NCBI RefSeq assembly: GCF_036250695.1
Contig: NZ_CP109427.1
Span: 3,658,001 to 3,722,000, forward strand
DNA: 64,000 bases
DNA from: Streptomyces sp. NBC_01497
GTDB lineage: Bacteria > Actinomycetota > Actinomycetes > Streptomycetales > Streptomycetaceae
Reading direction: 5' to 3'
Positions 1 through 64,000 of this stretch are shown in pieces. A program made the translations under genes and the position numbers. A model generated the notes under the pieces. That model saw nothing but the letters and a program-made list of their open reading frames with translations, was not told where the DNA came from and searched no databases. How positions within the stretch are numbered: the first letter of the stretch is position 1; every line of letters starts with the position of its first letter.

Positions 1-303
1 GTCGGCCCGGCGCGCGAGTTCGCGGGCGGCGGTGAGGTCACCGGGATCGCGCAGGTCGAGGGCGACGGAGCGCTTGCCGCGGTTGACGCCGAGGTAGTAC
101 GTCGACACCCCGTCGCGTACGGGCGGCTGCCAGGTGCGGGTCTCGTCGCCCGCCGGGCTCTCGACCTTGACGACGGTGGCGCCCATGTCGGCCAGCAGCA
201 TGGTGGCGTAGGGGCCCGCGAGGACGCGGGAGAAGTCGGCGACCAGGATTCCCGTCAGCGGTGGATCGTCGGGCCCCGCTGTGTCCGCGCTGCTGTCCTG
301 CAT
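1..303 (-). CDS. CaiB/BaiF family (class III) CoA-transferase, partial
   Basis: This is the N-terminal 101 codons of a class III CoA-transferase; the rest lies beyond the left edge of the window. Visible family signatures are the early segment GILVADFSRVLAGPYATMLL (about residues 18-37), then ADMGATVVKVE and the GVNRGKRSVALDLRDP stretch, all typical of the CoA-binding Rossmann part of CaiB/Frc-type enzymes. Such enzymes move CoA between carboxylic acids. The start is the ATG at 303. A CGGACANNTGTCCG palindrome lies 28 bp upstream and recurs twice near the neighbouring IclR gene, suggesting IclR control. The substrate cannot be told from this part. Confidence 0.85.
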   Translation of the reverse strand, partial: MQDSSADTAGPDDPPLTGILVADFSRVLAGPYATMLLADMGATVVKVESPAGDETRTWQPPVRDGVSTYYLGVNRGKRSVALDLRDPGDLTAARELARRAD

Positions 304-330
304 CTCGGCGCCACCCTCCTGTCCGGTCAG

Positions 331-344
331 CGGACAATTGTCCG
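331..344. promoter_or_regulatory. Palindromic operator, copy 1 (CGGACAATTGTCCG)
   Basis: A perfect 14-bp palindrome sits just upstream of the CoA-transferase start. Near-identical palindromes lie at 1450-1463 and 1481-1494 in front of the IclR and VOC genes. The repetition at the promoters flanking an iclR-type gene is what one expects of that regulator's binding site; the assignment is inference. Confidence 0.6.
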
Positions 345-563
345 CCAGGGCGATATGACACCGCGCCCGGCATCCGCGTCAAGACACGCCGCGGCCGCCG
401 GCCCCCGGCCCCGACCTCCGGGAGCGGACTTTCGGAAGCGGGCTCCGCGCCGGAGCACGCCCGGGCCCGCACGAGGCCCCGACCGCGCAGGGCCCTGCCA
501 GGACCAGGCCCCTGCGCCCCGGGGACCCGGGCCCCACGCCCGCCGGGAAGCGGGCGCCGGGCC

Positions 564-1379
564 TCACGCCCCGACGGTCACCTGGGGTACGGCGGCCAGC
601 CGTGCGAAGTCGGCGCCGATCTCACCCGCCGCCTGCAGCAGCAGCGGCAGATGGTGCTCCACCAGCCGGTCCACCGAGGTCTCCGCCGCGTGCGCGTTGA
701 CGTTCAGCGCGGCGATCACCCGGCCCTCGCCGTCGCGCAGCGGCGCCGACACCGACCGGATACCCGGCGCCAGCTCCTCGTCCGCGAGCGCCCAGCCCCG
801 AGCCCGCACCTCGCGAAGCTCCCCGGCGAGCGCCTCGGGGCCGGTCGGCCGGGTGATCACGACGCCCGAGCGGGACGGCTCGGCGAGCACCCGCGCCAGC
901 TCGCCGGGGCCGAGCGCGGCCAGCAGCACCTTGCCGAGCGAGGTCTGCGGCGCCGGGAAGCGGGTGCCGATCTGCACCGCCAGAGTCACGATCTTCGGGA
1001 CCGCCACGCGCGCGACGTAGACGATGTCGGAGCCGTCCAGCTGGGCGATCGAGCAGGACTCGCGGGTCTGCCCCACCAGCCGCTCCATGTGCGGCCGCGC
1101 CACCTCCCACAGGCCCGAGGAGCGTACGTACGCGACGCCGAGGTCGAGCACGCGCGGTGTCAGCGCGTACCGGCCGGCGCCCGTGCCGGTGCCGGTGCGC
1201 ACGTAGCCCAGCTCCTGGAGCGTCAGCAGGATCCGGCGGGCCGTCGGCCGGGCCAGGCCGGTCGCCTCCGCCACCTGGCTCAGCGACATCTCGGGGCAGC
1301 GCGCCGAGAACGCCGCGATCACCTCAAGGCCCCGGGCCAGGGCCTCGATGAAGTCCGGCGTGGTCCCCTCGCGCGCCAT
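564..1379 (-). CDS. IclR-family transcriptional regulator (PcaR/PcaU-like)
   Basis: This is a 271-aa cytoplasmic DNA-binding regulator. The N-terminal winged HTH covers about residues 10-75: DFIEALARGLEVIAAF, then MSLSQVAEATGLARPTARRI, then LGYVR. The C-terminal IclR effector domain follows, with SCSIAQLDGSDIVYVAR, FPAPQTSLGKVLLA and GIRSVSAPLRD. The start EGTTPDFIEALARGL resembles the beta-ketoadipate regulators PcaR/PcaU. I chose the ATG at 1379; the frame is open further upstream but that part looks non-coding. It is divergent from the VOC gene and transcribed toward the CoA-transferase, and three palindromes of one type surround it, so autoregulation plus control of both neighbours is likely. 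The effector, perhaps an aromatic or dicarboxylic acid, is not determined. Confidence 0.92.
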   Translation of the reverse strand: MAREGTTPDFIEALARGLEVIAAFSARCPEMSLSQVAEATGLARPTARRILLTLQELGYVRTGTGTGAGRYALTPRVLDLGVAYVRSSGLWEVARPHMERLVGQTRESCSIAQLDGSDIVYVARVAVPKIVTLAVQIGTRFPAPQTSLGKVLLAALGPGELARVLAEPSRSGVVITRPTGPEALAGELREVRARGWALADEELAPGIRSVSAPLRDGEGRVIAALNVNAHAAETSVDRLVEHHLPLLLQAAGEIGADFARLAAVPQVTVGA

Positions 1380-1449
1380 GGTGCGGCTCCTCTTCGCTGG
1401 CGGACGGCCCCTGCAGGTGGGCCGCAAGACCTTGACAACGTACCCGACA

Positions 1450-1494
1450 GGGACAATTGTCGGATCGCCTGACCGGCGTGCGGACAGATGTCCG
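1450..1494. promoter_or_regulatory. Two palindromic operators, copies 2 and 3
   Basis: Copy 2 (1450-1463, core GACAATTGTC) and copy 3 (1481-1494, CGGACAGATGTCCG) lie 31 bp apart, about three helical turns, in the iclR/VOC divergent promoter region. With copy 1 they define a consensus close to CGGACANNTGTCCG. The spacing would place two dimers on the same DNA face. Confidence 0.6.
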
Positions 1495-1555
1495 CAAGAC
1501 CGGCGGGCCACCTGACCCCCTCACCGGGGAAGCCCGTCCCAAGGGAGCGACGACG

Positions 1556-2086
1556 ATGACCGAGGCCCTGCCGAGCCGCCTGCACCACAACGCCTATGTG
1601 ACCACGGACCAGGAGGCGACCAGGGCCTTCTACGAGGATCTCGTGGGCCTGCCCCTGATCGCCACGTGGAAGGAGTCGGACGAGCTGTTCGGCAAGGTCC
1701 GCACGTACTGCCACACGTTCTACGGCCTCGGCGACGGCAGCGCGCTGGCCTTCTTCCAGTTCGCCGAGGAGGACGACCAGCGGCAGTTCGGCCCGAAGAT
1801 GCCGCACTCGCCGTTCCAGCACATCGCGCTGAAGGTCACGGCGGAGGTGCAGGACGGCATCGCCGCCCGCCTGAAGGAGGCGGACTGGGAGCCGGAGGAG
1901 ACGTACGTACTGGAGCACGGCTACTGCCGCTCGCTCTACACGCGCGACCCCAACGGGCTGCTGCTGGAGTTCACCCTCGACGCGCCCGGCATCGAGACCT
2001 CGGACGCGGAGCGGCGCCGCAGCGCGCACGACGACCTGAAGAGCTGGCTGGCCGGCGACCACACGAGCAACAACACCTACCGCTGA
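1556..2086 (+). CDS. VOC-superfamily (glyoxalase/dioxygenase-fold) protein
   Basis: This 176-aa protein has two betaalphabetabetabeta modules of the vicinal-oxygen-chelate fold. The probable metal ligands are His in LHHNAYV near residue 11, His in PFQHIALKV mid-protein and Glu in DPNGLLLEF. The AFYEDLVGLPL segment is the usual first helix and turn of the fold. The start is the ATG at 1556, preceded by AAGGGAG. It could be a ring-cleavage dioxygenase, a glyoxalase-like isomerase or a lyase; the family alone does not decide. The IclR gene and CoA-transferase next door suggest catabolism of a carboxylated or aromatic compound. A strong hairpin ends the gene. Confidence 0.85.
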   Translation: MTEALPSRLHHNAYVTTDQEATRAFYEDLVGLPLIATWKESDELFGKVRTYCHTFYGLGDGSALAFFQFAEEDDQRQFGPKMPHSPFQHIALKVTAEVQDGIAARLKEADWEPEETYVLEHGYCRSLYTRDPNGLLLEFTLDAPGIETSDAERRRSAHDDLKSWLAGDHTSNNTYR

Positions 2087-2166
2087 CGACCGTTCGCGCG
2101 CCGCCGCACCGGCGACCTGCCGACCCGCCGCATCGCAGACCCGTCGACCCGCCGCGACAAGGCCAC

Positions 2167-2214
2167 GGGGCTACGGGGGCTCGGGGCTACGGGGCTACGG
2201 GGCTACGGGGCTAC
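2167..2214. repeat. Octamer tandem repeat (GGGGCTAC)
   Basis: Six head-to-tail 8-bp units, five perfect and the second GGGGGCTC, lie between the VOC gene and its terminator. An 8-bp period is not codon-like and no reading frame uses it. Confidence 0.8.
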
Positions 2215-2285
2215 GGGAGCACGGTGGACCAGGGCCCGGAGCCACGGCCCCGATCCGGCGGCGCGCGAACGTCGGCCCACGTGCC

Positions 2286-2338
2286 ACAACGACGAACCGG
2301 CCGGACCGCTGGATGCGGTCTGGCCGGTTCGTCGTTGT
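2286..2338. terminator. Bidirectional terminator hairpin
   Basis: A 24-bp inverted repeat (2286-2309 with 2315-2338, one mismatch, 5-nt loop) sits between the convergent VOC and LAETG genes. Confidence 0.8.
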
Positions 2339-2426
2339 CCGTGCGCCGTGCTCAGTGCCGCCCGGTGCTCGGGCGGCGCGCCGGGCCCGGGTGGCGCGCC
2401 ACCCGGGGCGACGCGCCTACGCGGGA

Positions 2427-3335
2427 TCAGGCCTGCGTGCGGTTCCGGCGGCGGGTGAAGACGACGGCGCCGGCGCCGATGACGACGAGGGCGGCACCCG
2501 CGGCGACGAAGGTGGTGGTCTGCGAGCTGTTGCTACCGGTCTCGGCCAGGGTCGGCGTGCTCGACACGGGCTGGGCGACCGGGGTGCCGGACGGGGCGGC
2601 GGTGTCAGCGACGGCCGGGGCGCTGCTGCTCGGCGAGGCGGACGGCGCGGTCGAGTCCGAGGTGGACGGGCTCGGGGAGGTCGAGTCCGAGGTGGACGGC
2701 GACGGGGTGTCGCTGACCGGCGGGCTCGACGGCGGGGTGGCCGGCGGGGACGTCGGCGGCGTGGCCGGGGGGCTCGACGGCGGGGTGGAGCCGCCGCCCT
2801 GGTCGCACTTGTCGAAGGCGCCGTTCCAGTGCGCGATCAGGTCGGTCGGGGTGTACGAGTCGGGGTAGTGCGGCAGGGCGCCGCTCTTGCCGTCGTAGAC
2901 CTTGTTGTTGCCGTACAGGTCGATCTGGCCGAAGCAGTCCGACTTGTCGATGCCCTTGACCTGGAGGGTGGCCTGCTTGGTGCCCTTGGACAGGGTGGCC
3001 TGGTCGACGCCCAGGAAGACCTGGGTGCCGGAGGACTCCCAGCTGGGACCGTCGGCCTTGTACGCCGCGAGCGAGACCGGGTAGTCGCAGCCCTTGGTGA
3101 CGTTGCCCGTGAGCTTGACCTGGATGCTGCTGGGAGCAGAACCGATCGTGTCGTTGGTGGTCCAGCTGTTGCCACCGTCGGTGGAGAACTTCAGCTGGAC
3201 GGCGCCGCAGTGGCCCTGGCCCTGACCGCCCTTGTCGTGGGCGGACGCGGAACCCACGCCGGCGAGGGTCAGCGCCGCAGCCATGGAACCGACTCCGGCA
3301 GCACCTATCAGACGTCTGGCGAATGAACTCTGCAC
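2427..3335 (-). CDS. LAETG-motif cell-wall-anchored surface protein
   Basis: This 302-aa protein is exported and likely sortase-anchored. It has an N-terminal signal peptide (MQSSFARRLIGAAGVGSM to about GSASA, residue 32). A roughly 150-residue extracellular domain follows with four cysteines (HCGAV, KGCDYP, SDCFG, DKCDQ). Next is a Pro/Ser/Thr wall-spanning stretch with repeated SPPATPP and STSDSTSPSP units, then LAETG, a hydrophobic helix (FVAAGAALVVIGAGAVVF) and the basic tail RRRNRTQA. LAETG is the motif preferred by actinobacterial class E sortases. The globular domain resembles secreted Streptomyces proteins of unknown role; I do not assign a function. The ATG at 3335 is the only sensible start ahead of the signal peptide. 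Confidence 0.9.
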   Translation of the reverse strand: MQSSFARRLIGAAGVGSMAAALTLAGVGSASAHDKGGQGQGHCGAVQLKFSTDGGNSWTTNDTIGSAPSSIQVKLTGNVTKGCDYPVSLAAYKADGPSWESSGTQVFLGVDQATLSKGTKQATLQVKGIDKSDCFGQIDLYGNNKVYDGKSGALPHYPDSYTPTDLIAHWNGAFDKCDQGGGSTPPSSPPATPPTSPPATPPSSPPVSDTPSPSTSDSTSPSPSTSDSTAPSASPSSSAPAVADTAAPSGTPVAQPVSSTPTLAETGSNSSQTTTFVAAGAALVVIGAGAVVFTRRRNRTQA

Positions 3336-4215
3336 TTCGGTACTCCTGAATACGTGGCGGTGACCGGTTCCGAGCAGTGCTCACGTGCCCAGCACGCCGC
3401 GCCGCGGGCCTTGTGTCGCGCCCGGGTCGACGAGGAGCTGCCGCCGCCGAGGTAGTTGATGGTCCGTGCCTGATGGCCGGGGAAACGAGTATGCCGCAAC
3501 AGCACGCACGTGACACAAGTGGCCTGCGGAAAACACACCATGACTATGTGTTGTTGAAGCAAAGCTGTGACAGAGGGGAAGGTGCAATCTCGACAAATGC
3601 CTCTCAACGGACGGGCGTCGACTCCAACCCACACAAGCGGAATTTTCCACTCCATGCTCATCGGGCCCCGCTTCCCCGGAGTCCCGGACCGGCAACACGC
3701 CCCAACCGTCACCGGATCGCACCCCTTTCCCTCCCGTCCGGCCGCCGCTCCTCCTCCGACGCGCCCAGCGGACCCCCGAGCGCCCCGGGGACGGCGTCCG
3801 ATATCCGGCGTCCACCCCCACGAATCCGCCACAGCTCCACCACACACACCGAAACCCCCGGGAAGGCCACGACCGCACGCGCCCCGGGAGGGCCGGACGG
3901 ACGGCGGAGCGGAGCACGGCCGCGGAGCCCGAAGTGCGGGGCCGAAGTGCGGAGGCCGAAGTGAGCCCGGCGGACGGCCGGGTGGGGCGCCGGGCGAGGT
4001 GGGCGGAGGGCCCAGTGGAGCGCATGCACGCGACCGGCCGAGGACCTGGCGGGCCCCGAAGCAAGGCCGGGGAGGACGGGAGGGCCCGGGGGGGACGGGT
4101 CGCCGCAGGTGAGCTCACGCAGCACCCGGACGGCGGTCGGGACCCGCCGGTATGCCGCCCCCGAAACCGCTCAACTCCCGTACAGGACAGAGAACTTGAT
4201 CCTTTGACAGAACCG
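3336..4215. other. Long intergenic region, no convincing gene
   Basis: About 880 bp separate the LAETG gene from the GH64 promoter. Open frames exist on both strands but have no plausible start/RBS, no domain-like sequence and high Arg/Pro content, as expected of chance GC-rich frames. The stretch 3520-3660 is comparatively AT-rich and may hold the LAETG-gene promoter. I see no RNA gene. Confidence 0.5.
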
Positions 4216-4245
4216 TTGACGGGCGCCGCGCCGACGGCATATAAA
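4216..4245 (+). promoter_or_regulatory. Sigma70-type promoter of the GH64 gene
   Basis: TTGACG at 4216-4221 and TATAAA at 4240-4245 are separated by 18 bp, an unusually good vegetative promoter for this GC content. The start site would fall near 4252. Confidence 0.7.
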
Positions 4246-4256
4246 CAGTCGCCCCG

Positions 4257-4272
4257 CTGAGAGCGCTCTCAG
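4257..4272. promoter_or_regulatory. LacI-family operator, perfect 16-bp palindrome
   Basis: CTGAGAGCGCTCTCAG begins just downstream of the -10 box and covers the expected start site, an ideal repressor position. The GAGCGCTC core is that of CebR-type LacI-family operators in Streptomyces (TGGGAGCGCTCCCA), so carbohydrate-responsive repression is likely. A similar core recurs before the protease at 41 kb. Confidence 0.7.
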
Positions 4273-4329
4273 ACCGCTCCCGGCAGGCCGAGGCTCAACT
4301 GGCCCCCACTCCCCTCCGAGGAGACACCC

Positions 4330-5727
4330 ATGTCGAGCAGCAGCACCGGCGCACTCGTGCACCGGCAGCCCCCACGGCACCGGCCCAGACCCCTTGTCGC
4401 CATCATCGCCCTGGCCGCCCTCGTCGCGGCATGCCTCCTGGCACTCACGCAGGCGCCCGCCCACGCGGCGGGCACCCTGCTCTCGCAGAACAAGCCCGCC
4501 ACCTCCTCCTCCACCGAGGCCCCCGGCACGCCCGCGTCGGCGGCGGTCGACGGAGACACCACGAGCCGCTGGTCGAGCGCCTTCTCCGACCCGCAGTGGC
4601 TGCAGGTCGACCTCGGCTCCACCTCCCAGATCAGCCAGGTCGTCCTCAACTGGGAAGCCGCGTACGCCACCGCCTTCCAGATCCAGACGTCCACCGACGG
4701 CACCAACTGGACGTCGATCTACTCCACCACCACCGCCACCGGCGGCGTCCAGACGCTCAACGTCACGGGCTCCGGCCGCTACATCCGCGTGTACGGCACC
4801 AAGCGGGCCACCCCGTACGGCTATTCGCTCTACGAGTTCCAGGTGTACGGCACCGGCGGCAGCGGCGGCGGCACCCCGCCCGGCGGTGGCGGCACCAACC
4901 CGACAGGCGACGCCTTCTGGGGCGACACGAGCTCCATCCCGGCCGCCCACAACATGATCGAGGTGAAGGTCCTCAACCGCACCAACGGCGCCTACCCGGA
5001 CAGCCAGGTCTACTGGAGCTTCAACGGGCAGACGCACTCCATCGCCGAGCAGCCCTACCTCGACATGCCGGCCAACTCCTCCGGCCGTATGTACTTCTAC
5101 GTCGGCTCGCCGACCAGTCAGTACCAGGACTTCATCGAATTCACCGTCGGCGGGGGCGTGTTCAACGGCAACACGACCCGGGTCGACGCCTGGGGCCTGC
5201 CCCTCGCGATGCGGCTGCACGCGAGCGACGGGTACGACGTCCAGGTCGGCGACACCCAGTCGCTGTTCGACGAGTCGCGCGACCAGGTCTTCACGGACTT
5301 CGTGGCCGCCGTGCCGCAGCAGTTCCAGGTGCTGGCCCGCTCCCAGGCCCCGTACCGGATCATCGCGCCCGGCAGCGACCCGAGCTTCCAGCCCGGCGGC
5401 GTGAACGCCAACTACTACACCGCGTACGCCCAGTCCGTCGGCGTGAACGAGACCACGCAGCACATCTTCGGCTGTGCCGGCAGCCTTGCGGGCGATCCGA
5501 ACACGTGCGCCGCGCTCAACCGCCACGTGGCGACCCTGCCCGCGGCCCAGCAGTCGGATCCCGGCCAGTTCTACAAGGCGGGCCCGGCCAACTACTACGC
5601 CAAGTTCTGGCACGACCACGCCCTCAACGGCCTGGCCTACGGCTTCCCGTACGACGACGTGGCCGGCCAGTCCTCGTACGTCTCGCACGGCAACGCGCAG
5701 TGGCTGGAGGTGGCGGTCGGCTACTGA
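4330..5727 (+). CDS. Secreted GH64 beta-1,3-glucanase with N-terminal F5/8 type C (CBM32-like) module
   Basis: This 465-aa extracellular enzyme is predicted to cleave laminaripentaose-type units from beta-1,3-glucan. A basic N-terminus and hydrophobic core end at about residue 47 (APAHA). Residues about 48-175 form a discoidin/F5-8C module (TSSSTEAPGTPASAAVDGD, WLQVDLGS, YIRVYGT, FQVYG). A Gly/Pro/Thr linker follows (about 176-193), then a GH64 domain. E271 (DFIEFTVGGG) and D287 (RVDAWGLP) are 16 residues apart, matching the spacing of the catalytic Glu154/Asp170 pair of laminaripentaose-producing glucanase. The start is the ATG at 4330 after GAGGAGAC. A strong promoter and LacI-type operator precede it, indicating induction by glucan breakdown products. 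Confidence 0.93.
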   Translation: MSSSSTGALVHRQPPRHRPRPLVAIIALAALVAACLLALTQAPAHAAGTLLSQNKPATSSSTEAPGTPASAAVDGDTTSRWSSAFSDPQWLQVDLGSTSQISQVVLNWEAAYATAFQIQTSTDGTNWTSIYSTTTATGGVQTLNVTGSGRYIRVYGTKRATPYGYSLYEFQVYGTGGSGGGTPPGGGGTNPTGDAFWGDTSSIPAAHNMIEVKVLNRTNGAYPDSQVYWSFNGQTHSIAEQPYLDMPANSSGRMYFYVGSPTSQYQDFIEFTVGGGVFNGNTTRVDAWGLPLAMRLHASDGYDVQVGDTQSLFDESRDQVFTDFVAAVPQQFQVLARSQAPYRIIAPGSDPSFQPGGVNANYYTAYAQSVGVNETTQHIFGCAGSLAGDPNTCAALNRHVATLPAAQQSDPGQFYKAGPANYYAKFWHDHALNGLAYGFPYDDVAGQSSYVSHGNAQWLEVAVGY

Positions 5728-6171
5728 GCCGACCGACGCGCCGTGAAGGACGGTGGTGCCCGCGGGGACGGACCCGGCGGGCACCACCCGCGTCCGGTGT
5801 CGGGGCGGGGACACGGGGCGCCGGGCGGGGACGCGGGGCGAGGACACGGGACGCCGGGCAGCCCGGCCGGGGGCGCCCCCGCCGGACGCGTGTCCGTCGG
5901 CACGGCCCGGCCCTCCGGTGCCTCCCCCCTGCCATCCGCGATCTCCCGCGTCTCCCGCGACAGCGGCTTCTCCCGCATCTCCCGGACAGCGGCTCCTCCG
6001 GCGTCGCGGATGAGCACGCCGGCGCCCCCGCCGCGAAGAACACCGTCCACGACGGGGCCGAGGCCGTGACACCGCCACTGTCACCGCCACCGGCGGCCCA
6101 TGGCGGCGGCCCACGGGCGGCGGCCGACGCCCGTGGCGGGCGCTCCGCCCCGGGTGCGAAAGAATCCCCCC
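5728..6171. other. Intergenic region with G-rich imperfect repeats
   Basis: No gene is supported. The part around 5805-5860 repeats GGGGAC(A/G)CGGGGCG-like units. Reading frames across it are low-complexity and lack ribosome-binding sites. Confidence 0.5.
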
Positions 6172-7014
6172 ATGAACGGCTCCCACTCCTCCCCGAGGAC
6201 CACCCCCGCCCACACGACCGGCGGCACGCCCGCCGGCCGTTCCCCGAAGGACACGTTCATCACCGTCTACGGGCGCATGCCGGTCCTCGAAGTCCTTCAG
6301 GACACGGCGCTGCGGGTGGACAAGCTGGTCGTCGCGGACAACGCACGCGGCGACAACCTGGACCGCATCCTCCGGCTCGCGTCCCGGCGCGGCGTACCGG
6401 TCAGGGAGGCGAGCGCCCACCGGGTGAAGGTGCTGGCCGGTAACGGCAAGCACGACCAGGGCATCATCGCGGACGTGGTGGCTCCCCGGATGGCGCCGCT
6501 GGCGGAGTTCCTGGACCAGCCGGCCACCGACCGCGCGGCGCAGGGCCGGGGAATCCTGGTGCTGGACGGCGTGAACAACCCGTCCAACGTCGGCATGATC
6601 CTGCGCACGGCGACGGCCGCAGGGCTCGCCGGCGTGGTCCTGCCCCGGGTGGGCTCACCGAGCGTGGACCCACTGGTGATCAAGGCGTCGGCCGGAGTCG
6701 CCTTCCACGCACCGATCCTGCGCTGCCGTACGGCGGCCGAGGGCCTGGAGGACCTGTCGCGGGCCGGATACCGGATCTACGGTCTCTCGGGGGAGGCCGA
6801 GGGCTCCTTCTACACCGAGCGGTTCCCGGAGGACGTCGCCTTCGTGCTGGGCAACGAGACCGAGGGCATCTCCGACGAGGCGGAGCGCTGGGTCGACCGG
6901 TCGCTGCACATCCCGATGGCGGGCGGAGTGGAGTCGCTGAACGTGTCCAGCGCCGCGGCGGTCCTCTGCTTCGACCTGGTCCGCCGCGCCGAGGACCGCG
7001 CCGCGCGCGACTGA
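6172..7014 (+). CDS. TrmH/SpoU-family RNA 2'-O-methyltransferase
   Basis: This 280-aa protein is a SAM-dependent RNA ribose methyltransferase of the SPOUT superfamily. All three SpoU motifs are present: motif 1 NNPSNVGMILRTATAAG (about 141-157), motif 2 FVLGNETEGIS and motif 3 IPMAGGVESLNVSSAAAV, which build the knotted SAM site. The N-terminal RNA-binding substrate domain is ITVYGRMPVLEVLQD onward. The start chosen is ATG 6172; an upstream in-frame stretch lacks coding character. The N-terminal 25 residues are Thr/Pro/Gly-rich. It is a second SpoU protein besides the RlmB-like one at 55.7 kb; the target nucleotide is not evident. Confidence 0.92.
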   Translation: MNGSHSSPRTTPAHTTGGTPAGRSPKDTFITVYGRMPVLEVLQDTALRVDKLVVADNARGDNLDRILRLASRRGVPVREASAHRVKVLAGNGKHDQGIIADVVAPRMAPLAEFLDQPATDRAAQGRGILVLDGVNNPSNVGMILRTATAAGLAGVVLPRVGSPSVDPLVIKASAGVAFHAPILRCRTAAEGLEDLSRAGYRIYGLSGEAEGSFYTERFPEDVAFVLGNETEGISDEAERWVDRSLHIPMAGGVESLNVSSAAAVLCFDLVRRAEDRAARD

Positions 7015-7155
7015 GGGGTGCGGGCGAACGGGTGCGGGCGGCGGGTGCGGGCGGAACGGGCGACGGGCTCCTCCCGCGACCGGCTCCGGGCCCTGCGGGC
7101 CGCCAGGGACGCGCACCCGCGGCACGCACCGTGCTGCGCGCCGAGGACGCGCGGC

Positions 7156-7239
7156 GTGGTGCGTGCTGCGTGGTGCGTGCTGCGTGCTGCGTGCTGCGTG
7201 CTGCGTGCTGCGTGCTGCGTGCTGCGTGCTGCGTGCTGC
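7156..7239. repeat. Heptameric minisatellite (GTGCTGC)n
   Basis: Twelve contiguous 7-bp units end three bases before the stop codon of the ferritin-like gene. They are GTGGTGC-GTGCTGC-GTGGTGC followed by nine perfect GTGCTGC copies (7177-7239). A 7-bp period shifts frame each unit. Alternating CTGC/GTGC can form slipped structures. No gene uses the repeat convincingly. Confidence 0.9.
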
Positions 7240-7242
7240 GGA

Positions 7243-8073
7243 TCAGACCGTCAGCAGTGCCGGGCTCGCGGCCTTGTCGGTCGGCAGGAACGAGTCCGGC
7301 ACCGGGTACTGCCCGAGCACGAAGTGCAGGATCGACGCGTGCATGGCCTCGACCGGCGCGATCGTCGCCGCCGTCTCGATGGCCGCCTTGCTGGTGACGG
7401 TGGAGACCGCCACGAGGTAGGTCTGCGCGGCCTGGTCCTCCAGCTGGAGGGCGAGTTTGGCCACCGCGCCGACGCTCGTGGCCTTGCCGAGGGCCGCCGT
7501 CACATCGGCCTGGTTCGACAGCGGTACGTTCGTGATCGCGGGCTTGCCGGCCTGGCGCAGCGCCGCGTTCCACGCCTTGGCGTGGTCGGCGTGCTGGGCC
7601 ATGGCGGTGGTCACGAACGTCGCGACGGCGGGCGGCACCGTGCCGAGCTTCCCGGCCTTCGCCGCGGCGAGCGTCGCGCGGTACGCGCCGACGGCCTGGT
7701 TCTCCAGGGCCACGGCCAGGGCCACGACCTTCAGGTCGCCCGTGTACGTGCCGCTGCCGGCGGCCGAGGACGCGGCGGCGGGGGCCTCCGTCGCCGCCCC
7801 CGCGGACTTCTTTCCGGTCCCGCCGCCGGAACAGGCGGCCAGGGCGAACGCGGCGGCCGCCCCGCCCGCACCCAGCAGGACCGTGCGGCGGCCCGCGTCG
7901 CGGGGCGCGACGCCCGCGGCTGCCGCACGGCCGCGGATCCCCGCGCCCAGGTCGGTGGTCCCGGCGTGCAGGGCGGGCAGCGTGGCGCGGTGTGCTTCGT
8001 CCATGTCCCGCGTCATGCGGGCGAGTCGGTTCTCGGTGATCCCGAGTTCCCAGCTGTCGCGTTCGGCGCTCAC
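7243..8073 (-). CDS. Ferritin-like domain lipoprotein (second of a pair)
   Basis: This 276-aa protein has a roughly 70-residue N-terminal cytosolic part. A twin-arginine-like signal follows (GRRTVLLGAGGAAAAFALAAC) ending in a lipobox Cys, so it is probably a Tat-exported lipoprotein. After an Ala/Ser linker comes an all-helical domain with repeated acidic/His helices: VALAVALENQAVGAYRATL, MAQHADHAKAWNAAL, KLALQLEDQAAQTYLVAV and IAPVEAMHASIL. The E...ExxH spacing is that of Ferritin_2-type four-helix bundles. The start is the GTG at 8073, which overlaps the upstream stop as GTGA and implies translational coupling. The precise role, metal binding or oxidative stress, is inferred from fold only. 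Confidence 0.85.
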   Translation of the reverse strand: MSAERDSWELGITENRLARMTRDMDEAHRATLPALHAGTTDLGAGIRGRAAAAGVAPRDAGRRTVLLGAGGAAAAFALAACSGGGTGKKSAGAATEAPAAASSAAGSGTYTGDLKVVALAVALENQAVGAYRATLAAAKAGKLGTVPPAVATFVTTAMAQHADHAKAWNAALRQAGKPAITNVPLSNQADVTAALGKATSVGAVAKLALQLEDQAAQTYLVAVSTVTSKAAIETAATIAPVEAMHASILHFVLGQYPVPDSFLPTDKAASPALLTV

Positions 8074-8864
8074 TTCACGGCCCCCTCGGTGATCGGCGAC
8101 GCGTCCTTGGTCGGGTAGAAGGTGTCGGGGATCCCGGCGCTGCCCAGGTCGGCCGGCAGCTTGGCGGCGTCGGTCGGGATCGCGATCAGGTCGGCCATGT
8201 TCCCGGCGAGCAGCGCCTGCACCGACAGCAGCGTCGTGCGGTGCTGCGCCTCGACCGGCGCCACGGAGGCGAACAGCCTGCGCAGTTGGGCGCTGCTGAC
8301 CTGCCCCACGTTCTTCGTGTAGGTCTGGGCCGCCACGTCCTCCAGCGTGATGGCCAGTTTCACCACGTCCGCCGGGGTCTTGATGCCGGGCAGCGCCGCC
8401 TTGACGACGGCAACGTACTTCGGGTCGGGCGCGTTCTGCGCCGTGCCACCCGCTTGCGTGGCGGCCGCGTTGAACGCCTTGGCGTGCGCCTCGTGCTGCG
8501 CGGTGGTCCTCGCGATGAACGTGGCGACCGTCTTGTTGCCGTTCTTGACGAACGGGAGGCCCGCCGCCGTCCGGTAGACGCTGATCGCCAGGTTCTCGAT
8601 CGACGCCGCCGTCTGCAGCGCCATCACGTCGTCGCTCGACGTGGCCGCGACGGCCCGTACCGCCGACAGCGCCACCGCCGCACCGGCGGCGCCCGCCACC
8701 GCGCTGCCGCGACGCCACCAGTTCCGGCGCGACCGGTCCCCGGTGGCCTCGGCGAAGTCGCCCAGCGCCTCGTGAGTGATCCGTACCGCGTCGCTGTTCA
8801 AGTCCTGCGACTGCTCGATGAGTTCTTCCAGCAGCCGGGTATCGATGCGCTCTACGCCCATCAC
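8070..8864 (-). CDS. Ferritin-like domain protein, exported (first of a pair)
   Basis: This 264-aa protein is paralogous to the next gene. A hydrophobic segment follows a basic RRNWWRRG (about residues 45-75, SAVAGAAGAAVALSAVRAVAA), giving a Tat/Sec-like signal or anchor. The ferritin-like bundle follows: MALQTAASIENLAISVYRTA, TTAQHEAHAKAFNAA, KLAITLEDVAAQTYTKNV and SVAPVEAQHRTTLL. Unlike its partner it has no lipobox Cys. The start is GTG 8864 (ATG 8861 is equally possible) behind GGAG. It overlaps the downstream gene by 4 nt, so the two are one operon and may form a hetero-complex outside the membrane. Confidence 0.85.
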   Translation of the reverse strand: MMGVERIDTRLLEELIEQSQDLNSDAVRITHEALGDFAEATGDRSRRNWWRRGSAVAGAAGAAVALSAVRAVAATSSDDVMALQTAASIENLAISVYRTAAGLPFVKNGNKTVATFIARTTAQHEAHAKAFNAAATQAGGTAQNAPDPKYVAVVKAALPGIKTPADVVKLAITLEDVAAQTYTKNVGQVSSAQLRRLFASVAPVEAQHRTTLLSVQALLAGNMADLIAIPTDAAKLPADLGSAGIPDTFYPTKDASPITEGAVK

Positions 8865-9164
8865 GCCCCATCTCCAGACGGCGCACCCGCTCCGTCAGCA
8901 GGCGCTCGCGCCGACTATTCGCCACCACCGTCGGCCCGGATCGGTCACGTGGGGAAATACCGGCCTCTATTCCCTCTTACGGCGCAATACGCGGCGCCCG
9001 CCCTCCGGTCCGCCGGTCGCGCCCGCGGGTCCGGGGCCCGGCTGCGAGGGGCCGCCCGCTGATTCGGGCCAGGTATCGGCGAGTACCCCCGGGCCGGGTG
9101 TCCCCCTTGCTGTAATGGGCGGGCGCGACGGGTCAGGGGAGCGGGTGGAGGAGGCGGTGCGGCC
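8865..9164. other. Divergent promoter region
   Basis: This 300-bp region lies between the ferritin-like operon and the + strand hypothetical gene. It must contain promoters for both, but I could not pick convincing -35/-10 pairs or operators. Confidence 0.4.
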
Positions 9165-9746
9165 ATGGGGTGGCAGCGGGACGAGTTCGGCTCGTTCCAC
9201 GAGGGCAGGCCGGGACCGGTCCTCGCCGACGGCGACGAGCCGAAGCCGGTCTACGTGGACACCGGCAGCAGCGGCGTGCACGAGACCAGTGAGTGGTGGG
9301 TCCACGACGGTGGCAGGAGCGGGCCCCGCGCGGTGGACGTGCGCGGCTCCTGCTCGTGCGGGTGGCGCGGCGCGTCCCGCTACCCGATCGACTGGGACGC
9401 GCTGGCCGAGGATGGTCTCCAGGACTTCGACGTATCCGGCCCGTACACCGACTGGGAGCGGCACCTCGACGACGTCGCCGCGCAGTCGGTGCCCCTGCCC
9501 GTGGGCCTGGAGGAGTTGCTCGAACAGGTGGAGGACCGGCTGGACGCGCTCGCCGACCAGGCGCCGCTCGCCGCGCTGAGAGCCGTGGCGGCGCTGGAGC
9601 GCACCGCCAAGCGGGTCGCGGGCGAGGCCGCGTTCGCGGTGGAGCGGGACGGACCGCCCTGGGAGACGGTCGGGAGGGCGCTCGGCATCACCGAGCGGGA
9701 AGCCCGCTCGCGCCTGCTCGGCTACGCGCTGCGTCACCGCCGGTAG
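9165..9746 (+). CDS. Conserved hypothetical protein (Streptomyces type)
   Basis: This 193-aa soluble protein has no signal peptide. The N-terminal half is rich in Trp/Asp/Gly (MGWQRDEFGSFHEGRPGPV, WWVHDGG) with a CSCGWRG pair of cysteines. The C-terminal half is helical: LEELLEQVEDRLDALADQAPL, then AALRAVAALERTAKRVAGEA. It ends with WETVGRALGITEREARSRLL, which resembles a small HTH. It could be a DNA-binding or regulatory protein; no function is assigned. ATG 9165 follows GGAGGAGG at good spacing. Confidence 0.75.
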   Translation: MGWQRDEFGSFHEGRPGPVLADGDEPKPVYVDTGSSGVHETSEWWVHDGGRSGPRAVDVRGSCSCGWRGASRYPIDWDALAEDGLQDFDVSGPYTDWERHLDDVAAQSVPLPVGLEELLEQVEDRLDALADQAPLAALRAVAALERTAKRVAGEAAFAVERDGPPWETVGRALGITEREARSRLLGYALRHRR

Positions 9747-9874
9747 CGGCCCGCTCCGGTGGGGGGATGCGGGACGGGCCGCCACCGGATCGCCGGGGAG
9801 TGTAAGGGGGGCCGACCCGACGGGACAGGAGCGGACCGGACCGGACCCCCGGGCCCGGACCGGACGGGTCGAGC

Positions 9875-9893
9875 ACCCGGGCCGGGCCCGGGT
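9875..9893. terminator. Possible terminator palindrome between convergent genes
   Basis: ACCCGGGCCGGGCCCGGGT is a near-perfect 19-bp palindrome located between the + strand hypothetical gene and the - strand 494-aa gene. Its loop is short and no T-run follows. Confidence 0.4.
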
Positions 9894-9933
9894 AACACGC
9901 CGGGGCCCGCCCCCTGAAACGCGTGCCGTGATC

Positions 9934-11418
9934 TCAGCCGCGTGGCCCCCGGTGGAAGTCGAACTCCTGGAACAGCGCGGTCGCCTCACGCCCCGGACCA
10001 CGCAGCCGCAGGGCGTAGCTGACGAGGGCGTGGTTCAGCATGTACAGCCGGGGCTCCTCGCGGCCCTGGTCGGAGAGCCGGTCGATGACCCAGGAGATGG
10101 GCGTGGCGCCGCCGTAGCTGTCCCGGGGCTCGAACAGGAGGTGCGCGGAGCCCAGTTCCGCCAGCACGTTCAGCGCGTAGGCGAACGGATAGGGGCGGTT
10201 GACCCGGTCGTCGTCGGTGCGGTCCAGGTCGGGGAAGCAGTCCACGAGCCGGTCCAGCGCCGTGGGTTCGATCAGGTCGGTGCGGCCGGTGAGCAGGGCG
10301 GTCTGGAGGATGTAGGGGTACGAGATCCCGTTGAGGAAGTAGTTCGCCCCGGGGTCGGTCCGCCTCCATTCGCCCACGATGCCCTCGACGAAGCCGTCCA
10401 GGTCCGGGATCTGGTCCCGCAGCCGGCCGAGGTTGTGCAGGGCGACGAGGTAGTACAGGCCCATGTGGGTGCGTTCGACCGGTCGGAGGCCGGCCATCAG
10501 GTCCTTCGCCTCCGCCAGCCGGTCCCGGCCGTAGGACAGGTACTCCTCGGGACGGCCGCTCATGGCGATCGCGTTCAGCATGGTCAGCAGCGGATAGACC
10601 CGGGTGAAGGCCGCCGACATGGGCTGCGGGAAGGCCGGGGGGTTGTCCAGTTCCCCGGCACGGTCCAGGTGGGTGAGGACTTCCTTGATGTGGTCCCGGC
10701 CGTTGTCGTCGACGATGTGCCGTTCATGGCCGAGCAGCGAGATCACCGACAGGAGCATGGCGCCCCCGCGCCCGCGGAAGAACGGCGCGGGAATCTTCTC
10801 CAGCAGGGCGAGGGCTTCCCGGACGTAGTGCCGGGGCCCGGTCACCAGCCGTTCCCCCAGACCGAGTTGGCCTATCGCGAGGAAGGCGGCGGTGTAGGCC
10901 GACAGCTTCTCGTAGTGGCCGTGCCGACCCGCGTTCTCGTCCTTGATCCGGTCGGCCTCGATCGTGTCGACGACGTCCAGGGTCTCCGCGGCGAAGTCCG
11001 CGTCTGCGCCCACCAGCAGGGTCCGGTCCAGGCCCAGCTTGGCGAAGGCGTCCATCAGGACACAGCCGGCCATGACCCGGAAGTACGGGTTCTCCTCGGC
11101 CCGCACGGTGGCGAGGATCGGGCCGAGGTCCGCTTCGAGGTCGCGGCGGTGCAGGCAGCGGGCGGGGTCGGTGACGTCGAGGACGAAGTGGGCCAGCAGC
11201 CGGGAGAACCGGGTGTACGCGCTGCTCTCGGCGCCCTTCGCGGCGAGCAGGGCGAAGGCGTGCCGGATGCGCGCGGCGGCGACCGGGTTGTAGGCGATGG
11301 GGTGCTGGCCGAGGCCTATGCCGCGCACCATGCGGCTCCAGGGCGTGGCGATCATGCGGGTCTCGTTCGACAGATGGTGCAGGCCGTCGACCGGGACCGG
11401 GAACGTGACGAAGGTCAT
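9934..11418 (-). CDS. Unrecognised 494-aa all-helical protein of the AT-kinase locus
   Basis: I do not recognise this family. The protein is soluble, predicted almost entirely helical, and built of repeated helical hairpins (LLAHFVLDVTDPARC, FRVMAGCVLMDAFAKLGLD, YTAAFLAIGQLGLGERLV, AMLLSVISLLGHERH, YYLVALHNLGRL, YILQTALLTGRTDL). This suggests an alpha/alpha toroid or terpenoid-cyclase-like solenoid. No DXDD cyclase motif is seen; an acidic cluster DLDRTDDDR lies near residue 420. The start ATG 11418 is preceded by a GGAAGGAACACC-type site. It is 279 bp downstream of the AT-kinase fusion on the same strand, so a shared transcript and pathway are likely. An enzyme or scaffold role is open. Confidence 0.75.
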   Translation of the reverse strand: MTFVTFPVPVDGLHHLSNETRMIATPWSRMVRGIGLGQHPIAYNPVAAARIRHAFALLAAKGAESSAYTRFSRLLAHFVLDVTDPARCLHRRDLEADLGPILATVRAEENPYFRVMAGCVLMDAFAKLGLDRTLLVGADADFAAETLDVVDTIEADRIKDENAGRHGHYEKLSAYTAAFLAIGQLGLGERLVTGPRHYVREALALLEKIPAPFFRGRGGAMLLSVISLLGHERHIVDDNGRDHIKEVLTHLDRAGELDNPPAFPQPMSAAFTRVYPLLTMLNAIAMSGRPEEYLSYGRDRLAEAKDLMAGLRPVERTHMGLYYLVALHNLGRLRDQIPDLDGFVEGIVGEWRRTDPGANYFLNGISYPYILQTALLTGRTDLIEPTALDRLVDCFPDLDRTDDDRVNRPYPFAYALNVLAELGSAHLLFEPRDSYGGATPISWVIDRLSDQGREEPRLYMLNHALVSYALRLRGPGREATALFQEFDFHRGPRG

Positions 11419-11439
11419 GGGTGTTCCTTCCGCGGTGTG

Positions 11440-11640
11440 CGTACCGGGCGTTCGGTGAAGTGCGGGCGGTTCAGGCGTGTTCGGTGAAGCGGCGGTCGGT
11501 GAAGCGGCGGTACGTCCAGCGCTGTGCGCTTCGGCGGTGTTCGGTGATGTGCCGGGGATGGCTCGACCCGATGTGCTCGGCGACGTGGCCGGGACTGCCC
11601 GGCGGCCGCCGGGTGAAGTGCCGCGCGGACAGGCGGCGTT
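11440..11640. repeat. TCGGTGAAG repeats in the gap between the two island genes
   Basis: The 279-bp gap after the AT-kinase gene holds a 15-bp perfect tandem duplication (TCGGTGAAGCGGCGG, 11481-11495 and 11496-11510). Related copies of TTCGGTGA(A/T)G lie nearby at about 11450 and 11540. The spacing is irregular. They may be a decayed coding repeat or a structured RNA spacer. Confidence 0.5.
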
Positions 11641-11697
11641 CAGCGGGCGCGGACACCGTGACCGGGATACCCCCGACGCGGGTCCGCGTCCGCTCGG

Positions 11698-14600
11698 TCA
11701 GGCTGCCTCGTCCACCCGTTCCGGGGCGTACGGCTCTGCCGCGTGCAGGGGTGTTCCGTGGGCGAGATGGGGCAGCGGGGGCACGGCAAGGCCGAGGAAC
11801 TCGGTCCTGGTGCCCTGCAGCATCTGCAGCGCCCAGTTGAGCCACTTGACGCCCTCGCAGTAGATCGCGACAGGGCGGCGCTGGGCCTGGTAGGTGTCCG
11901 TGAGGGTGCCGTCCAGCTCCTTTTGGAAGTGGAACGGCGGCATCGCGGTGAAGTGCTGTCCCATCATGAACACGAAGCGGACCAGCCAGTACGGGTCGTC
12001 CTTGAGGAAGGGCGAGTCCGGGTCGTCCAGGCCGAGCGCGGCGGTCATCACCGTCGCGAAGTGGTCCTCCATGCCCCGGGGCGACGCGGTGTCGACCGTG
12101 CCGCCGTGTGCCACGACGTCGCGGACGCGGTAGGACCGCTGGTAGGGGTTGCCGTCCTGGAACGCGATGTCCACCCGGGGCGTCATCCCCTCGCCGGTGG
12201 CGACGTGCATGCTGAACCGCTCGAAGTGGATCTCGTCGTAGTGGCCGAGGGAGTTGTGCCAGGGCTTGTTGTCGTACATGGCGTCGTCGCGGGTGTCCTT
12301 GCCCTCGCCCTTGAAGCCGATGGCCCGCGGGTCCAGGAACATGATCCCCAGCGCATCCGCGGTGATGGCCGCGAGCGCCGCGTCGACGTCCCTCTTCGGG
12401 GCCCCGGACTCGATCACCCGCTGCGCGTGCAGCAGCGGCGCGGTGTCGAGGATCTTGATGTTCTCGGTGTTCGTGTCGCCCATGACGAGGGAGTGGAAGG
12501 CCGGTTCGAGGACGTCGAGGAACTCGGCGGTGTCCCGGAACCTCCGCAGCAGCTCGGCCGCGTTGAGGTAGGAGTGGCCGTCGATGACGATGTGCTCGCT
12601 CGCGAGGAGCGCGTCGTCGAAGGTGCCGGGAGCCGTGCGGCGGCACAGGTCCAGGCGGTCCTCGATCTTCCTGAAGTACGAGATGTCCACGGTCTCGCCG
12701 GGGGCGGGCACCCGGTTCTCGCTGTGCACGCTCTCGTTCAGGACCCGGATGATCTGCTCGTAGAGGCGCGCGACGACGGCCGGCGGGGGTGTCCGCTTCT
12801 CGATGAACCGGCTGACCTCCTCGCCGCCCACGTAACTCATCTCGTAGATGACCTCGCGGTCGGCCGTGCGGCCGTCCGTGCGCCGGTGCGCGGGGACGGG
12901 GATCTCCCGTTCGAGCACGGTGAATACCTCAGGGAAGCAGCCGCGCACCGAGGCGGGCAGGGACTGGAGGAACTCGGCCTGCTTCTTGGCCTTCGCGAAC
13001 GGCGGCAGCATGACGCCGTTCCCCTCGGGGTTCCAGTGCGCGGTCGTCAGGGCCTCGCTGAGGATCTTCCGGACCGTGATGTGCTCCTCGCCCTCTTTCC
13101 TCACGAAGATCGTCATGGACTCGCTGCCGCCCTTGCCGAAGCTGACGAGCGTCTCGTCCAGGTGGATGTAGGCGCAGACGGTGCTGGAGAGGACCCGGCG
13201 GCTGCGGGCGTTGTCGAGGACGCAGGCGCTCTCGGCGGTCAGGCCGAGCTGGCAGGTGTACTCGAAGGCGTCCAGGGCGGGGTTGAGCCGCTTGCGCCAC
13301 GCCTCGGCCGGTTCCCGGACCGTGACGACGCCGGTGTCGTACGGTCCGGCGTCGACACCGGCGTCCGTCGAACCGGGGCCGAGCGCGACGATCTGGCAGT
13401 TGCCGCCCAGGTGGATCCGCCGCGCCCCGGTGGCCGGGGTGCCGGACGGCAGCACGGCGCGGGTGGCGTCCGCGAGGTCCTTCCTGGACTGGACCGGCAC
13501 GCCCTCGGGGGACACGAGCGGGATCAGGCCCTCGGTGAGACCGGACAGGATCCGCTCCACGGTGTCCCCGCCCGGATCGGTGGACAGCGCGACGGCGTCG
13601 GCCAGGGAGAGTGCGCCGGCGGCCGCCAGGGCCGCGAGCCAGCCCTCCGTGTCGGTCGCTTCGAGGTAGTGGTCGGTCCCCGCGAAGAGCGCGGGCCGGT
13701 GCCGGGCGAGGGCCTGGAACAGCAGGTACGGGTGGACGACGCGGTGCCCTGCCGGGGACAGGGCGCCGGCGTCCAGGCCGGCGCCGACGGGATCCGTGTC
13801 GCCGCGGCGCGGGGTGCCCGGCATCAGGTCGCCCGCCTGCAGGTCGACCGCACCGGGCAGCCGCTCGCCGCGCGCCCGGTCGAAGGCACCCAGGTCCGTG
13901 GGGCTCTCGTCCAGCAGCAGCCGGGTCCCGGCGGCCACCTCCGCGTCACCGAGGTGGGGGAGCGAGTCGAAGTGGACGACGACCACCTCGGGCCGGCTGG
14001 TGCGGACCGTCCTGGTCGTGGTGGCGCCCGCGGCGTCCAGCACCTTGAGTTCGACGCACGCCCTGCCCAGCAGGGCGGGGTCGGTGGCGGTGATGTCCTT
14101 CTTCAGGCGTGCCCTGACGACCAGTTCACCCCGGGCCGCGTCGATGTGCTCGCGGTAGTTGCGGGTGTGCTGGAAGACCTCCAGGAAGTCGTGGAACCCC
14201 GCGGCCCCCGCCCGCCCGGGCCGCGGCGCCTCATCGGCGAGGATCCGTCCGAGGACGCGGGAGAAGTGGTCGTCGCAGAACTCGCTGTCGGCGGCGAGGC
14301 CGAACACTTCCCGCAGTGCGTCGTGGTGCGCGGCACCCGGTGCCTCCGCGCCGGTGCGCAGGCGCTCCAGCAGGAGCGTGAGGCGCTCACTCGCGGCGAG
14401 GACCCTCGGCAGCCGCCCGCCGTCCCCGGGCCCCGCCGTGTACGCCGTGACGGGGGTGAGCACCCCGTTGTCCTTCAGCAGTCGCACGGACTTGCCGCCA
14501 GGCCCCAGCTCCACCACCAGGTCCGCACCGAGGCCGTCCAGCGTCGCGCAGGTGTCCTGCGAGGCCATGACGCGGTCGGTCATGGCGAGGACGCCGAGGC

Positions 14601-15552
14601 GGACGCCGGCCCCGGTGGTCAGGAGCGAGCTGTCGTGGTTCGACACCACCGGGACCCGGGGCTCCGCGAACCGCACGCCGTTGATGTCGAGGAAGCGCTC
14701 CAGCGCGTCGCGCGCGGGACGCATCCGCGCGGAGTGCGCCAGGAAGACGGTCGGGTCCTTCAACTCCTCGACGGACACCCGCGGGAAGCGGGCGACGAAC
14801 CGGTCGAACTCCGTCTTGACGCCGGTGCGCACGTAGAGGTTGGCCTGCGTCGGCGCGTAGGTCTTGTGCAGTTCGACGTCGGAGAGCGGGTACGCCTCCC
14901 GCAGGCGCCCCAGCACCGTCTCGAGGGCCTGTGGGCTCTGCGCCCGCACGGCCACCACATGGGAGGGCTCCGGCACCAGCGGCGCCCGCCGGTCACCTCC
15001 CGGCAGGTAGCAGGAGACGGTACGGGCGAACGCCTCGTCGGTGTCCCGGGCCCCGGCGGCCACCAGCATCAGCGGCGTGAACACCTGGGCGATCCTGACG
15101 CCGTCGGCCACGGACAGGGCCCCGCTCGCCACGGCGGCCGTCAGGATGCCGAAGCTCTCGCCGGTGTAGGCCACGACGTCGGCCAAGGCCCCGTCCTGCC
15201 CGCCCGCGTGCCGCAGACGGGCGTCAAGAGCGAGGCTGTGCACCAGCAGGGCCGCCCCGATGAAGCCCTGCCGCTCCAGCTTCCCCTCGGGAAGGTTCTC
15301 CGAGGCCACGAGCAGGAGGTCCGGCCGCCCGGGGAAACCGAGGGCGCCTGCCGCCTCCTCGTAGACGGCCGTGATCGCCGGTATCCCGGAGTCGAGGAGG
15401 GAGCGGCCGAGGCCCTGGTAGGAGGCCCGGCTGCCCAGCCCGGGGAAGAAGCCGGCCATGCGGGCATGGCGTGCGGGACCGAGGGCCTTGACGACGGGGA
15501 CGGCCCGTCCCGTGGTGCGCGGGGTGTCGACGGATGAAAGGGAACGGGTCAC
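11698..15552 (-). CDS. Acyltransferase / degenerate acyltransferase / APH-like kinase fusion protein
   Basis: This 1,284-aa multidomain protein reads from GTG 15552, chosen because GAGAAGG lies 8 nt upstream. Domain 1 (about 33-365) is a FabD/PKS-type acyltransferase: FFPGLGSRASYQGLG, nucleophile elbow YTGESFG (S133), VPVVSNHDSS and LVVELGPGGKSV. A middle region (about 405-600) is unassigned. Residues about 605-730 look like a second acyltransferase core without the Ser elbow: EGWLAALAAAGALSLADAVA, IPLVSPEGVPVQS, IVALGPGS. Residues about 795-1230 resemble an aminoglycoside-phosphotransferase-type kinase: FGKGGSES loop, candidate Lys in ITVRK (K829), EMSYVGGEE hinge, catalytic loop VMGDTNTEN (D1026, N1031), FLDPRAIG (D1074), then YD..PWHNSLGHYDE. 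Its substrate is unknown. It probably heads a transcript with the 494-aa gene. Confidence 0.8.
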   Translation of the reverse strand: MTRSLSSVDTPRTTGRAVPVVKALGPARHARMAGFFPGLGSRASYQGLGRSLLDSGIPAITAVYEEAAGALGFPGRPDLLLVASENLPEGKLERQGFIGAALLVHSLALDARLRHAGGQDGALADVVAYTGESFGILTAAVASGALSVADGVRIAQVFTPLMLVAAGARDTDEAFARTVSCYLPGGDRRAPLVPEPSHVVAVRAQSPQALETVLGRLREAYPLSDVELHKTYAPTQANLYVRTGVKTEFDRFVARFPRVSVEELKDPTVFLAHSARMRPARDALERFLDINGVRFAEPRVPVVSNHDSSLLTTGAGVRLGVLAMTDRVMASQDTCATLDGLGADLVVELGPGGKSVRLLKDNGVLTPVTAYTAGPGDGGRLPRVLAASERLTLLLERLRTGAEAPGAAHHDALREVFGLAADSEFCDDHFSRVLGRILADEAPRPGRAGAAGFHDFLEVFQHTRNYREHIDAARGELVVRARLKKDITATDPALLGRACVELKVLDAAGATTTRTVRTSRPEVVVVHFDSLPHLGDAEVAAGTRLLLDESPTDLGAFDRARGERLPGAVDLQAGDLMPGTPRRGDTDPVGAGLDAGALSPAGHRVVHPYLLFQALARHRPALFAGTDHYLEATDTEGWLAALAAAGALSLADAVALSTDPGGDTVERILSGLTEGLIPLVSPEGVPVQSRKDLADATRAVLPSGTPATGARRIHLGGNCQIVALGPGSTDAGVDAGPYDTGVVTVREPAEAWRKRLNPALDAFEYTCQLGLTAESACVLDNARSRRVLSSTVCAYIHLDETLVSFGKGGSESMTIFVRKEGEEHITVRKILSEALTTAHWNPEGNGVMLPPFAKAKKQAEFLQSLPASVRGCFPEVFTVLEREIPVPAHRRTDGRTADREVIYEMSYVGGEEVSRFIEKRTPPPAVVARLYEQIIRVLNESVHSENRVPAPGETVDISYFRKIEDRLDLCRRTAPGTFDDALLASEHIVIDGHSYLNAAELLRRFRDTAEFLDVLEPAFHSLVMGDTNTENIKILDTAPLLHAQRVIESGAPKRDVDAALAAITADALGIMFLDPRAIGFKGEGKDTRDDAMYDNKPWHNSLGHYDEIHFERFSMHVATGEGMTPRVDIAFQDGNPYQRSYRVRDVVAHGGTVDTASPRGMEDHFATVMTAALGLDDPDSPFLKDDPYWLVRFVFMMGQHFTAMPPFHFQKELDGTLTDTYQAQRRPVAIYCEGVKWLNWALQMLQGTRTEFLGLAVPPLPHLAHGTPLHAAEPYAPERVDEAA

Positions 15553-15918
15553 GAAAATCGCCTTCTCGGGTTGTTTCCGGGGGAGACGGAGCGCCTTTGG
15601 CCCGTGCCGTGCATCGCTCACTCTTCGTTCGCGCGCTGTGGTGCGCGCCGCCGGGAGAACCGGCGCCCGACAACGGGGCCGACGCTTTCCCCGGATCGCC
15701 GGAACGAATCGCTGAAAAAATTATGTCGGGACCTCGTAAGCGGGTTCAACCGACGCCGATACAGGCTTCGTCATTTCTCTACAGGCCCCGCAAAGGACGT
15801 TCAGGGGACCGTCAAGCGCACGTCAGAGGAGTGTCAACACCGCTTGCCAGCAAGGTGCATTGCCCTGATGGCATTCTTTTCGAAACTCTGTCGTCACACT
15901 TCTTCCGGGCGCGAAAAA
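15553..15918. other. Promoter-bearing intergenic region
   Basis: About 365 bp between the AT-kinase start and the MFS terminator are relatively AT-rich around 15705-15790, where promoters for the AT-kinase transcript are expected. No CDS is supported and no clear inverted-repeat operator was found. Confidence 0.4.
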
Positions 15919-15959
15919 AATCAGGTCCGAGGAACTCGAAAAGTTCCTCGGACCTGATT
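15919..15959 (-). terminator. Strong intrinsic terminator after the MFS gene
   Basis: A perfect 18-bp stem (15919-15936 with 15942-15959) has a CGAAA loop. On the - strand it is followed by a T-run (the AAAAAAA at 15914-15920 on +), giving a classical rho-independent terminator. Confidence 0.9.
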
Positions 15960-15993
15960 CTTCGAATGGTCTGCGCGCCCTCCGGACGCCCGT

Positions 15994-17214
15994 TTACCGG
16001 ACGCCGGTCCCCACCGTGCCCGCGCCTGTCCCGACGCCTTCGGCCGCACCTGCGGGAACGGCCGCCAGAGCCGGTGACCGGCCGCCGAGCGAACCCCCCA
16101 CGACGACGACGAGCCCGGCCAGGGCGAGCCCGGAGCCCACCCACAGCGGCGAGGCGAACCCGAATCCCGCCGCGAGCGCCAGGCCGCCGAGCCAGGCGCC
16201 GAGCGCGTTGCCCACGTTGAAGGCGGCGATGTTCGCTCCGGAGCCCATGGTCGGCGCGTCCGACGCGTACTTCATCGTCCGCACCTGGAGGCCGGGGGCC
16301 GCGGCGAGACCGATGGTCCCCATCAGCAGCAGCGCGATGACCGTCGCGATCTTGCTCCCCGCGCTCAGCGCGAAGAGCGCCATGACGACGGTGAGGCCCG
16401 CCATGATGCCGATCAGCGTCTTGTTCAGGGACTTGTCGGCGCCCTTGCCCCCGAGGAAGTTGCCGAGGAACGTACCGACACCGAACAGCACGAGCAGCCA
16501 GGGCACGGTGCTGGTGGCGAACCCGCTGACATCGGTGAGTGTGAAGGCGATGTAGGTGTATCCGCCGATGACCCCGCCGAAGGCGAAGACGCTCAGCACG
16601 ATGGACACCCAGACCTGACCGCGCCGGAAGACGGCGAGTTCGCTGCGCAGGTTCGTCCCCGCGGCCGCCTCGGTCCTGGGCACCAGGACCTGGACGCCGA
16701 TCAGGGTGATGACGCCGATGACCGTGACGGCCCAGAACGTGGAGCGCCAGCCGAGCTGCTGGCCGAGGAAGGTCCCGAGCGGGACACCGAGGACGTTGGC
16801 CGCGGTCAGCCCGCCGAACATGAGGGCGATGGCGCTGCCCTTCTTGTTCGGGGCGACCATGTCGGAGGCGACGACGGCGCCGACGCTGAAGAACGCGCCG
16901 TGGCACAGGGCGGCGACGATCCGGCCGACCATGAGGAGCGAGTAGGTGGGGGCGATCGCGGAGATCAGGTTCCCCGCGATGAACAGCAGCATCAGGCCGA
17001 CGAGGACCTTCTTGCGGTCGAAGCGGGCGATCGCCGCGGTCAGGGCGATCGCACCCACCGCGACGCTCAGCGCGTATCCGGAGACCAGGTAGCCGGCGGT
17101 GGATTCCGAGACGTCGAAGGTGTGCGCCACCTCAGGCAGCAACCCGACGATCCCGAACTCCGTGAGGCCGATACCGAAGCCCCCCAGCGCCAGGGCGATG
17201 AGCCCGACAGGCAT
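15994..17214 (-). CDS. MFS transporter (DHA1/AraJ-type efflux)
   Basis: This 406-aa polytopic membrane protein shows 12 predicted hydrophobic helices. MFS signatures include FGIGLTEFGIVGLLPEVA in TM1, GYLVSGYALSVAVGA in TM2, RFDRKKVLV (loop 2-3 motif A region) and GRIVAALCHGAFFSVGAVV with AALMFGGLTAANVLGVPLG-like TM5 motif C. It resembles the AraJ/CmlR-type proton-driven drug or sugar exporters. The start is ATG 17214. It is divergent from an ArsR-family regulator across 205 bp, the usual arrangement for a repressor-controlled exporter. In this island it is a candidate self-resistance or product-export pump. Confidence 0.9.
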   Translation of the reverse strand: MPVGLIALALGGFGIGLTEFGIVGLLPEVAHTFDVSESTAGYLVSGYALSVAVGAIALTAAIARFDRKKVLVGLMLLFIAGNLISAIAPTYSLLMVGRIVAALCHGAFFSVGAVVASDMVAPNKKGSAIALMFGGLTAANVLGVPLGTFLGQQLGWRSTFWAVTVIGVITLIGVQVLVPRTEAAAGTNLRSELAVFRRGQVWVSIVLSVFAFGGVIGGYTYIAFTLTDVSGFATSTVPWLLVLFGVGTFLGNFLGGKGADKSLNKTLIGIMAGLTVVMALFALSAGSKIATVIALLLMGTIGLAAAPGLQVRTMKYASDAPTMGSGANIAAFNVGNALGAWLGGLALAAGFGFASPLWVGSGLALAGLVVVVGGSLGGRSPALAAVPAGAAEGVGTGAGTVGTGVR

Positions 17215-17275
17215 GTGAAAACCCTTCGTTGCAGTGGCAGTTGCGGTACGGGACCGCGCCCTGAGACCCGGTCAG

Positions 17276-17299
17276 ATCGAAGTATCGCAGAAGTTCGAT
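17276..17299. promoter_or_regulatory. Inverted repeat in MFS/ArsR divergent promoter
   Basis: ATCGAA and TTCGAT arms are separated by 12 bp. The ArsR gene is preceded by a CTATCAT/ATGAATAAG AT-rich stretch (17370-17388) that is probably its -10 region. The repeat is a candidate ArsR-family operator. Confidence 0.4.
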
Positions 17300-17419
17300 G
17301 CGTCCTGTCAAGGCGGTTCGCCGAGGAGTCGTCAGAGCGGCCGGAAGCTCACACTTCCGCAACGCATCGCCTATCATCGATGAATAAGATCCGGTGACGT
17401 GCATCCACAGGAAGGCCCC

Positions 17420-17794
17420 ATGACGACCCACGACACGCCTGCCGCAGGCGACCTCGCGCCCCTGCTGGAACCCCTGAAGGCACTGGCCAACCCGGTGCGG
17501 CTGCAGGTGCTCCAGTGGCTGCGCGAGCCCGAGGACAACTTCCCCGTCGACCCCGCCGTCACCGACCCGCGCACGGTCGGCGTCTGCGTCAGCCACATCC
17601 AGGCGAAGGCGGGGCTCGCCCAGTCCACCGTCTCCGCCTACATGGCCACGCTCGAACGCGCGGGCCTCGTCCGCTCCACCCGTGTCGGGAAATGGACCCA
17701 CTACCGGCGCGACGAGGAGCGGATCAGCGAACTCGTGGAGCAGTTGCGGCGATCCGTCGGAAGCAGCACCCTGACGGACATCGCCTCGGTCTGA
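17420..17794 (+). CDS. ArsR/SmtB-family winged-helix regulator
   Basis: This 124-aa DNA-binding protein carries a winged HTH: LEPLKALANPVRLQVLQWL, then CVSHIQAKAGLAQSTVSAYM as the recognition region, LERAGLVRSTRVGKWTHYRR as the wing, and ERISELVEQLRRSV as C-terminal helix. It has one obvious Cys (VGVCVSHI) and no CxC metal site, so it may sense a non-metal ligand. The start is ATG 17420 behind GGAAGG. It is divergent from the MFS exporter, which it probably represses. Confidence 0.9.
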   Translation: MTTHDTPAAGDLAPLLEPLKALANPVRLQVLQWLREPEDNFPVDPAVTDPRTVGVCVSHIQAKAGLAQSTVSAYMATLERAGLVRSTRVGKWTHYRRDEERISELVEQLRRSVGSSTLTDIASV

Positions 17795-18095
17795 ACCCGC
17801 CGGTGCGCGCCGCCCCCACCGTCCGGGCACGACCGCTCGTCCAGGGACGCCTGCCAGGCTGCCCGAACGGCGTGAACCGTCCTGCGGTCCCGCCACCACC
17901 GCTTCGGACGCCGGCACCCGTCGGCTCCGGGGAACACCGGGCCCGTCGGGGGCGCCTGGCAGGCAGCCCCTCCGCCCCGCACACCAGCCGGCCGCACCAC
18001 CCGGCCGCACCGGGCGCGCTGCGGGAAGATCCCACACGGGGCACGGTCCCGCAGGCCGACACCCCGCCGCCCGGTCGCAGTCGGAGTGCCCGCCG
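17795..18095. other. Intergenic region between convergent regulators
   Basis: About 300 bp lie between the ArsR gene and the - strand TetR gene. I see no gene and no clean terminator hairpin; open frames are Pro/Arg-rich shadows. Confidence 0.4.
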
Positions 18096-18782
18096 TCACG
18101 CCACGCCGTTCACCCCCACCGACGAATCACCCGGCGCCGCCGGCCCCACCGGCCGCCCGGCCACGGCCTCCAGGGACTCGGGCGTGGCCGTCGTGCGCAG
18201 ACGCGGGAGCATGCCCGGGGCCGCGAGACCCGAGAGCAGCAACCGCCACAACGCGGAGATCCGGCCCGGCAGATCCTGCCGGTTGCTGTAGGCCTGGGAC
18301 ATCACCTGAAGGCCGGTGAACGCCCCGACCAGTGTCGACGCGACCTCGGCCGGGTCCGTACCGGGCAGCAGTTCACCCTGCCGGTCCGCCTGCCGCAGCA
18401 GATCCTCCACCACGGAGACCGCCTGGCTGTACGGGGTCCTGGCCGACGGCGAGAAGGACGACTGCTCGACGGCCAGGCGCACACTGGCCCGCAGCACCGT
18501 GTCGTGCTGCAGCCGCCACGCGAAGCGGAGGGTCAGGTCGATGACGGCCTGCAGCTTCACCGGCTGGTCCGGCACCACCAGGGCCTCGCCCTGCGCCTGG
18601 ACCAACGCGGTCGCGATCGCCTCCTTCGAGGGGAAGTGGTGGTACAGGGCGCCGCGCGTGAGTCCCGCCCTCGCGAGGATCTCGTTCGTGCTCGCCGCGT
18701 CGTACCCGCGTTCCCCGAACACTCCCGCGGCCGCCTCCAGGATCGAGCGTCTCGACCTGATGCCTCTCTCCTGCTGGGCCAT
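18096..18782 (-). CDS. TetR-family gamma-butyrolactone-receptor-like regulator (ArpA/ScbR type)
   Basis: This 228-aa repressor has an N-terminal HTH almost diagnostic of the ArpA/ScbR/CprB family: SRRSILEAAAGVFGERGYDA, then TNEILARAGLTRGALYHHF and PSKEAIA. The ligand-binding domain includes DLTLRFAWRLQHDTVLRASV. I chose ATG 18782 (MAQQERG), the conserved family start, over an upstream alternative. An inverted repeat (18811-18824) lies 28 bp upstream, consistent with autoregulation. It shares the island with an AfsA homologue and an atypical response regulator. Whether it binds a butyrolactone or is a pseudo-receptor responding to an antibiotic cannot be read from sequence. Confidence 0.9.
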   Translation of the reverse strand: MAQQERGIRSRRSILEAAAGVFGERGYDAASTNEILARAGLTRGALYHHFPSKEAIATALVQAQGEALVVPDQPVKLQAVIDLTLRFAWRLQHDTVLRASVRLAVEQSSFSPSARTPYSQAVSVVEDLLRQADRQGELLPGTDPAEVASTLVGAFTGLQVMSQAYSNRQDLPGRISALWRLLLSGLAAPGMLPRLRTTATPESLEAVAGRPVGPAAPGDSSVGVNGVA

Positions 18783-18810
18783 CCCCGATCCTCGCACTCC
18801 ACGCTAGAAA

Positions 18811-18824
18811 ACAGACCTGTCTGT
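18811..18824. promoter_or_regulatory. Operator of the butyrolactone-receptor-like gene
   Basis: ACAGAC-CT-GTCTGT is a perfect interrupted palindrome in the promoter of the TetR gene, of the size bound by TetR dimers. It shares the ACCTGTC core with the ACCTG-A-CAGGT palindrome at 19881-19891. Confidence 0.55.
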
Positions 18825-18920
18825 ACTGTATGCGCCGCACGGGGTCGCCAGCCGCCCGGTAGGCAACGGTCCGGATGCGAACGGGGACCTGCGTACGGCC
18901 CGAGAGGGCCGCGGGCCAAG

Positions 18921-19000
18921 GGACCACCGGACTACGGGACTACGGGAGCCACGCGACTACGCGACCACTCGGCCGACTCGGCCACTCGGCCACTCGGCTA
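18921..19000. repeat. Short degenerate tandem repeats
   Basis: GGACTAC and CACTCGGC units recur in tandem (GACTACGGGACTACGGGAG, then CGGCCACTCGGCCACTCGGC). They run up to and include the stop codon of the response-regulator gene. They are similar in style to the GGGGCTAC array at 2.2 kb. Confidence 0.55.
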
Positions 19001-19792
19001 CGGATGTCCGATATGGAAACCGACACCCCGCACGGTGACGATCCAGCCGCTCGAACCGAGCTTGCCGCGCAGGCTGCTGACATGGGTGTCGATCGTGCGC
19101 CCTCGGTGCGACCATTCATCGCCCCACACCTGGCTCATCAACTCGCGGCGGGACAGGGTGGTCCCGGGCTGGGACGCCAGCAGGCGGATCAGGTCGAACT
19201 CCTTGGGGGTCACCTCCACCCGCCGCCCGTCCAGCAGGAGTTCGCGGGTCGCGGCGTCGATGCGCAGCGGCCCGTGCGTGATGACCCTCGCCCGCGTCCG
19301 GCGCGGGCGGACCCGGCGCATCACCGCCTCGATCCTGGCCAGCAACTCCGGGAAACCGTACGGCTCGACGATGTAGTCGTCCGACCCGGCCTGCAGACCG
19401 AGCACGCAGTCGAGTTCGCCGCCACGCGTGGTGAGCGTGATGATCGGGACGTCGCCGACCGACCGGATCCGACGGCAGACCTCCAGCCCGTCCAGGTCGG
19501 GCAGGTCGAGGTCGAGGAGGACCAGGTCGACGCCCTCGTGGGCGCGCAGCGCCTTGGCACCCGTGGTCACGCTCTCGGCCAGGTGGCCGTGCCGGCGCAG
19601 CTCCTGCACCAGGGTCTCGGCGGCCCGGGTGTCGTTCTCGACCACGAGAACCCGCAGTCCCCGCGCGCCGCCGGGCTCCGTGCCCTCGGTCGCGGCCTGC
19701 GGTGACGCGGGTTCCTGGTGCGGTAAGCCGACGGCTCCCCGGCCCTGCCGACCGGTGCGCGACCCGGCCGGATCCACGGCCTGCCAATTCAT
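18998..19792 (-). CDS. Atypical OmpR/PhoB-type response regulator (JadR1-like)
   Basis: This 264-aa protein has an N-terminal extension (about 1-40), a receiver domain (about 45-160) and a winged-helix output domain (VTPKEFDLIRLLASQPG, then SRRELMSQVWGDE, TIDTHVSSLRGKL, VTVRGVGFHIG). The receiver keeps a phospho-Asp-like VLLDLDLPDLDG. The acidic pair is VVEND instead of VVDDE, and the invariant Lys near the end is Glu (SDDYIVEPYG for ADDYVTKPF). Both changes mark phosphorylation-independent regulators such as JadR1. There is no adjacent kinase gene. I chose ATG 19792, which has AAGGGGG upstream. It likely activates biosynthetic genes of this island. Confidence 0.88.
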   Translation of the reverse strand: MNWQAVDPAGSRTGRQGRGAVGLPHQEPASPQAATEGTEPGGARGLRVLVVENDTRAAETLVQELRRHGHLAESVTTGAKALRAHEGVDLVLLDLDLPDLDGLEVCRRIRSVGDVPIITLTTRGGELDCVLGLQAGSDDYIVEPYGFPELLARIEAVMRRVRPRRTRARVITHGPLRIDAATRELLLDGRRVEVTPKEFDLIRLLASQPGTTLSRRELMSQVWGDEWSHRGRTIDTHVSSLRGKLGSSGWIVTVRGVGFHIGHP

Positions 19793-19847
19793 CTGGGCCC
19801 CCTTGAGGCACGCCATATCGAACCGTTGAGCGCTTATCACGGGAAGA

Positions 19848-20105
19848 TACCAGGCAGCCTTGTCTGCTTGTCAATGCGATACCTGACAGGTCAAGCGCCC
19901 ATGACCCGCCACAACTTGAACGGTACTAAAGGGCGAAAAACCCTGTCTATAAGGACAATGACTACCCGTCACCTTAGTGGAAGCTCGCCCTCCGTACATA
20001 AACACATTCGAAAAGTAAACGTCACTCGCTCGTAAACCAGGCAGGTCACCATGGATTGAACATGGGCTGAGCAAGATCTGCCTGGAAACCAGGCCGGCTG
20101 CCTGC
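19848..20105. promoter_or_regulatory. Cluster of ARE-like elements upstream of the AfsA homologue
   Basis: The 404-bp divergent region contains CCAGGCAG at 19850-19857 (in ATACCAGGCAGCC) and 20037-20044 (in AAACCAGGCAGG). Its reverse complement CTGCCTGG is at 20078-20085 next to AAACCAGG, and an ACCTG-A-CAGGT palindrome is at 19881-19891. Repeated (A)TACC/AACC-AGGCAG half-sites fit the style of gamma-butyrolactone autoregulatory elements. The region is markedly AT-rich around 19910-20035. Binding by the TetR at 18.1 kb is inference. Confidence 0.5.
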
Positions 20106-20196
20106 ACCGTGGCCGTGCACACGTTCCATGAGCGACGGGGGGCCCGGACGTGCGTCGCGGCCTGCCCCTGTCCCCGAGACGACAGGAGTGCTGAGG

Positions 20197-21153
20197 ATGC
20201 CGAGCCCCACCAGGACCGCGATCGACAACACCTCGATGACGGAGCCCATGTCGGTCACCACGGTCCCGCGCGGATACGTCCATCGCGCATCCGTCGCGGA
20301 GGTCCTCCTCACCGGCTGGGAGAACGGTACGAGCGGCTCGCCCGGTACGTCGGACTCCTTCACGGTCCGTGCCCAATGGCCCAGAAGCCACGCCCTGTTC
20401 GCCCCGGCCCACGGCTACCAGGACCCGCTGCTGCTGGTCGAGTCCATCCGGCAGACCGGAATCCTGCTGGCCCACGCCGAGTACGACGTCCCCTTCGACC
20501 ACCAGTTCCTGATGTGGGACATCGCCTTCTCCGCCACGGCCCCCGCCCTCGCCGCCGGCCCCGCCCCCACCGACGTCGAACTGCACACCGTCTGCGAGAT
20601 CGGCCGGGGCCGCACCCCCGCGGGAATGCGGTACCACGTCCGCGTCCTGCGCGACGGCACGCCCGTCGCGACCGGCGGCGCGAGCTTCAGCTGCACCCGC
20701 CCCGCCGTCCACCGGCGGCTGCGCGGCGAACGCCCGACCACCACGGGCCGCGCCCTGCCCGCGCCGATCGACCCGGCCGCGGTGGGACGCACCGACCCGC
20801 GGCACGTGCTGCTCGCCACCGCCCCGCCGAGCGACCGGGGCCCCCGGTGGGAACTCCGGGTCGACACCGACGACCCGGTCTTCTTCGACCACCCCGTCGA
20901 CCACGTGCCCGGGATGTTACTGATCGAGGCCGCCCGGCAGGCGGCGCGTGCCGCGACCGGTCGGCCCGACGCGCTCCTGCTCGACCTGCGGAGCACGTTC
21001 ACCCGGTACGCCGAACTCGACTCCACCTGCTGGATAGAGGCGCGCGCCGGGGACGGGGGGACGGCCGCCGACCTCCCCGTGCGGGTGCGGGGCCTCCAGC
21101 AGGGCGAGGAGGTCTTCGCCGCCGAGCTGATCCTGCGGCGCCCGGACCTGTGA
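20197..21153 (+). CDS. AfsA/ScbA-family gamma-butyrolactone biosynthesis protein
   Basis: This 318-aa protein has two hotdog-fold AfsA repeats. The first includes VHRASVAEVLLTGWE, HALFAPAHGYQDPLLLVESI and DVPFDHQFLMWDI; the second includes DDPVFFDHPVDHVPGMLLIE. The duplicated FxHPxDHVPGMLLxEAxRQ-type motif is the hallmark of AfsA enzymes, which join a beta-ketoacyl chain from ACP to dihydroxyacetone phosphate. The start is ATG 20197 after CAGGAG and GAGG; ATG 20239 is possible. It is divergent from the response regulator and 30 bp from the SDR-like gene, forming a probable two-gene operon. With the TetR at 18.1 kb it gives a synthase/receptor pair. Confidence 0.93.
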   Translation: MPSPTRTAIDNTSMTEPMSVTTVPRGYVHRASVAEVLLTGWENGTSGSPGTSDSFTVRAQWPRSHALFAPAHGYQDPLLLVESIRQTGILLAHAEYDVPFDHQFLMWDIAFSATAPALAAGPAPTDVELHTVCEIGRGRTPAGMRYHVRVLRDGTPVATGGASFSCTRPAVHRRLRGERPTTTGRALPAPIDPAAVGRTDPRHVLLATAPPSDRGPRWELRVDTDDPVFFDHPVDHVPGMLLIEAARQAARAATGRPDALLLDLRSTFTRYAELDSTCWIEARAGDGGTAADLPVRVRGLQQGEEVFAAELILRRPDL

Positions 21154-21182
21154 GCACTCCCCCACGACCTGGAGCGTTTCCC

Positions 21183-22178
21183 GTGCGCACTGTCCTCATC
21201 GCCGGAGCCGCCGGTTTCGTCGGCAGCCATGTCGCCGACGAGGCACGTCGGCACGGCGTGGGTCTCGTCCTGATGTCACACCGCCGGGCGCTGCCCGTGC
21301 CCGGCCCCGCAGCCGCCGCCCCGGAAGCCGGGGGCGGCAAGCCGCCCGGAGCGGATCCCGGCACGGGGCCCCGGCACCGCGTCATCGCCGCCGACCTCAC
21401 CGACCCCGCCTCGCTGCGCGGAGCCTGCGCCGGCGTGGACGTCCTGCTGCACTGTGCGTCCCACATCGGCTCCTCACCCGAGAGGAACGAATCCGTCAAC
21501 GCCCGGGGCACGAAGGCGCTGGTGGAGGAGGCGCGCCGCGCCGGAGTGGGCCGCATCGTGTACGTGAGCACCGCGTCCGTCTACGGCCGGGGCACCTTCC
21601 GCGACGCGGGCCCCGGCCGGCTCACCCGCCGTCCCGCCTCGCCCACCTCACGCACCCGCGCCGCGGCCGAGGACACCGTCCTCGAAGCCGGCGGGACCGT
21701 GCTGCGTCCCCATCTCGTGCACGGCGCCGGGGACATCTGGGTGGTTCCCGGCCTGACCCGTCTGCTGCGCGCGCTGCCCGGCATCAACCCGGCCTGGACA
21801 TCGCGTACGTCGCTCATCTCGGTACGCGACCTCGCCCGTCTCGTCGTCGGCACCGGACTCGCGCCCGCCGCCGGCCTGACGTCCTCCGTCCACCACGCCA
21901 CCCACCCCGAGCCGGTCACGGCACACACCCTGTTGCGTACGGTGGCCTCGTGTGCCGGACTTCGCCGCCCGGACCTCGAACTCCCCCTCGACCGGGCGCG
22001 GTCGCTCGTCGCGGCGGACGGGCCGGCGTCGGCCGCCCTCGACATGCTGCGCACCGACCACTGGTTCGACGGCCGCCCGCTCTGGCGTGATCTGCGCCTC
22101 GACCCCGGCCCGGGGTTCGCAGCCGATTTCGCCGCGTCGTCGGCGTGGTACCGCCGCACGCTCCCCGTGCCCGGTTGA
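21183..22178 (+). CDS. NAD(P)-dependent epimerase/dehydratase-like protein with altered catalytic site
   Basis: This 331-aa extended-SDR Rossmann protein has nucleotide motif VLIAGAAGFVGSHVADEARR at the N-terminus. It continues with DLTDPASLRGACAGVDVLLHCA, the NARGTKALVEEARRAGV helix and IVYVSTASVYG. Where the family has SPYGRSKAAAE, this protein reads SPTSRTRAAAE. The catalytic Tyr is Thr and the Lys is Arg in the most natural alignment, so classical redox or epimerase chemistry may be lost. The GTG 21183 start follows GGAG. It is probably co-transcribed with the AfsA gene and may act on a butyrolactone precursor or sugar, or be a binding protein. Confidence 0.82.
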   Translation: MRTVLIAGAAGFVGSHVADEARRHGVGLVLMSHRRALPVPGPAAAAPEAGGGKPPGADPGTGPRHRVIAADLTDPASLRGACAGVDVLLHCASHIGSSPERNESVNARGTKALVEEARRAGVGRIVYVSTASVYGRGTFRDAGPGRLTRRPASPTSRTRAAAEDTVLEAGGTVLRPHLVHGAGDIWVVPGLTRLLRALPGINPAWTSRTSLISVRDLARLVVGTGLAPAAGLTSSVHHATHPEPVTAHTLLRTVASCAGLRRPDLELPLDRARSLVAADGPASAALDMLRTDHWFDGRPLWRDLRLDPGPGFAADFAASSAWYRRTLPVPG

Positions 22179-22434
22179 CGTCTCCCGCGAGGCCCCGCTC
22201 CCGGGCCCGAGGAAGGCGGCGTCCGGACAGGGGAGTTACGGACGGGCCGGGAGGTGCTGGCGGACGCCGGACGTCGCGGCCCTGCCGGGAGGCCCGTCCC
22301 GGCACGGGAGTTGCGGCCGGGCGAGGAGATCCGGTCGTGCCGGCAAACGCCGCCGGGTGACGGGAGAGGCGGTCGAGCCCCGGAGGAGACGGCCGGGCGC
22401 GCACCGCCCGCCCTCGGACCGGCGCTCGCCCGGT

Positions 22435-23043
22435 TCAGGCAGGGGCGCCTGGCACGGGCAGCGTTCCCGTCAGGGTGGCGACCAGCCGGCGCACCAGCTC
22501 CTGGCGGTCGGCCGGCTCGGCGCCCCCCCGCATCAGGAGATGGTGGACCGTCCCCGCGAGGGCGAGCGCGATCATGGCGCAGTCGGCGTCCTCGGCGATC
22601 CGTCCGAGCCGCTGCTCGGCTTCCAGGTAGCGGGCCATCACCGCCTCGACCGTGTCCGGCCCCGCCGCGCCCCCGGCCCACGCGTGCCGTACCCGTTCGG
22701 CGACCCCGTTCCGGGACACCGCCACCGCGGCCATCCCCGGACCGTACCTGTCGAGCAGGGCGAGCGCCGCGCCGCTCAGGTTCTCGCGCACGTCGCCCCG
22801 CCCGGCCCGCGCGGGCAGTGACCGGAGCTCGGCGGCGACCAGCTCGAAGCGGTCCAGGACGAGTTGTGCGACGAAGTCGTCCAGGTCGCTGAAGTGGCGG
22901 TACAGCAGCCCCTTCGCGCACTCCGCCTCCTCGCTGACGGCCCGGTTCGTCAGCCCGGCAGGCCCTTCCCGGGCGAGCACCCGCTCAGCCGCGGCGAAGA
23001 GCCGCTCACGGGCATCGGGGATCGCCACGCCGCGCGGTGCCAT
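22435..23043 (-). CDS. TetR-family regulator
   Basis: This 202-aa protein has an N-terminal HTH: ARERLFAAAERVLAREGPAG, then LTNRAVSEEAECAKGLLYRH with FSDLDDFVAQLV. The helical C-terminal ligand domain (VRENLSGAALALLDRYGPGM, ALALAGTVHHLLMRGG) ends in a TetR_C-like helix. ATG 23043 is the family-consistent start; the frame is open far upstream but without coding character. It is divergent from a methyltransferase with two tandem 18-bp palindromes between them, so it almost certainly represses that gene and itself. Confidence 0.9.
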   Translation of the reverse strand: MAPRGVAIPDARERLFAAAERVLAREGPAGLTNRAVSEEAECAKGLLYRHFSDLDDFVAQLVLDRFELVAAELRSLPARAGRGDVRENLSGAALALLDRYGPGMAAVAVSRNGVAERVRHAWAGGAAGPDTVEAVMARYLEAEQRLGRIAEDADCAMIALALAGTVHHLLMRGGAEPADRQELVRRLVATLTGTLPVPGAPA

Positions 23044-23068
23044 CGGTTCCTCCGGATCGGCTTGCCAG

Positions 23069-23110
23069 TATGGGCGTTCGCCCATACCGTGGTATGGGCG
23101 AACGCCCACA
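23069..23110. promoter_or_regulatory. Tandem TetR operators
   Basis: TATGGGCGTTCGCCCATA (23069-23086, palindromic except for its central TT) is followed after 6 bp by TATGGGCGAACGCCCACA (23093-23110). The second is the reverse complement of the first with one mismatch. Both lie in the 93-bp gap between the TetR and methyltransferase starts. Confidence 0.8.
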
Positions 23111-23136
23111 CTAGTCTCTCCGACGGGGGCAATCCG

Positions 23137-23997
23137 ATGCGCGAGCTCGTCAACACCGCACAGTCCGAGGCCTGGAACGGCGACGAGGGCCAGTACTGGA
23201 GCGACCACCACGACCGCTGGAACGCGATCAACGAGGGTTTCGACCGGCCCCTGCTCGCGGCAGCCGCCATCGCCCCCGAGGACCGCGTACTCGACGTCGG
23301 CTGCGGCACCGGTCAGACCACCCGGCTGGCGGCAGGCGCGGCCTCCCGGGGCTCGGTCTTGGGCCTGGACCTCTCCGCCCCCATGCTCGCCGAGGCCCGG
23401 GGCCAGGCCGCCCGGGAGGGCCTCGGCCGGATCGCGTTCGAACAGGGCGACGCCCAGGTGCACCCGCTCCCGTCCGCCGCCTTCGACACCGCGATCAGCC
23501 GCTTCGGAATCATGTTCTTCCAGGACCCGGTCGCCGCGTTCACCACCATCGGCCGCGCCCTGCGACCCGGCGGCCGGCTCGCCTTCGTCTGCATGGCGGA
23601 GCCGTCCCGCAGCGAGTGGGTGCGGGTGTACGGCTCCGTACGTACCGCCCTGCTGGGCCCCGCGCAGGAGACCGACGACCTCGACGGCCCGGGGATGTTC
23701 TCCCTCCGCGACCCGATGGTGATCAGGCGTGTCCTCGGCGCGGCGGGCTTCGCCGACGTGCGCACCGAACGCGTCGAGGCCGACGGCACGTTCGGGCGGG
23801 ACGCCGACGACGCCGCCGGCCATCTGCTGGGCTCGGGCCCCGGCCGCCATCTGCTGGGCCTGCTCGACGCAGCGAGCGGCCCGGACGGCGCCGGCCGGGC
23901 ACAGGCGGCGCTCGCGGCGGCCCTGGTCCCCTACGCCCGGCCCACCGGCGTCCACCTGCGCACCTCCGCCTGGCTGGTCACCGCCACCCACCGCTGA
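23137..23997 (+). CDS. SAM-dependent class I methyltransferase
   Basis: This 286-aa protein has methyltransferase motif I VLDVGCGTGQTTRLAA (about 51-66), motif II LGLDLSAPMLAEA, EQGDAQVHPLPSAAFDTAIS and post-motif LRPGGRLAFVCMAE. The N-terminus NTAQSEAWNGDEGQYWSDHH and the FDRPLLAAAAI segment match the UbiE/Methyltransf_11-25 subfamily common in Streptomyces. The start is ATG 23137. It is controlled by the divergent TetR through the tandem palindromes. It could tailor a metabolite of the island or detoxify a compound sensed by the TetR; the substrate is unknown. Confidence 0.88.
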   Translation: MRELVNTAQSEAWNGDEGQYWSDHHDRWNAINEGFDRPLLAAAAIAPEDRVLDVGCGTGQTTRLAAGAASRGSVLGLDLSAPMLAEARGQAAREGLGRIAFEQGDAQVHPLPSAAFDTAISRFGIMFFQDPVAAFTTIGRALRPGGRLAFVCMAEPSRSEWVRVYGSVRTALLGPAQETDDLDGPGMFSLRDPMVIRRVLGAAGFADVRTERVEADGTFGRDADDAAGHLLGSGPGRHLLGLLDAASGPDGAGRAQAALAAALVPYARPTGVHLRTSAWLVTATHR

Positions 23998-24221
23998 ACC
24001 GTCCCCGGGCAGGCCTACGTGAGGCACATGCGCAACGAGTCCGGCGCCGGACCGGCCACCCCACAGCGAGGCAACGGAGCGTGGGCAGCGGGGATCGGGG
24101 CCGAAGGGAAGGACACGGGGAAACCGCCGGGCAAACGCGGAAAGCTCGGAGGCGGAGAGGCAGCGGCAGGGCGGGGAGGACAGCACCACTCCTCCGCCAC
24201 TTACAACGTATAGCGCACAGG
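23998..24221. other. Spacer between methyltransferase and the RAE
   Basis: A 64-codon open frame (24019-24213) is Gly/Lys-rich and has no RBS; I do not call it. TACAACGTATAG just before the RAE may serve as a -10 region for the downstream transcript. Confidence 0.4.
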
Positions 24222-24241
24222 GGGGCTTGCGGCAAGGCCCC
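24222..24241 (+). promoter_or_regulatory. Rifamycin-associated element (RAE)
   Basis: The imperfect inverted repeat GGGGCTTGC-GGCAAGGCCCC matches, as I recall it, the RAE found upstream of rifamycin-inactivating genes (rgt, arr, rph, rox) and helR in actinomycetes. It precedes the glycosyltransferase stub and helR, so rifamycin-inducible expression is likely. Confidence 0.85.
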
Positions 24242-24298
24242 CGTCGTACCGCAGAATCGTCGGCCCAGGCCCGAAACCCGTGGAAGGGAAACAGCGAC

Positions 24299-24511
24299 GT
24301 GCGTGTTGAGTGGTCGGACCACGGGTCGCGGGGGGGCGTCGAGCCGCTGGTGGCACTGGCGACGCGGCTGCGGGCGCGTTCGGCGATCCACTCCGACCGC
24401 GGGCCGGTGAGCGACGAACGGCTGCCCGGCATCGTCGGTCCGGAAGGCCCCCCCTGCCGACGCGAACTGCCAGGACCGCCCGAACCGCATAATTGTACGA
24501 ACGGGACGTAA
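24299..24511 (+). pseudogene. N-terminal stub of a glycosyltransferase (possible rifamycin glycosyltransferase relic)
   Basis: This 70-codon frame starts with GTG 24299 behind a good GAAGGGA. It begins VRVEWSDHGSRGGVEPLVAL followed by ATRLRAR. That is the N-terminus of macrolide-type GT1 glycosyltransferases (MRVLxSTxGSRGDVEPLVALAxRLRA), with the catalytic-region Asp of GSRGDVEP here Gly. Homology fades after about residue 35 and the frame stops at 24511, where about 350 residues should remain. Sitting directly after an RAE, it is most simply the remnant of a rifamycin glycosyltransferase gene deleted down to its head. It may still act as a leader peptide for helR. Confidence 0.65.
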
Positions 24512-24709
24512 CCGCCGGGCCGCACCCGTGACAGGGGAGACCACGTCCGCCCCCGGACAGGGGAGACCACGAACACACCACCCCCACCACCCGCGAACCC
24601 GCCACCCCGAGCAGCCCCGAGCAGCCCGTGGCACCGGGCACCCACGAACCCGGAACCCGGACACTCGCCGGGCGCGACGCCGGCAAGCGACCTCAGATCG
24701 GATTTCCGC

Positions 24710-26857
24710 ATGAACCCCCGCACCATCGGCGCGTTCGACCTTCCCGACCGCCTCTCCCCCAAGGCCGACCCGGCGCTGATCGCGGGCGACGAGGAGCACT
24801 TCGCGGCCATCGCGGAGTCCCTCGACGAGTCGATCGCCGATCTGTCACAGCGCCTCGCCGACCTGCGCAGGGCGCCCGGCGGCCTGGGCCGCGACGCGAT
24901 GGACCGGGACACGGAGATCCACCGGCTGACCACGCGGCTGCGGACCCTGCGCCGCTTCGGCCTGGACCTGTGCCTCGGACACATGGTCGCGGCGGACGAC
25001 CCCGAGCCCGTGTACGTCGGGCGGCTCGGCCTCACCGACAGCACGGGCCGCCGGCTGCTGCTGGACTGGCGCTCCCCCGCCGTGGAGCCGTTCTTCGGAG
25101 CCACCCACGCCAACCCCATGGGCCTCGCGAGCCGCCGCAGATACCGCTGGAGCCGCGGCCGGATCAGCGACTACTGGGACGAGGTGTTCACCTCGGACGC
25201 CTTCGCCGGCCACGCCGCGCTCGACGACCAGTCCGCCTTCATCGCCAGCCTGGGCGGCAACCGGTCACCGCGGATGCGGGACGTCCTCGGCACCATCCAG
25301 GCCGACCAGGACGCCATCATCCGCGCGGGATCCCGCGGTGCTCTCGTCGTGGACGGCGGACCGGGCACGGGGAAGACCGTCGTCGCGCTGCACCGCTCCG
25401 CCTACCTGCTCTACTCCGACCCGCGCCTCGGCCATCGCAAGGGCGGCGTGCTGTTCGTGGGGCCCCACCAGCCCTACCTGGGTTACGTCGCCGACGTCCT
25501 GCCGAGCCTCGGGGAGGAGGGCGTTCAGACCTGCACGCTGCGGGACCTCGTGGCCGAGGGAGCCGCGGCGACAGCCGAGCCCGACCCGGACGTGGCGCGT
25601 CTGAAGGCGTCCGCGGACCTGGTGCGGGCGATCGAGCCGGCCGTCCGCTTCTACGAGGACCCGCCCACCCAGGGCATGACGATCACGACGCCGTGGTCCG
25701 ACATCCGGCTGAGCGCCGACGACTGGGCCGAGGCGTTCGAGGCGGCGGAACCCGGCACCCCGCACAACGAGGCACGCGAGCAGATCTGGGAGGAACTGCT
25801 CACGATCCTGATGGACAAGCACGACGGCGACACCGCGCCCGCCCTGCTGCGCAAAGCGCTGGAACAGGACAGGGACCTGCTCGGCGCCCTCCACCGCGCC
25901 TGGCCGCTCATCGAGGCGGCCGACCTCGTGGGTGACCTCTGGTCCGTCCCCGCCTACCTGCGCAAATGCGCTCCATGGCTCGGCCCCGACGACGTCCGCA
26001 AGCTGCGCCGCGAGGACTCCCATGCCTGGACGGTGTCCGACCTCCCGCTCCTCGACGCGGCACGGCAGCGGCTCGGCGACCCGATGGCGGCCCGCCACAA
26101 GCGCCGGCACAAGGCCGCTGTCGCCGCCGAGCGCGAACGCATGGACGTCGTCATCGACCGCATCCTGGAGGCCGACGAGGACGGCGAAGGCGCCGTGACG
26201 ATGCTGCACGGACAGGACCTGCGGGACAGCCTCGTGGATGAGGCGGTGCTGCCCACCGTCGACCCGGACGAGCTCGCGGGCCCCTTCGCGCACGTCGTCG
26301 TGGACGAGGCCCAGGAGCTGACGGACGCGGAATGGCAGATGCTGCTGCTCCGCTGCCCGTCCCGGAGCTTCACGATCGTCGGGGACCGCGCCCAGGCCCG
26401 GCACGGCTTCACGGAGTCGTGGCAGGAACGGCTCAAGCGGGTCGGGCTGGACCGGATCACCCTGGCCTCCCTGAGCATCAACTACCGCACGCCCGAAGAG
26501 ATCATGGCGGAAGCTGAGCCGGTCATCCGGGCCGTGCTCCCCGATGCCAACGTGCCGACCTCCATCCGCGGCAGCGGCCTCCCCGTCGTCCACGGAGCGG
26601 CCTCGGACCTCGGCTCGGTCCTCGACACCTGGCTCGCCGCCAATGCCGACGGCACCGCCTGCGTCATCGGCGATCCCGCCTTCCGCCCGACGGCCCGCAT
26701 CCGCTCACTGACACCGGAACTGTCGAAGGGCCTCGAATTCGACCTGGTCGTCCTCGTCGATCCGGAGAACTTCGGCGAGGGCGTCGAGGGAGCGGTCGAC
26801 CGCTACGTCGCGATGACCCGGGCGACCCGCCGGCTCGTCATCCTCACCAGCTCCTGA
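24710..26857 (+). CDS. helR: HelR-type RNA polymerase recycling helicase-like ATPase (HelD family)
   Basis: This 715-aa UvrD-like motor protein frees stalled or rifamycin-bound RNA polymerase in known relatives. An N-terminal coiled-coil arm (about 25-95, EEHFAAIAESLDESIADLSQ, HRLTTRLRTLRR) fits the secondary-channel arm of HelD/HelR. The family DWRSPAVEPFF segment follows. Walker A GGPGTGKT is at 216-223, Walker B VVVDEAQELTD, motif III ASFTIVGDRAQ-like, and motif VI VAMTRATRRLVIL at the C-terminus. Length equals described HelR proteins. The start is ATG 24710, with only a weak Shine-Dalgarno. An RAE lies about 470 bp upstream, indicating rifamycin induction. An 11-bp repeat overlaps the stop codon. 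Confidence 0.93.
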   Translation: MNPRTIGAFDLPDRLSPKADPALIAGDEEHFAAIAESLDESIADLSQRLADLRRAPGGLGRDAMDRDTEIHRLTTRLRTLRRFGLDLCLGHMVAADDPEPVYVGRLGLTDSTGRRLLLDWRSPAVEPFFGATHANPMGLASRRRYRWSRGRISDYWDEVFTSDAFAGHAALDDQSAFIASLGGNRSPRMRDVLGTIQADQDAIIRAGSRGALVVDGGPGTGKTVVALHRSAYLLYSDPRLGHRKGGVLFVGPHQPYLGYVADVLPSLGEEGVQTCTLRDLVAEGAAATAEPDPDVARLKASADLVRAIEPAVRFYEDPPTQGMTITTPWSDIRLSADDWAEAFEAAEPGTPHNEAREQIWEELLTILMDKHDGDTAPALLRKALEQDRDLLGALHRAWPLIEAADLVGDLWSVPAYLRKCAPWLGPDDVRKLRREDSHAWTVSDLPLLDAARQRLGDPMAARHKRRHKAAVAAERERMDVVIDRILEADEDGEGAVTMLHGQDLRDSLVDEAVLPTVDPDELAGPFAHVVVDEAQELTDAEWQMLLLRCPSRSFTIVGDRAQARHGFTESWQERLKRVGLDRITLASLSINYRTPEEIMAEAEPVIRAVLPDANVPTSIRGSGLPVVHGAASDLGSVLDTWLAANADGTACVIGDPAFRPTARIRSLTPELSKGLEFDLVVLVDPENFGEGVEGAVDRYVAMTRATRRLVILTSS

Positions 26858-26903
26858 CCCGTTCCTGACCCGTTCCTGACCCGTTCCTGATCCGTTCCTG
26901 ACC
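26852..26903. repeat. 11-bp tandem repeat across the helR stop codon
   Basis: TCCTGACCCGT repeats 4.7 times, the fourth copy having TCCTGATCCGT. The stop TGA of helR lies in the first copy. Copy-number change by slippage would add or remove units after the stop without altering the protein. Confidence 0.85.
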
Positions 26904-27195
26904 AGGGAAGACCGAAGGGCGGGGTGCGGCTGAACGCCGTACACGATGTCGGGCAGACCTTCGACAGCCAGACTTTCGACAGCCAGGGGAACCCGCCGCC
27001 CCGAACGTGCCGGCCCCCTGTCCGCAGATCGCGGGCCGACCGGCGCGACCCCGTCCGCCTTGGCCGCCGTCGTGGGTAGCCATTACGCACCTTTGAGTCC
27101 ATAATGACCATGTCCGTCCGTAGATGGTCAGCCGGAAAGGCCGCGTAGGGCACGACCGCAGCGGGCGGGTTCGCGGCCCTGCCGAAAGGTGTGCC
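26904..27195. promoter_or_regulatory. Upstream region of the profilin-like gene
   Basis: This 292-bp gap is AT-richer around 27078-27130 (TAGCCATTACGCACC, CATAATGACCATG). CATAAT at 27100-27105 is a possible -10 hexamer. GAAAGGTG 10 bp before ATG 27196 supplies the ribosome-binding site. No operator is evident. Confidence 0.4.
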
Positions 27196-27582
27196 ATGGC
27201 TACGTTGCAGGAGTATGTGGACAAGGAACTGGTGGGCACGAACAACGTCCGCCGCGCGGCCATCATCCATGCCGATGACGGCGGCACCTGGGCGGAGAGT
27301 GACGGAGGCCTGCTGGAGGCCGGCGAGGGTGCGGCCATCGTCGCCCTGTTCAAGGACCCGGGCGAGGTGCACAGCAAGGGCGTCGTCGTCGGCGGGGAAC
27401 AGTTCGTGGGGGTCAAGGGCGACGAGAAGTCGATCTGCGCCACGAAGGGCGCGGACGGCGTCGCGATCGCCAGGACGGACCGGACCATCGTCATCGGCTA
27501 CTACCAGGAGGGCGAGGCGCCCTGCGACGCCCTGCTGACCGTCGGGAACGTCGCCGACAGCCTCCGCGAGAACGGCTACTGA
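27196..27582 (+). CDS. Profilin-like protein
   Basis: This 128-aa single-domain cytosolic protein has no signal peptide. It aligns by eye end to end with eukaryotic profilins of 125-131 residues, especially protist ones. Matching segments: YVDKELVGTNNVRRAAII (7-24) with the profilin YVDxxLVGTGxVxxAAII start; DDGGTWAES (27-35, W32 conserved); AAIVALFKDPG; KGVVVGGEQFVGVKGDEKSI (61-80); KGADGVAIARTDRTIVIGYY (84-103); and terminal helix VGNVADSLRENGY. In eukaryotes profilin binds actin and proline-rich peptides; of the aromatic clamp, Y7, W32 and Y128 are present but the first Trp is Leu4. Codon use is mostly Streptomyces-like. It is monocistronic with its own terminator. The function in a bacterium is unknown. 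Confidence 0.88.
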   Translation: MATLQEYVDKELVGTNNVRRAAIIHADDGGTWAESDGGLLEAGEGAAIVALFKDPGEVHSKGVVVGGEQFVGVKGDEKSICATKGADGVAIARTDRTIVIGYYQEGEAPCDALLTVGNVADSLRENGY

Positions 27583-27612
27583 GGGACACCCGCCCACGAG
27601 ACGCGCGACCAC

Positions 27613-27645
27613 GCCCCCTGCCCGGCGATACACCGGGCAGGGGGC
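27613..27645 (+). terminator. Terminator after the profilin-like gene
   Basis: A perfect 13-bp stem (27613-27625 with 27633-27645) has a 7-nt loop and lies 31 bp after the stop codon. Confidence 0.85.
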
Positions 27646-28152
27646 GCTTCCGGCTTCTGCCCGGGGCCGGGCGGCCCGGGCAAGAACCGTGGGCCCGGCG
27701 TTGCGACGGACTGCGGCCTTGTCCGTCACGCCGCGTGCGTTGGAAAGGAACGTGGCTCCTCAGCCCACACCGGCCATGCCCGAGCAAGGCAATTCCCACG
27801 CGCACAGCAACCCTCCCAACATGCCGCCACGTCGCGGCCATCCGCCGGACTTCGCCGGCCGTTCGCGATGAGGGCAAGCGATCCTGAGGAGGCGAGCCGA
27901 GCTCTCGACTCCGGACGGGTACGTGACAGCCGGCGGGGGGCGAGGACGGCGTCGTCGTCCGTGTCGGCGAGGCACCGAAGGCCGCTCCGTCCACCGCAAC
28001 CCATGCCCCCGCAGTTCGACGGGAGTCGACCTTGTCGCGCACGGCACGCGACTCGATTCGAAGTGCCCGGGTCTCGGCGTTCTGTAGCGTTCGCGCTCAG
28101 TCAACGGGGATGATGGTGCTCAACAGCACGTGACCGGGACGGGAGGGAGCAG
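27646..28152. other. Intergenic region, no gene recognised
   Basis: About 500 bp separate the profilin terminator and the DUF433 gene. Open frames on both strands are chance frames without RBS. The last 60 bp (TAGCGTTCGCGCTCAG onward) probably hold the toxin-antitoxin promoter. Confidence 0.45.
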
Positions 28153-28788
28153 ATGGCGTACTCGACCCGCATGGCCGCAGCCCTCTCCGGAGCGACGGTC
28201 GGACAACTGCGCACGTGGCGACAGGACCGGGGCAACGGGCCGATCCTCCGGCCCGAGCTGGCAACCCGCCCGGCTCTGTACTCCTTCCGGGACGTGCTCG
28301 CGCTGCGCGCGTTCGCCCACCTTCGTCAGGACACTTCCCTGCAGAAGATCCGCGTGGCCCTGACCACCCTGAAGAAAATCGGGGAGGTCGAACACCTTTC
28401 CAGTTACACCCTGGTGTCCGAGGGCGACTCGATCGTCCTCGGGGGTCACGATGACCACGGCACCGACCTGGTCGAACGTCCTGGCCAACGCGTGATCGCC
28501 ACGATGGCCGACATCCTGCAGGAATTCGCTCCGAGAGCCGGCGTCGTGGTCCCTCACCTGCTGCGGCCGAAGCACCACGTCACGGTCGATCCAGAGACGC
28601 AGGGCGGACAGCCCGTGATCACGGGCACGAGGATCCCCTTCGACGCCGTCGCGGAGCTGGTCGAGGACGGCATCCCGCCGGAGAAGATCGCGGACTACTA
28701 CCCCGGTGTCACCGCGGACGCCGCACGCGACGCGGCTTCCTTCGCCCTCTACGTGGACAGCTACAGCACGGGAGCGCGCGCTGCCTGA
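28153..28788 (+). CDS. Antitoxin-like protein: MerR-type HTH plus DUF433
   Basis: This 211-aa protein has an N-terminal MerR-like winged HTH (MAYSTRMAAALSGATVGQLR, LYSFRDVLALRAFAHLR, LQKIRVALTTLKKIG). Its C-terminal DUF433 domain has HVTVDPETQGGQPVITGTRI, VAELVEDGIPPEKIADYYPG and TADAARDAASFALYVD. DUF433 proteins usually partner PIN-like DUF5615 proteins as VapB-style antitoxins. The downstream gene is exactly that, overlapping by one base (TGATG). The fused DNA-binding domain suggests operon autoregulation. ATG 28153 follows GGGAGGGAG. Confidence 0.88.
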   Translation: MAYSTRMAAALSGATVGQLRTWRQDRGNGPILRPELATRPALYSFRDVLALRAFAHLRQDTSLQKIRVALTTLKKIGEVEHLSSYTLVSEGDSIVLGGHDDHGTDLVERPGQRVIATMADILQEFAPRAGVVVPHLLRPKHHVTVDPETQGGQPVITGTRIPFDAVAELVEDGIPPEKIADYYPGVTADAARDAASFALYVDSYSTGARAA

Positions 28789-29228
28789 TGCGGATCCTCA
28801 TCGATGAGAACGTCCCCGTACAGGTGCTGGAGATGCTCAGACGGATCCTGCCCGAACACGAGATCAAGCACGTCAGTGAGATCAGGTGGGCGGGCAAGAA
28901 GGATCTCGCGCTTCTCCCCGACGCCGCGAGAAAGGGCTTCGACGCCTTCCTGACCAGGGACGCCCGACAGCTGGAGGATCCGTCGGAGACCGAGGCCATC
29001 AAGAAGTCGGGCATGCACCACATCCGCTTCAGCCAGGCGCACAGGGGCATGTCAGGCCTCGGCCTGGCGATGGGCGCGGTGGTCGCGGCGATGCCCCTGG
29101 TCATTGCCGAACTCGGCGAAGCAGGTATCCAGCAGCTGATCCACATCAAGGGCCTGAGCCCCGTGAGCAAGCACCGATTCGACCGTGTGGACCCGTCCGC
29201 GTCACCACCGTCGTACTGGCCTCGGTAG
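28788..29228 (+). CDS. PIN-like (DUF5615/Mut7-C type) putative toxin nuclease
   Basis: This 146-aa protein begins MRILIDENVPVQVLEMLRRI, the DUF5615 start whose Asp/Glu (D6, E7) form part of a PIN active site. ARKGFDAFLTRDARQLEDP carries the second acidic pair (TRD). After about residue 80 it is a helical tail (GLAMGAVVAAMPLVIAELGE). Translation is coupled to the DUF433 gene through a TGATG overlap. PIN proteins in this arrangement are RNases; activity here is inferred. A MerR-HTH/DUF433 fusion with a PIN-like partner is a less common VapBC-like layout. Confidence 0.85.
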   Translation: MRILIDENVPVQVLEMLRRILPEHEIKHVSEIRWAGKKDLALLPDAARKGFDAFLTRDARQLEDPSETEAIKKSGMHHIRFSQAHRGMSGLGLAMGAVVAAMPLVIAELGEAGIQQLIHIKGLSPVSKHRFDRVDPSASPPSYWPR

Positions 29229-30024
29229 CCGCACCGCACCACACCGGTCGCAAGCCCGTCGCGGCGGGGCCCGACGGGATCACCTATTCGGTGTTGATGC
29301 CGTCTCGACCAGCTTGGCGATGAATTCGGCACTCGCGTGCAGCTCCCGCGTGTACCAGATCACGCAGTCCCACGGGCGGTCTGAAAAAGGCCGTGCGGTC
29401 GGACGATGCGCTCTGCACCGAACCGCTGGGGAAGCGTGTGGAGAGCTTCGCCGCTCACTCTCGCCTGCGCCACACCGCCGTGACGCCCGCCCGCCCGCCG
29501 GGCCAACGCCGTCAGGTCGCACCTCTGCCTCGGGTGCCTCTACCACCAGTAGGGGATGGGCCCCACCTGGGACCAGATCCACGCGTGGGCCGAAATCGCC
29601 GAATCAGTAACGGAATTGACTCGTTGGCCGGGTCGCCGGCCCGGGTGTCTGATAAGTCTTCTGACGGGGGCCGGGCTTATGCCGGGCCCGCGGCGACTCT
29701 TGGGGTGCCGCAGGGGGAGGGGACGTACATGAGCGCCACCGGACGCGACGAGATCATCGCTTGTAGAAACCCGCGACACGGTCGTCGTGCTGTAAACCAC
29801 CCCGCCGGCGGAGAAGGGTCCAAGGCCCCGCCTACGCCCCCGGGTGAGAACTCCTTCGAAGGCTTTGCGCGCACCGCGTCGACTTCATGAGTTCAACCTC
29901 AGCAACGAGCAGATCGACCAGTGCAGGGGCTTCGGACATCGACCCCCGCGCTGCGGCTTCCACCCACGTGTCGGCAGGCAGGGCATCGTGGCCCCGGCGA
30001 TCACAGTCGAACTGGAGAACCACA
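29229..30024. other. Gene-poor region with signs of eroded coding sequence
   Basis: About 800 bp without a whole gene. On the - strand 29280-29370 reads as a coding-like C-terminus (CVIWYTRELHASAEFIAKLV) ending at a TGA at 29280-29282, but the frame has no matching N-terminus. On + a short frame at 29555-29731 begins MGPTWDQIHAWAEIAES and then degenerates. Another at 29729-29890 starts MSATGRDEIIA after GGGGGAGGGG. Codon third positions are GC-biased only over these short parts. I read the region as remnants of small genes; none is called. Confidence 0.4.
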
Positions 30025-31038
30025 ATGAGCACTTACGCCGACCCGCTCGTCGACGGTACGACCCCGATGAGCGCGTACGAGGGGCAGGTATGGAACGCGC
30101 TCAACGAGTACTGGCAGAACCGCAACAACCGCCGTGGTCTGCCGAACTGGGCGAGCGCCGCCCTCGGTCGCACCGGTGAGGCCGCGGGAAACGCCGTGAG
30201 ACGGGTGACGGACGCTGTGCCGGAGTCGGTCACGGAACCGATTCGTCGCGCGGGCGACGCGGTCGCCGACAAGGCCCTACGACCGGCACTCGCAGGCGCG
30301 GCAGCGTTACTCGAATTGGTCAACGACTCGGCCCGGGAACTCAACGACCCGAAGAACGTCGAGAAGCTCGCCCGCAAGCGAGGCATCGACCTCGACAGTT
30401 TCACCGAACTACGACAGCAGGACCTCAAGGTCTGTGACCGGCTACTGACCCGCAACACCCTCAAGTGGCGGACCACCGGCGCATTCGAAGGCGGTGCCAT
30501 GGGACTGCTGGCCATGGTCCCCGTCGCCGGTATACCCGTCGCCATGACGGCCGACATCCTCGTCGTCCAGGTCCTGAGCACGTCGATCGCCGCGCGCATC
30601 GCGTACTCCTACGGCTACGACGCCAAGGACCCCGACGAGCAGGACTTCATCCAACGCCTGGTGCAACGGTCCTTCATGGCCCAGGCCGCCAAAGCCAAGC
30701 CGTTGCGTGATACCGCACTGGCGGCCAACGCGGTCAAGGGACGCGTCAACTGGTCACAGAAGCTCCGCCAGGACCACCGCCTTCTGGCCGCCCTTGAGAG
30801 GTTGCTGCAACAGCTGGGCCCGGCCGGCTCCAAGGTGCCAGTCACAAACGTCGCCAAGGTCGTGCCGTTCGTGGGGGTCCTCATCGGCGCCGGCATGAAC
30901 GCCGCGGTCCTCGGCAGGGTGGCCGCCGACGCGCAGCGGTACTGCCAGACCCGATTCCTGTGCGACAAGTACGGGCTGCCGTTGCCGGCCGCACTGGCGA
31001 CCGTCCGGGACGACGACCCTCAGACCGACCCCACGTAA
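30025..31038 (+). CDS. EcsC-family protein
   Basis: This 337-aa protein belongs by eye to the EcsC family. It starts AYEGQVWNALNEYWQNR. The core is ALLELVNDSARELNDPKNVE, RNTLKWRTTGAFEGGAMGLL, the hydrophobic pair MVPVAGIPVAMTADILVVQV and the conserved ARIAYSYGYDAKDPDEQDFI. The C-terminus VVPFVGVLIGAGMNAAVLGR carries a further hydrophobic segment, and the family motif CQTRFLCDKYGL follows. EcsC proteins are membrane-associated and of unclear function. ATG 30025 follows TGGAGAA; the frame is open upstream to 29887 but that part is Ser/Thr/Ala-rich with poor GC3. Confidence 0.85.
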   Translation: MSTYADPLVDGTTPMSAYEGQVWNALNEYWQNRNNRRGLPNWASAALGRTGEAAGNAVRRVTDAVPESVTEPIRRAGDAVADKALRPALAGAAALLELVNDSARELNDPKNVEKLARKRGIDLDSFTELRQQDLKVCDRLLTRNTLKWRTTGAFEGGAMGLLAMVPVAGIPVAMTADILVVQVLSTSIAARIAYSYGYDAKDPDEQDFIQRLVQRSFMAQAAKAKPLRDTALAANAVKGRVNWSQKLRQDHRLLAALERLLQQLGPAGSKVPVTNVAKVVPFVGVLIGAGMNAAVLGRVAADAQRYCQTRFLCDKYGLPLPAALATVRDDDPQTDPT

Positions 31039-31178
31039 CTGCGGTGGCCGCTGCGTCCACAAGGCTCCTGCTTCCGGCGCATGGGAGCAGCCCTCTACCC
31101 GGAAACTGAGACCGGAACGGAAACCACGCCGTCACGGTCCGCCCGTACGAAACGGCTACGACGCATCCGGTAGCAGAA

Positions 31179-31211
31179 AACCCCAGGTCAGAGAGTGTCT
31201 GGCCTGGGGTT
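31179..31211. terminator. Bidirectional terminator between ecsC-like gene and tRNA-Thr
   Basis: A 14-bp stem with one G-T mismatch (31179-31192 with 31198-31211) lies directly downstream of the - strand tRNA and also ends the + strand gene. Confidence 0.75.
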
Positions 31212-31217
31212 CGGAGG

Positions 31218-31291
31218 AGCCTCCTGTCGGATTCGAACCGACGACCTACGCATTACAAGTGCGTTGCTCTGGCCAGCTGAGCTAAGGAGGC
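31218..31291 (-). tRNA. tRNA-Thr (anticodon TGT)
   Basis: On the - strand a complete cloverleaf can be folded: acceptor GCCTCCT/AGGAGGC, D arm GCTC..GAGC, anticodon arm ACGCA-CTTGTAA-TGCGT with anticodon TGT, and T arm GTCGG-TTCGAAT-CCGAC. CCA is not encoded in full. Confidence 0.95.
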
Positions 31292-31505
31292 AATACGGAC
31301 GTATCTTTCACCGTCCGAAGGCGGTCCTACTGTACACAGCGGCGTGAAGCGCCAGCCACATGCTTCCGGGCGCCCGGGCGCTTCTCGTACCCCTCGCGCC
31401 GGCCGACGAGCCCGCGTGGCGCGCGGCGCGCCCGATGACGCCGTGCGGTGTGCGACCTGGTGCGGGGCACCGTTCGGGGTACCTCTATTCGTGTCATGGC
31501 ATCGT

Positions 31506-32078
31506 ATGCGCATGCTGACCCTGAGCATCCTCGGGTTTCTCGCCGAACAGCCCCTTCATGCCTACGAGCTCCGCAACCGGATCTCCGGGCTCTCCGGCCA
31601 CATCCGCCCCGTCAGTGACGGGGCGCTGTACCCCGCCCTCGACCGGCTGCGTCGCGCCGGGTTCGTCGTACGGCATGAGGCGCCCGGGAGCGGGGCCACG
31701 CGCCGCCAGGTGTTCACCTTGACGGACACCGGCCGGCAGGAGTTCCTGCGCCGGCTCGCCGAACCCGCGCCCGTCGAGATCACCGACCGCAACTCGTTCA
31801 TGATCCTGCTCGCCTTCCTCGGCCAGCTCGCCAACCCGGTCGCCCAACTACGGGTACTGCGAAGACGGTTGAGTTTCTACGATCAGCCGGCGGGCTATTT
31901 CTACGATCACGGCCGGCCGCTGCGCGCCGACGAGATGAGCGACCGGTTCCGGCGCGGCATGCTGGCCACCGCGGCCGCGACCAAGCATGCCGACGTGCAG
32001 TGGCTGCGTGGCGTGATCGCGGAGCTGGAAGGGGAGATCACGGGACGTCCCGAGCGGGTGCGCAAGCTGGGTCTCTGA
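31506..32078 (+). CDS. PadR-family transcriptional regulator
   Basis: This 190-aa regulator starts MRMLTLSILGFLAEQPLHAY, the classic PadR beginning. The winged helix is HAYELRNRISGLSGHIRPVS, then DGALYPALDRLRRAGFVVRH and ATRRQVFTLTDTGRQEFLRR. The C-terminal Vir-like helical dimerisation domain follows (LRVLRRRLSFYDQPAGYFYD). ATG 31506 is chosen; two other ATGs lie within 10 bp. It stands alone upstream of MsiK without an obvious target. Confidence 0.9.
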   Translation: MRMLTLSILGFLAEQPLHAYELRNRISGLSGHIRPVSDGALYPALDRLRRAGFVVRHEAPGSGATRRQVFTLTDTGRQEFLRRLAEPAPVEITDRNSFMILLAFLGQLANPVAQLRVLRRRLSFYDQPAGYFYDHGRPLRADEMSDRFRRGMLATAAATKHADVQWLRGVIAELEGEITGRPERVRKLGL

Positions 32079-32618
32079 GTCGCGCACGGCTCCCGCGCGC
32101 GACTCCCCGCACAGCTCCGCACCCGACTCCCCGCACGGGTCCGCGCAACGCTCCCCGCACGGGTCCGTACAGCCCCGCGACCGGTTCCGCGCCCGGCCGC
32201 GTTCCTGGTTCCGCCCACGCCTTCCGTGCCCCGCTCCGTGCGCAGCCGCCCGCACGGCCGGGTGGGCAGCTCGGTGGGCAGACCTCATGCCATCGGGCCG
32301 GGCCTCCCGGCGCGAGGGCCGCCTCCGCTTCCGGGCCAGGCGACCGGCCGCTCCCCCGCCCCTCCCCGGGCTCGCCCTCCGCTTCTCGTCGTGTTTCGCC
32401 GTCCGCGCGGTCGACGGTCCCGAGGGAGCAAAAAGTCGGAGTCGGTAACACGGCGGAAAAATTCGGTTGCCTCGGACTACTGACAGATCCGAAAACGCCG
32501 GGTACCGTCACCTCCAGTTCACCCAGGTGGACCAGACCTCTCTTCCACTCTTTGTGGAAGATCCATTCCTTTACTCGGATCGTCCGGCACGTTCCTGCCG
32601 GTGAAGGGACATTTCGTC
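32079..32618. other. Upstream region of msiK with C-rich repeats
   Basis: Positions 32095-32175 repeat CTCCCCGCAC(G/A)GGTCCG-like units several times. The remainder up to 32618 must hold the msiK promoter; AT-richer sequence at 32430-32480 and 32535-32575 is the likeliest location. No gene is supported. Confidence 0.45.
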
Positions 32619-33743
32619 ATGGCTACTGTCACGTTCGACAAGGCGACCCGCATATACCCGGGTGGCACCAAGCCCGCCGTCGACCAGCTCGAAATCGACA
32701 TCGCGGACGGTGAATTCCTCGTCCTCGTCGGTCCCTCCGGTTGTGGCAAGTCCACCTCCCTCCGCATGCTCGCGGGCCTGGAGGACGTCAACGGCGGTGC
32801 GATCCGCATCGGTGAGCGCGACGTCACGCACCTGCCGCCGAAGGACCGGGACATCGCCATGGTGTTCCAGAACTACGCGCTGTACCCGCACATGTCCGTC
32901 GCCGACAACATGGGCTTCGCCCTGAAGATCGCCGGCGTGAACAAGGCGGAGATCCGCGCGAAGGTCGAGGAGGCCGCGAAGATCCTCGACCTCTCGGAGT
33001 ACCTGGACCGCAAGCCGAAGGCGCTCTCCGGTGGTCAGCGCCAGCGTGTCGCGATGGGCCGCGCCATCGTCCGTGAGCCGCAGGTGTTCCTCATGGACGA
33101 GCCGCTGTCGAACCTCGACGCGAAGCTGCGTGTCTCCACCCGTACGCAGATCGCGTCGCTGCAGCGCCGCCTCGGCATCACGACGGTGTACGTCACGCAC
33201 GACCAGGTCGAGGCCATGACGATGGGCGACCGCGTCGCGGTCCTCAAGGACGGTCTGCTCCAGCAGGTCGACTCGCCGCGCAACATGTACGACCGCCCGG
33301 CGAACCTCTTCGTCGCCGGCTTCATCGGCTCCCCCGCGATGAACCTCATCGAGGTCCCCATCACGGACGGCGGCGTGAAGTTCGGCAACAGCGTCGTGCC
33401 GGTGAGCCGGGACGCGCTGAAGGCCGCGGCCGACAAGGGCGACAAGACCGTGACGGTCGGCGTCCGCCCCGAGCACTTCGACATCGGTGGCGGCGCCGCC
33501 GACGCGAAGACGCTGGCGAAGGACGCGGCCCCCGGCCTTGAGGTGACCGTCAACGTGGTCGAGGAGACCGGCGCCGACGCGTTCATCTTCGGCACGGTCG
33601 AGGTCAACGGCGAGCGCAGGGACCTGGTGATCCGCGGCAACAGCCGCGCGGTGCCGGAGAAGGGCGCGACCCTCAACGTCGTGCCGCGCGCGGGCGAGAG
33701 CCACGTCTTCTCCACCTCGACGGGCGAGCGCCTCAGCGACTGA
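32619..33743 (+). CDS. msiK: MsiK: ATPase shared by multiple sugar ABC importers
   Basis: This 374-aa MalK/UgpC-type ATP-binding subunit has Walker A GPSGCGKST (about 38-46), Q-loop MVFQNYALYPHM, signature LSGGQRQRVAMGRAI, Walker B VFLMDEPLSNLDAKLR and switch VTHDQVEAMTMGDRV. The C-terminal TOBE/OB regulatory domain follows (GFIGSPAMNLIEV, VTVGVRPEHFDI). It is nearly identical in pattern to Streptomyces MsiK, which energises cellobiose, maltose, xylobiose and chitobiose importers lacking their own ATPase. It stands alone with its own perfect terminator. The transporter at 42.4-45.9 kb is a likely client. ATG 32619 follows GAAGGGAC. Confidence 0.96.
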   Translation: MATVTFDKATRIYPGGTKPAVDQLEIDIADGEFLVLVGPSGCGKSTSLRMLAGLEDVNGGAIRIGERDVTHLPPKDRDIAMVFQNYALYPHMSVADNMGFALKIAGVNKAEIRAKVEEAAKILDLSEYLDRKPKALSGGQRQRVAMGRAIVREPQVFLMDEPLSNLDAKLRVSTRTQIASLQRRLGITTVYVTHDQVEAMTMGDRVAVLKDGLLQQVDSPRNMYDRPANLFVAGFIGSPAMNLIEVPITDGGVKFGNSVVPVSRDALKAAADKGDKTVTVGVRPEHFDIGGGAADAKTLAKDAAPGLEVTVNVVEETGADAFIFGTVEVNGERRDLVIRGNSRAVPEKGATLNVVPRAGESHVFSTSTGERLSD

Positions 33744-33766
33744 TCCGCACACCCGTACAGCTGTGG

Positions 33767-33808
33767 GCCTGTGGCCCCGTACCTCTTCGCGGGTACGGGG
33801 CCACAGGC
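33767..33808 (+). terminator. msiK terminator
   Basis: A perfect 17-bp stem (33767-33783 with 33792-33808) has an 8-nt loop and lies 23 bp after the msiK stop. Confidence 0.9.
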
Positions 33809-34053
33809 TTGCCCGGCCCCGTGCACCCGGTGTACGGACGCGGGAGCGGATCAGGCCGGACCAGGCCGTACCAGGGCGGGACGGAGGGGGAGAAGAGGGG
33901 AAGGGAGCGGGGCGGACGGATCCCGACACGAGTCGGCACATCCCTTGCTCAAACGTCCGCCGTCAACACGCTATTCGAAAAAAACCTTCGAACCATCGCC
34001 CGCGAGAGTGACTAAATGTCGCCATATCACTACCGCCCGCTACGCTCGCCCTC

Positions 34054-34473
34054 GTGACCCACTCAGCGCGGCGTATCGGCCGAACTCTCGCATTCGTACT
34101 GCCCGTCGTCCTGGTGCTGTCCGGGACCCTCGCGGTGGCCCGTGTCCCCTGGGCGACCAGCCCCGAGACGCAGGCCCTGACAGCCTCCTCGGAGACCGCG
34201 TCGGCCCCTGCCACGTCCCGCACGCCCCAGGATATTCTCCGCGACAAGCTCCTGGTGGAGCTTCAGAAGAAGGATCCCGGCATCGCTCTCACGCACCTCC
34301 AGCGCGAGATCGAGGCGCGCCCGTCCCTCGCCAAGCACTGCATGGCGATCGCGCGGGCCCTCGGCCGTGCAGCGGTCCAGCACTACGGTCCGACGCGCGC
34401 GCAGTCGTTCTCGCGGCCCGTGTGCGACACCTCGTTCGCGTACGGCGTCTCCCAGCAGGCCGCGACCAGCTGA
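34054..34473 (+). CDS. Small exported or membrane-anchored hypothetical protein
   Basis: This 139-aa protein has an N-terminal hydrophobic segment after Arg residues (RRIGRTLAFVLPVVLVLSGT, about 6-25), then a Ser/Thr/Ala spacer. A helical domain follows: SRTPQDILRDKLLVELQKKD, PGIALTHLQREIEARPSLAK, HCMAIARALGRAAVQHYGPT. Two cysteines (HCM, VCD) could form a disulfide outside the cell. The Ax(I/L)xxxHCMAIARALG region resembles a conserved family seen in many Streptomyces beside msiK; no function is known to me. The start is GTG 34054. Confidence 0.75.
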   Translation: MTHSARRIGRTLAFVLPVVLVLSGTLAVARVPWATSPETQALTASSETASAPATSRTPQDILRDKLLVELQKKDPGIALTHLQREIEARPSLAKHCMAIARALGRAAVQHYGPTRAQSFSRPVCDTSFAYGVSQQAATS

Positions 34474-34737
34474 CCGCCACCACGGGCAACCACCGGAGCC
34501 GATGGCCGCTACGGCGGCGGTCGAACCGGCCGCGGGGACAGCCCCCGTCGGACCACCCGCTGGAGCGACAGCGAGCGAAGCACCGGCTGCGACCAATCGC
34601 CGAATCCACCGCCGACCCGGGCGCGCGACGATCGCGCGCCCGACCGCGTACGCCTGCCGCGAGGCTCCGCGAGGGGCCTGGCATCGTCGCGCGTCCTCGG
34701 CGGTGTCCGCCGCGCCGTCCCGCATAGGGTGCACGCC

Positions 34738-35469
34738 ATGCATACGTTTCCGACGCAGGCGGTCGTACTGGCAGGCGGCCAGGGCTCTCGGCTGCGCCCG
34801 TACACCGATGACCGTCCCAAGCCGATGGTCGAGATCCCCGGCACGGGGACCCCGATCATCGGCCATCAGCTGTCCTGGCTCGCCGCCGAGGGAGTGACGG
34901 ACGCCGTCGTGTCCTGCGGCCATCTCGCCGAAGTCCTCCAGGAGTGGCTGGAGTCGACGGCGGCCGACCTGCCCCTGCGCGTCACGACGGTGGTCGAGTC
35001 GGAGCCCCTGGGGCGCGGCGGCGGTCTCAAGCACGCGGCGGCGCGTCTGCCGTCCCCCGACCAGCCCTGGTACGCGACGAACGGCGACATCTGGACGCGG
35101 TTCTCGTTGCGCGAGATGGCCGCGTTCCACGCCGAGCGCGACGCGACGGCGACGCTCGCCCTGGCCCGGCCCCGGATCCCCTGGGGGGCCGTGGAGACCG
35201 ACGAGTTCGGGCACGTCCTCGACTTCATCGAGGCTCCGCCGTCGCCCTATCTGATCAACGCCGGCGTGTACGTCTTCTCCGCGGACTTCACCGCGCTGCT
35301 GCCCGACCTGGGTGACCACGAGCGCACCACGTTCCCCCGCCTGGCCCGCGAACGGCGCCTGGCGGGCTTCCCGTTGCCTCAGGGCGCGTACTGGCGCGCC
35401 ATCGACACGGTGAAGGACCTGACCCAGGCGGCGAAGGAACTCGCGGCGGGGACCACCCTGCCCGCGTAG
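34738..35469 (+). CDS. Sugar-1-phosphate nucleotidyltransferase
   Basis: This 243-aa GT-A-fold nucleotidyltransferase has the signature AVVLAGGQGSRLRPYTDDRP (residues about 8-27) followed by KPMVEIPG. WYATNGDIW is the metal-binding Asp region, LINAGVYVF the sugar-binding loop, and YWRAIDTVKDL the final motif. It resembles RmlA/RfbA or mannose-1-phosphate guanylyltransferases but lacks the C-terminal hexapeptide domain. It would make an NDP-sugar for cell-surface glycans. ATG 34738 is preferred over GTG 34729. The nearby sulfotransferase/GT2 pair may use its product. Confidence 0.88.
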   Translation: MHTFPTQAVVLAGGQGSRLRPYTDDRPKPMVEIPGTGTPIIGHQLSWLAAEGVTDAVVSCGHLAEVLQEWLESTAADLPLRVTTVVESEPLGRGGGLKHAAARLPSPDQPWYATNGDIWTRFSLREMAAFHAERDATATLALARPRIPWGAVETDEFGHVLDFIEAPPSPYLINAGVYVFSADFTALLPDLGDHERTTFPRLARERRLAGFPLPQGAYWRAIDTVKDLTQAAKELAAGTTLPA

Positions 35470-35640
35470 GCCCCGCGGCCGGCCGCCCCGCCGCACCCGC
35501 CGCACGCCCCGGGCGGCCCTCGTCCCAGGCTCCGCACAGCCCGGCTCCGTACGCCCTACGACTTCCCGCTTCCCACTTCCCACTCTCCGCGCGTCGCGCG
35601 TCGCGCGTCCCCTCGCGCGACCCACCGCCGACAACGGCGA

Positions 35641-35682
35641 AGGGGCGTCGGGGCGGCCACCGGTGGCTGCTCCGACGCCCCT
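35641..35682. terminator. Bidirectional terminator between nucleotidyltransferase and DoxX genes
   Basis: AGGGGCGTCGG (35641-35651) pairs with CCGACGCCCCT (35672-35682), and a nested GCCACCGGTGGC stem lies in the loop. It sits between convergent genes. Confidence 0.75.
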
Positions 35683-35731
35683 CCGGCGTCATGCGGCCGC
35701 CCGGTCGGGCGGCCGTCCTTCCGTCCGCCCG

Positions 35732-37630
35732 TCAGCCGAGCAGGCCCCCGATCGGGTTTCCGCCGCCGGACGAGCCACCCGACGAGTCCCCGCCCTCACC
35801 GCTGCCGGAGGACGCCGGGCCACCGCTCGACGACGAACCGGCGCTCGCCGACCCGCTCGTGGACGGTGCGACGTTCTGGCCGCCGACTTCCGCCGGCGCC
35901 TGCTGCCGCGTCGCGCCGGACGTGGCCTGCGAGCCGCCGGTGCTGCGGCTGTGCGTGGGCGCGCCGCCCCGCGTGGCACCGACCCCGACCCCGCCGCCGG
36001 TCTCGGCGGTGGCGCCCGGCGTGCCGGGGGCGGACCGGCTGCCGGCGGACGGGCCCCCCGAGTGGCCCGCGGACGGTGCGTCGCTGGGCGCGGCGCCCTT
36101 GCCGTGCCCGGCCGCGCCGGGGGTTCCCGAGGCGCTGGCGCGGCTGGCGGAGTTCTGCGGCATCGGCTCGCCGGGGAGCTGGTTCACCGGGGCGTGGTTG
36201 GGCCCGGGGACGGTGACGACGCCGGACGAGCGGACCGCGCCGCCGAGGACGGAGCCCACCAGCAGGGTCGCGCCGATGACCACGCTCGCCACGACCGTGC
36301 CCCGCCGCAGTACGTAGCGGCGCAGGTCCAGCAGGCTGGAGCGCGGCCCGAGCCTGCGCCACGCGTCGCCGGCGAGCTTGCCGTCGACCGAGTAGACGGG
36401 CGCCCCGGCGATGATCAGCGGGGACCAGGCGGCCAGGTAGATGATGTCGGGCGCGTCGTACGCCGGGACGCTCTTCCAGCTGACCGTGACCAGCAGGGCC
36501 GCCGACAGCAGCGCGCCGAGTGAGGCGGCGACGCGCTGCCACAGGCCGAGCGCCGTCAGCACCCCGGCCACGATCTGGAGGAACGCGACGCTCAGGCCCG
36601 CGCCGACCGGGTGGGAGAGCGCGAAGTCGCGCAGCGGTTCGGCGAGCGCCCAGGGGTGCAGGGAGGTCAGCCACTTGACCATCGAGCCGCGCTCGCCGCC
36701 GTCGAAGTACACGGGGTCGCACAGCTTGCCCATGCCGGCGTAGATCGAGATGAGACCGAGGAAGACGCGCAGCGGGAGCAGGACGACGCCGAGGTTCATC
36801 CGGCGGCCGGGGAAGTACGCGTGGCGCACCGCCGCCTCACCGGCTCCGGTGCGTACCCGTGCGCGGGAGCCGGTGTCGGTGAGCTCGTCGTCGGGCGTGA
36901 GGTCGTACGCGTCGTCGCGGTCGTAGGCGCCTTCACCGTCGTACGCGTCGTCGCGGTCGTACGCGCGCTCGCGGTCGTAGGCATCGTCGCGCCCGTACGG
37001 GTCGCCGTCGCCGCCTCCGCCGCTGTGGGTGTCGTAGGCGCCGGTGGCCTGCCGCATGGGCGGCAGCAGCGGTCCGTCGGTGCCGCGGCGGCGGCCGGTG
37101 CCGCCGCCGCCGACCACGGGGGCCTGCACGGTGCTGTCGCCGTCGACCTGCACGCGCGGGATGACCTGCGTGGCGCCCGCGTCGTACGAGCGGGTGTCGT
37201 AGCCGCCGGTGTCGTACGCGGGCGGGCCGTCGTAGCCGCCGCCCGCGACCGGAGCGGCCGCCGGCCGGGGAACGGTCCGCGCGCCGGAGTTGCGGACGGC
37301 CTGAAGCAGGCCGCTCGCTCCGGGATCGCCCGGCTGCGACTTGCCGCTCCATACGACGGGCGCTCTGCGGCGCGCCGGTCCGCCGGTGCCTGCCGCGCCT
37401 CCTCCCGCGCGGACCGCGGGGATGCGCGCGGTCTCGGCGACGCCCGCCCCGACCGGTGCGCCGTGCGGCGCGGCTGCGCGGCGCGGAGCCGGACGGCTGG
37501 GCGTCGCGAGCTTCACGCGGAAGCTCGCGTGGTTCACGATGACCTGCGCGGGATCGCTGTCCACCTTGAGCATGCTCAGGGGCGGCTGGTCGTCGAACCC
37601 GGACCGGGGCGTTCTGGTGTCCACACTCAT
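35732..37630 (-). CDS. DoxX-family membrane protein with long low-complexity extensions
   Basis: This 632-aa protein has a DoxX core at about residues 280-470 with four membrane helices (GVVLLPLRVFLGLISIYAGM, VGAGLSVAFLQIVAGVLTAL, LGALLSAALLVTVS, PDIIYLAAWSPLIIAGAPVY) and a further TM at VASVVIGATLLVGSVLGGAV. The roughly 275-residue N-terminal part is disordered and repeats YDRDDAYDxE-like units (about 215-245, acidic and Tyr-rich). The roughly 150-residue C-terminal tail is Gly/Ser/Ala-rich. DoxX proteins are linked to redox/thiol homeostasis. Most homologues are far shorter, so the flanking regions are lineage additions. ATG 37630 is preceded by a weak RBS. Confidence 0.85.
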   Translation of the reverse strand: MSVDTRTPRSGFDDQPPLSMLKVDSDPAQVIVNHASFRVKLATPSRPAPRRAAAPHGAPVGAGVAETARIPAVRAGGGAAGTGGPARRRAPVVWSGKSQPGDPGASGLLQAVRNSGARTVPRPAAAPVAGGGYDGPPAYDTGGYDTRSYDAGATQVIPRVQVDGDSTVQAPVVGGGGTGRRRGTDGPLLPPMRQATGAYDTHSGGGGDGDPYGRDDAYDRERAYDRDDAYDGEGAYDRDDAYDLTPDDELTDTGSRARVRTGAGEAAVRHAYFPGRRMNLGVVLLPLRVFLGLISIYAGMGKLCDPVYFDGGERGSMVKWLTSLHPWALAEPLRDFALSHPVGAGLSVAFLQIVAGVLTALGLWQRVAASLGALLSAALLVTVSWKSVPAYDAPDIIYLAAWSPLIIAGAPVYSVDGKLAGDAWRRLGPRSSLLDLRRYVLRRGTVVASVVIGATLLVGSVLGGAVRSSGVVTVPGPNHAPVNQLPGEPMPQNSASRASASGTPGAAGHGKGAAPSDAPSAGHSGGPSAGSRSAPGTPGATAETGGGVGVGATRGGAPTHSRSTGGSQATSGATRQQAPAEVGGQNVAPSTSGSASAGSSSSGGPASSGSGEGGDSSGGSSGGGNPIGGLLG

Positions 37631-37954
37631 CTAACCGAGTGACTTGTGTTTAGGACACTGCCTTGACAAGCGGCAAATGTCCGAGACCCGTCAAGATCAT
37701 CCCCGATCCGGGGGTCCGGCCCGTCCAGGACCCCCGGACACAGCGCCCGCACAGCGACGATGAACGCGGCGGATCGGTTGCCTGTGCGTGCCGGCTCTCA
37801 CGCGATTTTCACATCCCGGGCAGGCGGCCGTGAGGCCGCTCTCAGAAAGGACGCCTAGAAATCCCTTGAGGCGGAAGGACGTTCGGACCGTGCCGGAAGG
37901 CGCCGTACCGGCGACGCTCCCCCGTGAAATCGTTTCGAGAAGGATGTGCGCGCC
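37631..37954. other. Divergent promoter region between DoxX and sulfotransferase genes
   Basis: This 324-bp region is AT-richer at 37630-37710 (TTGACAAGCGGCAAATGTCC lies at 37662-37681 on +). It should hold promoters for both neighbours; no repeat or operator is clear. Confidence 0.4.
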
Positions 37955-38794
37955 ATGCCTGCCAGCCGTACCGGAATGCGGGCCGTCGCCCGCAAGGCCC
38001 GCCGGACCCTCGGGCGGGTCAGAGCGCGGGCGGCGGGCCGGCCGGTGCCGGCGGCCCCGGCGCCCAAGGGGCAGCGGCTCGTACCGTCGCCCGTGTTCGT
38101 GCTGTCGTCCGTGCGCTCCGGTTCGACGCTGCTGCGGGTGATCCTCAACAGCCACCCCCAGATCCGCGCACCGCACGAGATGCATCTGCGGACACTGGAG
38201 GTCCGGCAGAGCAAGGACTACACCGAGAAGGCCATGAAGCAGCTCGGCCTCGACGGCTCGGAGCTCGAACACCTGCTGTGGGACCGGGTGCTGCACCGCG
38301 AGCTGGCGCACAGCGGCAAGGAGCAGATCGTCGACAAGACCCCCGGCAACGCGCTGATCTGGCCCCGACTGCACGAGGCCTGGCCCGACGCCCGCTACAT
38401 GTTCCTGCTCCGCCACCCGGCGTCGATGGTCAGTTCGCTGATGAACGGACGGCCCGACCGCAAGCCGGCGCAGACCATCGCCGAGGTGAAGCGCTACGTG
38501 GACGCGGTGGACGAGGCCCGGGACAAGCTGCCCGGCCTCACGGTCCGCTACGAGGAACTGACCGCGCGGCCCGCCGACATCACCCGCGAGATCTGCGCGT
38601 TTCTCGGCGTGGAATGGAACCCGGGCATGCTGGAGTACGGAAAACAGGAGCACGGCCCGTTCCAGGCGTTCATCGGCGACTGGAGCGACAACATCAAATC
38701 GGGCAGGATCCAGAGGGCGCGTGAACTGCCCCGGCCCGACGAGGTGCCGGATTCCTTGAGGGAGGTCACGCGCCGCTGGGGATACGAATGCTGA
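37955..38794 (+). CDS. PAPS-dependent sulfotransferase family protein
   Basis: This 279-aa protein has the 5'-phosphosulfate-binding loop SSVRSGSTLLRVILNSHP (about 51-68) and the 3'-phosphate-binding segment YMFLLRHPASMVSSLMNG. HEMHL, VDKTPGNALIWPRLHEAWPD and CAFLGVEWNPGML complete the Sulfotransfer_3-type pattern. It lacks membrane helices and is basic at the N-terminus. It would sulfate a hydroxyl on a glycan or small molecule. ATG 37955 is chosen (GTG 37946 possible). Its end overlaps the GT2 gene by 7 bp (ATGCTGA), so both act together, probably on one surface glycan. Confidence 0.88.
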   Translation: MPASRTGMRAVARKARRTLGRVRARAAGRPVPAAPAPKGQRLVPSPVFVLSSVRSGSTLLRVILNSHPQIRAPHEMHLRTLEVRQSKDYTEKAMKQLGLDGSELEHLLWDRVLHRELAHSGKEQIVDKTPGNALIWPRLHEAWPDARYMFLLRHPASMVSSLMNGRPDRKPAQTIAEVKRYVDAVDEARDKLPGLTVRYEELTARPADITREICAFLGVEWNPGMLEYGKQEHGPFQAFIGDWSDNIKSGRIQRARELPRPDEVPDSLREVTRRWGYEC

Positions 38795-40542
38795 GCTGTA
38801 CGAACGACCCGACCCGGACCGGGACCGGCGCCGCGAGCGCGGACCCGTCGGACACCGCGATCGCCGGCCCGTCCGCCGCCACGAACCCGCCCTCCTCCAC
38901 AGCGAACGCCGCCGATCCCGCCGGCCGCGCCCGGCCGGCCACGGCCCCGGGGGCCGGCGGCGGGGCGGACCAGGCCGGCGGAACCAGCCCGTCCGCCGCC
39001 TCGCGGGCGTCCGACCACGGGGACGACGCGCCCACCGCGGTGAAGGTCTCCGTGGTGGTCCCGGTCTACAACCCGGGGTCCGCGATCGACGAGCTCATCG
39101 CGTCGCTGCTGCGCCAGACGATGCCCGCGGGCGAGTGGGAGGCCCTGTTCGTCGACGACGGTTCGACGGACGGCTCGGCGGCCCGCCTCGACGCGCTGGC
39201 CGCCGAGCACCCCGGCTGCGTCCGGGTCGAGCACATCCCCAACTCCGGCTGGCCGTCCCGGCCCCGCAACATCGGCATCGGCATGGCGCGCGGCGAGTAC
39301 GTGCAGTTCGCCGACCACGACGACTGGCTCGGTGACGAGGCGCTCCAGCGCCTGTACGCGTACGCGAAGGAGAACGGCGCCGACGTCGTCGTCGGGAAGA
39401 TGGCGGGCCGCGGCCGGAGCGTGCCGCGCGAACTCTTCCGCCGCAACCGCCCCGACGCGAGGCTGGAGAAGGACCCGCTGATCGACAGCCTCACCCCGCA
39501 CAAGATGTTCCGGCGCCGGTTCCTGCTCGACGAGGGCCTGTTGTTCCCCGAGGGCAAACGGCGCCTTGAAGACCATGTGTTCGTGACGGCCGCCTACTTC
39601 GCGGCCACCCGGATCTCCGTCCTGTCGGACTACGTGTGCTACATCCACGTGGCCCTCACGGACTCCTCGAACGCGGGGTTCAGGCGCTTCGACCCCGCGG
39701 GCTACTTCGGGAACCTGCGCGAGGCCCTCGACATCGTCGACGCGCACACCCGGCCGGGGGCGTTCCGCGACCGCCTCCACCGGCGCTGGCTCCGCGTGGA
39801 GATGCTCGGCCGGCTCACCGCGCCACGTCACCTGGCCGCGCCGGAGGACTGGCGCCGTTCGTTCTTCCACGAGGTGCGGGCGGTCGTGCTGGAGCGCTTC
39901 GCGCCGGGCGTCGCGGCCGGGCTGGCCGCGCCGCAGCGCGCCCTGGTGGCCCTGGTGGAGGCGGACCGCTTCGACGCCGTACGGGACCTCGCCCTGTGGG
40001 AGTCGGGGGTCCGCGCGAAGGCCACGGCGCGCGCCACCGGCGCGGCGGAGATCACGGTGGAGGGCGAACTGACCGCGCCGGGCGGTGCGCCGCTGACGTT
40101 TCGCACGGTGGACGGCAAGGACGTACTCGTCCCCCCGGTTGCCGACCTCCCCACGGCGGCACTGGATGTCACCGACCGGGTGAAGTCGGCCCGGATGGAC
40201 GTCGTGGCGCGGCGGCGCGGGGGCGGCGGCGAGGAGTTCTTCGTCCCCGGCGAGACGACGCTGACCCGCGTACCGACCCCGGACGGCGGCTTCCGCCTGC
40301 GCCAGCGCACCGTCGGGAAGCTGGCCGCGGACACTCTCAACTCGGGGCGCAACGCGGGCCGCTGGGAGTTGAAGGCGCGCATCGTCTGCTGTGGCTGGCA
40401 GTTGGACACGGAACTCCCGGTGTCCCTGACCATCACGAGCGACGGCGCCCCGCCCGTGCTCAAGAAGGGGACGGCCACGCCGTTCATGGCCCGCCTCAAG
40501 CGCCGTGCCCGCCGCCTGACGGGCAGCACCGGCGGCCACTGA
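38788..40542 (+). CDS. Family 2 glycosyltransferase (TarP/TarS-like wall polymer type)
   Basis: This 584-aa protein has a roughly 85-residue disordered Ala/Gly/Ser/Thr N-terminus, then a GT-A domain: KVSVVVPVYNPGSAIDELIA (about 86-105), EALFVDDGSTDGS, NIGIGMARGEYVQFADHDDW with the DxD-type metal site, and EDHVFVTAAYFAA with the catalytic ED. The C-terminal about 250 residues form beta-rich segments (EITVEGELTAPGGAPLTFRT, RVKSARMDVVARRRG), as in poly(ribitol/glycerol-phosphate) transferases. No membrane helix is seen. It is coupled to the sulfotransferase by a 7-bp overlap. The acceptor may be a teichoic or teichulosonic acid-like polymer. Confidence 0.88.
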   Translation: MLSCTNDPTRTGTGAASADPSDTAIAGPSAATNPPSSTANAADPAGRARPATAPGAGGGADQAGGTSPSAASRASDHGDDAPTAVKVSVVVPVYNPGSAIDELIASLLRQTMPAGEWEALFVDDGSTDGSAARLDALAAEHPGCVRVEHIPNSGWPSRPRNIGIGMARGEYVQFADHDDWLGDEALQRLYAYAKENGADVVVGKMAGRGRSVPRELFRRNRPDARLEKDPLIDSLTPHKMFRRRFLLDEGLLFPEGKRRLEDHVFVTAAYFAATRISVLSDYVCYIHVALTDSSNAGFRRFDPAGYFGNLREALDIVDAHTRPGAFRDRLHRRWLRVEMLGRLTAPRHLAAPEDWRRSFFHEVRAVVLERFAPGVAAGLAAPQRALVALVEADRFDAVRDLALWESGVRAKATARATGAAEITVEGELTAPGGAPLTFRTVDGKDVLVPPVADLPTAALDVTDRVKSARMDVVARRRGGGGEEFFVPGETTLTRVPTPDGGFRLRQRTVGKLAADTLNSGRNAGRWELKARIVCCGWQLDTELPVSLTITSDGAPPVLKKGTATPFMARLKRRARRLTGSTGGH

Positions 40543-40891
40543 CCCGTGGCCGCCCCCGGCGCGCGGTGGCTCGCCCCGTCGGGCGGCGCTCGCCCCGTCG
40601 GGCGGCGGGGCGACCGCCCGACGGGCTTACCGGCGAACGGAGTTCGGCCGCACCGGGCGCCCGGCCCGGTGGGCCCCGGCCCGGTGGGCCCCGCCGCGGT
40701 GGGCCGGGCGGCACCCGGCCCACCCCGGCGTTCCGCCCGCGCGGTCCCTCCGGGCGGCACGCCGGGCCGCCAACGGGCCTGCGCTCCCTGCCTCCCGGGC
40801 CCCCGTTCCCCGCCCGCCGGGGGGCGGCCTTCGCCCGACCGTCACTGGAGCCGCCACCGGGGCCGTCACCGGCGCGAGGCCCCGCGCCGGA
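40543..40891. other. Intergenic region with G+C-rich direct repeats
   Basis: Near 40570-40615 CGCCCCGTCGGGCGGC occurs twice, and near 40665-40695 GGCCCGGTGGGCCCC occurs twice. Either may act as terminator structures after the GT2 gene. No CDS is supported. Confidence 0.45.
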
Positions 40892-40930
40892 GCGTGAGAG
40901 CGCTCCCTCCCGGCGCGTGAGAGCGCTCCC
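40892..40930. promoter_or_regulatory. Twin LacI-type boxes upstream of the protease gene
   Basis: GCGTGAGAGCGCTCCC occurs at 40892-40907 and again at 40915-40930, a direct repeat with 23-bp period (about two helical turns). Each carries a near-palindromic GAGAGCGCTCCC. The core GAGCGCTC equals that of the operator at 4257-4272 and of CebR-type sites. Confidence 0.65.
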
Positions 40931-41049
40931 CGCGCTCTGGACCGGATCCTGTTCCTTGGCTACGCTCCCGCTCAAGTCGCCGTCGAGGGACGGCACTTGG
41001 GCACCAGTTGTTCCACCCCCACAGTCCGGAACACAGGAGGGCCACCCCC

Positions 41050-42210
41050 ATGGCACGCTCAGCACTGATACGTACGGGCCTCACCACGCTTCTGCTCGCG
41101 GGCACCTGGGCCGCCGCGGGAGCCGTGCCGGCCGCCGAGGCCTCGCCCACCGCGGGCACGGCCGCCACCCGGGCCCCGGCCTCCGCCGGCCTGCTCTCCG
41201 CGATGCAGAAGGACCTCGGCCTGACGAAGAGCCAGGCCACGGCGCGGATGGCCGCCGACAAGCGGGCCGCGGCGATCGACAGGAAGGCGCGCGGCGCGGC
41301 GGGATCCTCGTACGGCGGCTCCTGGATCACCGGGACGAGCGGCGCCCTCACCGTCGCCGTCACCAGCGAGAAGAAGGCCGCCGCCGTCCGCGCGACGGGC
41401 GCGGGCGTCCGGCTCGTCCAGCACAGCGCGCGGCAGCTCGACGCGGTCAAGGGCCGCATCGACAAGCTGTCCGCGCCGGCCGGGGTCAGCAGTTGGCAGG
41501 TCGACCCGAAGACCAACCGGGTCGTCGTGGACGTCGTCGCCTCGCAGAAGAATGACAACGATGTCCGGGCCTTCGTCTCGCGCGCCCTCGCGGCCGGTCC
41601 CGTCACCGTCGAGGACGTCGCAGCGAAGCCCAGCACGAAGGCCGCGGGCACGGTCGGCGGCGACCCCTGGTACACGGGCAACGTCCGCTGCTCCATCGGC
41701 TTCTCGGTGAACGGCGGGTTCGTCACCGCCGGTCACTGCGGGCAGCCCGGCGGCTCGGTGAGCGGCTGGGACGGCTCGTACATCGGCAACATCCAGGGCT
41801 CGACCTTCCCCGGGAACGACTACGCCTGGGTGAACGTCGGCAGCGGCTGGTGGACGGTGCCGGTGGTCCTCGGCTGGGGCACCGTCTCCGACCAGTTGGT
41901 CCGCGGCTCCGCCGAGGCGCCGGTCGGGGCCGCCATCTGCCGGTCCGGCTCCACCTCGCACTGGCACTGCGGCAACGTCCAGGCCACCAACGTGACCGTC
42001 AACTACGCCCAGGGCGCGGTCTACTCGATGACCCAGACGAGCGTCTGCGTCGAGGCAGGCGACTCGGGAGGCTCCTACATCAGCGGTGACCAGGCGCAGG
42101 GCATCACCTCGGGCGGCTCGGGCGACTGCACCAGCGGAGGAGAGTCCTTCTTCCAGCCGATCAACCCGATCCTGAGCCACTACGGCCTGACCCTCCAGAC
42201 GTCCGCCTGA
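41050..42210 (+). CDS. Streptogrisin-type secreted serine protease (S1E)
   Basis: This 386-aa prepro-protease has a signal peptide of about 35 residues (MARSALIRTGLTTLLLAGTW to AAEA). The propeptide (about 36-195) is of the alpha-lytic/streptogrisin type: LSAMQKDLGLTKSQATARM and QVDPKTNRVVVDV. The mature chymotrypsin-fold domain has catalytic His in FVTAGHCG, Asp in GNDYAWV and Ser in EAGDSGGSYIS. Paired cysteines (VRCSIG/GHCG, ICRSG/WHCG, VCVEAG/DCTSG) fit the three disulfides. The start is ATG 41050 after GGAGGGCC. Two LacI-type boxes lie 120-160 bp upstream, unusual for a protease and suggesting sugar-linked control. Confidence 0.95.
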   Translation: MARSALIRTGLTTLLLAGTWAAAGAVPAAEASPTAGTAATRAPASAGLLSAMQKDLGLTKSQATARMAADKRAAAIDRKARGAAGSSYGGSWITGTSGALTVAVTSEKKAAAVRATGAGVRLVQHSARQLDAVKGRIDKLSAPAGVSSWQVDPKTNRVVVDVVASQKNDNDVRAFVSRALAAGPVTVEDVAAKPSTKAAGTVGGDPWYTGNVRCSIGFSVNGGFVTAGHCGQPGGSVSGWDGSYIGNIQGSTFPGNDYAWVNVGSGWWTVPVVLGWGTVSDQLVRGSAEAPVGAAICRSGSTSHWHCGNVQATNVTVNYAQGAVYSMTQTSVCVEAGDSGGSYISGDQAQGITSGGSGDCTSGGESFFQPINPILSHYGLTLQTSA

Positions 42211-42354
42211 CGCCGGCAGGCGCGCGGCCTTCCCACCGGCCGGGGTTCACCCCCGGTCGGCGGGACACCGCGCGGCACCGGGTGCCGACCGGGCCGGGCC
42301 GAGCCACCGCGCACCGGGCACCGCCCACGGCAGGGCGCGCCCTTCACCACCCGT

Positions 42355-42386
42355 GGCGGGCGCCCCCGTCAGGTGGGGCGCCCGCC
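42355..42386. terminator. Terminator between protease and permease genes
   Basis: GGCGGGCGCCCC (42355-42366) pairs perfectly with GGGGCGCCCGCC (42375-42386) across an 8-nt loop between convergent genes. Confidence 0.75.
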
Positions 42387-42404
42387 GGTCTCATGGGGAG
42401 CCCG

Positions 42405-43361
42405 TCACTGCTTGACGGCGCCCGAGTTGGCGCTGCGCACGAAGTGCCGCTGGAAGAAGAAGAACAGCGCGGCGACCGGGATGGTGGACAGCAGCGCGGC
42501 GGTCAGCTTGAGCGGGTACTGCGTACCGGCGCTCAGGCTGCCGGACACGAGGTGGGCCAGGCCCGTGGTGAGCGTCTCGTACTGCGGGGACTGCGTCGCC
42601 ACGAGGAAGTGGGTGAACTCGTTCCACGAACCCTGGAACGACAGGATCGTCAGGGTGATGAGCGCGGGCCGTGCCATCGGCAGGACCACCGACCAGAACG
42701 TACGGAACACACTCGCGCCGTCGATCTTCGCGGCCTCCTCCACCTCCTTCGGGATGGACAGGAAGAACTGCCGCATGATGAACACGCCCGCGGCGTCGAC
42801 CAGCAGAGGAATGATCATGCCCGCGTAGGTGTCGAAGATCCCCAGTTCGTTCAGGACCAGGAACTTCGGGATCAGCAGCACCACGCCGGGCACCGACATC
42901 ACCACCAGCACGCCCTGGAAGAGCACCGTGCGGCCGCGGAAGTCGAGGCGGGCGAGGGCATAGCCCGCCAGCGAGTCGAAGAAGACCCGTCCCGCCGTGA
43001 TGAACACCGTGACCAGCACCGAGTTGGCGAGCCAGCGCGTGAAGGGCACCGCGTCCGCGTCCGCTCCCCCGAGGCCGAAGAGGCGGCGGTAGGAGTCGAG
43101 CGAGAACGGGTCCGGCAGCAGCGACAGCGGGTGCGCCGCCGCGTCCGGGTCGGTCTTGAGCGAGGTGACGATCTGGATGACGAACGGCAGCAGGTACAGG
43201 AGGGCGACACCGGCGAGCAGCAGGTACAGGACCGTCCGCAGGAACGGGTCACCGAGGCGCCGGCTCTTGCGCCTGCCCTGCCCGGCCGCCGGGGGACGCG
43301 TCCCTTGGCTCATCCGGTCCGTCCCGCCGCGCGTGGCGGCCGTCGTGCTCGGCGCGTTCAT
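42405..43361 (-). CDS. Sugar ABC transporter permease, MalG type
   Basis: This 318-aa inner-membrane permease has six helices, beginning FLRTVLYLLLAGVALLYLLP. The EAA loop is EEAAKIDGASVFRTFWSVVLPMARPAL (seen as EVEEAAKIDGAS and then VLPMARPALITL), which docks the ATPase. GSWNEFTHFLVAT is typical of MalG/LacG. Its ATG 43361 overlaps the stop of the preceding permease gene (ATGA). No ATPase gene is in the operon, so MsiK is the likely motor. Confidence 0.93.
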   Translation of the reverse strand: MNAPSTTAATRGGTDRMSQGTRPPAAGQGRRKSRRLGDPFLRTVLYLLLAGVALLYLLPFVIQIVTSLKTDPDAAAHPLSLLPDPFSLDSYRRLFGLGGADADAVPFTRWLANSVLVTVFITAGRVFFDSLAGYALARLDFRGRTVLFQGVLVVMSVPGVVLLIPKFLVLNELGIFDTYAGMIIPLLVDAAGVFIMRQFFLSIPKEVEEAAKIDGASVFRTFWSVVLPMARPALITLTILSFQGSWNEFTHFLVATQSPQYETLTTGLAHLVSGSLSAGTQYPLKLTAALLSTIPVAALFFFFQRHFVRSANSGAVKQ

Positions 43362-44584
43362 GAACTCCTCCGGCGCGGGAACAGGCCCCGGGCGCGGGGG
43401 CGCCGGGCGGTGGACCCGCCGTCGCGGTACCGCTCGCGCAGCAGCAGGCGCTGGATCAGGGTCATCACCAGGATGATCGCCAGCAGGATGAAGGCGATGG
43501 CCGCCGCGCGCCCGTAGTCGGCGTCCTGGAATCCGGCGGTGTACGACAGGTAGGCGGGGGTGAGGGTGGTGTTGGCCGGAGCGCCCTGGCTCATCACGTA
43601 CACCGCGTCGAAGACCTGCCAGGTGCCGATGAGGCCGAGCGTCGTCACCAGGAAGACGACGGGCCTGATCGCGGGCAGGGTGACGTTGCGGAAGGACTGC
43701 CACCGGTTCGCCCCGTCGAGCAGGGCGGCCTCCTCCAGTTCCACGGGCACGTCCTGGAGCGCGGCGAGGAACATCAGCATGTACGTGCCGGATGTCGTCC
43801 ACACCGCCAGCACGATGAGCGTGCACATCGCGATGGACGGGCCCGAGAGCCAGTCCCACCACGACAGTCCGAGGAAACCGTGGGTGGCGAGCGCGGGCAC
43901 CGGCTTGTCGGGGTCGACGACGCCGAGGAGGCCCAGCACACTCCACACCAGCCCGTGGGCGTCCGTGAACCACTTGGGTCCCGTGATGCCGACCCATTTC
44001 AGCAGCGCGTTGACGGCGCCGCTGCCCTGGAACAGGAAGAGGAACACGGTCGAGATGGCGATGGAGCTGGTGACCGAGGGGAAGTAGAAGACGGTTCTGA
44101 AGAAACCTTTTCCCTTCACCCGGCGGTGGTGGACGGCCAGGGCCAGGCCCAGCGAGAGCACCGTCTGCAGCGGCACCACCAGGATCACGTAGTACAGGTT
44201 GTTGCGGATCGACGTCATGAACAACTGCCGGTCCTGCCCTGGCCCCGTCAGCAGATCGGCGTAGTTGCGCACGCCGACGAAGTCCGCCGCCCCGCTGAAC
44301 GGGTTGGACTGGCCGTCCCACTTCAGCAGGCTCACCCACGCGGCCATCCCGATCGGCAGCAGCAGGAACAGCCCGAGGACGACCACCATCGGCGTGGTGA
44401 ACAGCCACCCCCACCGGCCCTGGTGGTCCCTGACGGCCGTTCCCCGGCGCCCCGGGCCCCCGCGGCCCCGGCGGCTGCCGGGGCCCTCGCCCGCGCCGGG
44501 GCCCGGCGCGGCGGTGGTGCCACCCCGCGCGGGGACCGCGGCCGGGAACGCGACGGCGCCGTCGCCGCTGCCGTACCGAGTCAT
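43358..44584 (-). CDS. Sugar ABC transporter permease, MalF type
   Basis: This 408-aa permease has an unusual roughly 60-residue Gly/Pro/Arg-rich cytoplasmic N-terminus (PARGGTTAAPGPGAGEGPGS). Six helices follow, starting LFTTPMVVVLGLFLLLPIGM. The EAA loop reads ELEEAALLDGANRWQSFRNV followed by TLPAIRPVVFLV. PANTTLTPAYLSYTAGFQ is characteristic of MalF-like CUT1 permeases. The start is ATG 44584 after GGGAGGCGAG. It is followed by the MalG-type gene with a 4-bp overlap. Confidence 0.93.
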   Translation of the reverse strand: MTRYGSGDGAVAFPAAVPARGGTTAAPGPGAGEGPGSRRGRGGPGRRGTAVRDHQGRWGWLFTTPMVVVLGLFLLLPIGMAAWVSLLKWDGQSNPFSGAADFVGVRNYADLLTGPGQDRQLFMTSIRNNLYYVILVVPLQTVLSLGLALAVHHRRVKGKGFFRTVFYFPSVTSSIAISTVFLFLFQGSGAVNALLKWVGITGPKWFTDAHGLVWSVLGLLGVVDPDKPVPALATHGFLGLSWWDWLSGPSIAMCTLIVLAVWTTSGTYMLMFLAALQDVPVELEEAALLDGANRWQSFRNVTLPAIRPVVFLVTTLGLIGTWQVFDAVYVMSQGAPANTTLTPAYLSYTAGFQDADYGRAAAIAFILLAIILVMTLIQRLLLRERYRDGGSTARRPRARGLFPRRRSS

Positions 44585-44621
44585 CTCTCGCCTCCCTGTG
44601 CTCTCGCTCGCTCCGCCCCCG

Positions 44622-45863
44622 TCAGCCGCCGTTCTTGAGTACCTGGTCACCATTGGTCTGCAGGTCGGAGAGGATCTTCTTCGGGTCGGACGAGGAGAGT
44701 TGCGACAGGTCCGAGTCGAACTGCGCGAGCACCTTGGTGAACCCGGGGACCGTCACGGGCCCCTGCGCGTACGCGGTGCCGTCCGCGAACGCGGCGCTGC
44801 CCGGGTGCTGCTTGCGGAACGCGGCGACCGCGCTGTCCCGCGAGGGCAGCACACCGATGGAGTTCGAGAAGGACAGCTGCTGGTCCACCGTGGTCAGCGA
44901 CTTGACCAGGGAGACGGCCGCCGCGTGGTGCGCGCTCTTGTTGGCTATGCCCCAGCAGGTGCTGAAGGACAGCGTGCCCTTGCCCGCGGGCCCCTGCGGC
45001 AGCGGCACGACCTGGTAGCCGACATGCGGGTAGTCCGAGCTCATCGCACCGGTCAGCCAGTTGCCCTCGATGGTCATCGCGGCCTTCTGCGTACCGAGCG
45101 CCTCGCCGCCCCAGCCCGTGTCGACCTGCTTGGGGAACTTCAGGGCGCCCTCGGTCAGCATCTTCTTGACGAAGGTGAGCGCCGTGACGTTCGCCGGGCT
45201 GTCCGCGGTGACCGCGCTCTGGCCGGCGTTGGTGATCCAGCCACCCGACTGCCGCAGGAAGGCGCCCAGCTCGTTGTACGAGGAGTCCACGACCAGGCCG
45301 GTGACCTTCTTCGTCGTGAGCTTCTTGGCGACCTTCTCCAGGTCGTCCCAGCTCTTGGGGTAGTCGGCCGGCGTCAGGCCCGCCTTCTTCCACAGGGCGG
45401 TGTTCACGGCGAGCGCCAGGGTGGAGCTGTCCTTGGGCGCACAGGTGAACTTCTTGTCGTACGTGAAGGCCGTACGCAGGGAGCTGGAGAAGTCGTCCTT
45501 GTCCGGGAGCTGGTCGCCGTAAGCGTAAAGGGACTTGCCCTTCGCGTAGTTGGCGAAGACGCCCGACCCGACGTAGAAGACGTCCGGCGGCTTGCCGCCC
45601 GCGAGCGCCTGCCCGAGCTGCTGGTCGAGGTTCTGCGCGGCGATGACCTTGACCGTGTTGCCGGTCTTGCGGCCCCAGGCCGCGGTGGCCTTCTTCACGG
45701 CGTTCGTCTCGTTGTCACCGGACGAGCCGATCATGACGGTCAGGCTCTGCTTGCCACCGCCGTCCTGGCTCTCGCTGGTGTTGCTGCCGAATCCCGACGA
45801 GCATCCGGCGAGGAGGAGTGCCCCACCTGCGGCTGCTGCCGTGGCGGCTCTGCGAAGTGTCAT
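44622..45863 (-). CDS. Sugar ABC transporter substrate-binding lipoprotein
   Basis: This 413-aa protein has a lipoprotein signal peptide MTLRRAATAAAAGGALLLAG ending in a lipobox Cys (LLAGCSSG). The SBP family 1 fold follows: LTVMIGSSGDNETNAVKKAT, NTVKVIAAQNLDQQLGQALA, KPPDVFYVGSGVFANYAKG, AAMTIEGNWLTGAM and VPLPQGPAGKGTLSF. It captures a carbohydrate at the membrane surface for the two permeases. The start is ATG 45863; the frame is open upstream but lacks a signal. The ligand is unknown; the genomic neighbours (debranching glucosidase, CE7 esterase) suggest an alpha-glucan or acetylated oligosaccharide. Confidence 0.93.
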   Translation of the reverse strand: MTLRRAATAAAAGGALLLAGCSSGFGSNTSESQDGGGKQSLTVMIGSSGDNETNAVKKATAAWGRKTGNTVKVIAAQNLDQQLGQALAGGKPPDVFYVGSGVFANYAKGKSLYAYGDQLPDKDDFSSSLRTAFTYDKKFTCAPKDSSTLALAVNTALWKKAGLTPADYPKSWDDLEKVAKKLTTKKVTGLVVDSSYNELGAFLRQSGGWITNAGQSAVTADSPANVTALTFVKKMLTEGALKFPKQVDTGWGGEALGTQKAAMTIEGNWLTGAMSSDYPHVGYQVVPLPQGPAGKGTLSFSTCWGIANKSAHHAAAVSLVKSLTTVDQQLSFSNSIGVLPSRDSAVAAFRKQHPGSAAFADGTAYAQGPVTVPGFTKVLAQFDSDLSQLSSSDPKKILSDLQTNGDQVLKNGG

Positions 45864-46187
45864 CGTGTCTCTCCAGGCGTGCTGGGCCGGCCGTCCCGGG
45901 GATCGGACGGCTGAGCTGCGGGTACGTGCGGTGGTGACGGGCATCTTGGGGGACGGGGGCTCGGGGGCGGTTCTCCGGGGCGCCCCGCGGACGGATGTGC
46001 CGGTGGGCATCGGCGCGTCCGTCGCGGTGTGCGGGGGAAGGGTCGTCGCGGTGTGTGGGGAAGGTTCTCGCGGGGTGTGCCGGGCGGGCCGTCGCGGTGT
46101 GTTCCGTGACGGCCCGCCCGCACGCGGTGGATCGGGTGTGCCGGTGTGTTGCTGTGCGGTCGGTCCGGTGGTGCGGGCGGACACGTG
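45864..46187. other. Upstream region of the transporter operon
   Basis: These 324 bp between the LacI gene and the binding-protein gene contain direct repeats of GTCGCGGTGTG(T/C)G around 46020-46100. No gene is supported. The promoter was not resolved, and read-through from the LacI gene is possible. Confidence 0.45.
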
Positions 46188-47246
46188 TCAGGGCAGTGCG
46201 GGCGGTGGCGCCGCCGAGCTCTCCCTTACGACGAGTTCAGGTGTCAGCAGTACGTGCTCCGATGCGGCGCCGGGTGCGCCGATGCGGTCGATGAGGAGCC
46301 GGATGCACGCCGTGCCGACCTCGCGCAGCGGCTGGCGCACACTGCTGAGGCCCGGGGCGAGCAGGGCGGCGGCGGGCGAGTCGTCGAAACCGACGACCGC
46401 CACGTCGTTGCCCGGACTCAGGTCGTTGTCCCGCAGCGCCCGGTAGCAGCCGAGCGCCAGGGTGTCGCTCGCCGCGACGACGGCGGTGGCCCGGGCCAGT
46501 ACCGGCCCCACGGCCTCGCGCGCGGCGTCCACTTCGTTCACCGACGCCACCCTGAGGTCACGCGTCGGCAGGGCGTGCGCGCGCATCGCCTCCCGCCAGC
46601 CACGCGCACGGTCGTCACCGACGCCGGAGCCACGCGGCCAGCCGAGGAACGCGATGCGCCGGTGGCCCGCGGCGACCAGGTGGTCGACGGCCGCCGCCGT
46701 ACCGTGCGCACCGTCCACGTCGACCCAGTCGCCGTTGTCGCGGGCCGACCAGGATCTGCCGAACGCCACGAAGGGGACGTCGCGCTTGAGCAGCCAGGCG
46801 GGCCGTTTGTCGCCCCGGTCGGTGTTGCTGAGGACGAACGCGTCGACGGAGTGCTCTCGCAGCAACTCGTCGTAGCGCTCGGCCTCACCGTCCGGTGTGC
46901 TGGACGCTGCGAACAGCAGGATGCGGTAGCCCGCCTTGTCCGCCGAGTCCGACAGGGCGTGCAGGAAGTCGTCGTGCACCGGGGTGGAGACCCCGGCGGG
47001 GCTCTGCTGCACGGCGTACCCGATCAGCCTGCTCGACCGGGTGCGCAGCGACCGTGCCGCCTGGTGGGGGCGGTAATCGAGTTCGCTGATCGCCTCGTTG
47101 ACCCGGGCCAGCGTGCGGGGCGCCAGCAGGTCCGGCGAGTTGAGTGCGTTGGAGACCGTCTGGACGGACACACCCGCACGCTGAGCGACCAGCGCCAGGG
47201 TCACGGGTCTCTTCCTGTGCCCGCCCGCTGGGGTCGTCCGTGCCAC
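46188..47246 (-). CDS. LacI/GalR-family transcriptional regulator
   Basis: This 352-aa repressor has an N-terminal HTH (VTLALVAQRAGVSVQTVSNA, then LNSPDLLAPRTLARV and the hinge ISELDYRPHQAARSLR). The periplasmic-binding-protein-like sensor domain is SSRLIGYAVQQSPAG, VDAFVLSNTDRGDKR, AAVDHLVAAGHRRIAFLGWP and VAVVGFDDSPAAALLAPGLS. I chose GTG 47246, which gives the usual short N-terminus; the frame runs to 47339 but would add 31 residues lying over operator-like DNA. It is divergent from the debranching-enzyme gene and upstream of the transporter, so both are probable targets. Confidence 0.92.
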   Translation of the reverse strand: MARTTPAGGHRKRPVTLALVAQRAGVSVQTVSNALNSPDLLAPRTLARVNEAISELDYRPHQAARSLRTRSSRLIGYAVQQSPAGVSTPVHDDFLHALSDSADKAGYRILLFAASSTPDGEAERYDELLREHSVDAFVLSNTDRGDKRPAWLLKRDVPFVAFGRSWSARDNGDWVDVDGAHGTAAAVDHLVAAGHRRIAFLGWPRGSGVGDDRARGWREAMRAHALPTRDLRVASVNEVDAAREAVGPVLARATAVVAASDTLALGCYRALRDNDLSPGNDVAVVGFDDSPAAALLAPGLSSVRQPLREVGTACIRLLIDRIGAPGAASEHVLLTPELVVRESSAAPPPALP

Positions 47247-47300
47247 CGAGGGCCTCCGTCGTCCATGCGCGGACCACTCGAAATGCGGCGCCGCGGCTTC

Positions 47301-47375
47301 GATGGATCGATAAAACTCTCTTTCGTGCCTGGTTGACAAGAGCTAGGGTGAATTTGATCGATCCAAAGATGGATC
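47301..47375. promoter_or_regulatory. Divergent promoter with ATCGATCCA boxes
   Basis: TGGATCGAT at 47303-47311 (in GATGGATCGATAAAA) and ATCGATCCA at 47356-47364 (in TTTGATCGATCCAAA) are inverted copies of one 9-bp motif flanked by A/T runs. GATGGATC recurs at 47368-47375. They flank a TTGACA (47333-47338) that can serve the debranching gene. They are likely binding sites of the LacI regulator, and differ from the GAGCGCTC class. Confidence 0.55.
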
Positions 47376-47478
47376 TGCAGATGGTCTCCATGACGGCCGC
47401 ACAGCGGTTCTCCCCGTGCCACACGGGGCGCGGCCCGGTCCGGAACCGTCTCCCACCAGCCAAGAGAGGCGTCGCCCA

Positions 47479-49794
47479 GTGAACATGGCTGTCCAGGGGC
47501 ACTCCCCGAGGGACCCCTCCCCCACGGACGTCGTCACGGAGGGCCTGCAGCCCTTCCTGCACGACACGTGCACCACGCTCTACGCCCCGAGCCTCGCGCT
47601 CTCCCGCCCCGACGGGGACATGGCGGAGGGCGCGGACGGCTTCTTCCACGGTGACCGCAGAGCGCTCTCCACCCTCCGGGTCGTCGTCGAGGGCGTTCCC
47701 CTGGCGCCGGTGGGCAGGACCCTGCTCGCGGCGGACAGGACCGCCTTCCGCTCGATCCTGCGCGGCGTCGGCGAGCACACGGCGGACCCCGCCGTGACGC
47801 TGCGCCGGGTCCGGTCGGTGACGCCCGGCGCGCTGCGCGAGGAACTGGAGATCGTCAACGCGGGGGTGCGGCACCTGAGTCTGACCCTCGCGCTGCACGC
47901 CGGCACCGACCTCGCGTCGATGGGCGACGTGAAGGCGGGCCGGGGGCGCCCCTGCCTGGAAGCCCGCGCCGAGGGCGGCGGCCTGCTGTGGGAGACCGAG
48001 GGTGTGACGGTCGCGCTGACGGCGGTACCGGTGGCCGGGGCGCGGGAGACGGACTCCGCGCCGGAGACCGCGCCCACAACGGACCTCATAGGCGGAGGGG
48101 TTGGCGCGGGTTCAGTCCGGGCGGCGGGCGGCGCGGCGGCGGTTCGGGACGAGGCCGCCGCGAGGACGACGCGGGTGGAGGCGCTGCCGGACGCGGTACG
48201 GGTGGCCGCCGAGCCGGACGCGGTACGGGTGGCGGCCGCCGAGGGCGTCCTGCGGCACACCGTGGACCTTCCGCCGGGCGGCACCTGGCGAGCGGCGTTC
48301 TCGTGCGTCGTGACGGAGACCGAGGGGGACGGCTTCGCGGCCGTGGCGCCCGGGGCCGTCAGCTGGTCGCGCACCGAACTGCGCAGCGCCGACCGCAGGT
48401 TCGACCGGCTTCTCACCCGCTCGCTCGGTGACCTGGAGCGGCTGCTGCTGTCGGACGGCGAGCACCCGGACGACCGGTTCCTCGCCGCCGGTTCCCCGTG
48501 GTTCCTCACCCTGTTCGGGCGCGACGCGCTGTGGGCCGCGCGGATGCTGCTGCCGCTCGGCACGGACCTCGCGGCGGGCACCCTGCGCGTTCTGGCCCGC
48601 CGGCAGGGCCGGCGCGTCGACCCGGAGACCGAGGAGCAGCCGGGCAAGATCCTGCACGAGGTGCGCCGCGAGACCGTCGGCGGCTCCCTGCTGCCCCCCG
48701 TGTACTACGGGACGGTCGACGCGACACCGCTGTGGGTGATCCTGCTGCACGACGCGTGGCGCTGGGGCCTCGACCCGCAGGAGGTGCGCGCGCTGCTGCC
48801 GCACGCCGAAGCGGCCCTGGAATGGCTCGCGTCGTACGGCGACGCGGACGGCGACGGACTGCTCGAATACATCGACACGACCGGCCGTGGCCTGGCCAAC
48901 CAGGGCTGGAAGGATTCCGGCGACTCCATCCGCTGGCAGGACGGCCGGCTCGCGCGGGCACCCATAGCCCTGTGCGAGGTCCAGGCGTACGGGTACGAGG
49001 CCGCCGTCGCGGGCGCGCGCCTGCTGCGTGCCTTCGGCCGGCCGGGCGCCGAGCGCTGGGAGCAGTGGGCCGGCCGGCTGCGCGACCGCTTCCGGGAGAG
49101 CTTCTGGACCGAGGACGCGACGGGACGCTTCCCCGCGGTGGCGCTCGACGCGGACAAGCGCCCCGTCGACTCCGTCACGTCCGGCTTCGGACACCTCCTC
49201 GGCACGGGCCTGCTCGACGACGAGGAGAGCGCGCTGCTCGCGGCGCGCCTCGCGGGTCCCCGGCTGGACTCGGGCTTCGGCCTGCGCACGCTGAGCACGG
49301 ACTCCGTGGGGTTCAACCCCTTCGGCTACCACATCGGATCGGTGTGGCCGCACGACACGGCGATCGCCGTCCACGGCCTGGTGCGCGCGGGCTTCCCCGA
49401 GGAGGCCGCGTCCCTGGCGCGGGGACTCGTCGCCGCGTCGGAGGTGTTCGAGGGCAGGCTCCCCGAACTGTTCGCGGGACACGGCACCGCCCACGACGGC
49501 GCCCCCGCGCCCTACCCCGCCGCGTGCCGCCCGCAGGCCTGGTCCGCGGCGTCGGCCGTCATGCTGCTCACGGCCGCGCTCGGACTCGACGTGGACGTAC
49601 CGGCCGGCACGCTGCGCCTCGACGCGCGCGGGGCAGCCGGCGTGGGTCCGCTCGACCTGACCGGACTGCGGGTGGCGGGCGCACCGCTCGCCGTGCACGT
49701 CGACGCCTCGGGCCGGGTCCGGGTGGACGCCCCCGACGAGTTGACGGTGCACGGCGCGGACCGCTCAGGCCCGCACCCCGGCGCCACGTCCTGA
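47479..49794 (+). CDS. Glycogen debranching-like glucosidase (amylo-alpha-1,6-glucosidase family, GH15-like toroid)
   Basis: This 771-aa protein has an N-terminal GDE_N_bis-like beta domain: SLALSRPDGDMAEGADGFFH, GDRRALSTLRVVV, EELEIVNAG. The C-terminal (alpha/alpha)6 toroid from about residue 330 has FLTLFGRDALWAARML, GKILHEVRRE, YGTVDATPLWVILL, LLEYIDTTGRGLANQGWKDS, SGFGHLLGTGLLDDEES, HIGSVWPHDTAIAVHGL and AYPAACRPQAWSAAS-like ends. This combination is that of bacterial MGH1-type glycogen debranching enzymes. A short in-frame duplication, PDAVRVAA twice near residues 236-250, sits in the interdomain region. The start is GTG 47479 (ATG 47485 possible). Regulated with the divergent LacI gene. 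Confidence 0.9.
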   Translation: MNMAVQGHSPRDPSPTDVVTEGLQPFLHDTCTTLYAPSLALSRPDGDMAEGADGFFHGDRRALSTLRVVVEGVPLAPVGRTLLAADRTAFRSILRGVGEHTADPAVTLRRVRSVTPGALREELEIVNAGVRHLSLTLALHAGTDLASMGDVKAGRGRPCLEARAEGGGLLWETEGVTVALTAVPVAGARETDSAPETAPTTDLIGGGVGAGSVRAAGGAAAVRDEAAARTTRVEALPDAVRVAAEPDAVRVAAAEGVLRHTVDLPPGGTWRAAFSCVVTETEGDGFAAVAPGAVSWSRTELRSADRRFDRLLTRSLGDLERLLLSDGEHPDDRFLAAGSPWFLTLFGRDALWAARMLLPLGTDLAAGTLRVLARRQGRRVDPETEEQPGKILHEVRRETVGGSLLPPVYYGTVDATPLWVILLHDAWRWGLDPQEVRALLPHAEAALEWLASYGDADGDGLLEYIDTTGRGLANQGWKDSGDSIRWQDGRLARAPIALCEVQAYGYEAAVAGARLLRAFGRPGAERWEQWAGRLRDRFRESFWTEDATGRFPAVALDADKRPVDSVTSGFGHLLGTGLLDDEESALLAARLAGPRLDSGFGLRTLSTDSVGFNPFGYHIGSVWPHDTAIAVHGLVRAGFPEEAASLARGLVAASEVFEGRLPELFAGHGTAHDGAPAPYPAACRPQAWSAASAVMLLTAALGLDVDVPAGTLRLDARGAAGVGPLDLTGLRVAGAPLAVHVDASGRVRVDAPDELTVHGADRSGPHPGATS

Positions 49795-49898
49795 GCCCCG
49801 GCCCCGGCGCTTGGGCTCCCGCACCCGCCCGGGGCTCACCTGCCCCTGCCCCGCACGCCCCACCGCCCCACGAGCACCGGAGAACGAGGACCCGCACC

Positions 49899-50867
49899 AT
49901 GCCGCTGATGGACATGCCCCTCGACGAGCTGCGCCGCTACCGGCCCGAGCGCGAGGAGCCCGACGACTTCGACGCCTTCTGGTCCGCCACGCTCGCCGAG
50001 GCGCGCCGGCACGAGTGGCCCGCCACCTTCACGCCGTACGACGCCTGCCTCACCGAAGTGGACGTCCACGACGTGCGCTTCCCCGGGTTCGGCGGCGACC
50101 CGGTCGCCGGCTGGCTCCTGGTGCCCGCCTCGGCGCGCGGCCCGCTGCCGTGCGTCGTGGGCTTCCTCGGGTACGGCGGTGGCCGGGGCTTCCCGTACGA
50201 GTGGCTGACCTGGCCCGCCGCCGGCTACGCGCACCTGCTGATGGACACCAGGGGGCAGGGCGGTTCCCTCCAGCCGGGGGCGACGGGCGACCCGCACGGC
50301 AGCGCCGGCTCGTCCTCCCCCGGGATGGTGACCAGGGGTATCGAGAACCCCGCCGACTACTACTACCGCCGCGTCTTCACCGACGCGGTACGGGCGGTCG
50401 ACGCCGCCCGCTCCCATCCGTCCGTGGACCCGGACCGGATCATCGTGTCGGGCGGCAGCCAGGGCGGCGGCATCGCACTGGCGGCGGCCGCCCTGGCCGA
50501 CGGTGTCGTCGCCGCCCTCGTCAACCAGCCCTCACTGACCCACTACCGCCGCGCCCTCGACGTGGTGGAGGGCAACGCGTACCGGGAGATCTGGACGTAC
50601 CTGCGCACCCACCGCGACGCCACGGAGCGCGTGTTCAGGACCCTGTCGTACTTCGACGGCGTCAACTTCGCCGCCCGCGCGAGCGCCCCGGCCCTGTTCG
50701 CGGTGGCACTGATGGACGACATCTGCCCGCCCTCGACCGTGTTCGCCGCGTACAACCACTGGAGCGGCCCGAAAGACATCACGGTGTGGCCGTGGAACCG
50801 CCATGAGGGCGGCGGCTACTTCCAGGACGTCGAACAGCTCAGGTTCCTGCGCTCGCTGCTGTCCTGA
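49899..50867 (+). CDS. Acetyl xylan esterase / cephalosporin-C deacetylase (CE7) family
   Basis: This 322-aa alpha/beta-hydrolase starts MPLMDMPLDELRRYRPEREE followed by PDDFDAFW, the CE7 signature. The oxyanion region is FLGYGGGRGFP, the DTRGQG motif is present, the nucleophile elbow is VSGGSQGGGI (Ser of GGSQGG), and the catalytic Asp (LMDDICPP) and His (NRHEGGG) are present. It removes acetyl groups from xylo-oligosaccharides or similar sugars in the cytoplasm. The start is ATG 49899, 104 bp after the glucosidase gene on the same strand, so probably the same transcript. A perfect hairpin follows. Confidence 0.93.
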   Translation: MPLMDMPLDELRRYRPEREEPDDFDAFWSATLAEARRHEWPATFTPYDACLTEVDVHDVRFPGFGGDPVAGWLLVPASARGPLPCVVGFLGYGGGRGFPYEWLTWPAAGYAHLLMDTRGQGGSLQPGATGDPHGSAGSSSPGMVTRGIENPADYYYRRVFTDAVRAVDAARSHPSVDPDRIIVSGGSQGGGIALAAAALADGVVAALVNQPSLTHYRRALDVVEGNAYREIWTYLRTHRDATERVFRTLSYFDGVNFAARASAPALFAVALMDDICPPSTVFAAYNHWSGPKDITVWPWNRHEGGGYFQDVEQLRFLRSLLS

Positions 50868-50879
50868 CCGCGACTCCGA

Positions 50880-50914
50880 GGCCGTGCCCCGGCGGGCTCC
50901 GCCGGGGCACGGCC
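50880..50914. terminator. Terminator between esterase and DUF397 genes
   Basis: A perfect 15-bp stem (50880-50894 with 50900-50914) has a GGCTC loop and separates convergent genes. Confidence 0.85.
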
Positions 50915-50922
50915 CGAACGGC

Positions 50923-51111
50923 TCAGACGAGATCGTCGAACTCGCCGTCCTTGACGCCTGCGAGGAACGCACGCAGCTTCACCCGGGACGTCCGCACCAC
51001 CACGCCCGGATCATCGCTCTCACGCAGCAGTATCTCCCCGTCGATCTCGGCGAGTTCGACACATGCGCCCTGGTCCGCAGACTTGGACGACTTGCGCCAC
51101 TTGATCTCCAT
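50923..51111 (-). CDS. DUF397 protein
   Basis: This 62-aa protein reads MEIKWRKSSKSADQGACVEL, IDGEILLRESDDPGV and VRTSRVKLRAFLAGVKDGEF, the complete DUF397 pattern (W-KSS--....-VEVA..--..-VRDSK-p....L..p...W..F). DUF397 proteins are small partners of XRE/DUF5753 regulators in Streptomyces developmental (WhiJ/AbaA-type) loci. ATG 51111 gives the family length; GTG 51120 would add three residues. It lies just after the XRE gene on the same strand. Confidence 0.92.
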   Translation of the reverse strand: MEIKWRKSSKSADQGACVELAEIDGEILLRESDDPGVVVRTSRVKLRAFLAGVKDGEFDDLV

Positions 51112-51124
51112 GGTCCTCACGCCT

Positions 51125-51976
51125 TCACATCTCGGCTGCGATCTTTCGGATGAAGTCCCGCGAGCTCACCGTGTCGAGGGCTCGTTCCGCCGTACGCTCC
51201 ACCACCGCGCGCCAGTTTGCGACCTGCGTTTCCGCCGTCACAAATCCCGCCCCGGTGGGGCTGTCTGCCTGAACGGTATCGAGCTGGGGGACGGGGCCAC
51301 GCACGTACTGCATCGAGCTGGCAGCGTTGGGAAAACCTCCGGCGGCGAACGGAATGGCTCTGACCACGACGTTCTCGCGCTCGGATTCCCTCAGGAGGTG
51401 TCCGAGCTGCAGACGGGCAACCCGTGGGCCGCCGTAGAGCATCCGCAATGCGGCCTCGTGCACCAAGAAGGTGAACGTGGGCCGATTCGCTCCGTCCAGT
51501 ACATCGCGTCGCCGCAACCGATGGGAGAGGCGCATCCGCATGGATTCCGGACTCATCGGCAGGGCCGCCTCCGCGAAGACGGCCCGTGCGTAGTCCTCGT
51601 GCTGGAGCAGGCCCGGCATGTGGGAGATCTGAACCGCGTCGATCGCCGCCGCATAGTGCTCCAGCTCGGCCAGATCCAGCAGGTCCACGGGGAGATGACC
51701 TCTGTACTCCTCCCACCAGCCGGTGAGCCGTTCCTCCGCCATCGCCGCAAGCGCGTCCAGGTACGGCCTGTCGCAGCACCCATAGTGGTCCGCCCACGCA
51801 CGTACCCGTCCCGCGCTCACGCCGAACCGCCCCGACTCGGTGTTGCTCACGAGACTGCGCGCCACTCCCAGTTGTTCCGCGGCGTCGCTGTGGCTGAGGC
51901 CGGCGTGCTCACGGATCTTGCGCAGCTCGGCTCCCAGCCTGCGCTGACGTTCCGTTGGTGCCTTCCTCGGCGGCAT
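51125..51976 (-). CDS. XRE-family HTH regulator with DUF5753 domain
   Basis: This 283-aa protein has an N-terminal XRE HTH (RRLGAELRKIREHAGLSHSD, AAEQLGVARSLVSNTESGRF). The DUF5753 sensor-like domain has WWEEYRGHLPVDLLDLAELE, HYAAAIDAVQISHMPGLLQH, EDYARAVF, RRRDVLDGANRPTFTFLVHE and VVRAIPFAAGGFP. It matches the WhiJ-like regulators that pair with DUF397 proteins. ATG 51976 is the start. The gene is divergent from an ATP-binding protein gene, the third usual member of such modules, which here is frameshifted. Confidence 0.93.
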   Translation of the reverse strand: MPPRKAPTERQRRLGAELRKIREHAGLSHSDAAEQLGVARSLVSNTESGRFGVSAGRVRAWADHYGCCDRPYLDALAAMAEERLTGWWEEYRGHLPVDLLDLAELEHYAAAIDAVQISHMPGLLQHEDYARAVFAEAALPMSPESMRMRLSHRLRRRDVLDGANRPTFTFLVHEAALRMLYGGPRVARLQLGHLLRESERENVVVRAIPFAAGGFPNAASSMQYVRGPVPQLDTVQADSPTGAGFVTAETQVANWRAVVERTAERALDTVSSRDFIRKIAAEM

Positions 51977-52210
51977 GGTCTCTCCCTCGGCTCCTGGTCA
52001 GTTTGGCCCCCTCCATCGACGGAGATCCAAGATTCACAGTTTTTCTATCCGCGTATCAACTGGCAACAACCTCCGCTACAGTGCTTGCACAGAGCGACGC
52101 ACCCACCACGAAGCGCAGCCGCACTGCCCGTCCCGCAAGGGCTCCGCAGTCACGGCCATGGCCACGCGGCGACGTGCGACGTGACGAGACACGACGCCGG
52201 GAGAGACCCC

Positions 52211-52716
52211 GTGAGCCCTGAGACAACCGCCTTCGCCCCTCAACTCGCCGTCACCGGCAGCCCGCCCCGGGCCCACGACGGGGACCTCTACCGCCTCGCC
52301 GTGCCCAACACCCTCTCCGCGGCCCGCCTCGCCCGCGATTTCGTCGGCGGGCTGCTCCGGGTCAGTGACCACGCCGGCGTGGCGGACGACGGACGCCTGT
52401 GCGTCACGGAGTTGGTCGCGAACGCGCACCGGCACACCCGTACACCGGTGATCCGCGTCGACGCGGTCGTGGGGTGCGGACGGACCACCGTGTACGTCAC
52501 CGACGACCGGCCCCTGAGCCTGCCGGCGACGCGACCACGGAGCGATGACCGGGAACAGTGCGACGGGCGGGGGCTGTTGCTCCTCCAGCACTCGTCCATG
52601 CCTGGGGGGTCACCCTCTACAACGCAGGACACCACTGCGCCCGGATCGACCACAAGGCGGTCTGGTTCACGTTGGCGGGACGGTTGCGGCAAGCAACTGT
52701 GCAGGTCGTCGTGTGA
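52211..52716 (+). pseudogene. ATP-binding regulatory protein (HATPase_c, anti-sigma-like), frameshifted
   Basis: From GTG 52211 the frame reads YRLAVPNTLSAARLARDFVG, then DDGRLCVTELVANAHRHTRT with the HATPase N-box, TTVYVTDDRPL and DGRGLLLLQ. The expected C-terminus continues in another frame (LVHAWGVTLYNAGHHCARID, then HKAVWFTLAGRL) to a TGA at 52714-52716. The shift falls near 52588-52592 and is repaired by one extra base. The whole would be about 168 aa, the family size. Without repair the protein loses its last helices and strand. It belongs with the divergent XRE/DUF397 genes. A sequencing error cannot be excluded. Confidence 0.8.
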
Positions 52717-52746
52717 AGGCCGGGGCGCTCCATCGGGGCGGACAGG

Positions 52747-53772
52747 TCAGCGGCTCTTGGGGTGGGCGCCCGGCACGCGACCGGCTTTCGCGGCGTACCG
52801 GCCCGTCTGCGGCGTCCCTGCTTCTCCGCGACCGTGCCACATGTCCGTCAGCCGGGCGACGGTGACCAGAGCCGCGAACCCGAGGCCCAGCCAGGAGACC
52901 CAACTGCCCTGCGTGGCGAACGCCCCCGTGCCGTGCGAGAGCGCGTGGTTGAGCACGCGCGCCTCCCAGAACAGCCAGGCGAGCGGGGCGGCGCCGGCGA
53001 GCGTGAGCACCGTGCCGAGAACGGCAGTCAACGAACTCCACCTTCCCAGACGGACGTTCACCCCCCGGAGCAGTACCGCGAGCACGGTGAGGAACAGGAA
53101 GAAAGGAACCCAGCCGTGCCACAACCCGGGGTCCACGACGGGAACAGGCTTACCGGACCCGTCCGTCACCGGTGAGACCCACCGCTCCGCCACGAGCAGC
53201 GCGATCACGAACGCGGACTTGGTCCCCGTACTGATCACGTCACCCCGCGCGGGCGCGCGACGCACCTCGGCCTGCGTCAGTCGGTCCGGTGTCCAGCCCC
53301 CGCCGCCGGCCGTGGATCCGCCCCGGCCGGCGACCGCCCGGTCCACGGCGCCGAACAGGACGGTCACGCCCACCGCCAGGTACATCGCCACGGTGAAGGT
53401 GGTACCGAGCGGCCGGAAGATCGTCACCCACACGTTCTCCCCGTGGGCCACGTCCACCAGTGCGAGCACGCCGTACACGATGGGCAGCACGCCCAGGCAT
53501 ACCCCTCGCAGCGCCCGGACGTACGCCGGGAAGCAGTCGGGGCCGATGAGCGCGACCTGACGGTGGGCGTAACGCGCCGCCAGCCGCGCGGGGTCGCCGA
53601 GTTCACGCAGCGCCGCGTACTCGGCGTCCTGAGGAGTCGCCCCGCGTTCCGTCCGGGCGTCGGTGTCGTCGCCGATCGCGGCGCGCAACTCCCGTTCGAT
53701 GTCGGCCCGCTGCCGGTCGGGCACCTGTCGCATGACGGCGGCCACGTAGCGGTCGGTCAAGGTCGTGGTCAC
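52747..53772 (-). CDS. Polytopic membrane protein with N-terminal DUF1700-like/permease helix domain
   Basis: This 341-aa protein starts with a soluble helical domain, VTTTLTDRYVAAVMRQVPDR, RADIERELRAAIGDD and YAALRELGDPARLAARY, as in HAAS/DUF1700 membrane proteins. It continues with about six membrane helices: VCLGVLPIVYGVLALV, TFTVAMYLAVGVTVLFGAV, SAFVIALLVAERWV, GWVPFFLFLTVLAVLL, LTAVLGTVLTLAGAAPLAWL and WLGLGFAALVTVARL. The GTG 53772 start overlaps the PadR stop as GTGA, a textbook PadR/membrane-protein operon. Function is unknown; such pairs often respond to envelope stress. Confidence 0.85.
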   Translation of the reverse strand: MTTTLTDRYVAAVMRQVPDRQRADIERELRAAIGDDTDARTERGATPQDAEYAALRELGDPARLAARYAHRQVALIGPDCFPAYVRALRGVCLGVLPIVYGVLALVDVAHGENVWVTIFRPLGTTFTVAMYLAVGVTVLFGAVDRAVAGRGGSTAGGGGWTPDRLTQAEVRRAPARGDVISTGTKSAFVIALLVAERWVSPVTDGSGKPVPVVDPGLWHGWVPFFLFLTVLAVLLRGVNVRLGRWSSLTAVLGTVLTLAGAAPLAWLFWEARVLNHALSHGTGAFATQGSWVSWLGLGFAALVTVARLTDMWHGRGEAGTPQTGRYAAKAGRVPGAHPKSR

Positions 53773-54122
53773 AGCTTCTCCCCCTTGGTCGGCTCCGGAT
53801 CCAGCCGCGACAGGGCCACGTCCATCTCCTGCCACTCACGCCGCAGCGCCCGCGCCAGCTCGATCCCGTCGGCACTCGTCCGGTAGATCTTGCGGGGCCG
53901 GCTCTGGGTCGTGTCCCACTCGCTCGTCAGCAGCCCCTGCCCCTCAAGGCGCCGCAGCAGCGGATACAGGGTGTTGGCCGCGACCGGCACCCCCGCGCGT
54001 TCGAGCACGGCCAACAGCCCGTAGCCGTAGCCGGGTTCTCGCAGGGCGAGCAGGCTCGCCAGCACCACGGAGCCGCGCCGCAGCTCCTGCCGGTGCGTGT
54101 CGAGCATCTCGGATTCGTTCAC
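53769..54122 (-). CDS. PadR-family transcriptional regulator
   Basis: This 117-aa compact PadR reads ELRRGSVVLASLLALREPGY, then GYGLLAVLERAGVPVAANTL and YPLLRRLEGQGLLTSEWDTT, with SRPRKIYRTSADGIELARAL as wing and last helix. It lacks the C-terminal Vir-like domain, so it belongs to the small PadR-s2 type. GTG 54122 (VNESEML) or ATG 54107 is the start. The downstream membrane gene overlaps it by 4 bp. TACTGTGCG...CACA-rich sequence just upstream (54128-54155) is the likely promoter/operator. Confidence 0.9.
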   Translation of the reverse strand: MNESEMLDTHRQELRRGSVVLASLLALREPGYGYGLLAVLERAGVPVAANTLYPLLRRLEGQGLLTSEWDTTQSRPRKIYRTSADGIELARALRREWQEMDVALSRLDPEPTKGEKL

Positions 54123-54361
54123 GCGTCGCACGATACTGTGCGCCACACACCATTGTCCACGGCACACCCCATGGGCACCCGTGAAGGGCTACGGTCTCCG
54201 GCCCTGTTCGCTGCGGCCCAGCCGAACGGTCTTCACCCGCCGTCGGGGACGCGACCCGGTGAACACGGCGCGGAACGCGTAACGGACGCCTGATGAGGCT
54301 GACCACGCCGTCGGGGGGACTCCCCGGAAGGCCCCGGTGGCCCAGCGGTTGAGCGCCGCCG

Positions 54362-55093
54362 TCAGCGCTTGCCCGCGCCGATGGTCTCGCTCTCGCGCAG
54401 TACCGCCAGCGCGAAGGCGAGGCGTTTGTCCAGCCAGCCGTCCCGCTTCACGAAATACCAGCGCTCGCTCCCGGCGCCGCGCGGGAAGGTCAGCACCGCC
54501 TCCCCGTACTGTCCGTCCGGCTCCTCCCGCGCCCAGACCACTGGCTTGAGGCCCTTCTCGGACCCCGAGGTTTCGTCCGCCCCGAAGGACAACAGCGAGT
54601 CGACGGCCCCCTCGACGACATGGCCCACCCCGCGCCCCACGGCCGCCCCCATGCCGCCCTTGGCCCAGTTGCGGGGGGCCACGACAGCCGGGTGTCCCGG
54701 CTGTCGCATCCACCAGCCCCGCTGGGTGAGCCGCTTGGTGAGAGGGGTGCGCCGGACCGAGCCGATGTCCCGGCCGCCGCCGTCCGTCACGCGGTACCGG
54801 TCGGAGCCGTCCGGCAGCACCGTGCACAGCAACTGCCGGCCGCTCTCGTCCTCGAAGAGCCGGAAACCCGTTTTCGGGAGCGCTCCGGCCGGCTCCACGG
54901 GAACGATGTGGACGCCGGGCACCATGTACGTGTCGAGCCCGCGTCGCCCCATGAACCGGACCGCGTGCGCGCCCTCGCCCCGCTTCGACGCGCGGATCGT
55001 GTGCCGCAGCATCCTGCCCACGGTGAACTGGGTGATCTCATCCCAGTGCACCGCGTCGAAGGGCTCGTCCGGCCCGGCCCTGCCGAATCCCAT
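54362..55093 (-). CDS. Conserved hypothetical protein
   Basis: This 243-aa soluble protein starts MGFGRAGPDEPFDAVHWDEI. The first 130 residues are beta-rich (MVPGVHIVPVEPAGALPKTG, FRLFEDESGRQLLCTVLPDG, YRVTDGGGRDIGSVRR), resembling a tubby/LURP-like scaffold. A Gly-rich helix follows (GGMGAAVGRGVGHVVEGAV). The end again is beta then helix (YGEAVLTFPRGAGSERWYFV, KRLAFALAVLRESETIGA). The LURP/tubby suggestion is by look only. ATG 55093 follows GGAGGGGGA. Confidence 0.7.
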   Translation of the reverse strand: MGFGRAGPDEPFDAVHWDEITQFTVGRMLRHTIRASKRGEGAHAVRFMGRRGLDTYMVPGVHIVPVEPAGALPKTGFRLFEDESGRQLLCTVLPDGSDRYRVTDGGGRDIGSVRRTPLTKRLTQRGWWMRQPGHPAVVAPRNWAKGGMGAAVGRGVGHVVEGAVDSLLSFGADETSGSEKGLKPVVWAREEPDGQYGEAVLTFPRGAGSERWYFVKRDGWLDKRLAFALAVLRESETIGAGKR

Positions 55094-55744
55094 CAACTCC
55101 CCCTCCGCCGACCGGATTCCCCTCCGGCAGCACGAGGATACGAGAGGGGCCGGACCGGCACGGGACGGTCTGCGACCCGACCGTCCGGGTGCGGGCGCGG
55201 GTGGCGGCGGGTGGCCGGTGCGGACGCGTGGCTGGGGGGAGGGATGATGCGGGGATGATGCGTCGTGTCCTGGGTTCCGGTCCGTCCCTGTCGCCGACGT
55301 CGCCTGCGGGTGACTCGGGCGAGCGGCTGCTGGCGGTGGAGCGGGCCCTGCCCGCGCCGGACGGTGTTCCCGTCCGGCAGGAACCCGAGCGCCCGTCACC
55401 GGCTCGCCCGGGGCGCCGGATGCTGGGCCGGGGCGGCGGGGACCCGCGCGCGTGAGCACGCCGGGCCGTCACCGGTTCCGACGGGCGTCGTGGTGAACTG
55501 ACCTGCCGGCAGGGGGAGTTGCCCGGCGTCGCGTGCGCCGGGACGCCGAACCGCGCGAGTCTCCCCTCGGAAACCGCCTTCCGGCCGCTTCCGCCGCTTC
55601 CGGCCGCCTTCCGGCCCTGCGGGACGCAGGGTGCCGGTGTGTGCCGTGCGGTGATCGGACGTGCGGATCAGGGCCCCCGCCCGCGACGGACAGGCGCGAA
55701 CGCGGACGCGCACGCCGGAATCGAAGCGAGAAGGGGGAAGCGGC
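55094..55744. other. Intergenic region, nothing recognised
   Basis: About 650 bp contain only chance frames (Arg/Pro/Ala-rich, no RBS). A 15-codon-scale repetition TTCCGGCCGCTTCCGCC is seen at about 55578-55615. No RNA gene or terminator is clear. Confidence 0.45.
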
Positions 55745-56698
55745 TCAGGCTCGCCGACGCGCCGTTTCGTACAGCACGATGCCGGTCGCCACGCCCGCGT
55801 TGAGGGACTCCGCGCCGCCCGGCATGGGGATGCGCACGCGCAGGTCGCACGTCTCGCCGACCAGGCGGGAGAGGCCCTTGCCCTCGCTGCCCATCACGAT
55901 GACGAGGGGGCCGTCGAGCGCCGCCACCTCCGAGATGTCCATGTCGGCGTCCGCCGCGAGGCCGACGACCGTGAGGCCCGCCTTCTTGTACGCCTCCAGC
56001 GTCCGGGTCAGGTTCGTGCAGCGCGCGACGGGGGTGCGCGCCGCCGTGCCCGCCGAGGACTTCCACGCGCCCGCGTTCATGCCGGCCGCGCGGCGTTCGG
56101 GGACGACCACGCCGTGACCGCCGAAAGCGGAGACGGAACGCACGATCGCGCCCAGGTTCCGCGGGTCGGTGACGCCGTCCAGTGCGACGATCAGCGGCTG
56201 TTCGCCCTCGTCGAGGGCGGCCGCCACGAGGTCGTCGGGATGCGCGTACTCGTACGCGGGGATCTGGAGGACCAGGCCCTGGTGGTTCAGGCCGCCCGTG
56301 ATGCGGTCCAGCTCGGCCTTGGGCGCCTCCATGAGGTGGATGCCGCCCCGGTCGGACGCCAGCTTCAGCGCGTCACGCACACGGTCGTCGTTGTCGATGT
56401 GCTGCTGCAGGAGCAGCTGGGTCGCCGGCACACCGTCCCGCAGCGCCTCGAAGACCGGGTTGCGGCCGACGACCATGTCGGTCGAGCCCTTGCCGCCGCG
56501 GCGCGCCCGCTGGGGGCGGCCCGCCTGCTGCTTGGCCTTCGCGTTGGCGATGCGGTTCTTCACATGGCCCTTGCGGGCGGACGCGGGCGGCGTCGGGCCC
56601 TTGCCTTCGAGGCCGCGGCGCCGATTGCCGCCGCTGCCGACCTGCGCGCCCTTCTTGCCTGACACGCGTCGGTTCCTGGGCTGGCTGTTCCCGGCCAT
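55745..56698 (-). CDS. rlmB: 23S rRNA 2'-O-methyltransferase RlmB-like (SpoU family)
   Basis: This 317-aa protein has a roughly 75-residue Lys/Arg/Gly-rich N-terminal extension typical of actinobacterial RlmB (KKGAQVGSGGNRRRGLEGKG). The substrate-binding domain is STDMVVGRNPVFEALRDGVP. The SPOUT domain has motif 1 LDGVTDPRNLGAIVRSVSAF, motif 2 IVMGSEGKGLSRL and motif 3 RIPMPGGAESLNAGVATGIV. It methylates the G2251-equivalent of 23S rRNA in E. coli. ATG 56698 follows the cysS gene, forming part of the conserved carD-ispD-ispF-cysS-rlmB string. Confidence 0.93.
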   Translation of the reverse strand: MAGNSQPRNRRVSGKKGAQVGSGGNRRRGLEGKGPTPPASARKGHVKNRIANAKAKQQAGRPQRARRGGKGSTDMVVGRNPVFEALRDGVPATQLLLQQHIDNDDRVRDALKLASDRGGIHLMEAPKAELDRITGGLNHQGLVLQIPAYEYAHPDDLVAAALDEGEQPLIVALDGVTDPRNLGAIVRSVSAFGGHGVVVPERRAAGMNAGAWKSSAGTAARTPVARCTNLTRTLEAYKKAGLTVVGLAADADMDISEVAALDGPLVIVMGSEGKGLSRLVGETCDLRVRIPMPGGAESLNAGVATGIVLYETARRRA

Positions 56699-56871
56699 GG
56701 TGTGTGTGCCTACCTGATTCGTGGATGTGGTGGGTCGCGTGAGCGATGCACCGACGTGGTGCCCGTACCAGAGTACGGAACCTCACGGACTCGCGCCGAA
56801 CCCCGTACGAATCCCCTGGCGGGGGCCCGTACGGGGCTCACGGTGACGTGTCTGCGCCGGGGCGCGCGGCC

Positions 56872-58272
<1,401 letters not shown>

Positions 58273-58456
58273 GCGTTCAGAATAGTGCGCACGGGGCAGT
58301 GCCCGGTGCGCTGCGGCGCCACGGAGCCCTGTCCGTGACATCACCGGAGCCGAGGCCGCCGCCTGCCTGCGGGATCACGACGGCGGACCCGTGACCGCCG
58401 GTCGTGACGGGCCTTCCGGCCACGGGGTCCTTCACCCGTACGAGCCGGTCGTGCGG

Positions 58457-58555
58457 TCCGGTCGTACGGTCCGCCACGCGGTACCAGCCGAACGGTCCGC
58501 CACGCTGTCCGGTCGTACGGTCCGCCACGCCGTCCGGTCGTACGGTCCGTCGCGC
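58457..58555. repeat. 23-bp direct repeats downstream of ispF
   Basis: The unit TCCGGTCGTACGGTCCG(C/T)C with a C(A/G)CGC end occurs at 58457-58479, 58508-58530 and 58533-58555, with a partial copy at 58491-58507. Each holds the palindrome CCGGTCGTACGGTCCG-like core. They fill the 429-bp gap between ispF and cysS, which holds no gene. Confidence 0.75.
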
Positions 58556-58701
58556 GGCTGACGGGCCCGCCGCGCGGTCCGGCCGGAGCGGGCGGGGTCC
58601 GGCAGGATGCGGACCGTACGGGCGGACCCGCCGGCCCGTGGGCCGCGCCCGGCGGGCGGGCGCGGTCCGGGGCCGGGGCCGGGGCCGGGCCCGGGCCCGG
58701 G

Positions 58702-59229
58702 TCAGGACGTACGGACGACCAGCGCCGTCGCGATCGCGGCAAGGCCCTCGCCGCGGCCCGTGAAGCCCAGTGCGTCCGAGGTGGCCGCGGAGACCGCCAC
58801 CGGGGCGCCCACCGCCTCGCCGAGAACCTTCTGCGCCTCGTCCCTGCGCTTGCCGATCTTCGGGCGGGGGCCCACGACCTGCACGGCCACGTTGCCGACG
58901 GTGAATCCCGCCTCGCGCACGATCCGCGCGGCTTCCGTCAGCAGGACGAGACCGGACGCGCCCGACCACTCGGGCCGGCCGGTGCCGAAGTGGGCGCCGA
59001 GGTCGCCGAGGCCGGCGGCGGAGAAGAGCGCGTTGCACGCGGCGTGCGCGACGACGTCCGCGTCGGAGTGGCCCGCGAGGCCGGATCCCTCGCCCTCCCA
59101 GAGCAGACCCGCGCACCACAGCTCGCGGCCCTCTTCGAAGGCGTGGATGTCGGTGCCGATGCCGACCTGCGGCAGCGGCGGCCCCGCCGCGGGCGGCTGC
59201 GACTCCTGTGCCTGCCGGTCAGAACTCAT
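58702..59229 (-). CDS. ispF: 2-C-methyl-D-erythritol 2,4-cyclodiphosphate synthase
   Basis: This 175-aa MEP-pathway enzyme forms MEcPP with loss of CMP. The metal site is GIGTDIHAF (Asp, His) with [20 protein letters not shown] and His of the AHSDAD-type motif. [29 protein letters not shown] and [22 protein letters not shown] ends match the family. A short Pro/Ala N-terminal extension precedes the fold. It overlaps ispD by 11 bp and follows it in the same operon. ATG 59229 is the start. Confidence 0.96.
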
Positions 59230-59965
59230 CCTTGGCCCGCCTCCTCGCCAGTACGGCCTCCGCGAGGACCAGGTCCAGCGGCCTGGTCACCTTGAACGCC
59301 TCCTCGTGGCCGGGAACGACCACCACCGGTGAACCGAGGCGCTCGACCATCCCTGCACAGTCCGTCGCACCGTCACCGACGCTGCCCACGGTGTCGTGGG
59401 CGAGCTGCAGGATGCCCCGCTCGAACCCCTGGGGCGTCTGGACGGCGCGCAGTGTGGCGCGGTCGGGGGTGGCGATCACCGGTTCCGGTGCGCCGTCCGT
59501 GCCGGGCTCGACCTGCTTGACCGTGTCGGTGAGCGGCAGCGCCGGCACCACGGCCGGGGCGCCCGCCCGTACGGCCTCGACGACCGCGTCCACGGTGTCG
59601 ACGGGGACGAGGGGCCTGGCGGCGTCATGGACGAGGACCGTCGTGATGCCGTCCGGCAGGGCTTTGAGGCCGAGGGCGACGGATTCCTGGCGGGTCTCGC
59701 CGCCGGGCACGACGACGTAATCGGTGCGCTCGGGCAGTACGTGCGCGTCGAGGAGGTTCTTCACCTCGGAGGCGCCGTCGGCGGGGGCGACGACCACGAC
59801 CAGTTCGACGGCGCGGGACGCGGCCATCGCGCGCACGGCGTGGATGAGCATGGGAGCGCCGCCCAGCGCGCGGAGCGCCTTGGGGGCGCCAGGACCGAGT
59901 CGCACGCCACGACCCGCGGCGGGGATCACGGCCGCTGTGCGGCGCGGACTGGCTTCGTCTGGCAT
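59219..59965 (-). CDS. ispD: 2-C-methyl-D-erythritol 4-phosphate cytidylyltransferase
   Basis: This 248-aa enzyme transfers CMP to MEP. The nucleotide loop reads [20 protein letters not shown] (about 11-30). [31 protein letters not shown] (metal Asp) and [15 protein letters not shown] with [14 protein letters not shown] are family hallmarks. The Lys of GAPKALRAL is the conserved catalytic Lys. The start is ATG 59965. It lies downstream of carD across about 510 bp and is coupled to ispF by an 11-bp overlap. Confidence 0.96.
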
Positions 59966-60343
59966 CGGGTGAACTCCGGCAGGTTTGTATCCGCGCCCGA
60001 CCTGGGTATGGCCTGAACGTGCCGGGCGCGGCGCCTTGACCGGACCCTTCCGTGACCATGGTCAGGAACTGCCGCGCCAGCTCTGTGCGGTGAGGCGGTC
60101 AGGCTGGGAAACGGGGGATGTACGCCGGGCGGGGAGCAGGATTCGGGTGTACGGACATGCCACGGCGCCCGACGACACGACGGGGGCGGCGCTCTCCGTA
60201 TCGGCACATCGATCGCCGTGTCGATACGTCCAAGGGCCGTTCTCCGAGGAACGGTCCCTGAGCGGGAGAGCGTGTCGCCGGCCCGTCGGTCAACGGGCAC
60301 CACGGCACAACTGCTGTGTCACCTCACTGCTGAGGCGTCACTT
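59966..60343. other. Spacer between carD and ispD
   Basis: Open frames here are shadows. GGCCGTTCTCCGAGGAACGGTCC (60235-60257) is a hairpin that may attenuate or terminate carD transcripts. The ispD promoter should lie at about 60000-60150. Confidence 0.4.
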
Positions 60344-60403
60344 CTTCGCTCGTTAAATCTTCGCTCGTTGCATCTTCGCTCGTTGCATCTTCACTGCTGA
60401 GGC
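60344..60403. repeat. 15-bp tandem repeats downstream of carD
   Basis: CTTCGCTCGTTAAAT (60344-60358) is followed by two copies of CTTCGCTCGTTGCAT (60359-60373, 60374-60388). TCACTGCTGAGGC flanks the array on both sides (60323-60335 and 60391-60403). The array lies after the carD stop and is AT-richer than its surroundings. Confidence 0.8.
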
Positions 60404-60477
60404 TGCGACTTCTCGTCCCGCTTCGCCGTCGCACGCATGACGCGCGCACCGGCGGGCAGGCGGCACCGCATGGTGAT

Positions 60478-60960
60478 TCAGGACGCGAGGACCTCGTCGA
60501 GCAGAGCCTCGGCCTTGTCTTCGTTGGTGTTTTCCGCGAGGGCGAGTTCACTCACCAGGATCTGCCGCGCCTTGGCGAGCATGCGCTTCTCGCCTGCGGA
60601 CAGTCCACGCTCCCGCTCCCGACGCCACAGGTCGCGCACGACTTCGGCGACCTTGATGACATCGCCGGAGGCGAGTTTCTCAAGATTTGCCTTGTAGCGA
60701 CGGGACCAGTTCGTCGGCTCCTCTGCGAACGGTGCCCGGAGCACCTCGAAGACCCGGTCCAGTCCATCCTGACCGACCACATCGCGCACTCCGACGAACT
60801 CCGCATTGTCCGCCGGCACGCGTACCGTCAAGTCGCCTTGGGCGACCTTGAGCACCAAGTAGGTCTTGTCCACGCCTTTGATCTGGCGAGTTTCGATAGC
60901 CTCGATCAGCGCGGCCCCGTGATGGGGATAGACCACGGTGTCGCCAACCTTGAACGTCAT
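60478..60960 (-). CDS. carD: CarD-like RNA polymerase-binding transcription factor
   Basis: This 160-aa protein has an N-terminal RNAP beta-interacting Tudor-like domain ([40 protein letters not shown]). The C-terminal helical DNA-binding domain is [60 protein letters not shown]. It has the conserved W of the PTNWSRR motif that wedges the -10 fork. CarD stabilises open complexes at rRNA and housekeeping promoters. Length equals mycobacterial CarD. ATG 60960 follows GAAGGGG. Confidence 0.97.
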
Positions 60961-61889
60961 GTGACAGGTACCCCTTCCGTGGCTATCCAGGGTAACACGA
61001 GAATGCCCTCATCTGAATGGCGTTTTCGCAGGTCAGGCCGCATCTCGGGGCTTGACAACAACCATGGGAACGTGCTGCACCCGGCTCGCGGGAGTGGGTA
61101 TGCGCAGGTCATGGGCGCTGCGCGGGCGCGCGGAAACACGCTGGACACCTGCCGCACAACACCCTCCAAAGCGACTGAACGTCCCCATTTGCCGGTTTCG
61201 TGACGTCAAAATTTCCGAGCCGCGTTCGGTTTTCGATGATCCATCCGAGTGGGAAACCGGGCGGATACGGACCGCAACGGAGATCACATCCGGCCACTTC
61301 GGGGCGCCTGTGGAAGGAGTGACGCGAGTGACCGGTCAGGGCACGCGCAAGGGGCGCGCGGGACTCCGCCCGAAGGCGCTCGGGTGATCCCTGCGAAGTC
61401 CGCGTGAACACGCATCCAGGCGATCATCTCGGCGATCATCCCCGGCCATCGGAAAACCACGCGGGGGTCATCCCGTGCCGATCACAAGACCATCGCGAGA
61501 GCGCAGGAAGCTTCGTACGGAATTCGCGCTCTCCACGGCCCGGCCCGGTTATCCCCGAGCGAATGGGCGGGGAATCCCGGGAAGCGGGAAATCGATCATC
61601 CGGATTATGTGAACGGGGGGCGAAACCGAGGGATCCCCGACGGGAACACCACCCCCGGTCACCCCGCGGGGCGGGTCGGGTGCGGGGCCGCGACAACGGG
61701 TCGGTAACCTGAGGCCGCCGAGTGGGCTTTAGACCGTGCTTACGCATGGGTACGGGCGGAGCTCCCCCGGCACGACAGGTACCACCCCGTGCGGGACGGA
61801 CGGCCGGCACCGCTTGACGCACCACCGCCGGACGGCAAGGCCGACACCGCACGTCCCATCCTTCGTAAGTCCAAGGAGATGCCGCCGCC
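60961..61889. other. Long intergenic region between carD and the lipoprotein gene
   Basis: About 930 bp contain no supported gene. The carD promoter must lie near 60970-61080 (- strand; TTGTCA, the complement of 61052-61057, is a possible -35). The lipoprotein promoter must lie near 61700-61860. A relatively AT-rich segment is at 61195-61260. I see no RNA gene; frames on both strands are shadows. Confidence 0.45.
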
Positions 61890-62540
61890 GTGAGCCGCAG
61901 CCTTCGACGTGGCGCCCTCGCCGCGACTGCCCTCGTGTTCCCACTCGCCACGCTGGCCGCGTGCGGCGCGGGCAACAACGCGCAGACCGACGAGGTAAAG
62001 CCGGACACCGCTGCCACCTCCGTGGGTGACATCAAGGTCCAGAACATCACCGTCGTGACGCAGCCGGACTCCGGTGCCGCCGGCCCCGCCGCCGTCACCG
62101 GCAAGGTCTTCAACAACAGCAGCACCGCGCAGACCATCGAGTCCATCAAGCTGCCCGGCACCAGCGCCGTCGTGCGGCTCAAGCCCGCCAAGGGCGCCGG
62201 TCCGCTGACCGTGCCCGCGCTGGGCGCCGTCCAGCTCGGCGGCAAGGGCAACGCGTCCGCGATGATCTCCAGCGGCCTGCCGAGCACCAAGAACGGCAAC
62301 GCCGAGCAGGTCGTCTTCACGCTCAGCAAGACCGGGGACATCGGCGTGCGCGCCCTCGTCGTACCGGCCAGGAGCTACTTCGACCAGGTGGCCCCGACCG
62401 CGCCCGCCGCACCGAGCGCGCCCGCGTCCCCCTCCGGTTCGGCCTCGGGATCGCCTTCCGGGTCCCCCTCGGGGTCCCCGTCCGGCTCCTCGTCGAGCCC
62501 TGCCACCGGCGGCACCGCCGGCACCGGCATCACCGGCTGA
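61890..62540 (+). CDS. Lipoprotein with DUF461 (PCu(A)C-like) domain
   Basis: This 216-aa exported lipoprotein has signal VSRSLRRGALAATALVFPLA ending in the lipobox LAACGAG. The beta-sandwich domain is VGDIKVQNITVVTQPDSGAA, AAVTGKVFNNSSTAQTIESI, TVPALGAVQLGGKG and EQVVFTLSKTGDIGVRALVV. A Ser/Pro/Gly tail with repeated SGSPSGSPSG follows. It lacks an obvious Met/His copper-binding set (HxxM), so classical PCuAC activity is doubtful. The start is GTG 61890 after AAGGAGA. It is conserved next to phoP in Streptomyces and is convergent with phoP across two hairpins. Confidence 0.88.
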   Translation: MSRSLRRGALAATALVFPLATLAACGAGNNAQTDEVKPDTAATSVGDIKVQNITVVTQPDSGAAGPAAVTGKVFNNSSTAQTIESIKLPGTSAVVRLKPAKGAGPLTVPALGAVQLGGKGNASAMISSGLPSTKNGNAEQVVFTLSKTGDIGVRALVVPARSYFDQVAPTAPAAPSAPASPSGSASGSPSGSPSGSPSGSSSSPATGGTAGTGITG

Positions 62541-62544
62541 ATCC

Positions 62545-62645
62545 CCTCGGGCGGGCCGCCGCGAGACGGCCCGCCCGAGGACGGCCCGCATGGCAGAGGG
62601 AGGCGTCCCGTCCGGCTCGTACCGGGCCCGGGGCGCCTCCCTCTG
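62545..62645. terminator. Two hairpins between convergent lipoprotein gene and phoP
   Basis: Hairpin 1 is a perfect 14-bp stem (62545-62558 with 62567-62580). Hairpin 2 is CAGAGGGAGGCG (62594-62605) with CGCCTCCCTCTG (62634-62645) around a 28-nt loop. They probably terminate in opposite directions. Confidence 0.8.
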
Positions 62646-62690
62646 TCATGGACTAACGCACCTGTGCGGCCGTGCCGCGGGGGGCGCTGT

Positions 62691-63371
62691 CTACGGCTCG
62701 AACTTGTAGCCCAGGCCGCGCACCGTCACCAGGTAGCGCGGTGCGCCCGGGTCCGGCTCGATCTTCGCGCGCAGGCGCTTGACGTGGACGTCGAGCGTCT
62801 TGGTGTCGCCGACGTAGTCCGCGCCCCACACCCGGTCGATGAGCTGCATACGGGTCAGCACACGGCCCGCGTTGCGCAGCAGCATCTCCAGCAGGTCGAA
62901 CTCCTTGAGCGGCAGGTCGACCTTGCCGCCCGAGACCGTCACCACGTGCCGGTCGACGTCCATCCGTACCGGACCGGCCTCCAGAGCGGCCGGGGCGACC
63001 TCCTCCGGCTCGCCGCGGCGGCGCAGGACGGCGCGGATGCGCGCGACCAGCTCCCGCGAGGAGAACGGCTTGGTCACGTAGTCGTCGGCCCCTATCTCCA
63101 GGCCGACGACCTTGTCGATCTCGCTGTCCTTCGCGGTGACCATGATCACCGGAACGTTGGACTTGCCGCGCAACTGGCGGCACACTTCGGTGCCCGGCAG
63201 GCCGGGCAGCATCAGGTCGAGGAGGACGAGGTCGGCGCCGTTGCGTTCGAACTCGTCGAGCCCCGCGGGCCCGGTGGTCGCGATGGCGACCTCGAAGCCC
63301 TCCTTGCGGAGCATGTAGGAAAGGGCGTCGCTGAAGGATTCCTCATCCTCGACGACGAGCACTCGGGTCAC
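62691..63371 (-). CDS. phoP: PhoP phosphate-response regulator
   Basis: This 226-aa OmpR-family regulator starts [20 protein letters not shown]. The receiver has phospho-Asp in [14 protein letters not shown], Thr in VIMVTAKD and Lys in [20 protein letters not shown]. The winged-helix effector is [40 protein letters not shown] and [13 protein letters not shown]. It matches Streptomyces PhoP, which binds PHO boxes to control phosphate scavenging and represses antibiotic synthesis. ATG 63371 overlaps the phoR stop (ATGA on the - strand). Unlike the 19-kb regulator, its receiver is canonical. Confidence 0.96.
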
Positions 63372-64000
63372 GGAAGGACCTCCGGGGCAGGAATCACGGT
63401 CGGGGTATCCAGCACCAGGCTGCGGGAGGTCCCGCGCGGTTCCGGGCGGCTGGGGTCTGTACGGTCACGGCGGGCGCCGAAGTCGCGCCTCTCACCCCGC
63501 ACCGCGCCGCGGGTGCCGCGGGCGGTGTCGCGTATGCCTGAGTCGCTGGGGTCGGGTTCGGTATCGGGGACGGTTTCTGTGGCGGTGGGTTCGGCGGCGG
63601 GTGCGGGGATGCCCGCCCGCGCGCCGGTGCCGGCGCGGTCGCCCGCGTCGGTGGTAGGGGGTGTCGCGGCATGAGGGGGTGTGCCGGCGTGGGCGCCGAC
63701 GGCCGTACCCGCCCCGCCACCGGCGGCCGGCTCGACGTCCGCGTCGATATCGATGTCGCTGTCGGCGTCGATGTCGGTATCGGCGTCGTAGAAGGCGGGG
63801 TCGTCGTCCGCGGCCGTCGCTCCGGCGGCGGGGACCGCAGGGCGTTCCCGGGTGACGCCCGCCTCGGGCAGGCGCAGGGTGAACGTCGAGCCTTGGCCCT
63901 CGGAACTCCACACCGTGACGTCCCCGCCGTGCGAGGCCGCCACGTGCTTGACGATCGCAAGGCCGAGGCCCGTACCGCCGGTGGCGCGCGAGCGGGCCGG
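63368..64000 (-). CDS. phoR: PhoR sensor histidine kinase, C-terminal part
   Basis: This is the last 210 codons of phoR, running off the right edge. The ATP-binding G2 box is [20 protein letters not shown], followed by [19 protein letters not shown], the end of the HATPase_c domain. A roughly 155-residue low-complexity tail follows, unlike typical PhoR which ends soon after the kinase core. It includes [18 protein letters not shown] and Pro/Ala/Thr-rich runs, then an Arg-rich [17 protein letters not shown]. It is translated just ahead of phoP with a 4-bp overlap. Confidence 0.93.

Follow-up and report, generated by a model that had tools for sequence, protein, structure and literature searches.

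Does a Streptomyces chromosome encode a genuine profilin, how would such a gene have come there, and what could its product bind? We investigated these questions for a 64,000-nucleotide stretch of the chromosome of Streptomyces sp. NBC_01497 (hereafter the window; coordinates are window positions unless another locus is named), in which an earlier note, made from the letters alone, had proposed a full-length profilin. The features concerned are as follows.

27100..27105, + strand: -10-like hexamer CATAAT of a predicted promoter (CACAAT and TACAAT in the other two class A loci)
27103..27583, + strand: leader-plus-gene unit common to Streptomyces sp. 8L and S. fuscigenes, from the DNA comparison
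27111..27132, + strand: class A leader element TGTCCGTCCGTAGATGGTCAGC, from a motif scan of 68 loci and the host genome
27184..27189, + strand: RBS-like GAAAGG, 6 nt before the ATG (GAA[AG]GG in three class A loci)
27196..27582, + strand: class A profilin gene, 128 aa, stop included, from the PF00235 match, PDB sequence search and predicted fold
27612..27646, + strand: 14-pair hairpin, possible transcription terminator, no T-run (fold z -4.67)

Identification of the profilin

The product of 27196-27582 matched the profilin family PF00235 with an E-value of 3.1e-33 (115 bits against a cut-off of 25), and its residues 4-128 aligned with profile positions 3-127 of 127. Profilin was the sole Pfam family at E <= 1, and Roadblock/LC7 was not matched. 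A PDB sequence search with the protein returned 28 distinct chains at E <= 0.001, with Acanthamoeba profilin II (1f2k, 1.2e-20) as the best match and the Acanthamoeba profilins as the nearest solved sequences, and the predicted fold was indeed that of a profilin, with an rmsd of 1.2 to solved profilins. The translation is intact and covers the profile, as the earlier note had proposed, and neither of the two outcomes that it had named as refuting, the absence of a significant HMM match or another fold, appeared. A chance similarity or a different fold was ruled out by the PF00235 score, the PDB matches and the predicted structure.

An alternative in-frame start at 27124 would give 152 aa; the four class A proteins with a complete predicted N-terminus (P0002, P0003, P0004 and P0006) are all 128 aa, in agreement with the 27196 start. 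The RBS-like GAAAGG accords with the proposal that the gene has its own RBS, and a GC3 of 0.92 with that of mostly host-like codons. Contamination of the assembly was also ruled out, given the gene's location within an 8.55-Mb contig, this GC3 and its relatives in other assemblies. The window gene is therefore a genuine profilin in a Streptomyces chromosome, and a member of a sparse but real set.

Distribution and classes

Besides the window protein itself, a single-sequence search of 5.8 billion proteins found five relatives, with identities of 87, 77, 69, 69 and 60%, and searches with a six-row bacterial alignment and a four-row alignment of a second type gave at least 28 and at least 24 proteins, respectively, among the 7999 and 7997 scored candidates sharing the most words. 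When homologues were sought in other actinomycetes, as had been suggested, PF00235 was carried by 8 of 392 Streptomyces genomes, 3 of 100 relatives and 3 of 394 genomes of the class (the host genome counted each time), and by none of 14 control genomes. At least three classes are present in Streptomyces: class A, the window's type (P0001-P0006); class B, the type of P0029-P0051; and class C, the type of P0007, P0008, P0011, P0012 and P0016. The eight Streptomyces carriers comprise class A in G000 and G151 (2 of 392 genomes), class B in G046, G039, G424 and G227, class C in G247 and a fragment in G230; this fragment (L020) lies in a Streptomyces contig and was assigned to none of classes A, B and C. 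G039 and G151 have the same genus code as the host; G039 has a protein identical to one recorded for S. avidinii, and G151 a contig identical to one recorded for S. fuscigenes.

Several further observations were made on these relatives. Class B loci L012, L013, L023 and L024 encode profilins 54-71% identical to P0029 among the matches listed, and genes for SpoIIE phosphatase, Hsp20, STAS, GvpO, GvpF/L and CBS proteins, of stress type, lie within a few kb of them, an association that may be due to chance. One class C profilin (L022:7749-8195, - strand) has a CoA-ligase-type gene on one side and a NicO-type transporter gene on the other, and a close class C cluster, P0008, holds 22 member sequences at 90% identity among the matches listed. 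Another actinobacterial copy, of a different family (L026:1501-1857, + strand, genome G548), has one in-frame TGA and looks like a decaying recent arrival, and the Protofrankia-type profilin (L027:1501-1812, + strand; P0009) is without the N-terminal helix and, among the matches listed, 54% identical to a Dictyostelium profilin over 104 columns.

The earlier statement that no Streptomyces profilin had been described holds for the accessible literature, where none was found in titles and abstract starts (most subscription papers and bioRxiv lie outside this scope), and where a search for the word 'profilin' found no discussion of a Streptomyces profilin in PMC2442094, PMC4316618 and PMC9169541 or in the accessible parts of PMC7203096 and PMC2651865. 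It does not hold for databases, in which many of the proteins already bear the automatic NCBI name 'profilin' and 8 of 392 genomes carry one.

The leader-plus-gene unit and its surroundings

DNA comparison of the window with the other two class A loci showed likeness over 27111-27583 for Streptomyces sp. 8L (87.6% identity) and over 27103-27583 for S. fuscigenes (73.3%), and beyond leader and gene no DNA match at E <= 1e-5 was found in the flanks (16.4 and 10.2 kb, respectively). Class A thus consists of the gene and a leader of about 90 bases, flanked by different neighbours at three Streptomyces loci. The leader motif, TGTC[CT]G[TC]CC..ATG[GT]TCAGC, lies between the -10-like hexamer and the RBS-like GAA[AG]GG and was found in 7 of 68 loci scanned, all seven being stretches around three distinct class A genes; the window version occurs once in the host genome at up to 3 mismatches, as does a reversed control pattern. 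No known RNA family was found in the leader, the single sub-threshold, chance-like match being in the 3' hairpin. We claim no riboswitch, because just one pair shows a two-sided change in the consensus fold of the three class A leaders. Of the terminator that had been proposed, the strong 14-pair hairpin at 27612-27646 stands; it is without a T-run, and a consensus terminator scan downstream of the gene found none. The hairpin z of -4.67 has unremarkable counterparts in S. fuscigenes (-1.52) and 8L (-0.09).

A conserved class A neighbourhood was not found among the window, 8L and S. fuscigenes loci (ORFs >= 90 aa, GC3 >= 0.75). Besides the profilin frame and its antisense frame, these loci share one weak protein match (41% over 54 residues) between window 18096-18797 and L014 11367-12029, in genes 9 kb and 3 kb from the profilin; L015 and L021, which are the same contig with identical DNA, were excluded from the neighbourhood matches. 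The window neighbours carry unrelated Pfam domains, and no partner gene lies beside the profilin gene. Phage or plasmid carriage was not seen either: tblastn matched nothing in 50,697 phage or 72,556 plasmid records, and of 106 pattern matches in viral contigs none was confirmed. Many of the relatives' matches listed for window 26000-29300 cover the helicase gene and end near 26,880. In two genomes the DUF433/PIN pair is matched as well, at 68-70%, and no clean empty site for the profilin unit was seen among the listed matches.

Three other elements were noticed nearby. A short 'cctgacccgttc'-like unit is repeated several times in tandem around the end of the helicase gene (26853-26905, + strand). 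Downstream, two adjoining ORFs (28153-29228, + strand) encode MerR-like/DUF433 and PIN_10/DUF5615 proteins, by domain content an apparent toxin-antitoxin pair, and a tRNA-Thr gene (anticodon TGT; 31216-31291, - strand) about 3.6 kb downstream of the profilin may mark an island border.

Retention of class A

All six class A sequences have open frames, with P0005 predicted to be without the first helix and to have a longer tail. The Nei-Gojobori dN/dS was 0.245 for window-8L, 0.71 for window-S. fuscigenes and 0.557 for 8L-S. fuscigenes. Ratios below one in the three pairs, together with the open frames, suggest a function, and with the conserved leader they fit the earlier view that the gene looks retained; the values of 0.71 and 0.557 would be compatible with weak constraint as well as with adaptation.

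The gene might instead be a transient passenger, one of the eukaryotic genes that occasionally enter and persist for a time without function, as its patchy spread (8 of 392 Streptomyces genomes and 3 of 394 in the class as a whole, with the host included), the decayed look of other actinobacterial copies (the TGA of L026 and the missing N-terminus of the Protofrankia type) and the high dN/dS in two of three pairs would allow. However, the six class A frames are open, with five of the proteins 60-87% identical to that of the window, the leader is conserved, and all six agree in two cysteines and other residues; we consider such a passenger rather unlikely.

Actin-facing surface and polyproline clamp

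We compared the binding surfaces in a residue table made up of 6 rows of class A, 22 of class B (without P0047 and P0052), 5 of class C and 19 eukaryotic rows (without P0027), 7 of the 19 being taken as eukaryotic by similarity or source and not by organism name. The lysine of the GKK motif (K83 position) is present in 19/19 eukaryotic rows, and class A has Thr in four, His in one and Lys in one. In the window protein it is Thr, residue 82 (Gly in 19/19) is Ala and residue 110 (Gly in 14/19) is Cys; the basic and glycine residues of the actin-facing strand and loop are not conserved there. Furthermore, all six class A rows share T31, G75, C81, A82, A108 and C110, each of which differs from a eukaryotic majority of at least 60%, and five of these six are placed by the model on predicted strands 4-5 (68-75 and 79-84) or around the predicted start of the last helix (109). 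The actin contacts of eukaryotic profilin given in PMC8410842 are D87, R89, K91, V119-G122, N125, K126 and Y129. By sequence position, C81, A82, A108 and C110 would lie at or beside listed contacts. Matched without gaps to human profilin over the final 22 residues, C110 would fall on the last Gly of the V119-G122 loop.

The human polyproline clamp is formed by W3, Y6, W31, H133, L134 and Y139. At the clamp positions, the window protein keeps Y7, W32, L123 and Y128, and two are changed: the leading Trp is Leu4, as the earlier note had read, and the second altered position, Tyr in 18/19 eukaryotic rows, is Ser122. Streptomyces sp. 8L is also without W32, and the clamp is eroding in the window's subclade. 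In class B, Lys or Arg is kept at the K83 position in 21/22 and W32 in 5/22; counted without alignment for the N-terminal Trp and Tyr, 0/22 have a Trp before the second strand and 11/22 a Tyr in the N-terminal part (P0032, read separately, has neither), and 0/22 have an aromatic residue after the last helix. Many class B proteins (P0029-P0051) also have a proline-rich tail beyond the last helix, as though carrying the ligand type of the lost clamp.

These surfaces bear on a second alternative, in which the profilin acts on eukaryotes, being freed on attack by amoebae or fungi or on hyphal lysis and sequestering or disturbing their actin. The soil habitat of these bacteria suits such a role, as do the amoeban nature of the closest solved relatives and a dictyostelid as tree neighbour. 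The N-terminus, MATLQEYVDKELVGT, is nevertheless the predicted first profilin helix with no export signal, no secretion-type domain was found in the five window neighbours tested, and the window protein has other residues in place of the universal eukaryotic lysine and of two Gly, so that this role appears unlikely.

Actin, cofilin and other regulators

The actin family PF00022 gave weak matches alone in the host (best 3.6e-6), and two frames read there were MreB-like by eye; the strongest matches in G039 and G227 were likewise MreB/Mbl-like by eye, and those of the other carriers were equally strong. Eukaryote-grade actin was found in 0 of 392 Streptomyces genomes at E <= 1e-14, a threshold at which no positive control responded, and no gelsolin was found in 24 carrier genomes by a search without positive control.

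We also observed ADF/cofilin (PF00241) in 17 of 392 Streptomyces genomes (L050-L068; G338, G290, G324, G024, G046, G039 and others) and in 0 of 14 controls. Hmmscan upheld 6/6 of the ADF/cofilins tested (32 to 128 bits). One frame (L066:1477-2490, - strand) encodes a STAS domain and, after it, a cofilin domain, a fusion that would couple a stress-switch module to a regulator of the actin type. A 2009 table (PMC2651865) gives a cofilin homologue among prokaryotes just in Streptomyces, with probable gene transfer, and 'No orthologs' for profilin. G046 and G039 have class B profilin and cofilin together, and the window genome has no cofilin match. The overlap of profilin and cofilin carriers (2/8, hypergeometric p 0.043; 2/4 for class B carriers, p 0.010) is no more than suggestive, given the relatedness of the genomes and a choice of test made after the data had been seen.

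A broader proposal would join these observations: on repeated occasions Streptomyces would have acquired actin regulators from eukaryotes (three or more profilin classes and the ADF/cofilins, one of these read as a STAS fusion) and turned them towards MreB-type filaments, class A with a rebuilt actin face and a redox- or metal-controlled contact through C81/C110, and class B with the basic residue kept and the clamp mostly lost. If true, classes A and B would represent two different routes to bacterialising one eukaryotic protein, but we regard the proposal in this full form as quite doubtful.

Origin of the gene

The tree comprised 43 rows, namely 27 of the 28 proteins of the first alignment search (the partial P0026 left out), 11 of the 24 of the second and 5 PDB chains, with P0005 cut to its first 116 residues for both tree and residue table. 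Neither Asgard nor Microcystis rows are among them. Class A formed one clade (support 100/99), which joins Dictyostelium citrinum (81/60) and the Protofrankia copy (92/77), and classes B (100/100) and C (100/99) formed clades apart from it. The closest named eukaryotic row to the window protein, among the matches listed, was P0010 (46% identity). In AU tests, A and C as one clade was rejected (p 0.027, one of five tests, uncorrected), classes A to D as one clade was not quite rejected (p 0.059), and A+B (p 0.115), B+C (p 0.288) and A+D (p 0.28) were not rejected. Several separate captures by Streptomyces are therefore likely but not proven, as far as the sequences indicate, because A+C was rejected but the other groupings were not. 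The class A donor was probably amoebozoan, which is the best estimate and is moderately supported.

An old bacterial or Asgard-like profilin lineage without capture from eukaryotes, to which the p of 0.059 for classes A to D, the existence of Asgard profilins (PMC8410842) and the Protofrankia row inside class A's group would lend themselves, is very improbable in view of the rejected A+C clade (p 0.027, one of five uncorrected AU tests), the position of class A beside Dictyostelium and the Protofrankia row and apart from B and C (in a tree without Asgard rows), and the absence of homologues from the 14 control genomes.

Proposed role

We thus favour, with a probability of roughly one half, a captured amoebozoan-like profilin that works inside the cell as a small adaptor; its actin face would now serve a bacterial partner, for which an MreB/Mbl-type filament protein is the likeliest candidate. 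A profilin gene of an amoebozoan-like eukaryote would have passed into Streptomyces, the direction and the donor being those that the sequences suggest. The replaced residues on strands 4-5 and at the start of the last helix would form a new binding surface on the predicted fold, and the profilin, remaining a cytosolic adaptor, is predicted to bind a bacterial partner with its former actin face. Such a partner is likely because no eukaryote-type actin gene was found in the host genome, and MreB/Mbl would be the most natural replacement because the host does possess that actin relative; its identity is the weakest step of the scheme. The partly kept aromatic clamp (Y7, W32, L123 and Y128) may still weakly hold a proline-rich segment. 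Counting against this capture and re-aiming are the rarity of class A, the pairs with high dN/dS, the erosion of the clamp and the moderate donor support, as well as the p of 0.059 for a single bacterial origin, the absence of an adjoining partner gene and the uncontrolled actin search.

Diverged profilins in genomes where no eukaryote-type actin was found make testable what a profilin does in actin's absence, and the Streptomyces profilins offer natural variants whose binding faces have changed in differing ways. The finding also has implications for the passage of genes from soil protists to bacteria that produce antibiotics.

Comparison with known systems

Streptomyces profilins are known to databases by automatic name, and PfnM of Microcystis aeruginosa PCC 7806 is their precedent, being likewise a eukaryotic profilin gene captured by a bacterium. 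In 2012, PMC3254629 described it as the one homologue of a eukaryotic actin-binding protein then known from prokaryotes. According to the same paper, PfnM is 84% identical to a eukaryotic profilin, and its gene adjoins that of a eukaryote-type actin, ActM (65% identity), whose filaments PfnM decorates and binds. In contrast, the window protein reaches at most 46% to a named eukaryotic row among the matches listed, PfnM being compared by description, and an actin-profilin pair of the Microcystis type was not found, as a search without positive control detected no eukaryote-type actin beside the window gene or in the genome.

The class B and class C profilins of Streptomyces are PF00235 proteins like that of the window, but they form separate clades. 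The Asgard profilins (Loki, Odin and Heimdall), of which that of Heimdall acts on an actin of its own organism according to PMC8410842, have a far lower identity to the window protein (18% for Odin), whereas the window gene resembles amoeban sequences. Indeed, profilins I and II of Acanthamoeba castellanii (1acf, 1prq, 1f2k/2acg) are like the window protein in length, full-length alignment and fold; the window protein differs from them in having Leu4 for the leading Trp, ATK for the GKK motif, Cys110 for the Gly in the pre-helix loop and Ser122 for the second Tyr of the clamp.
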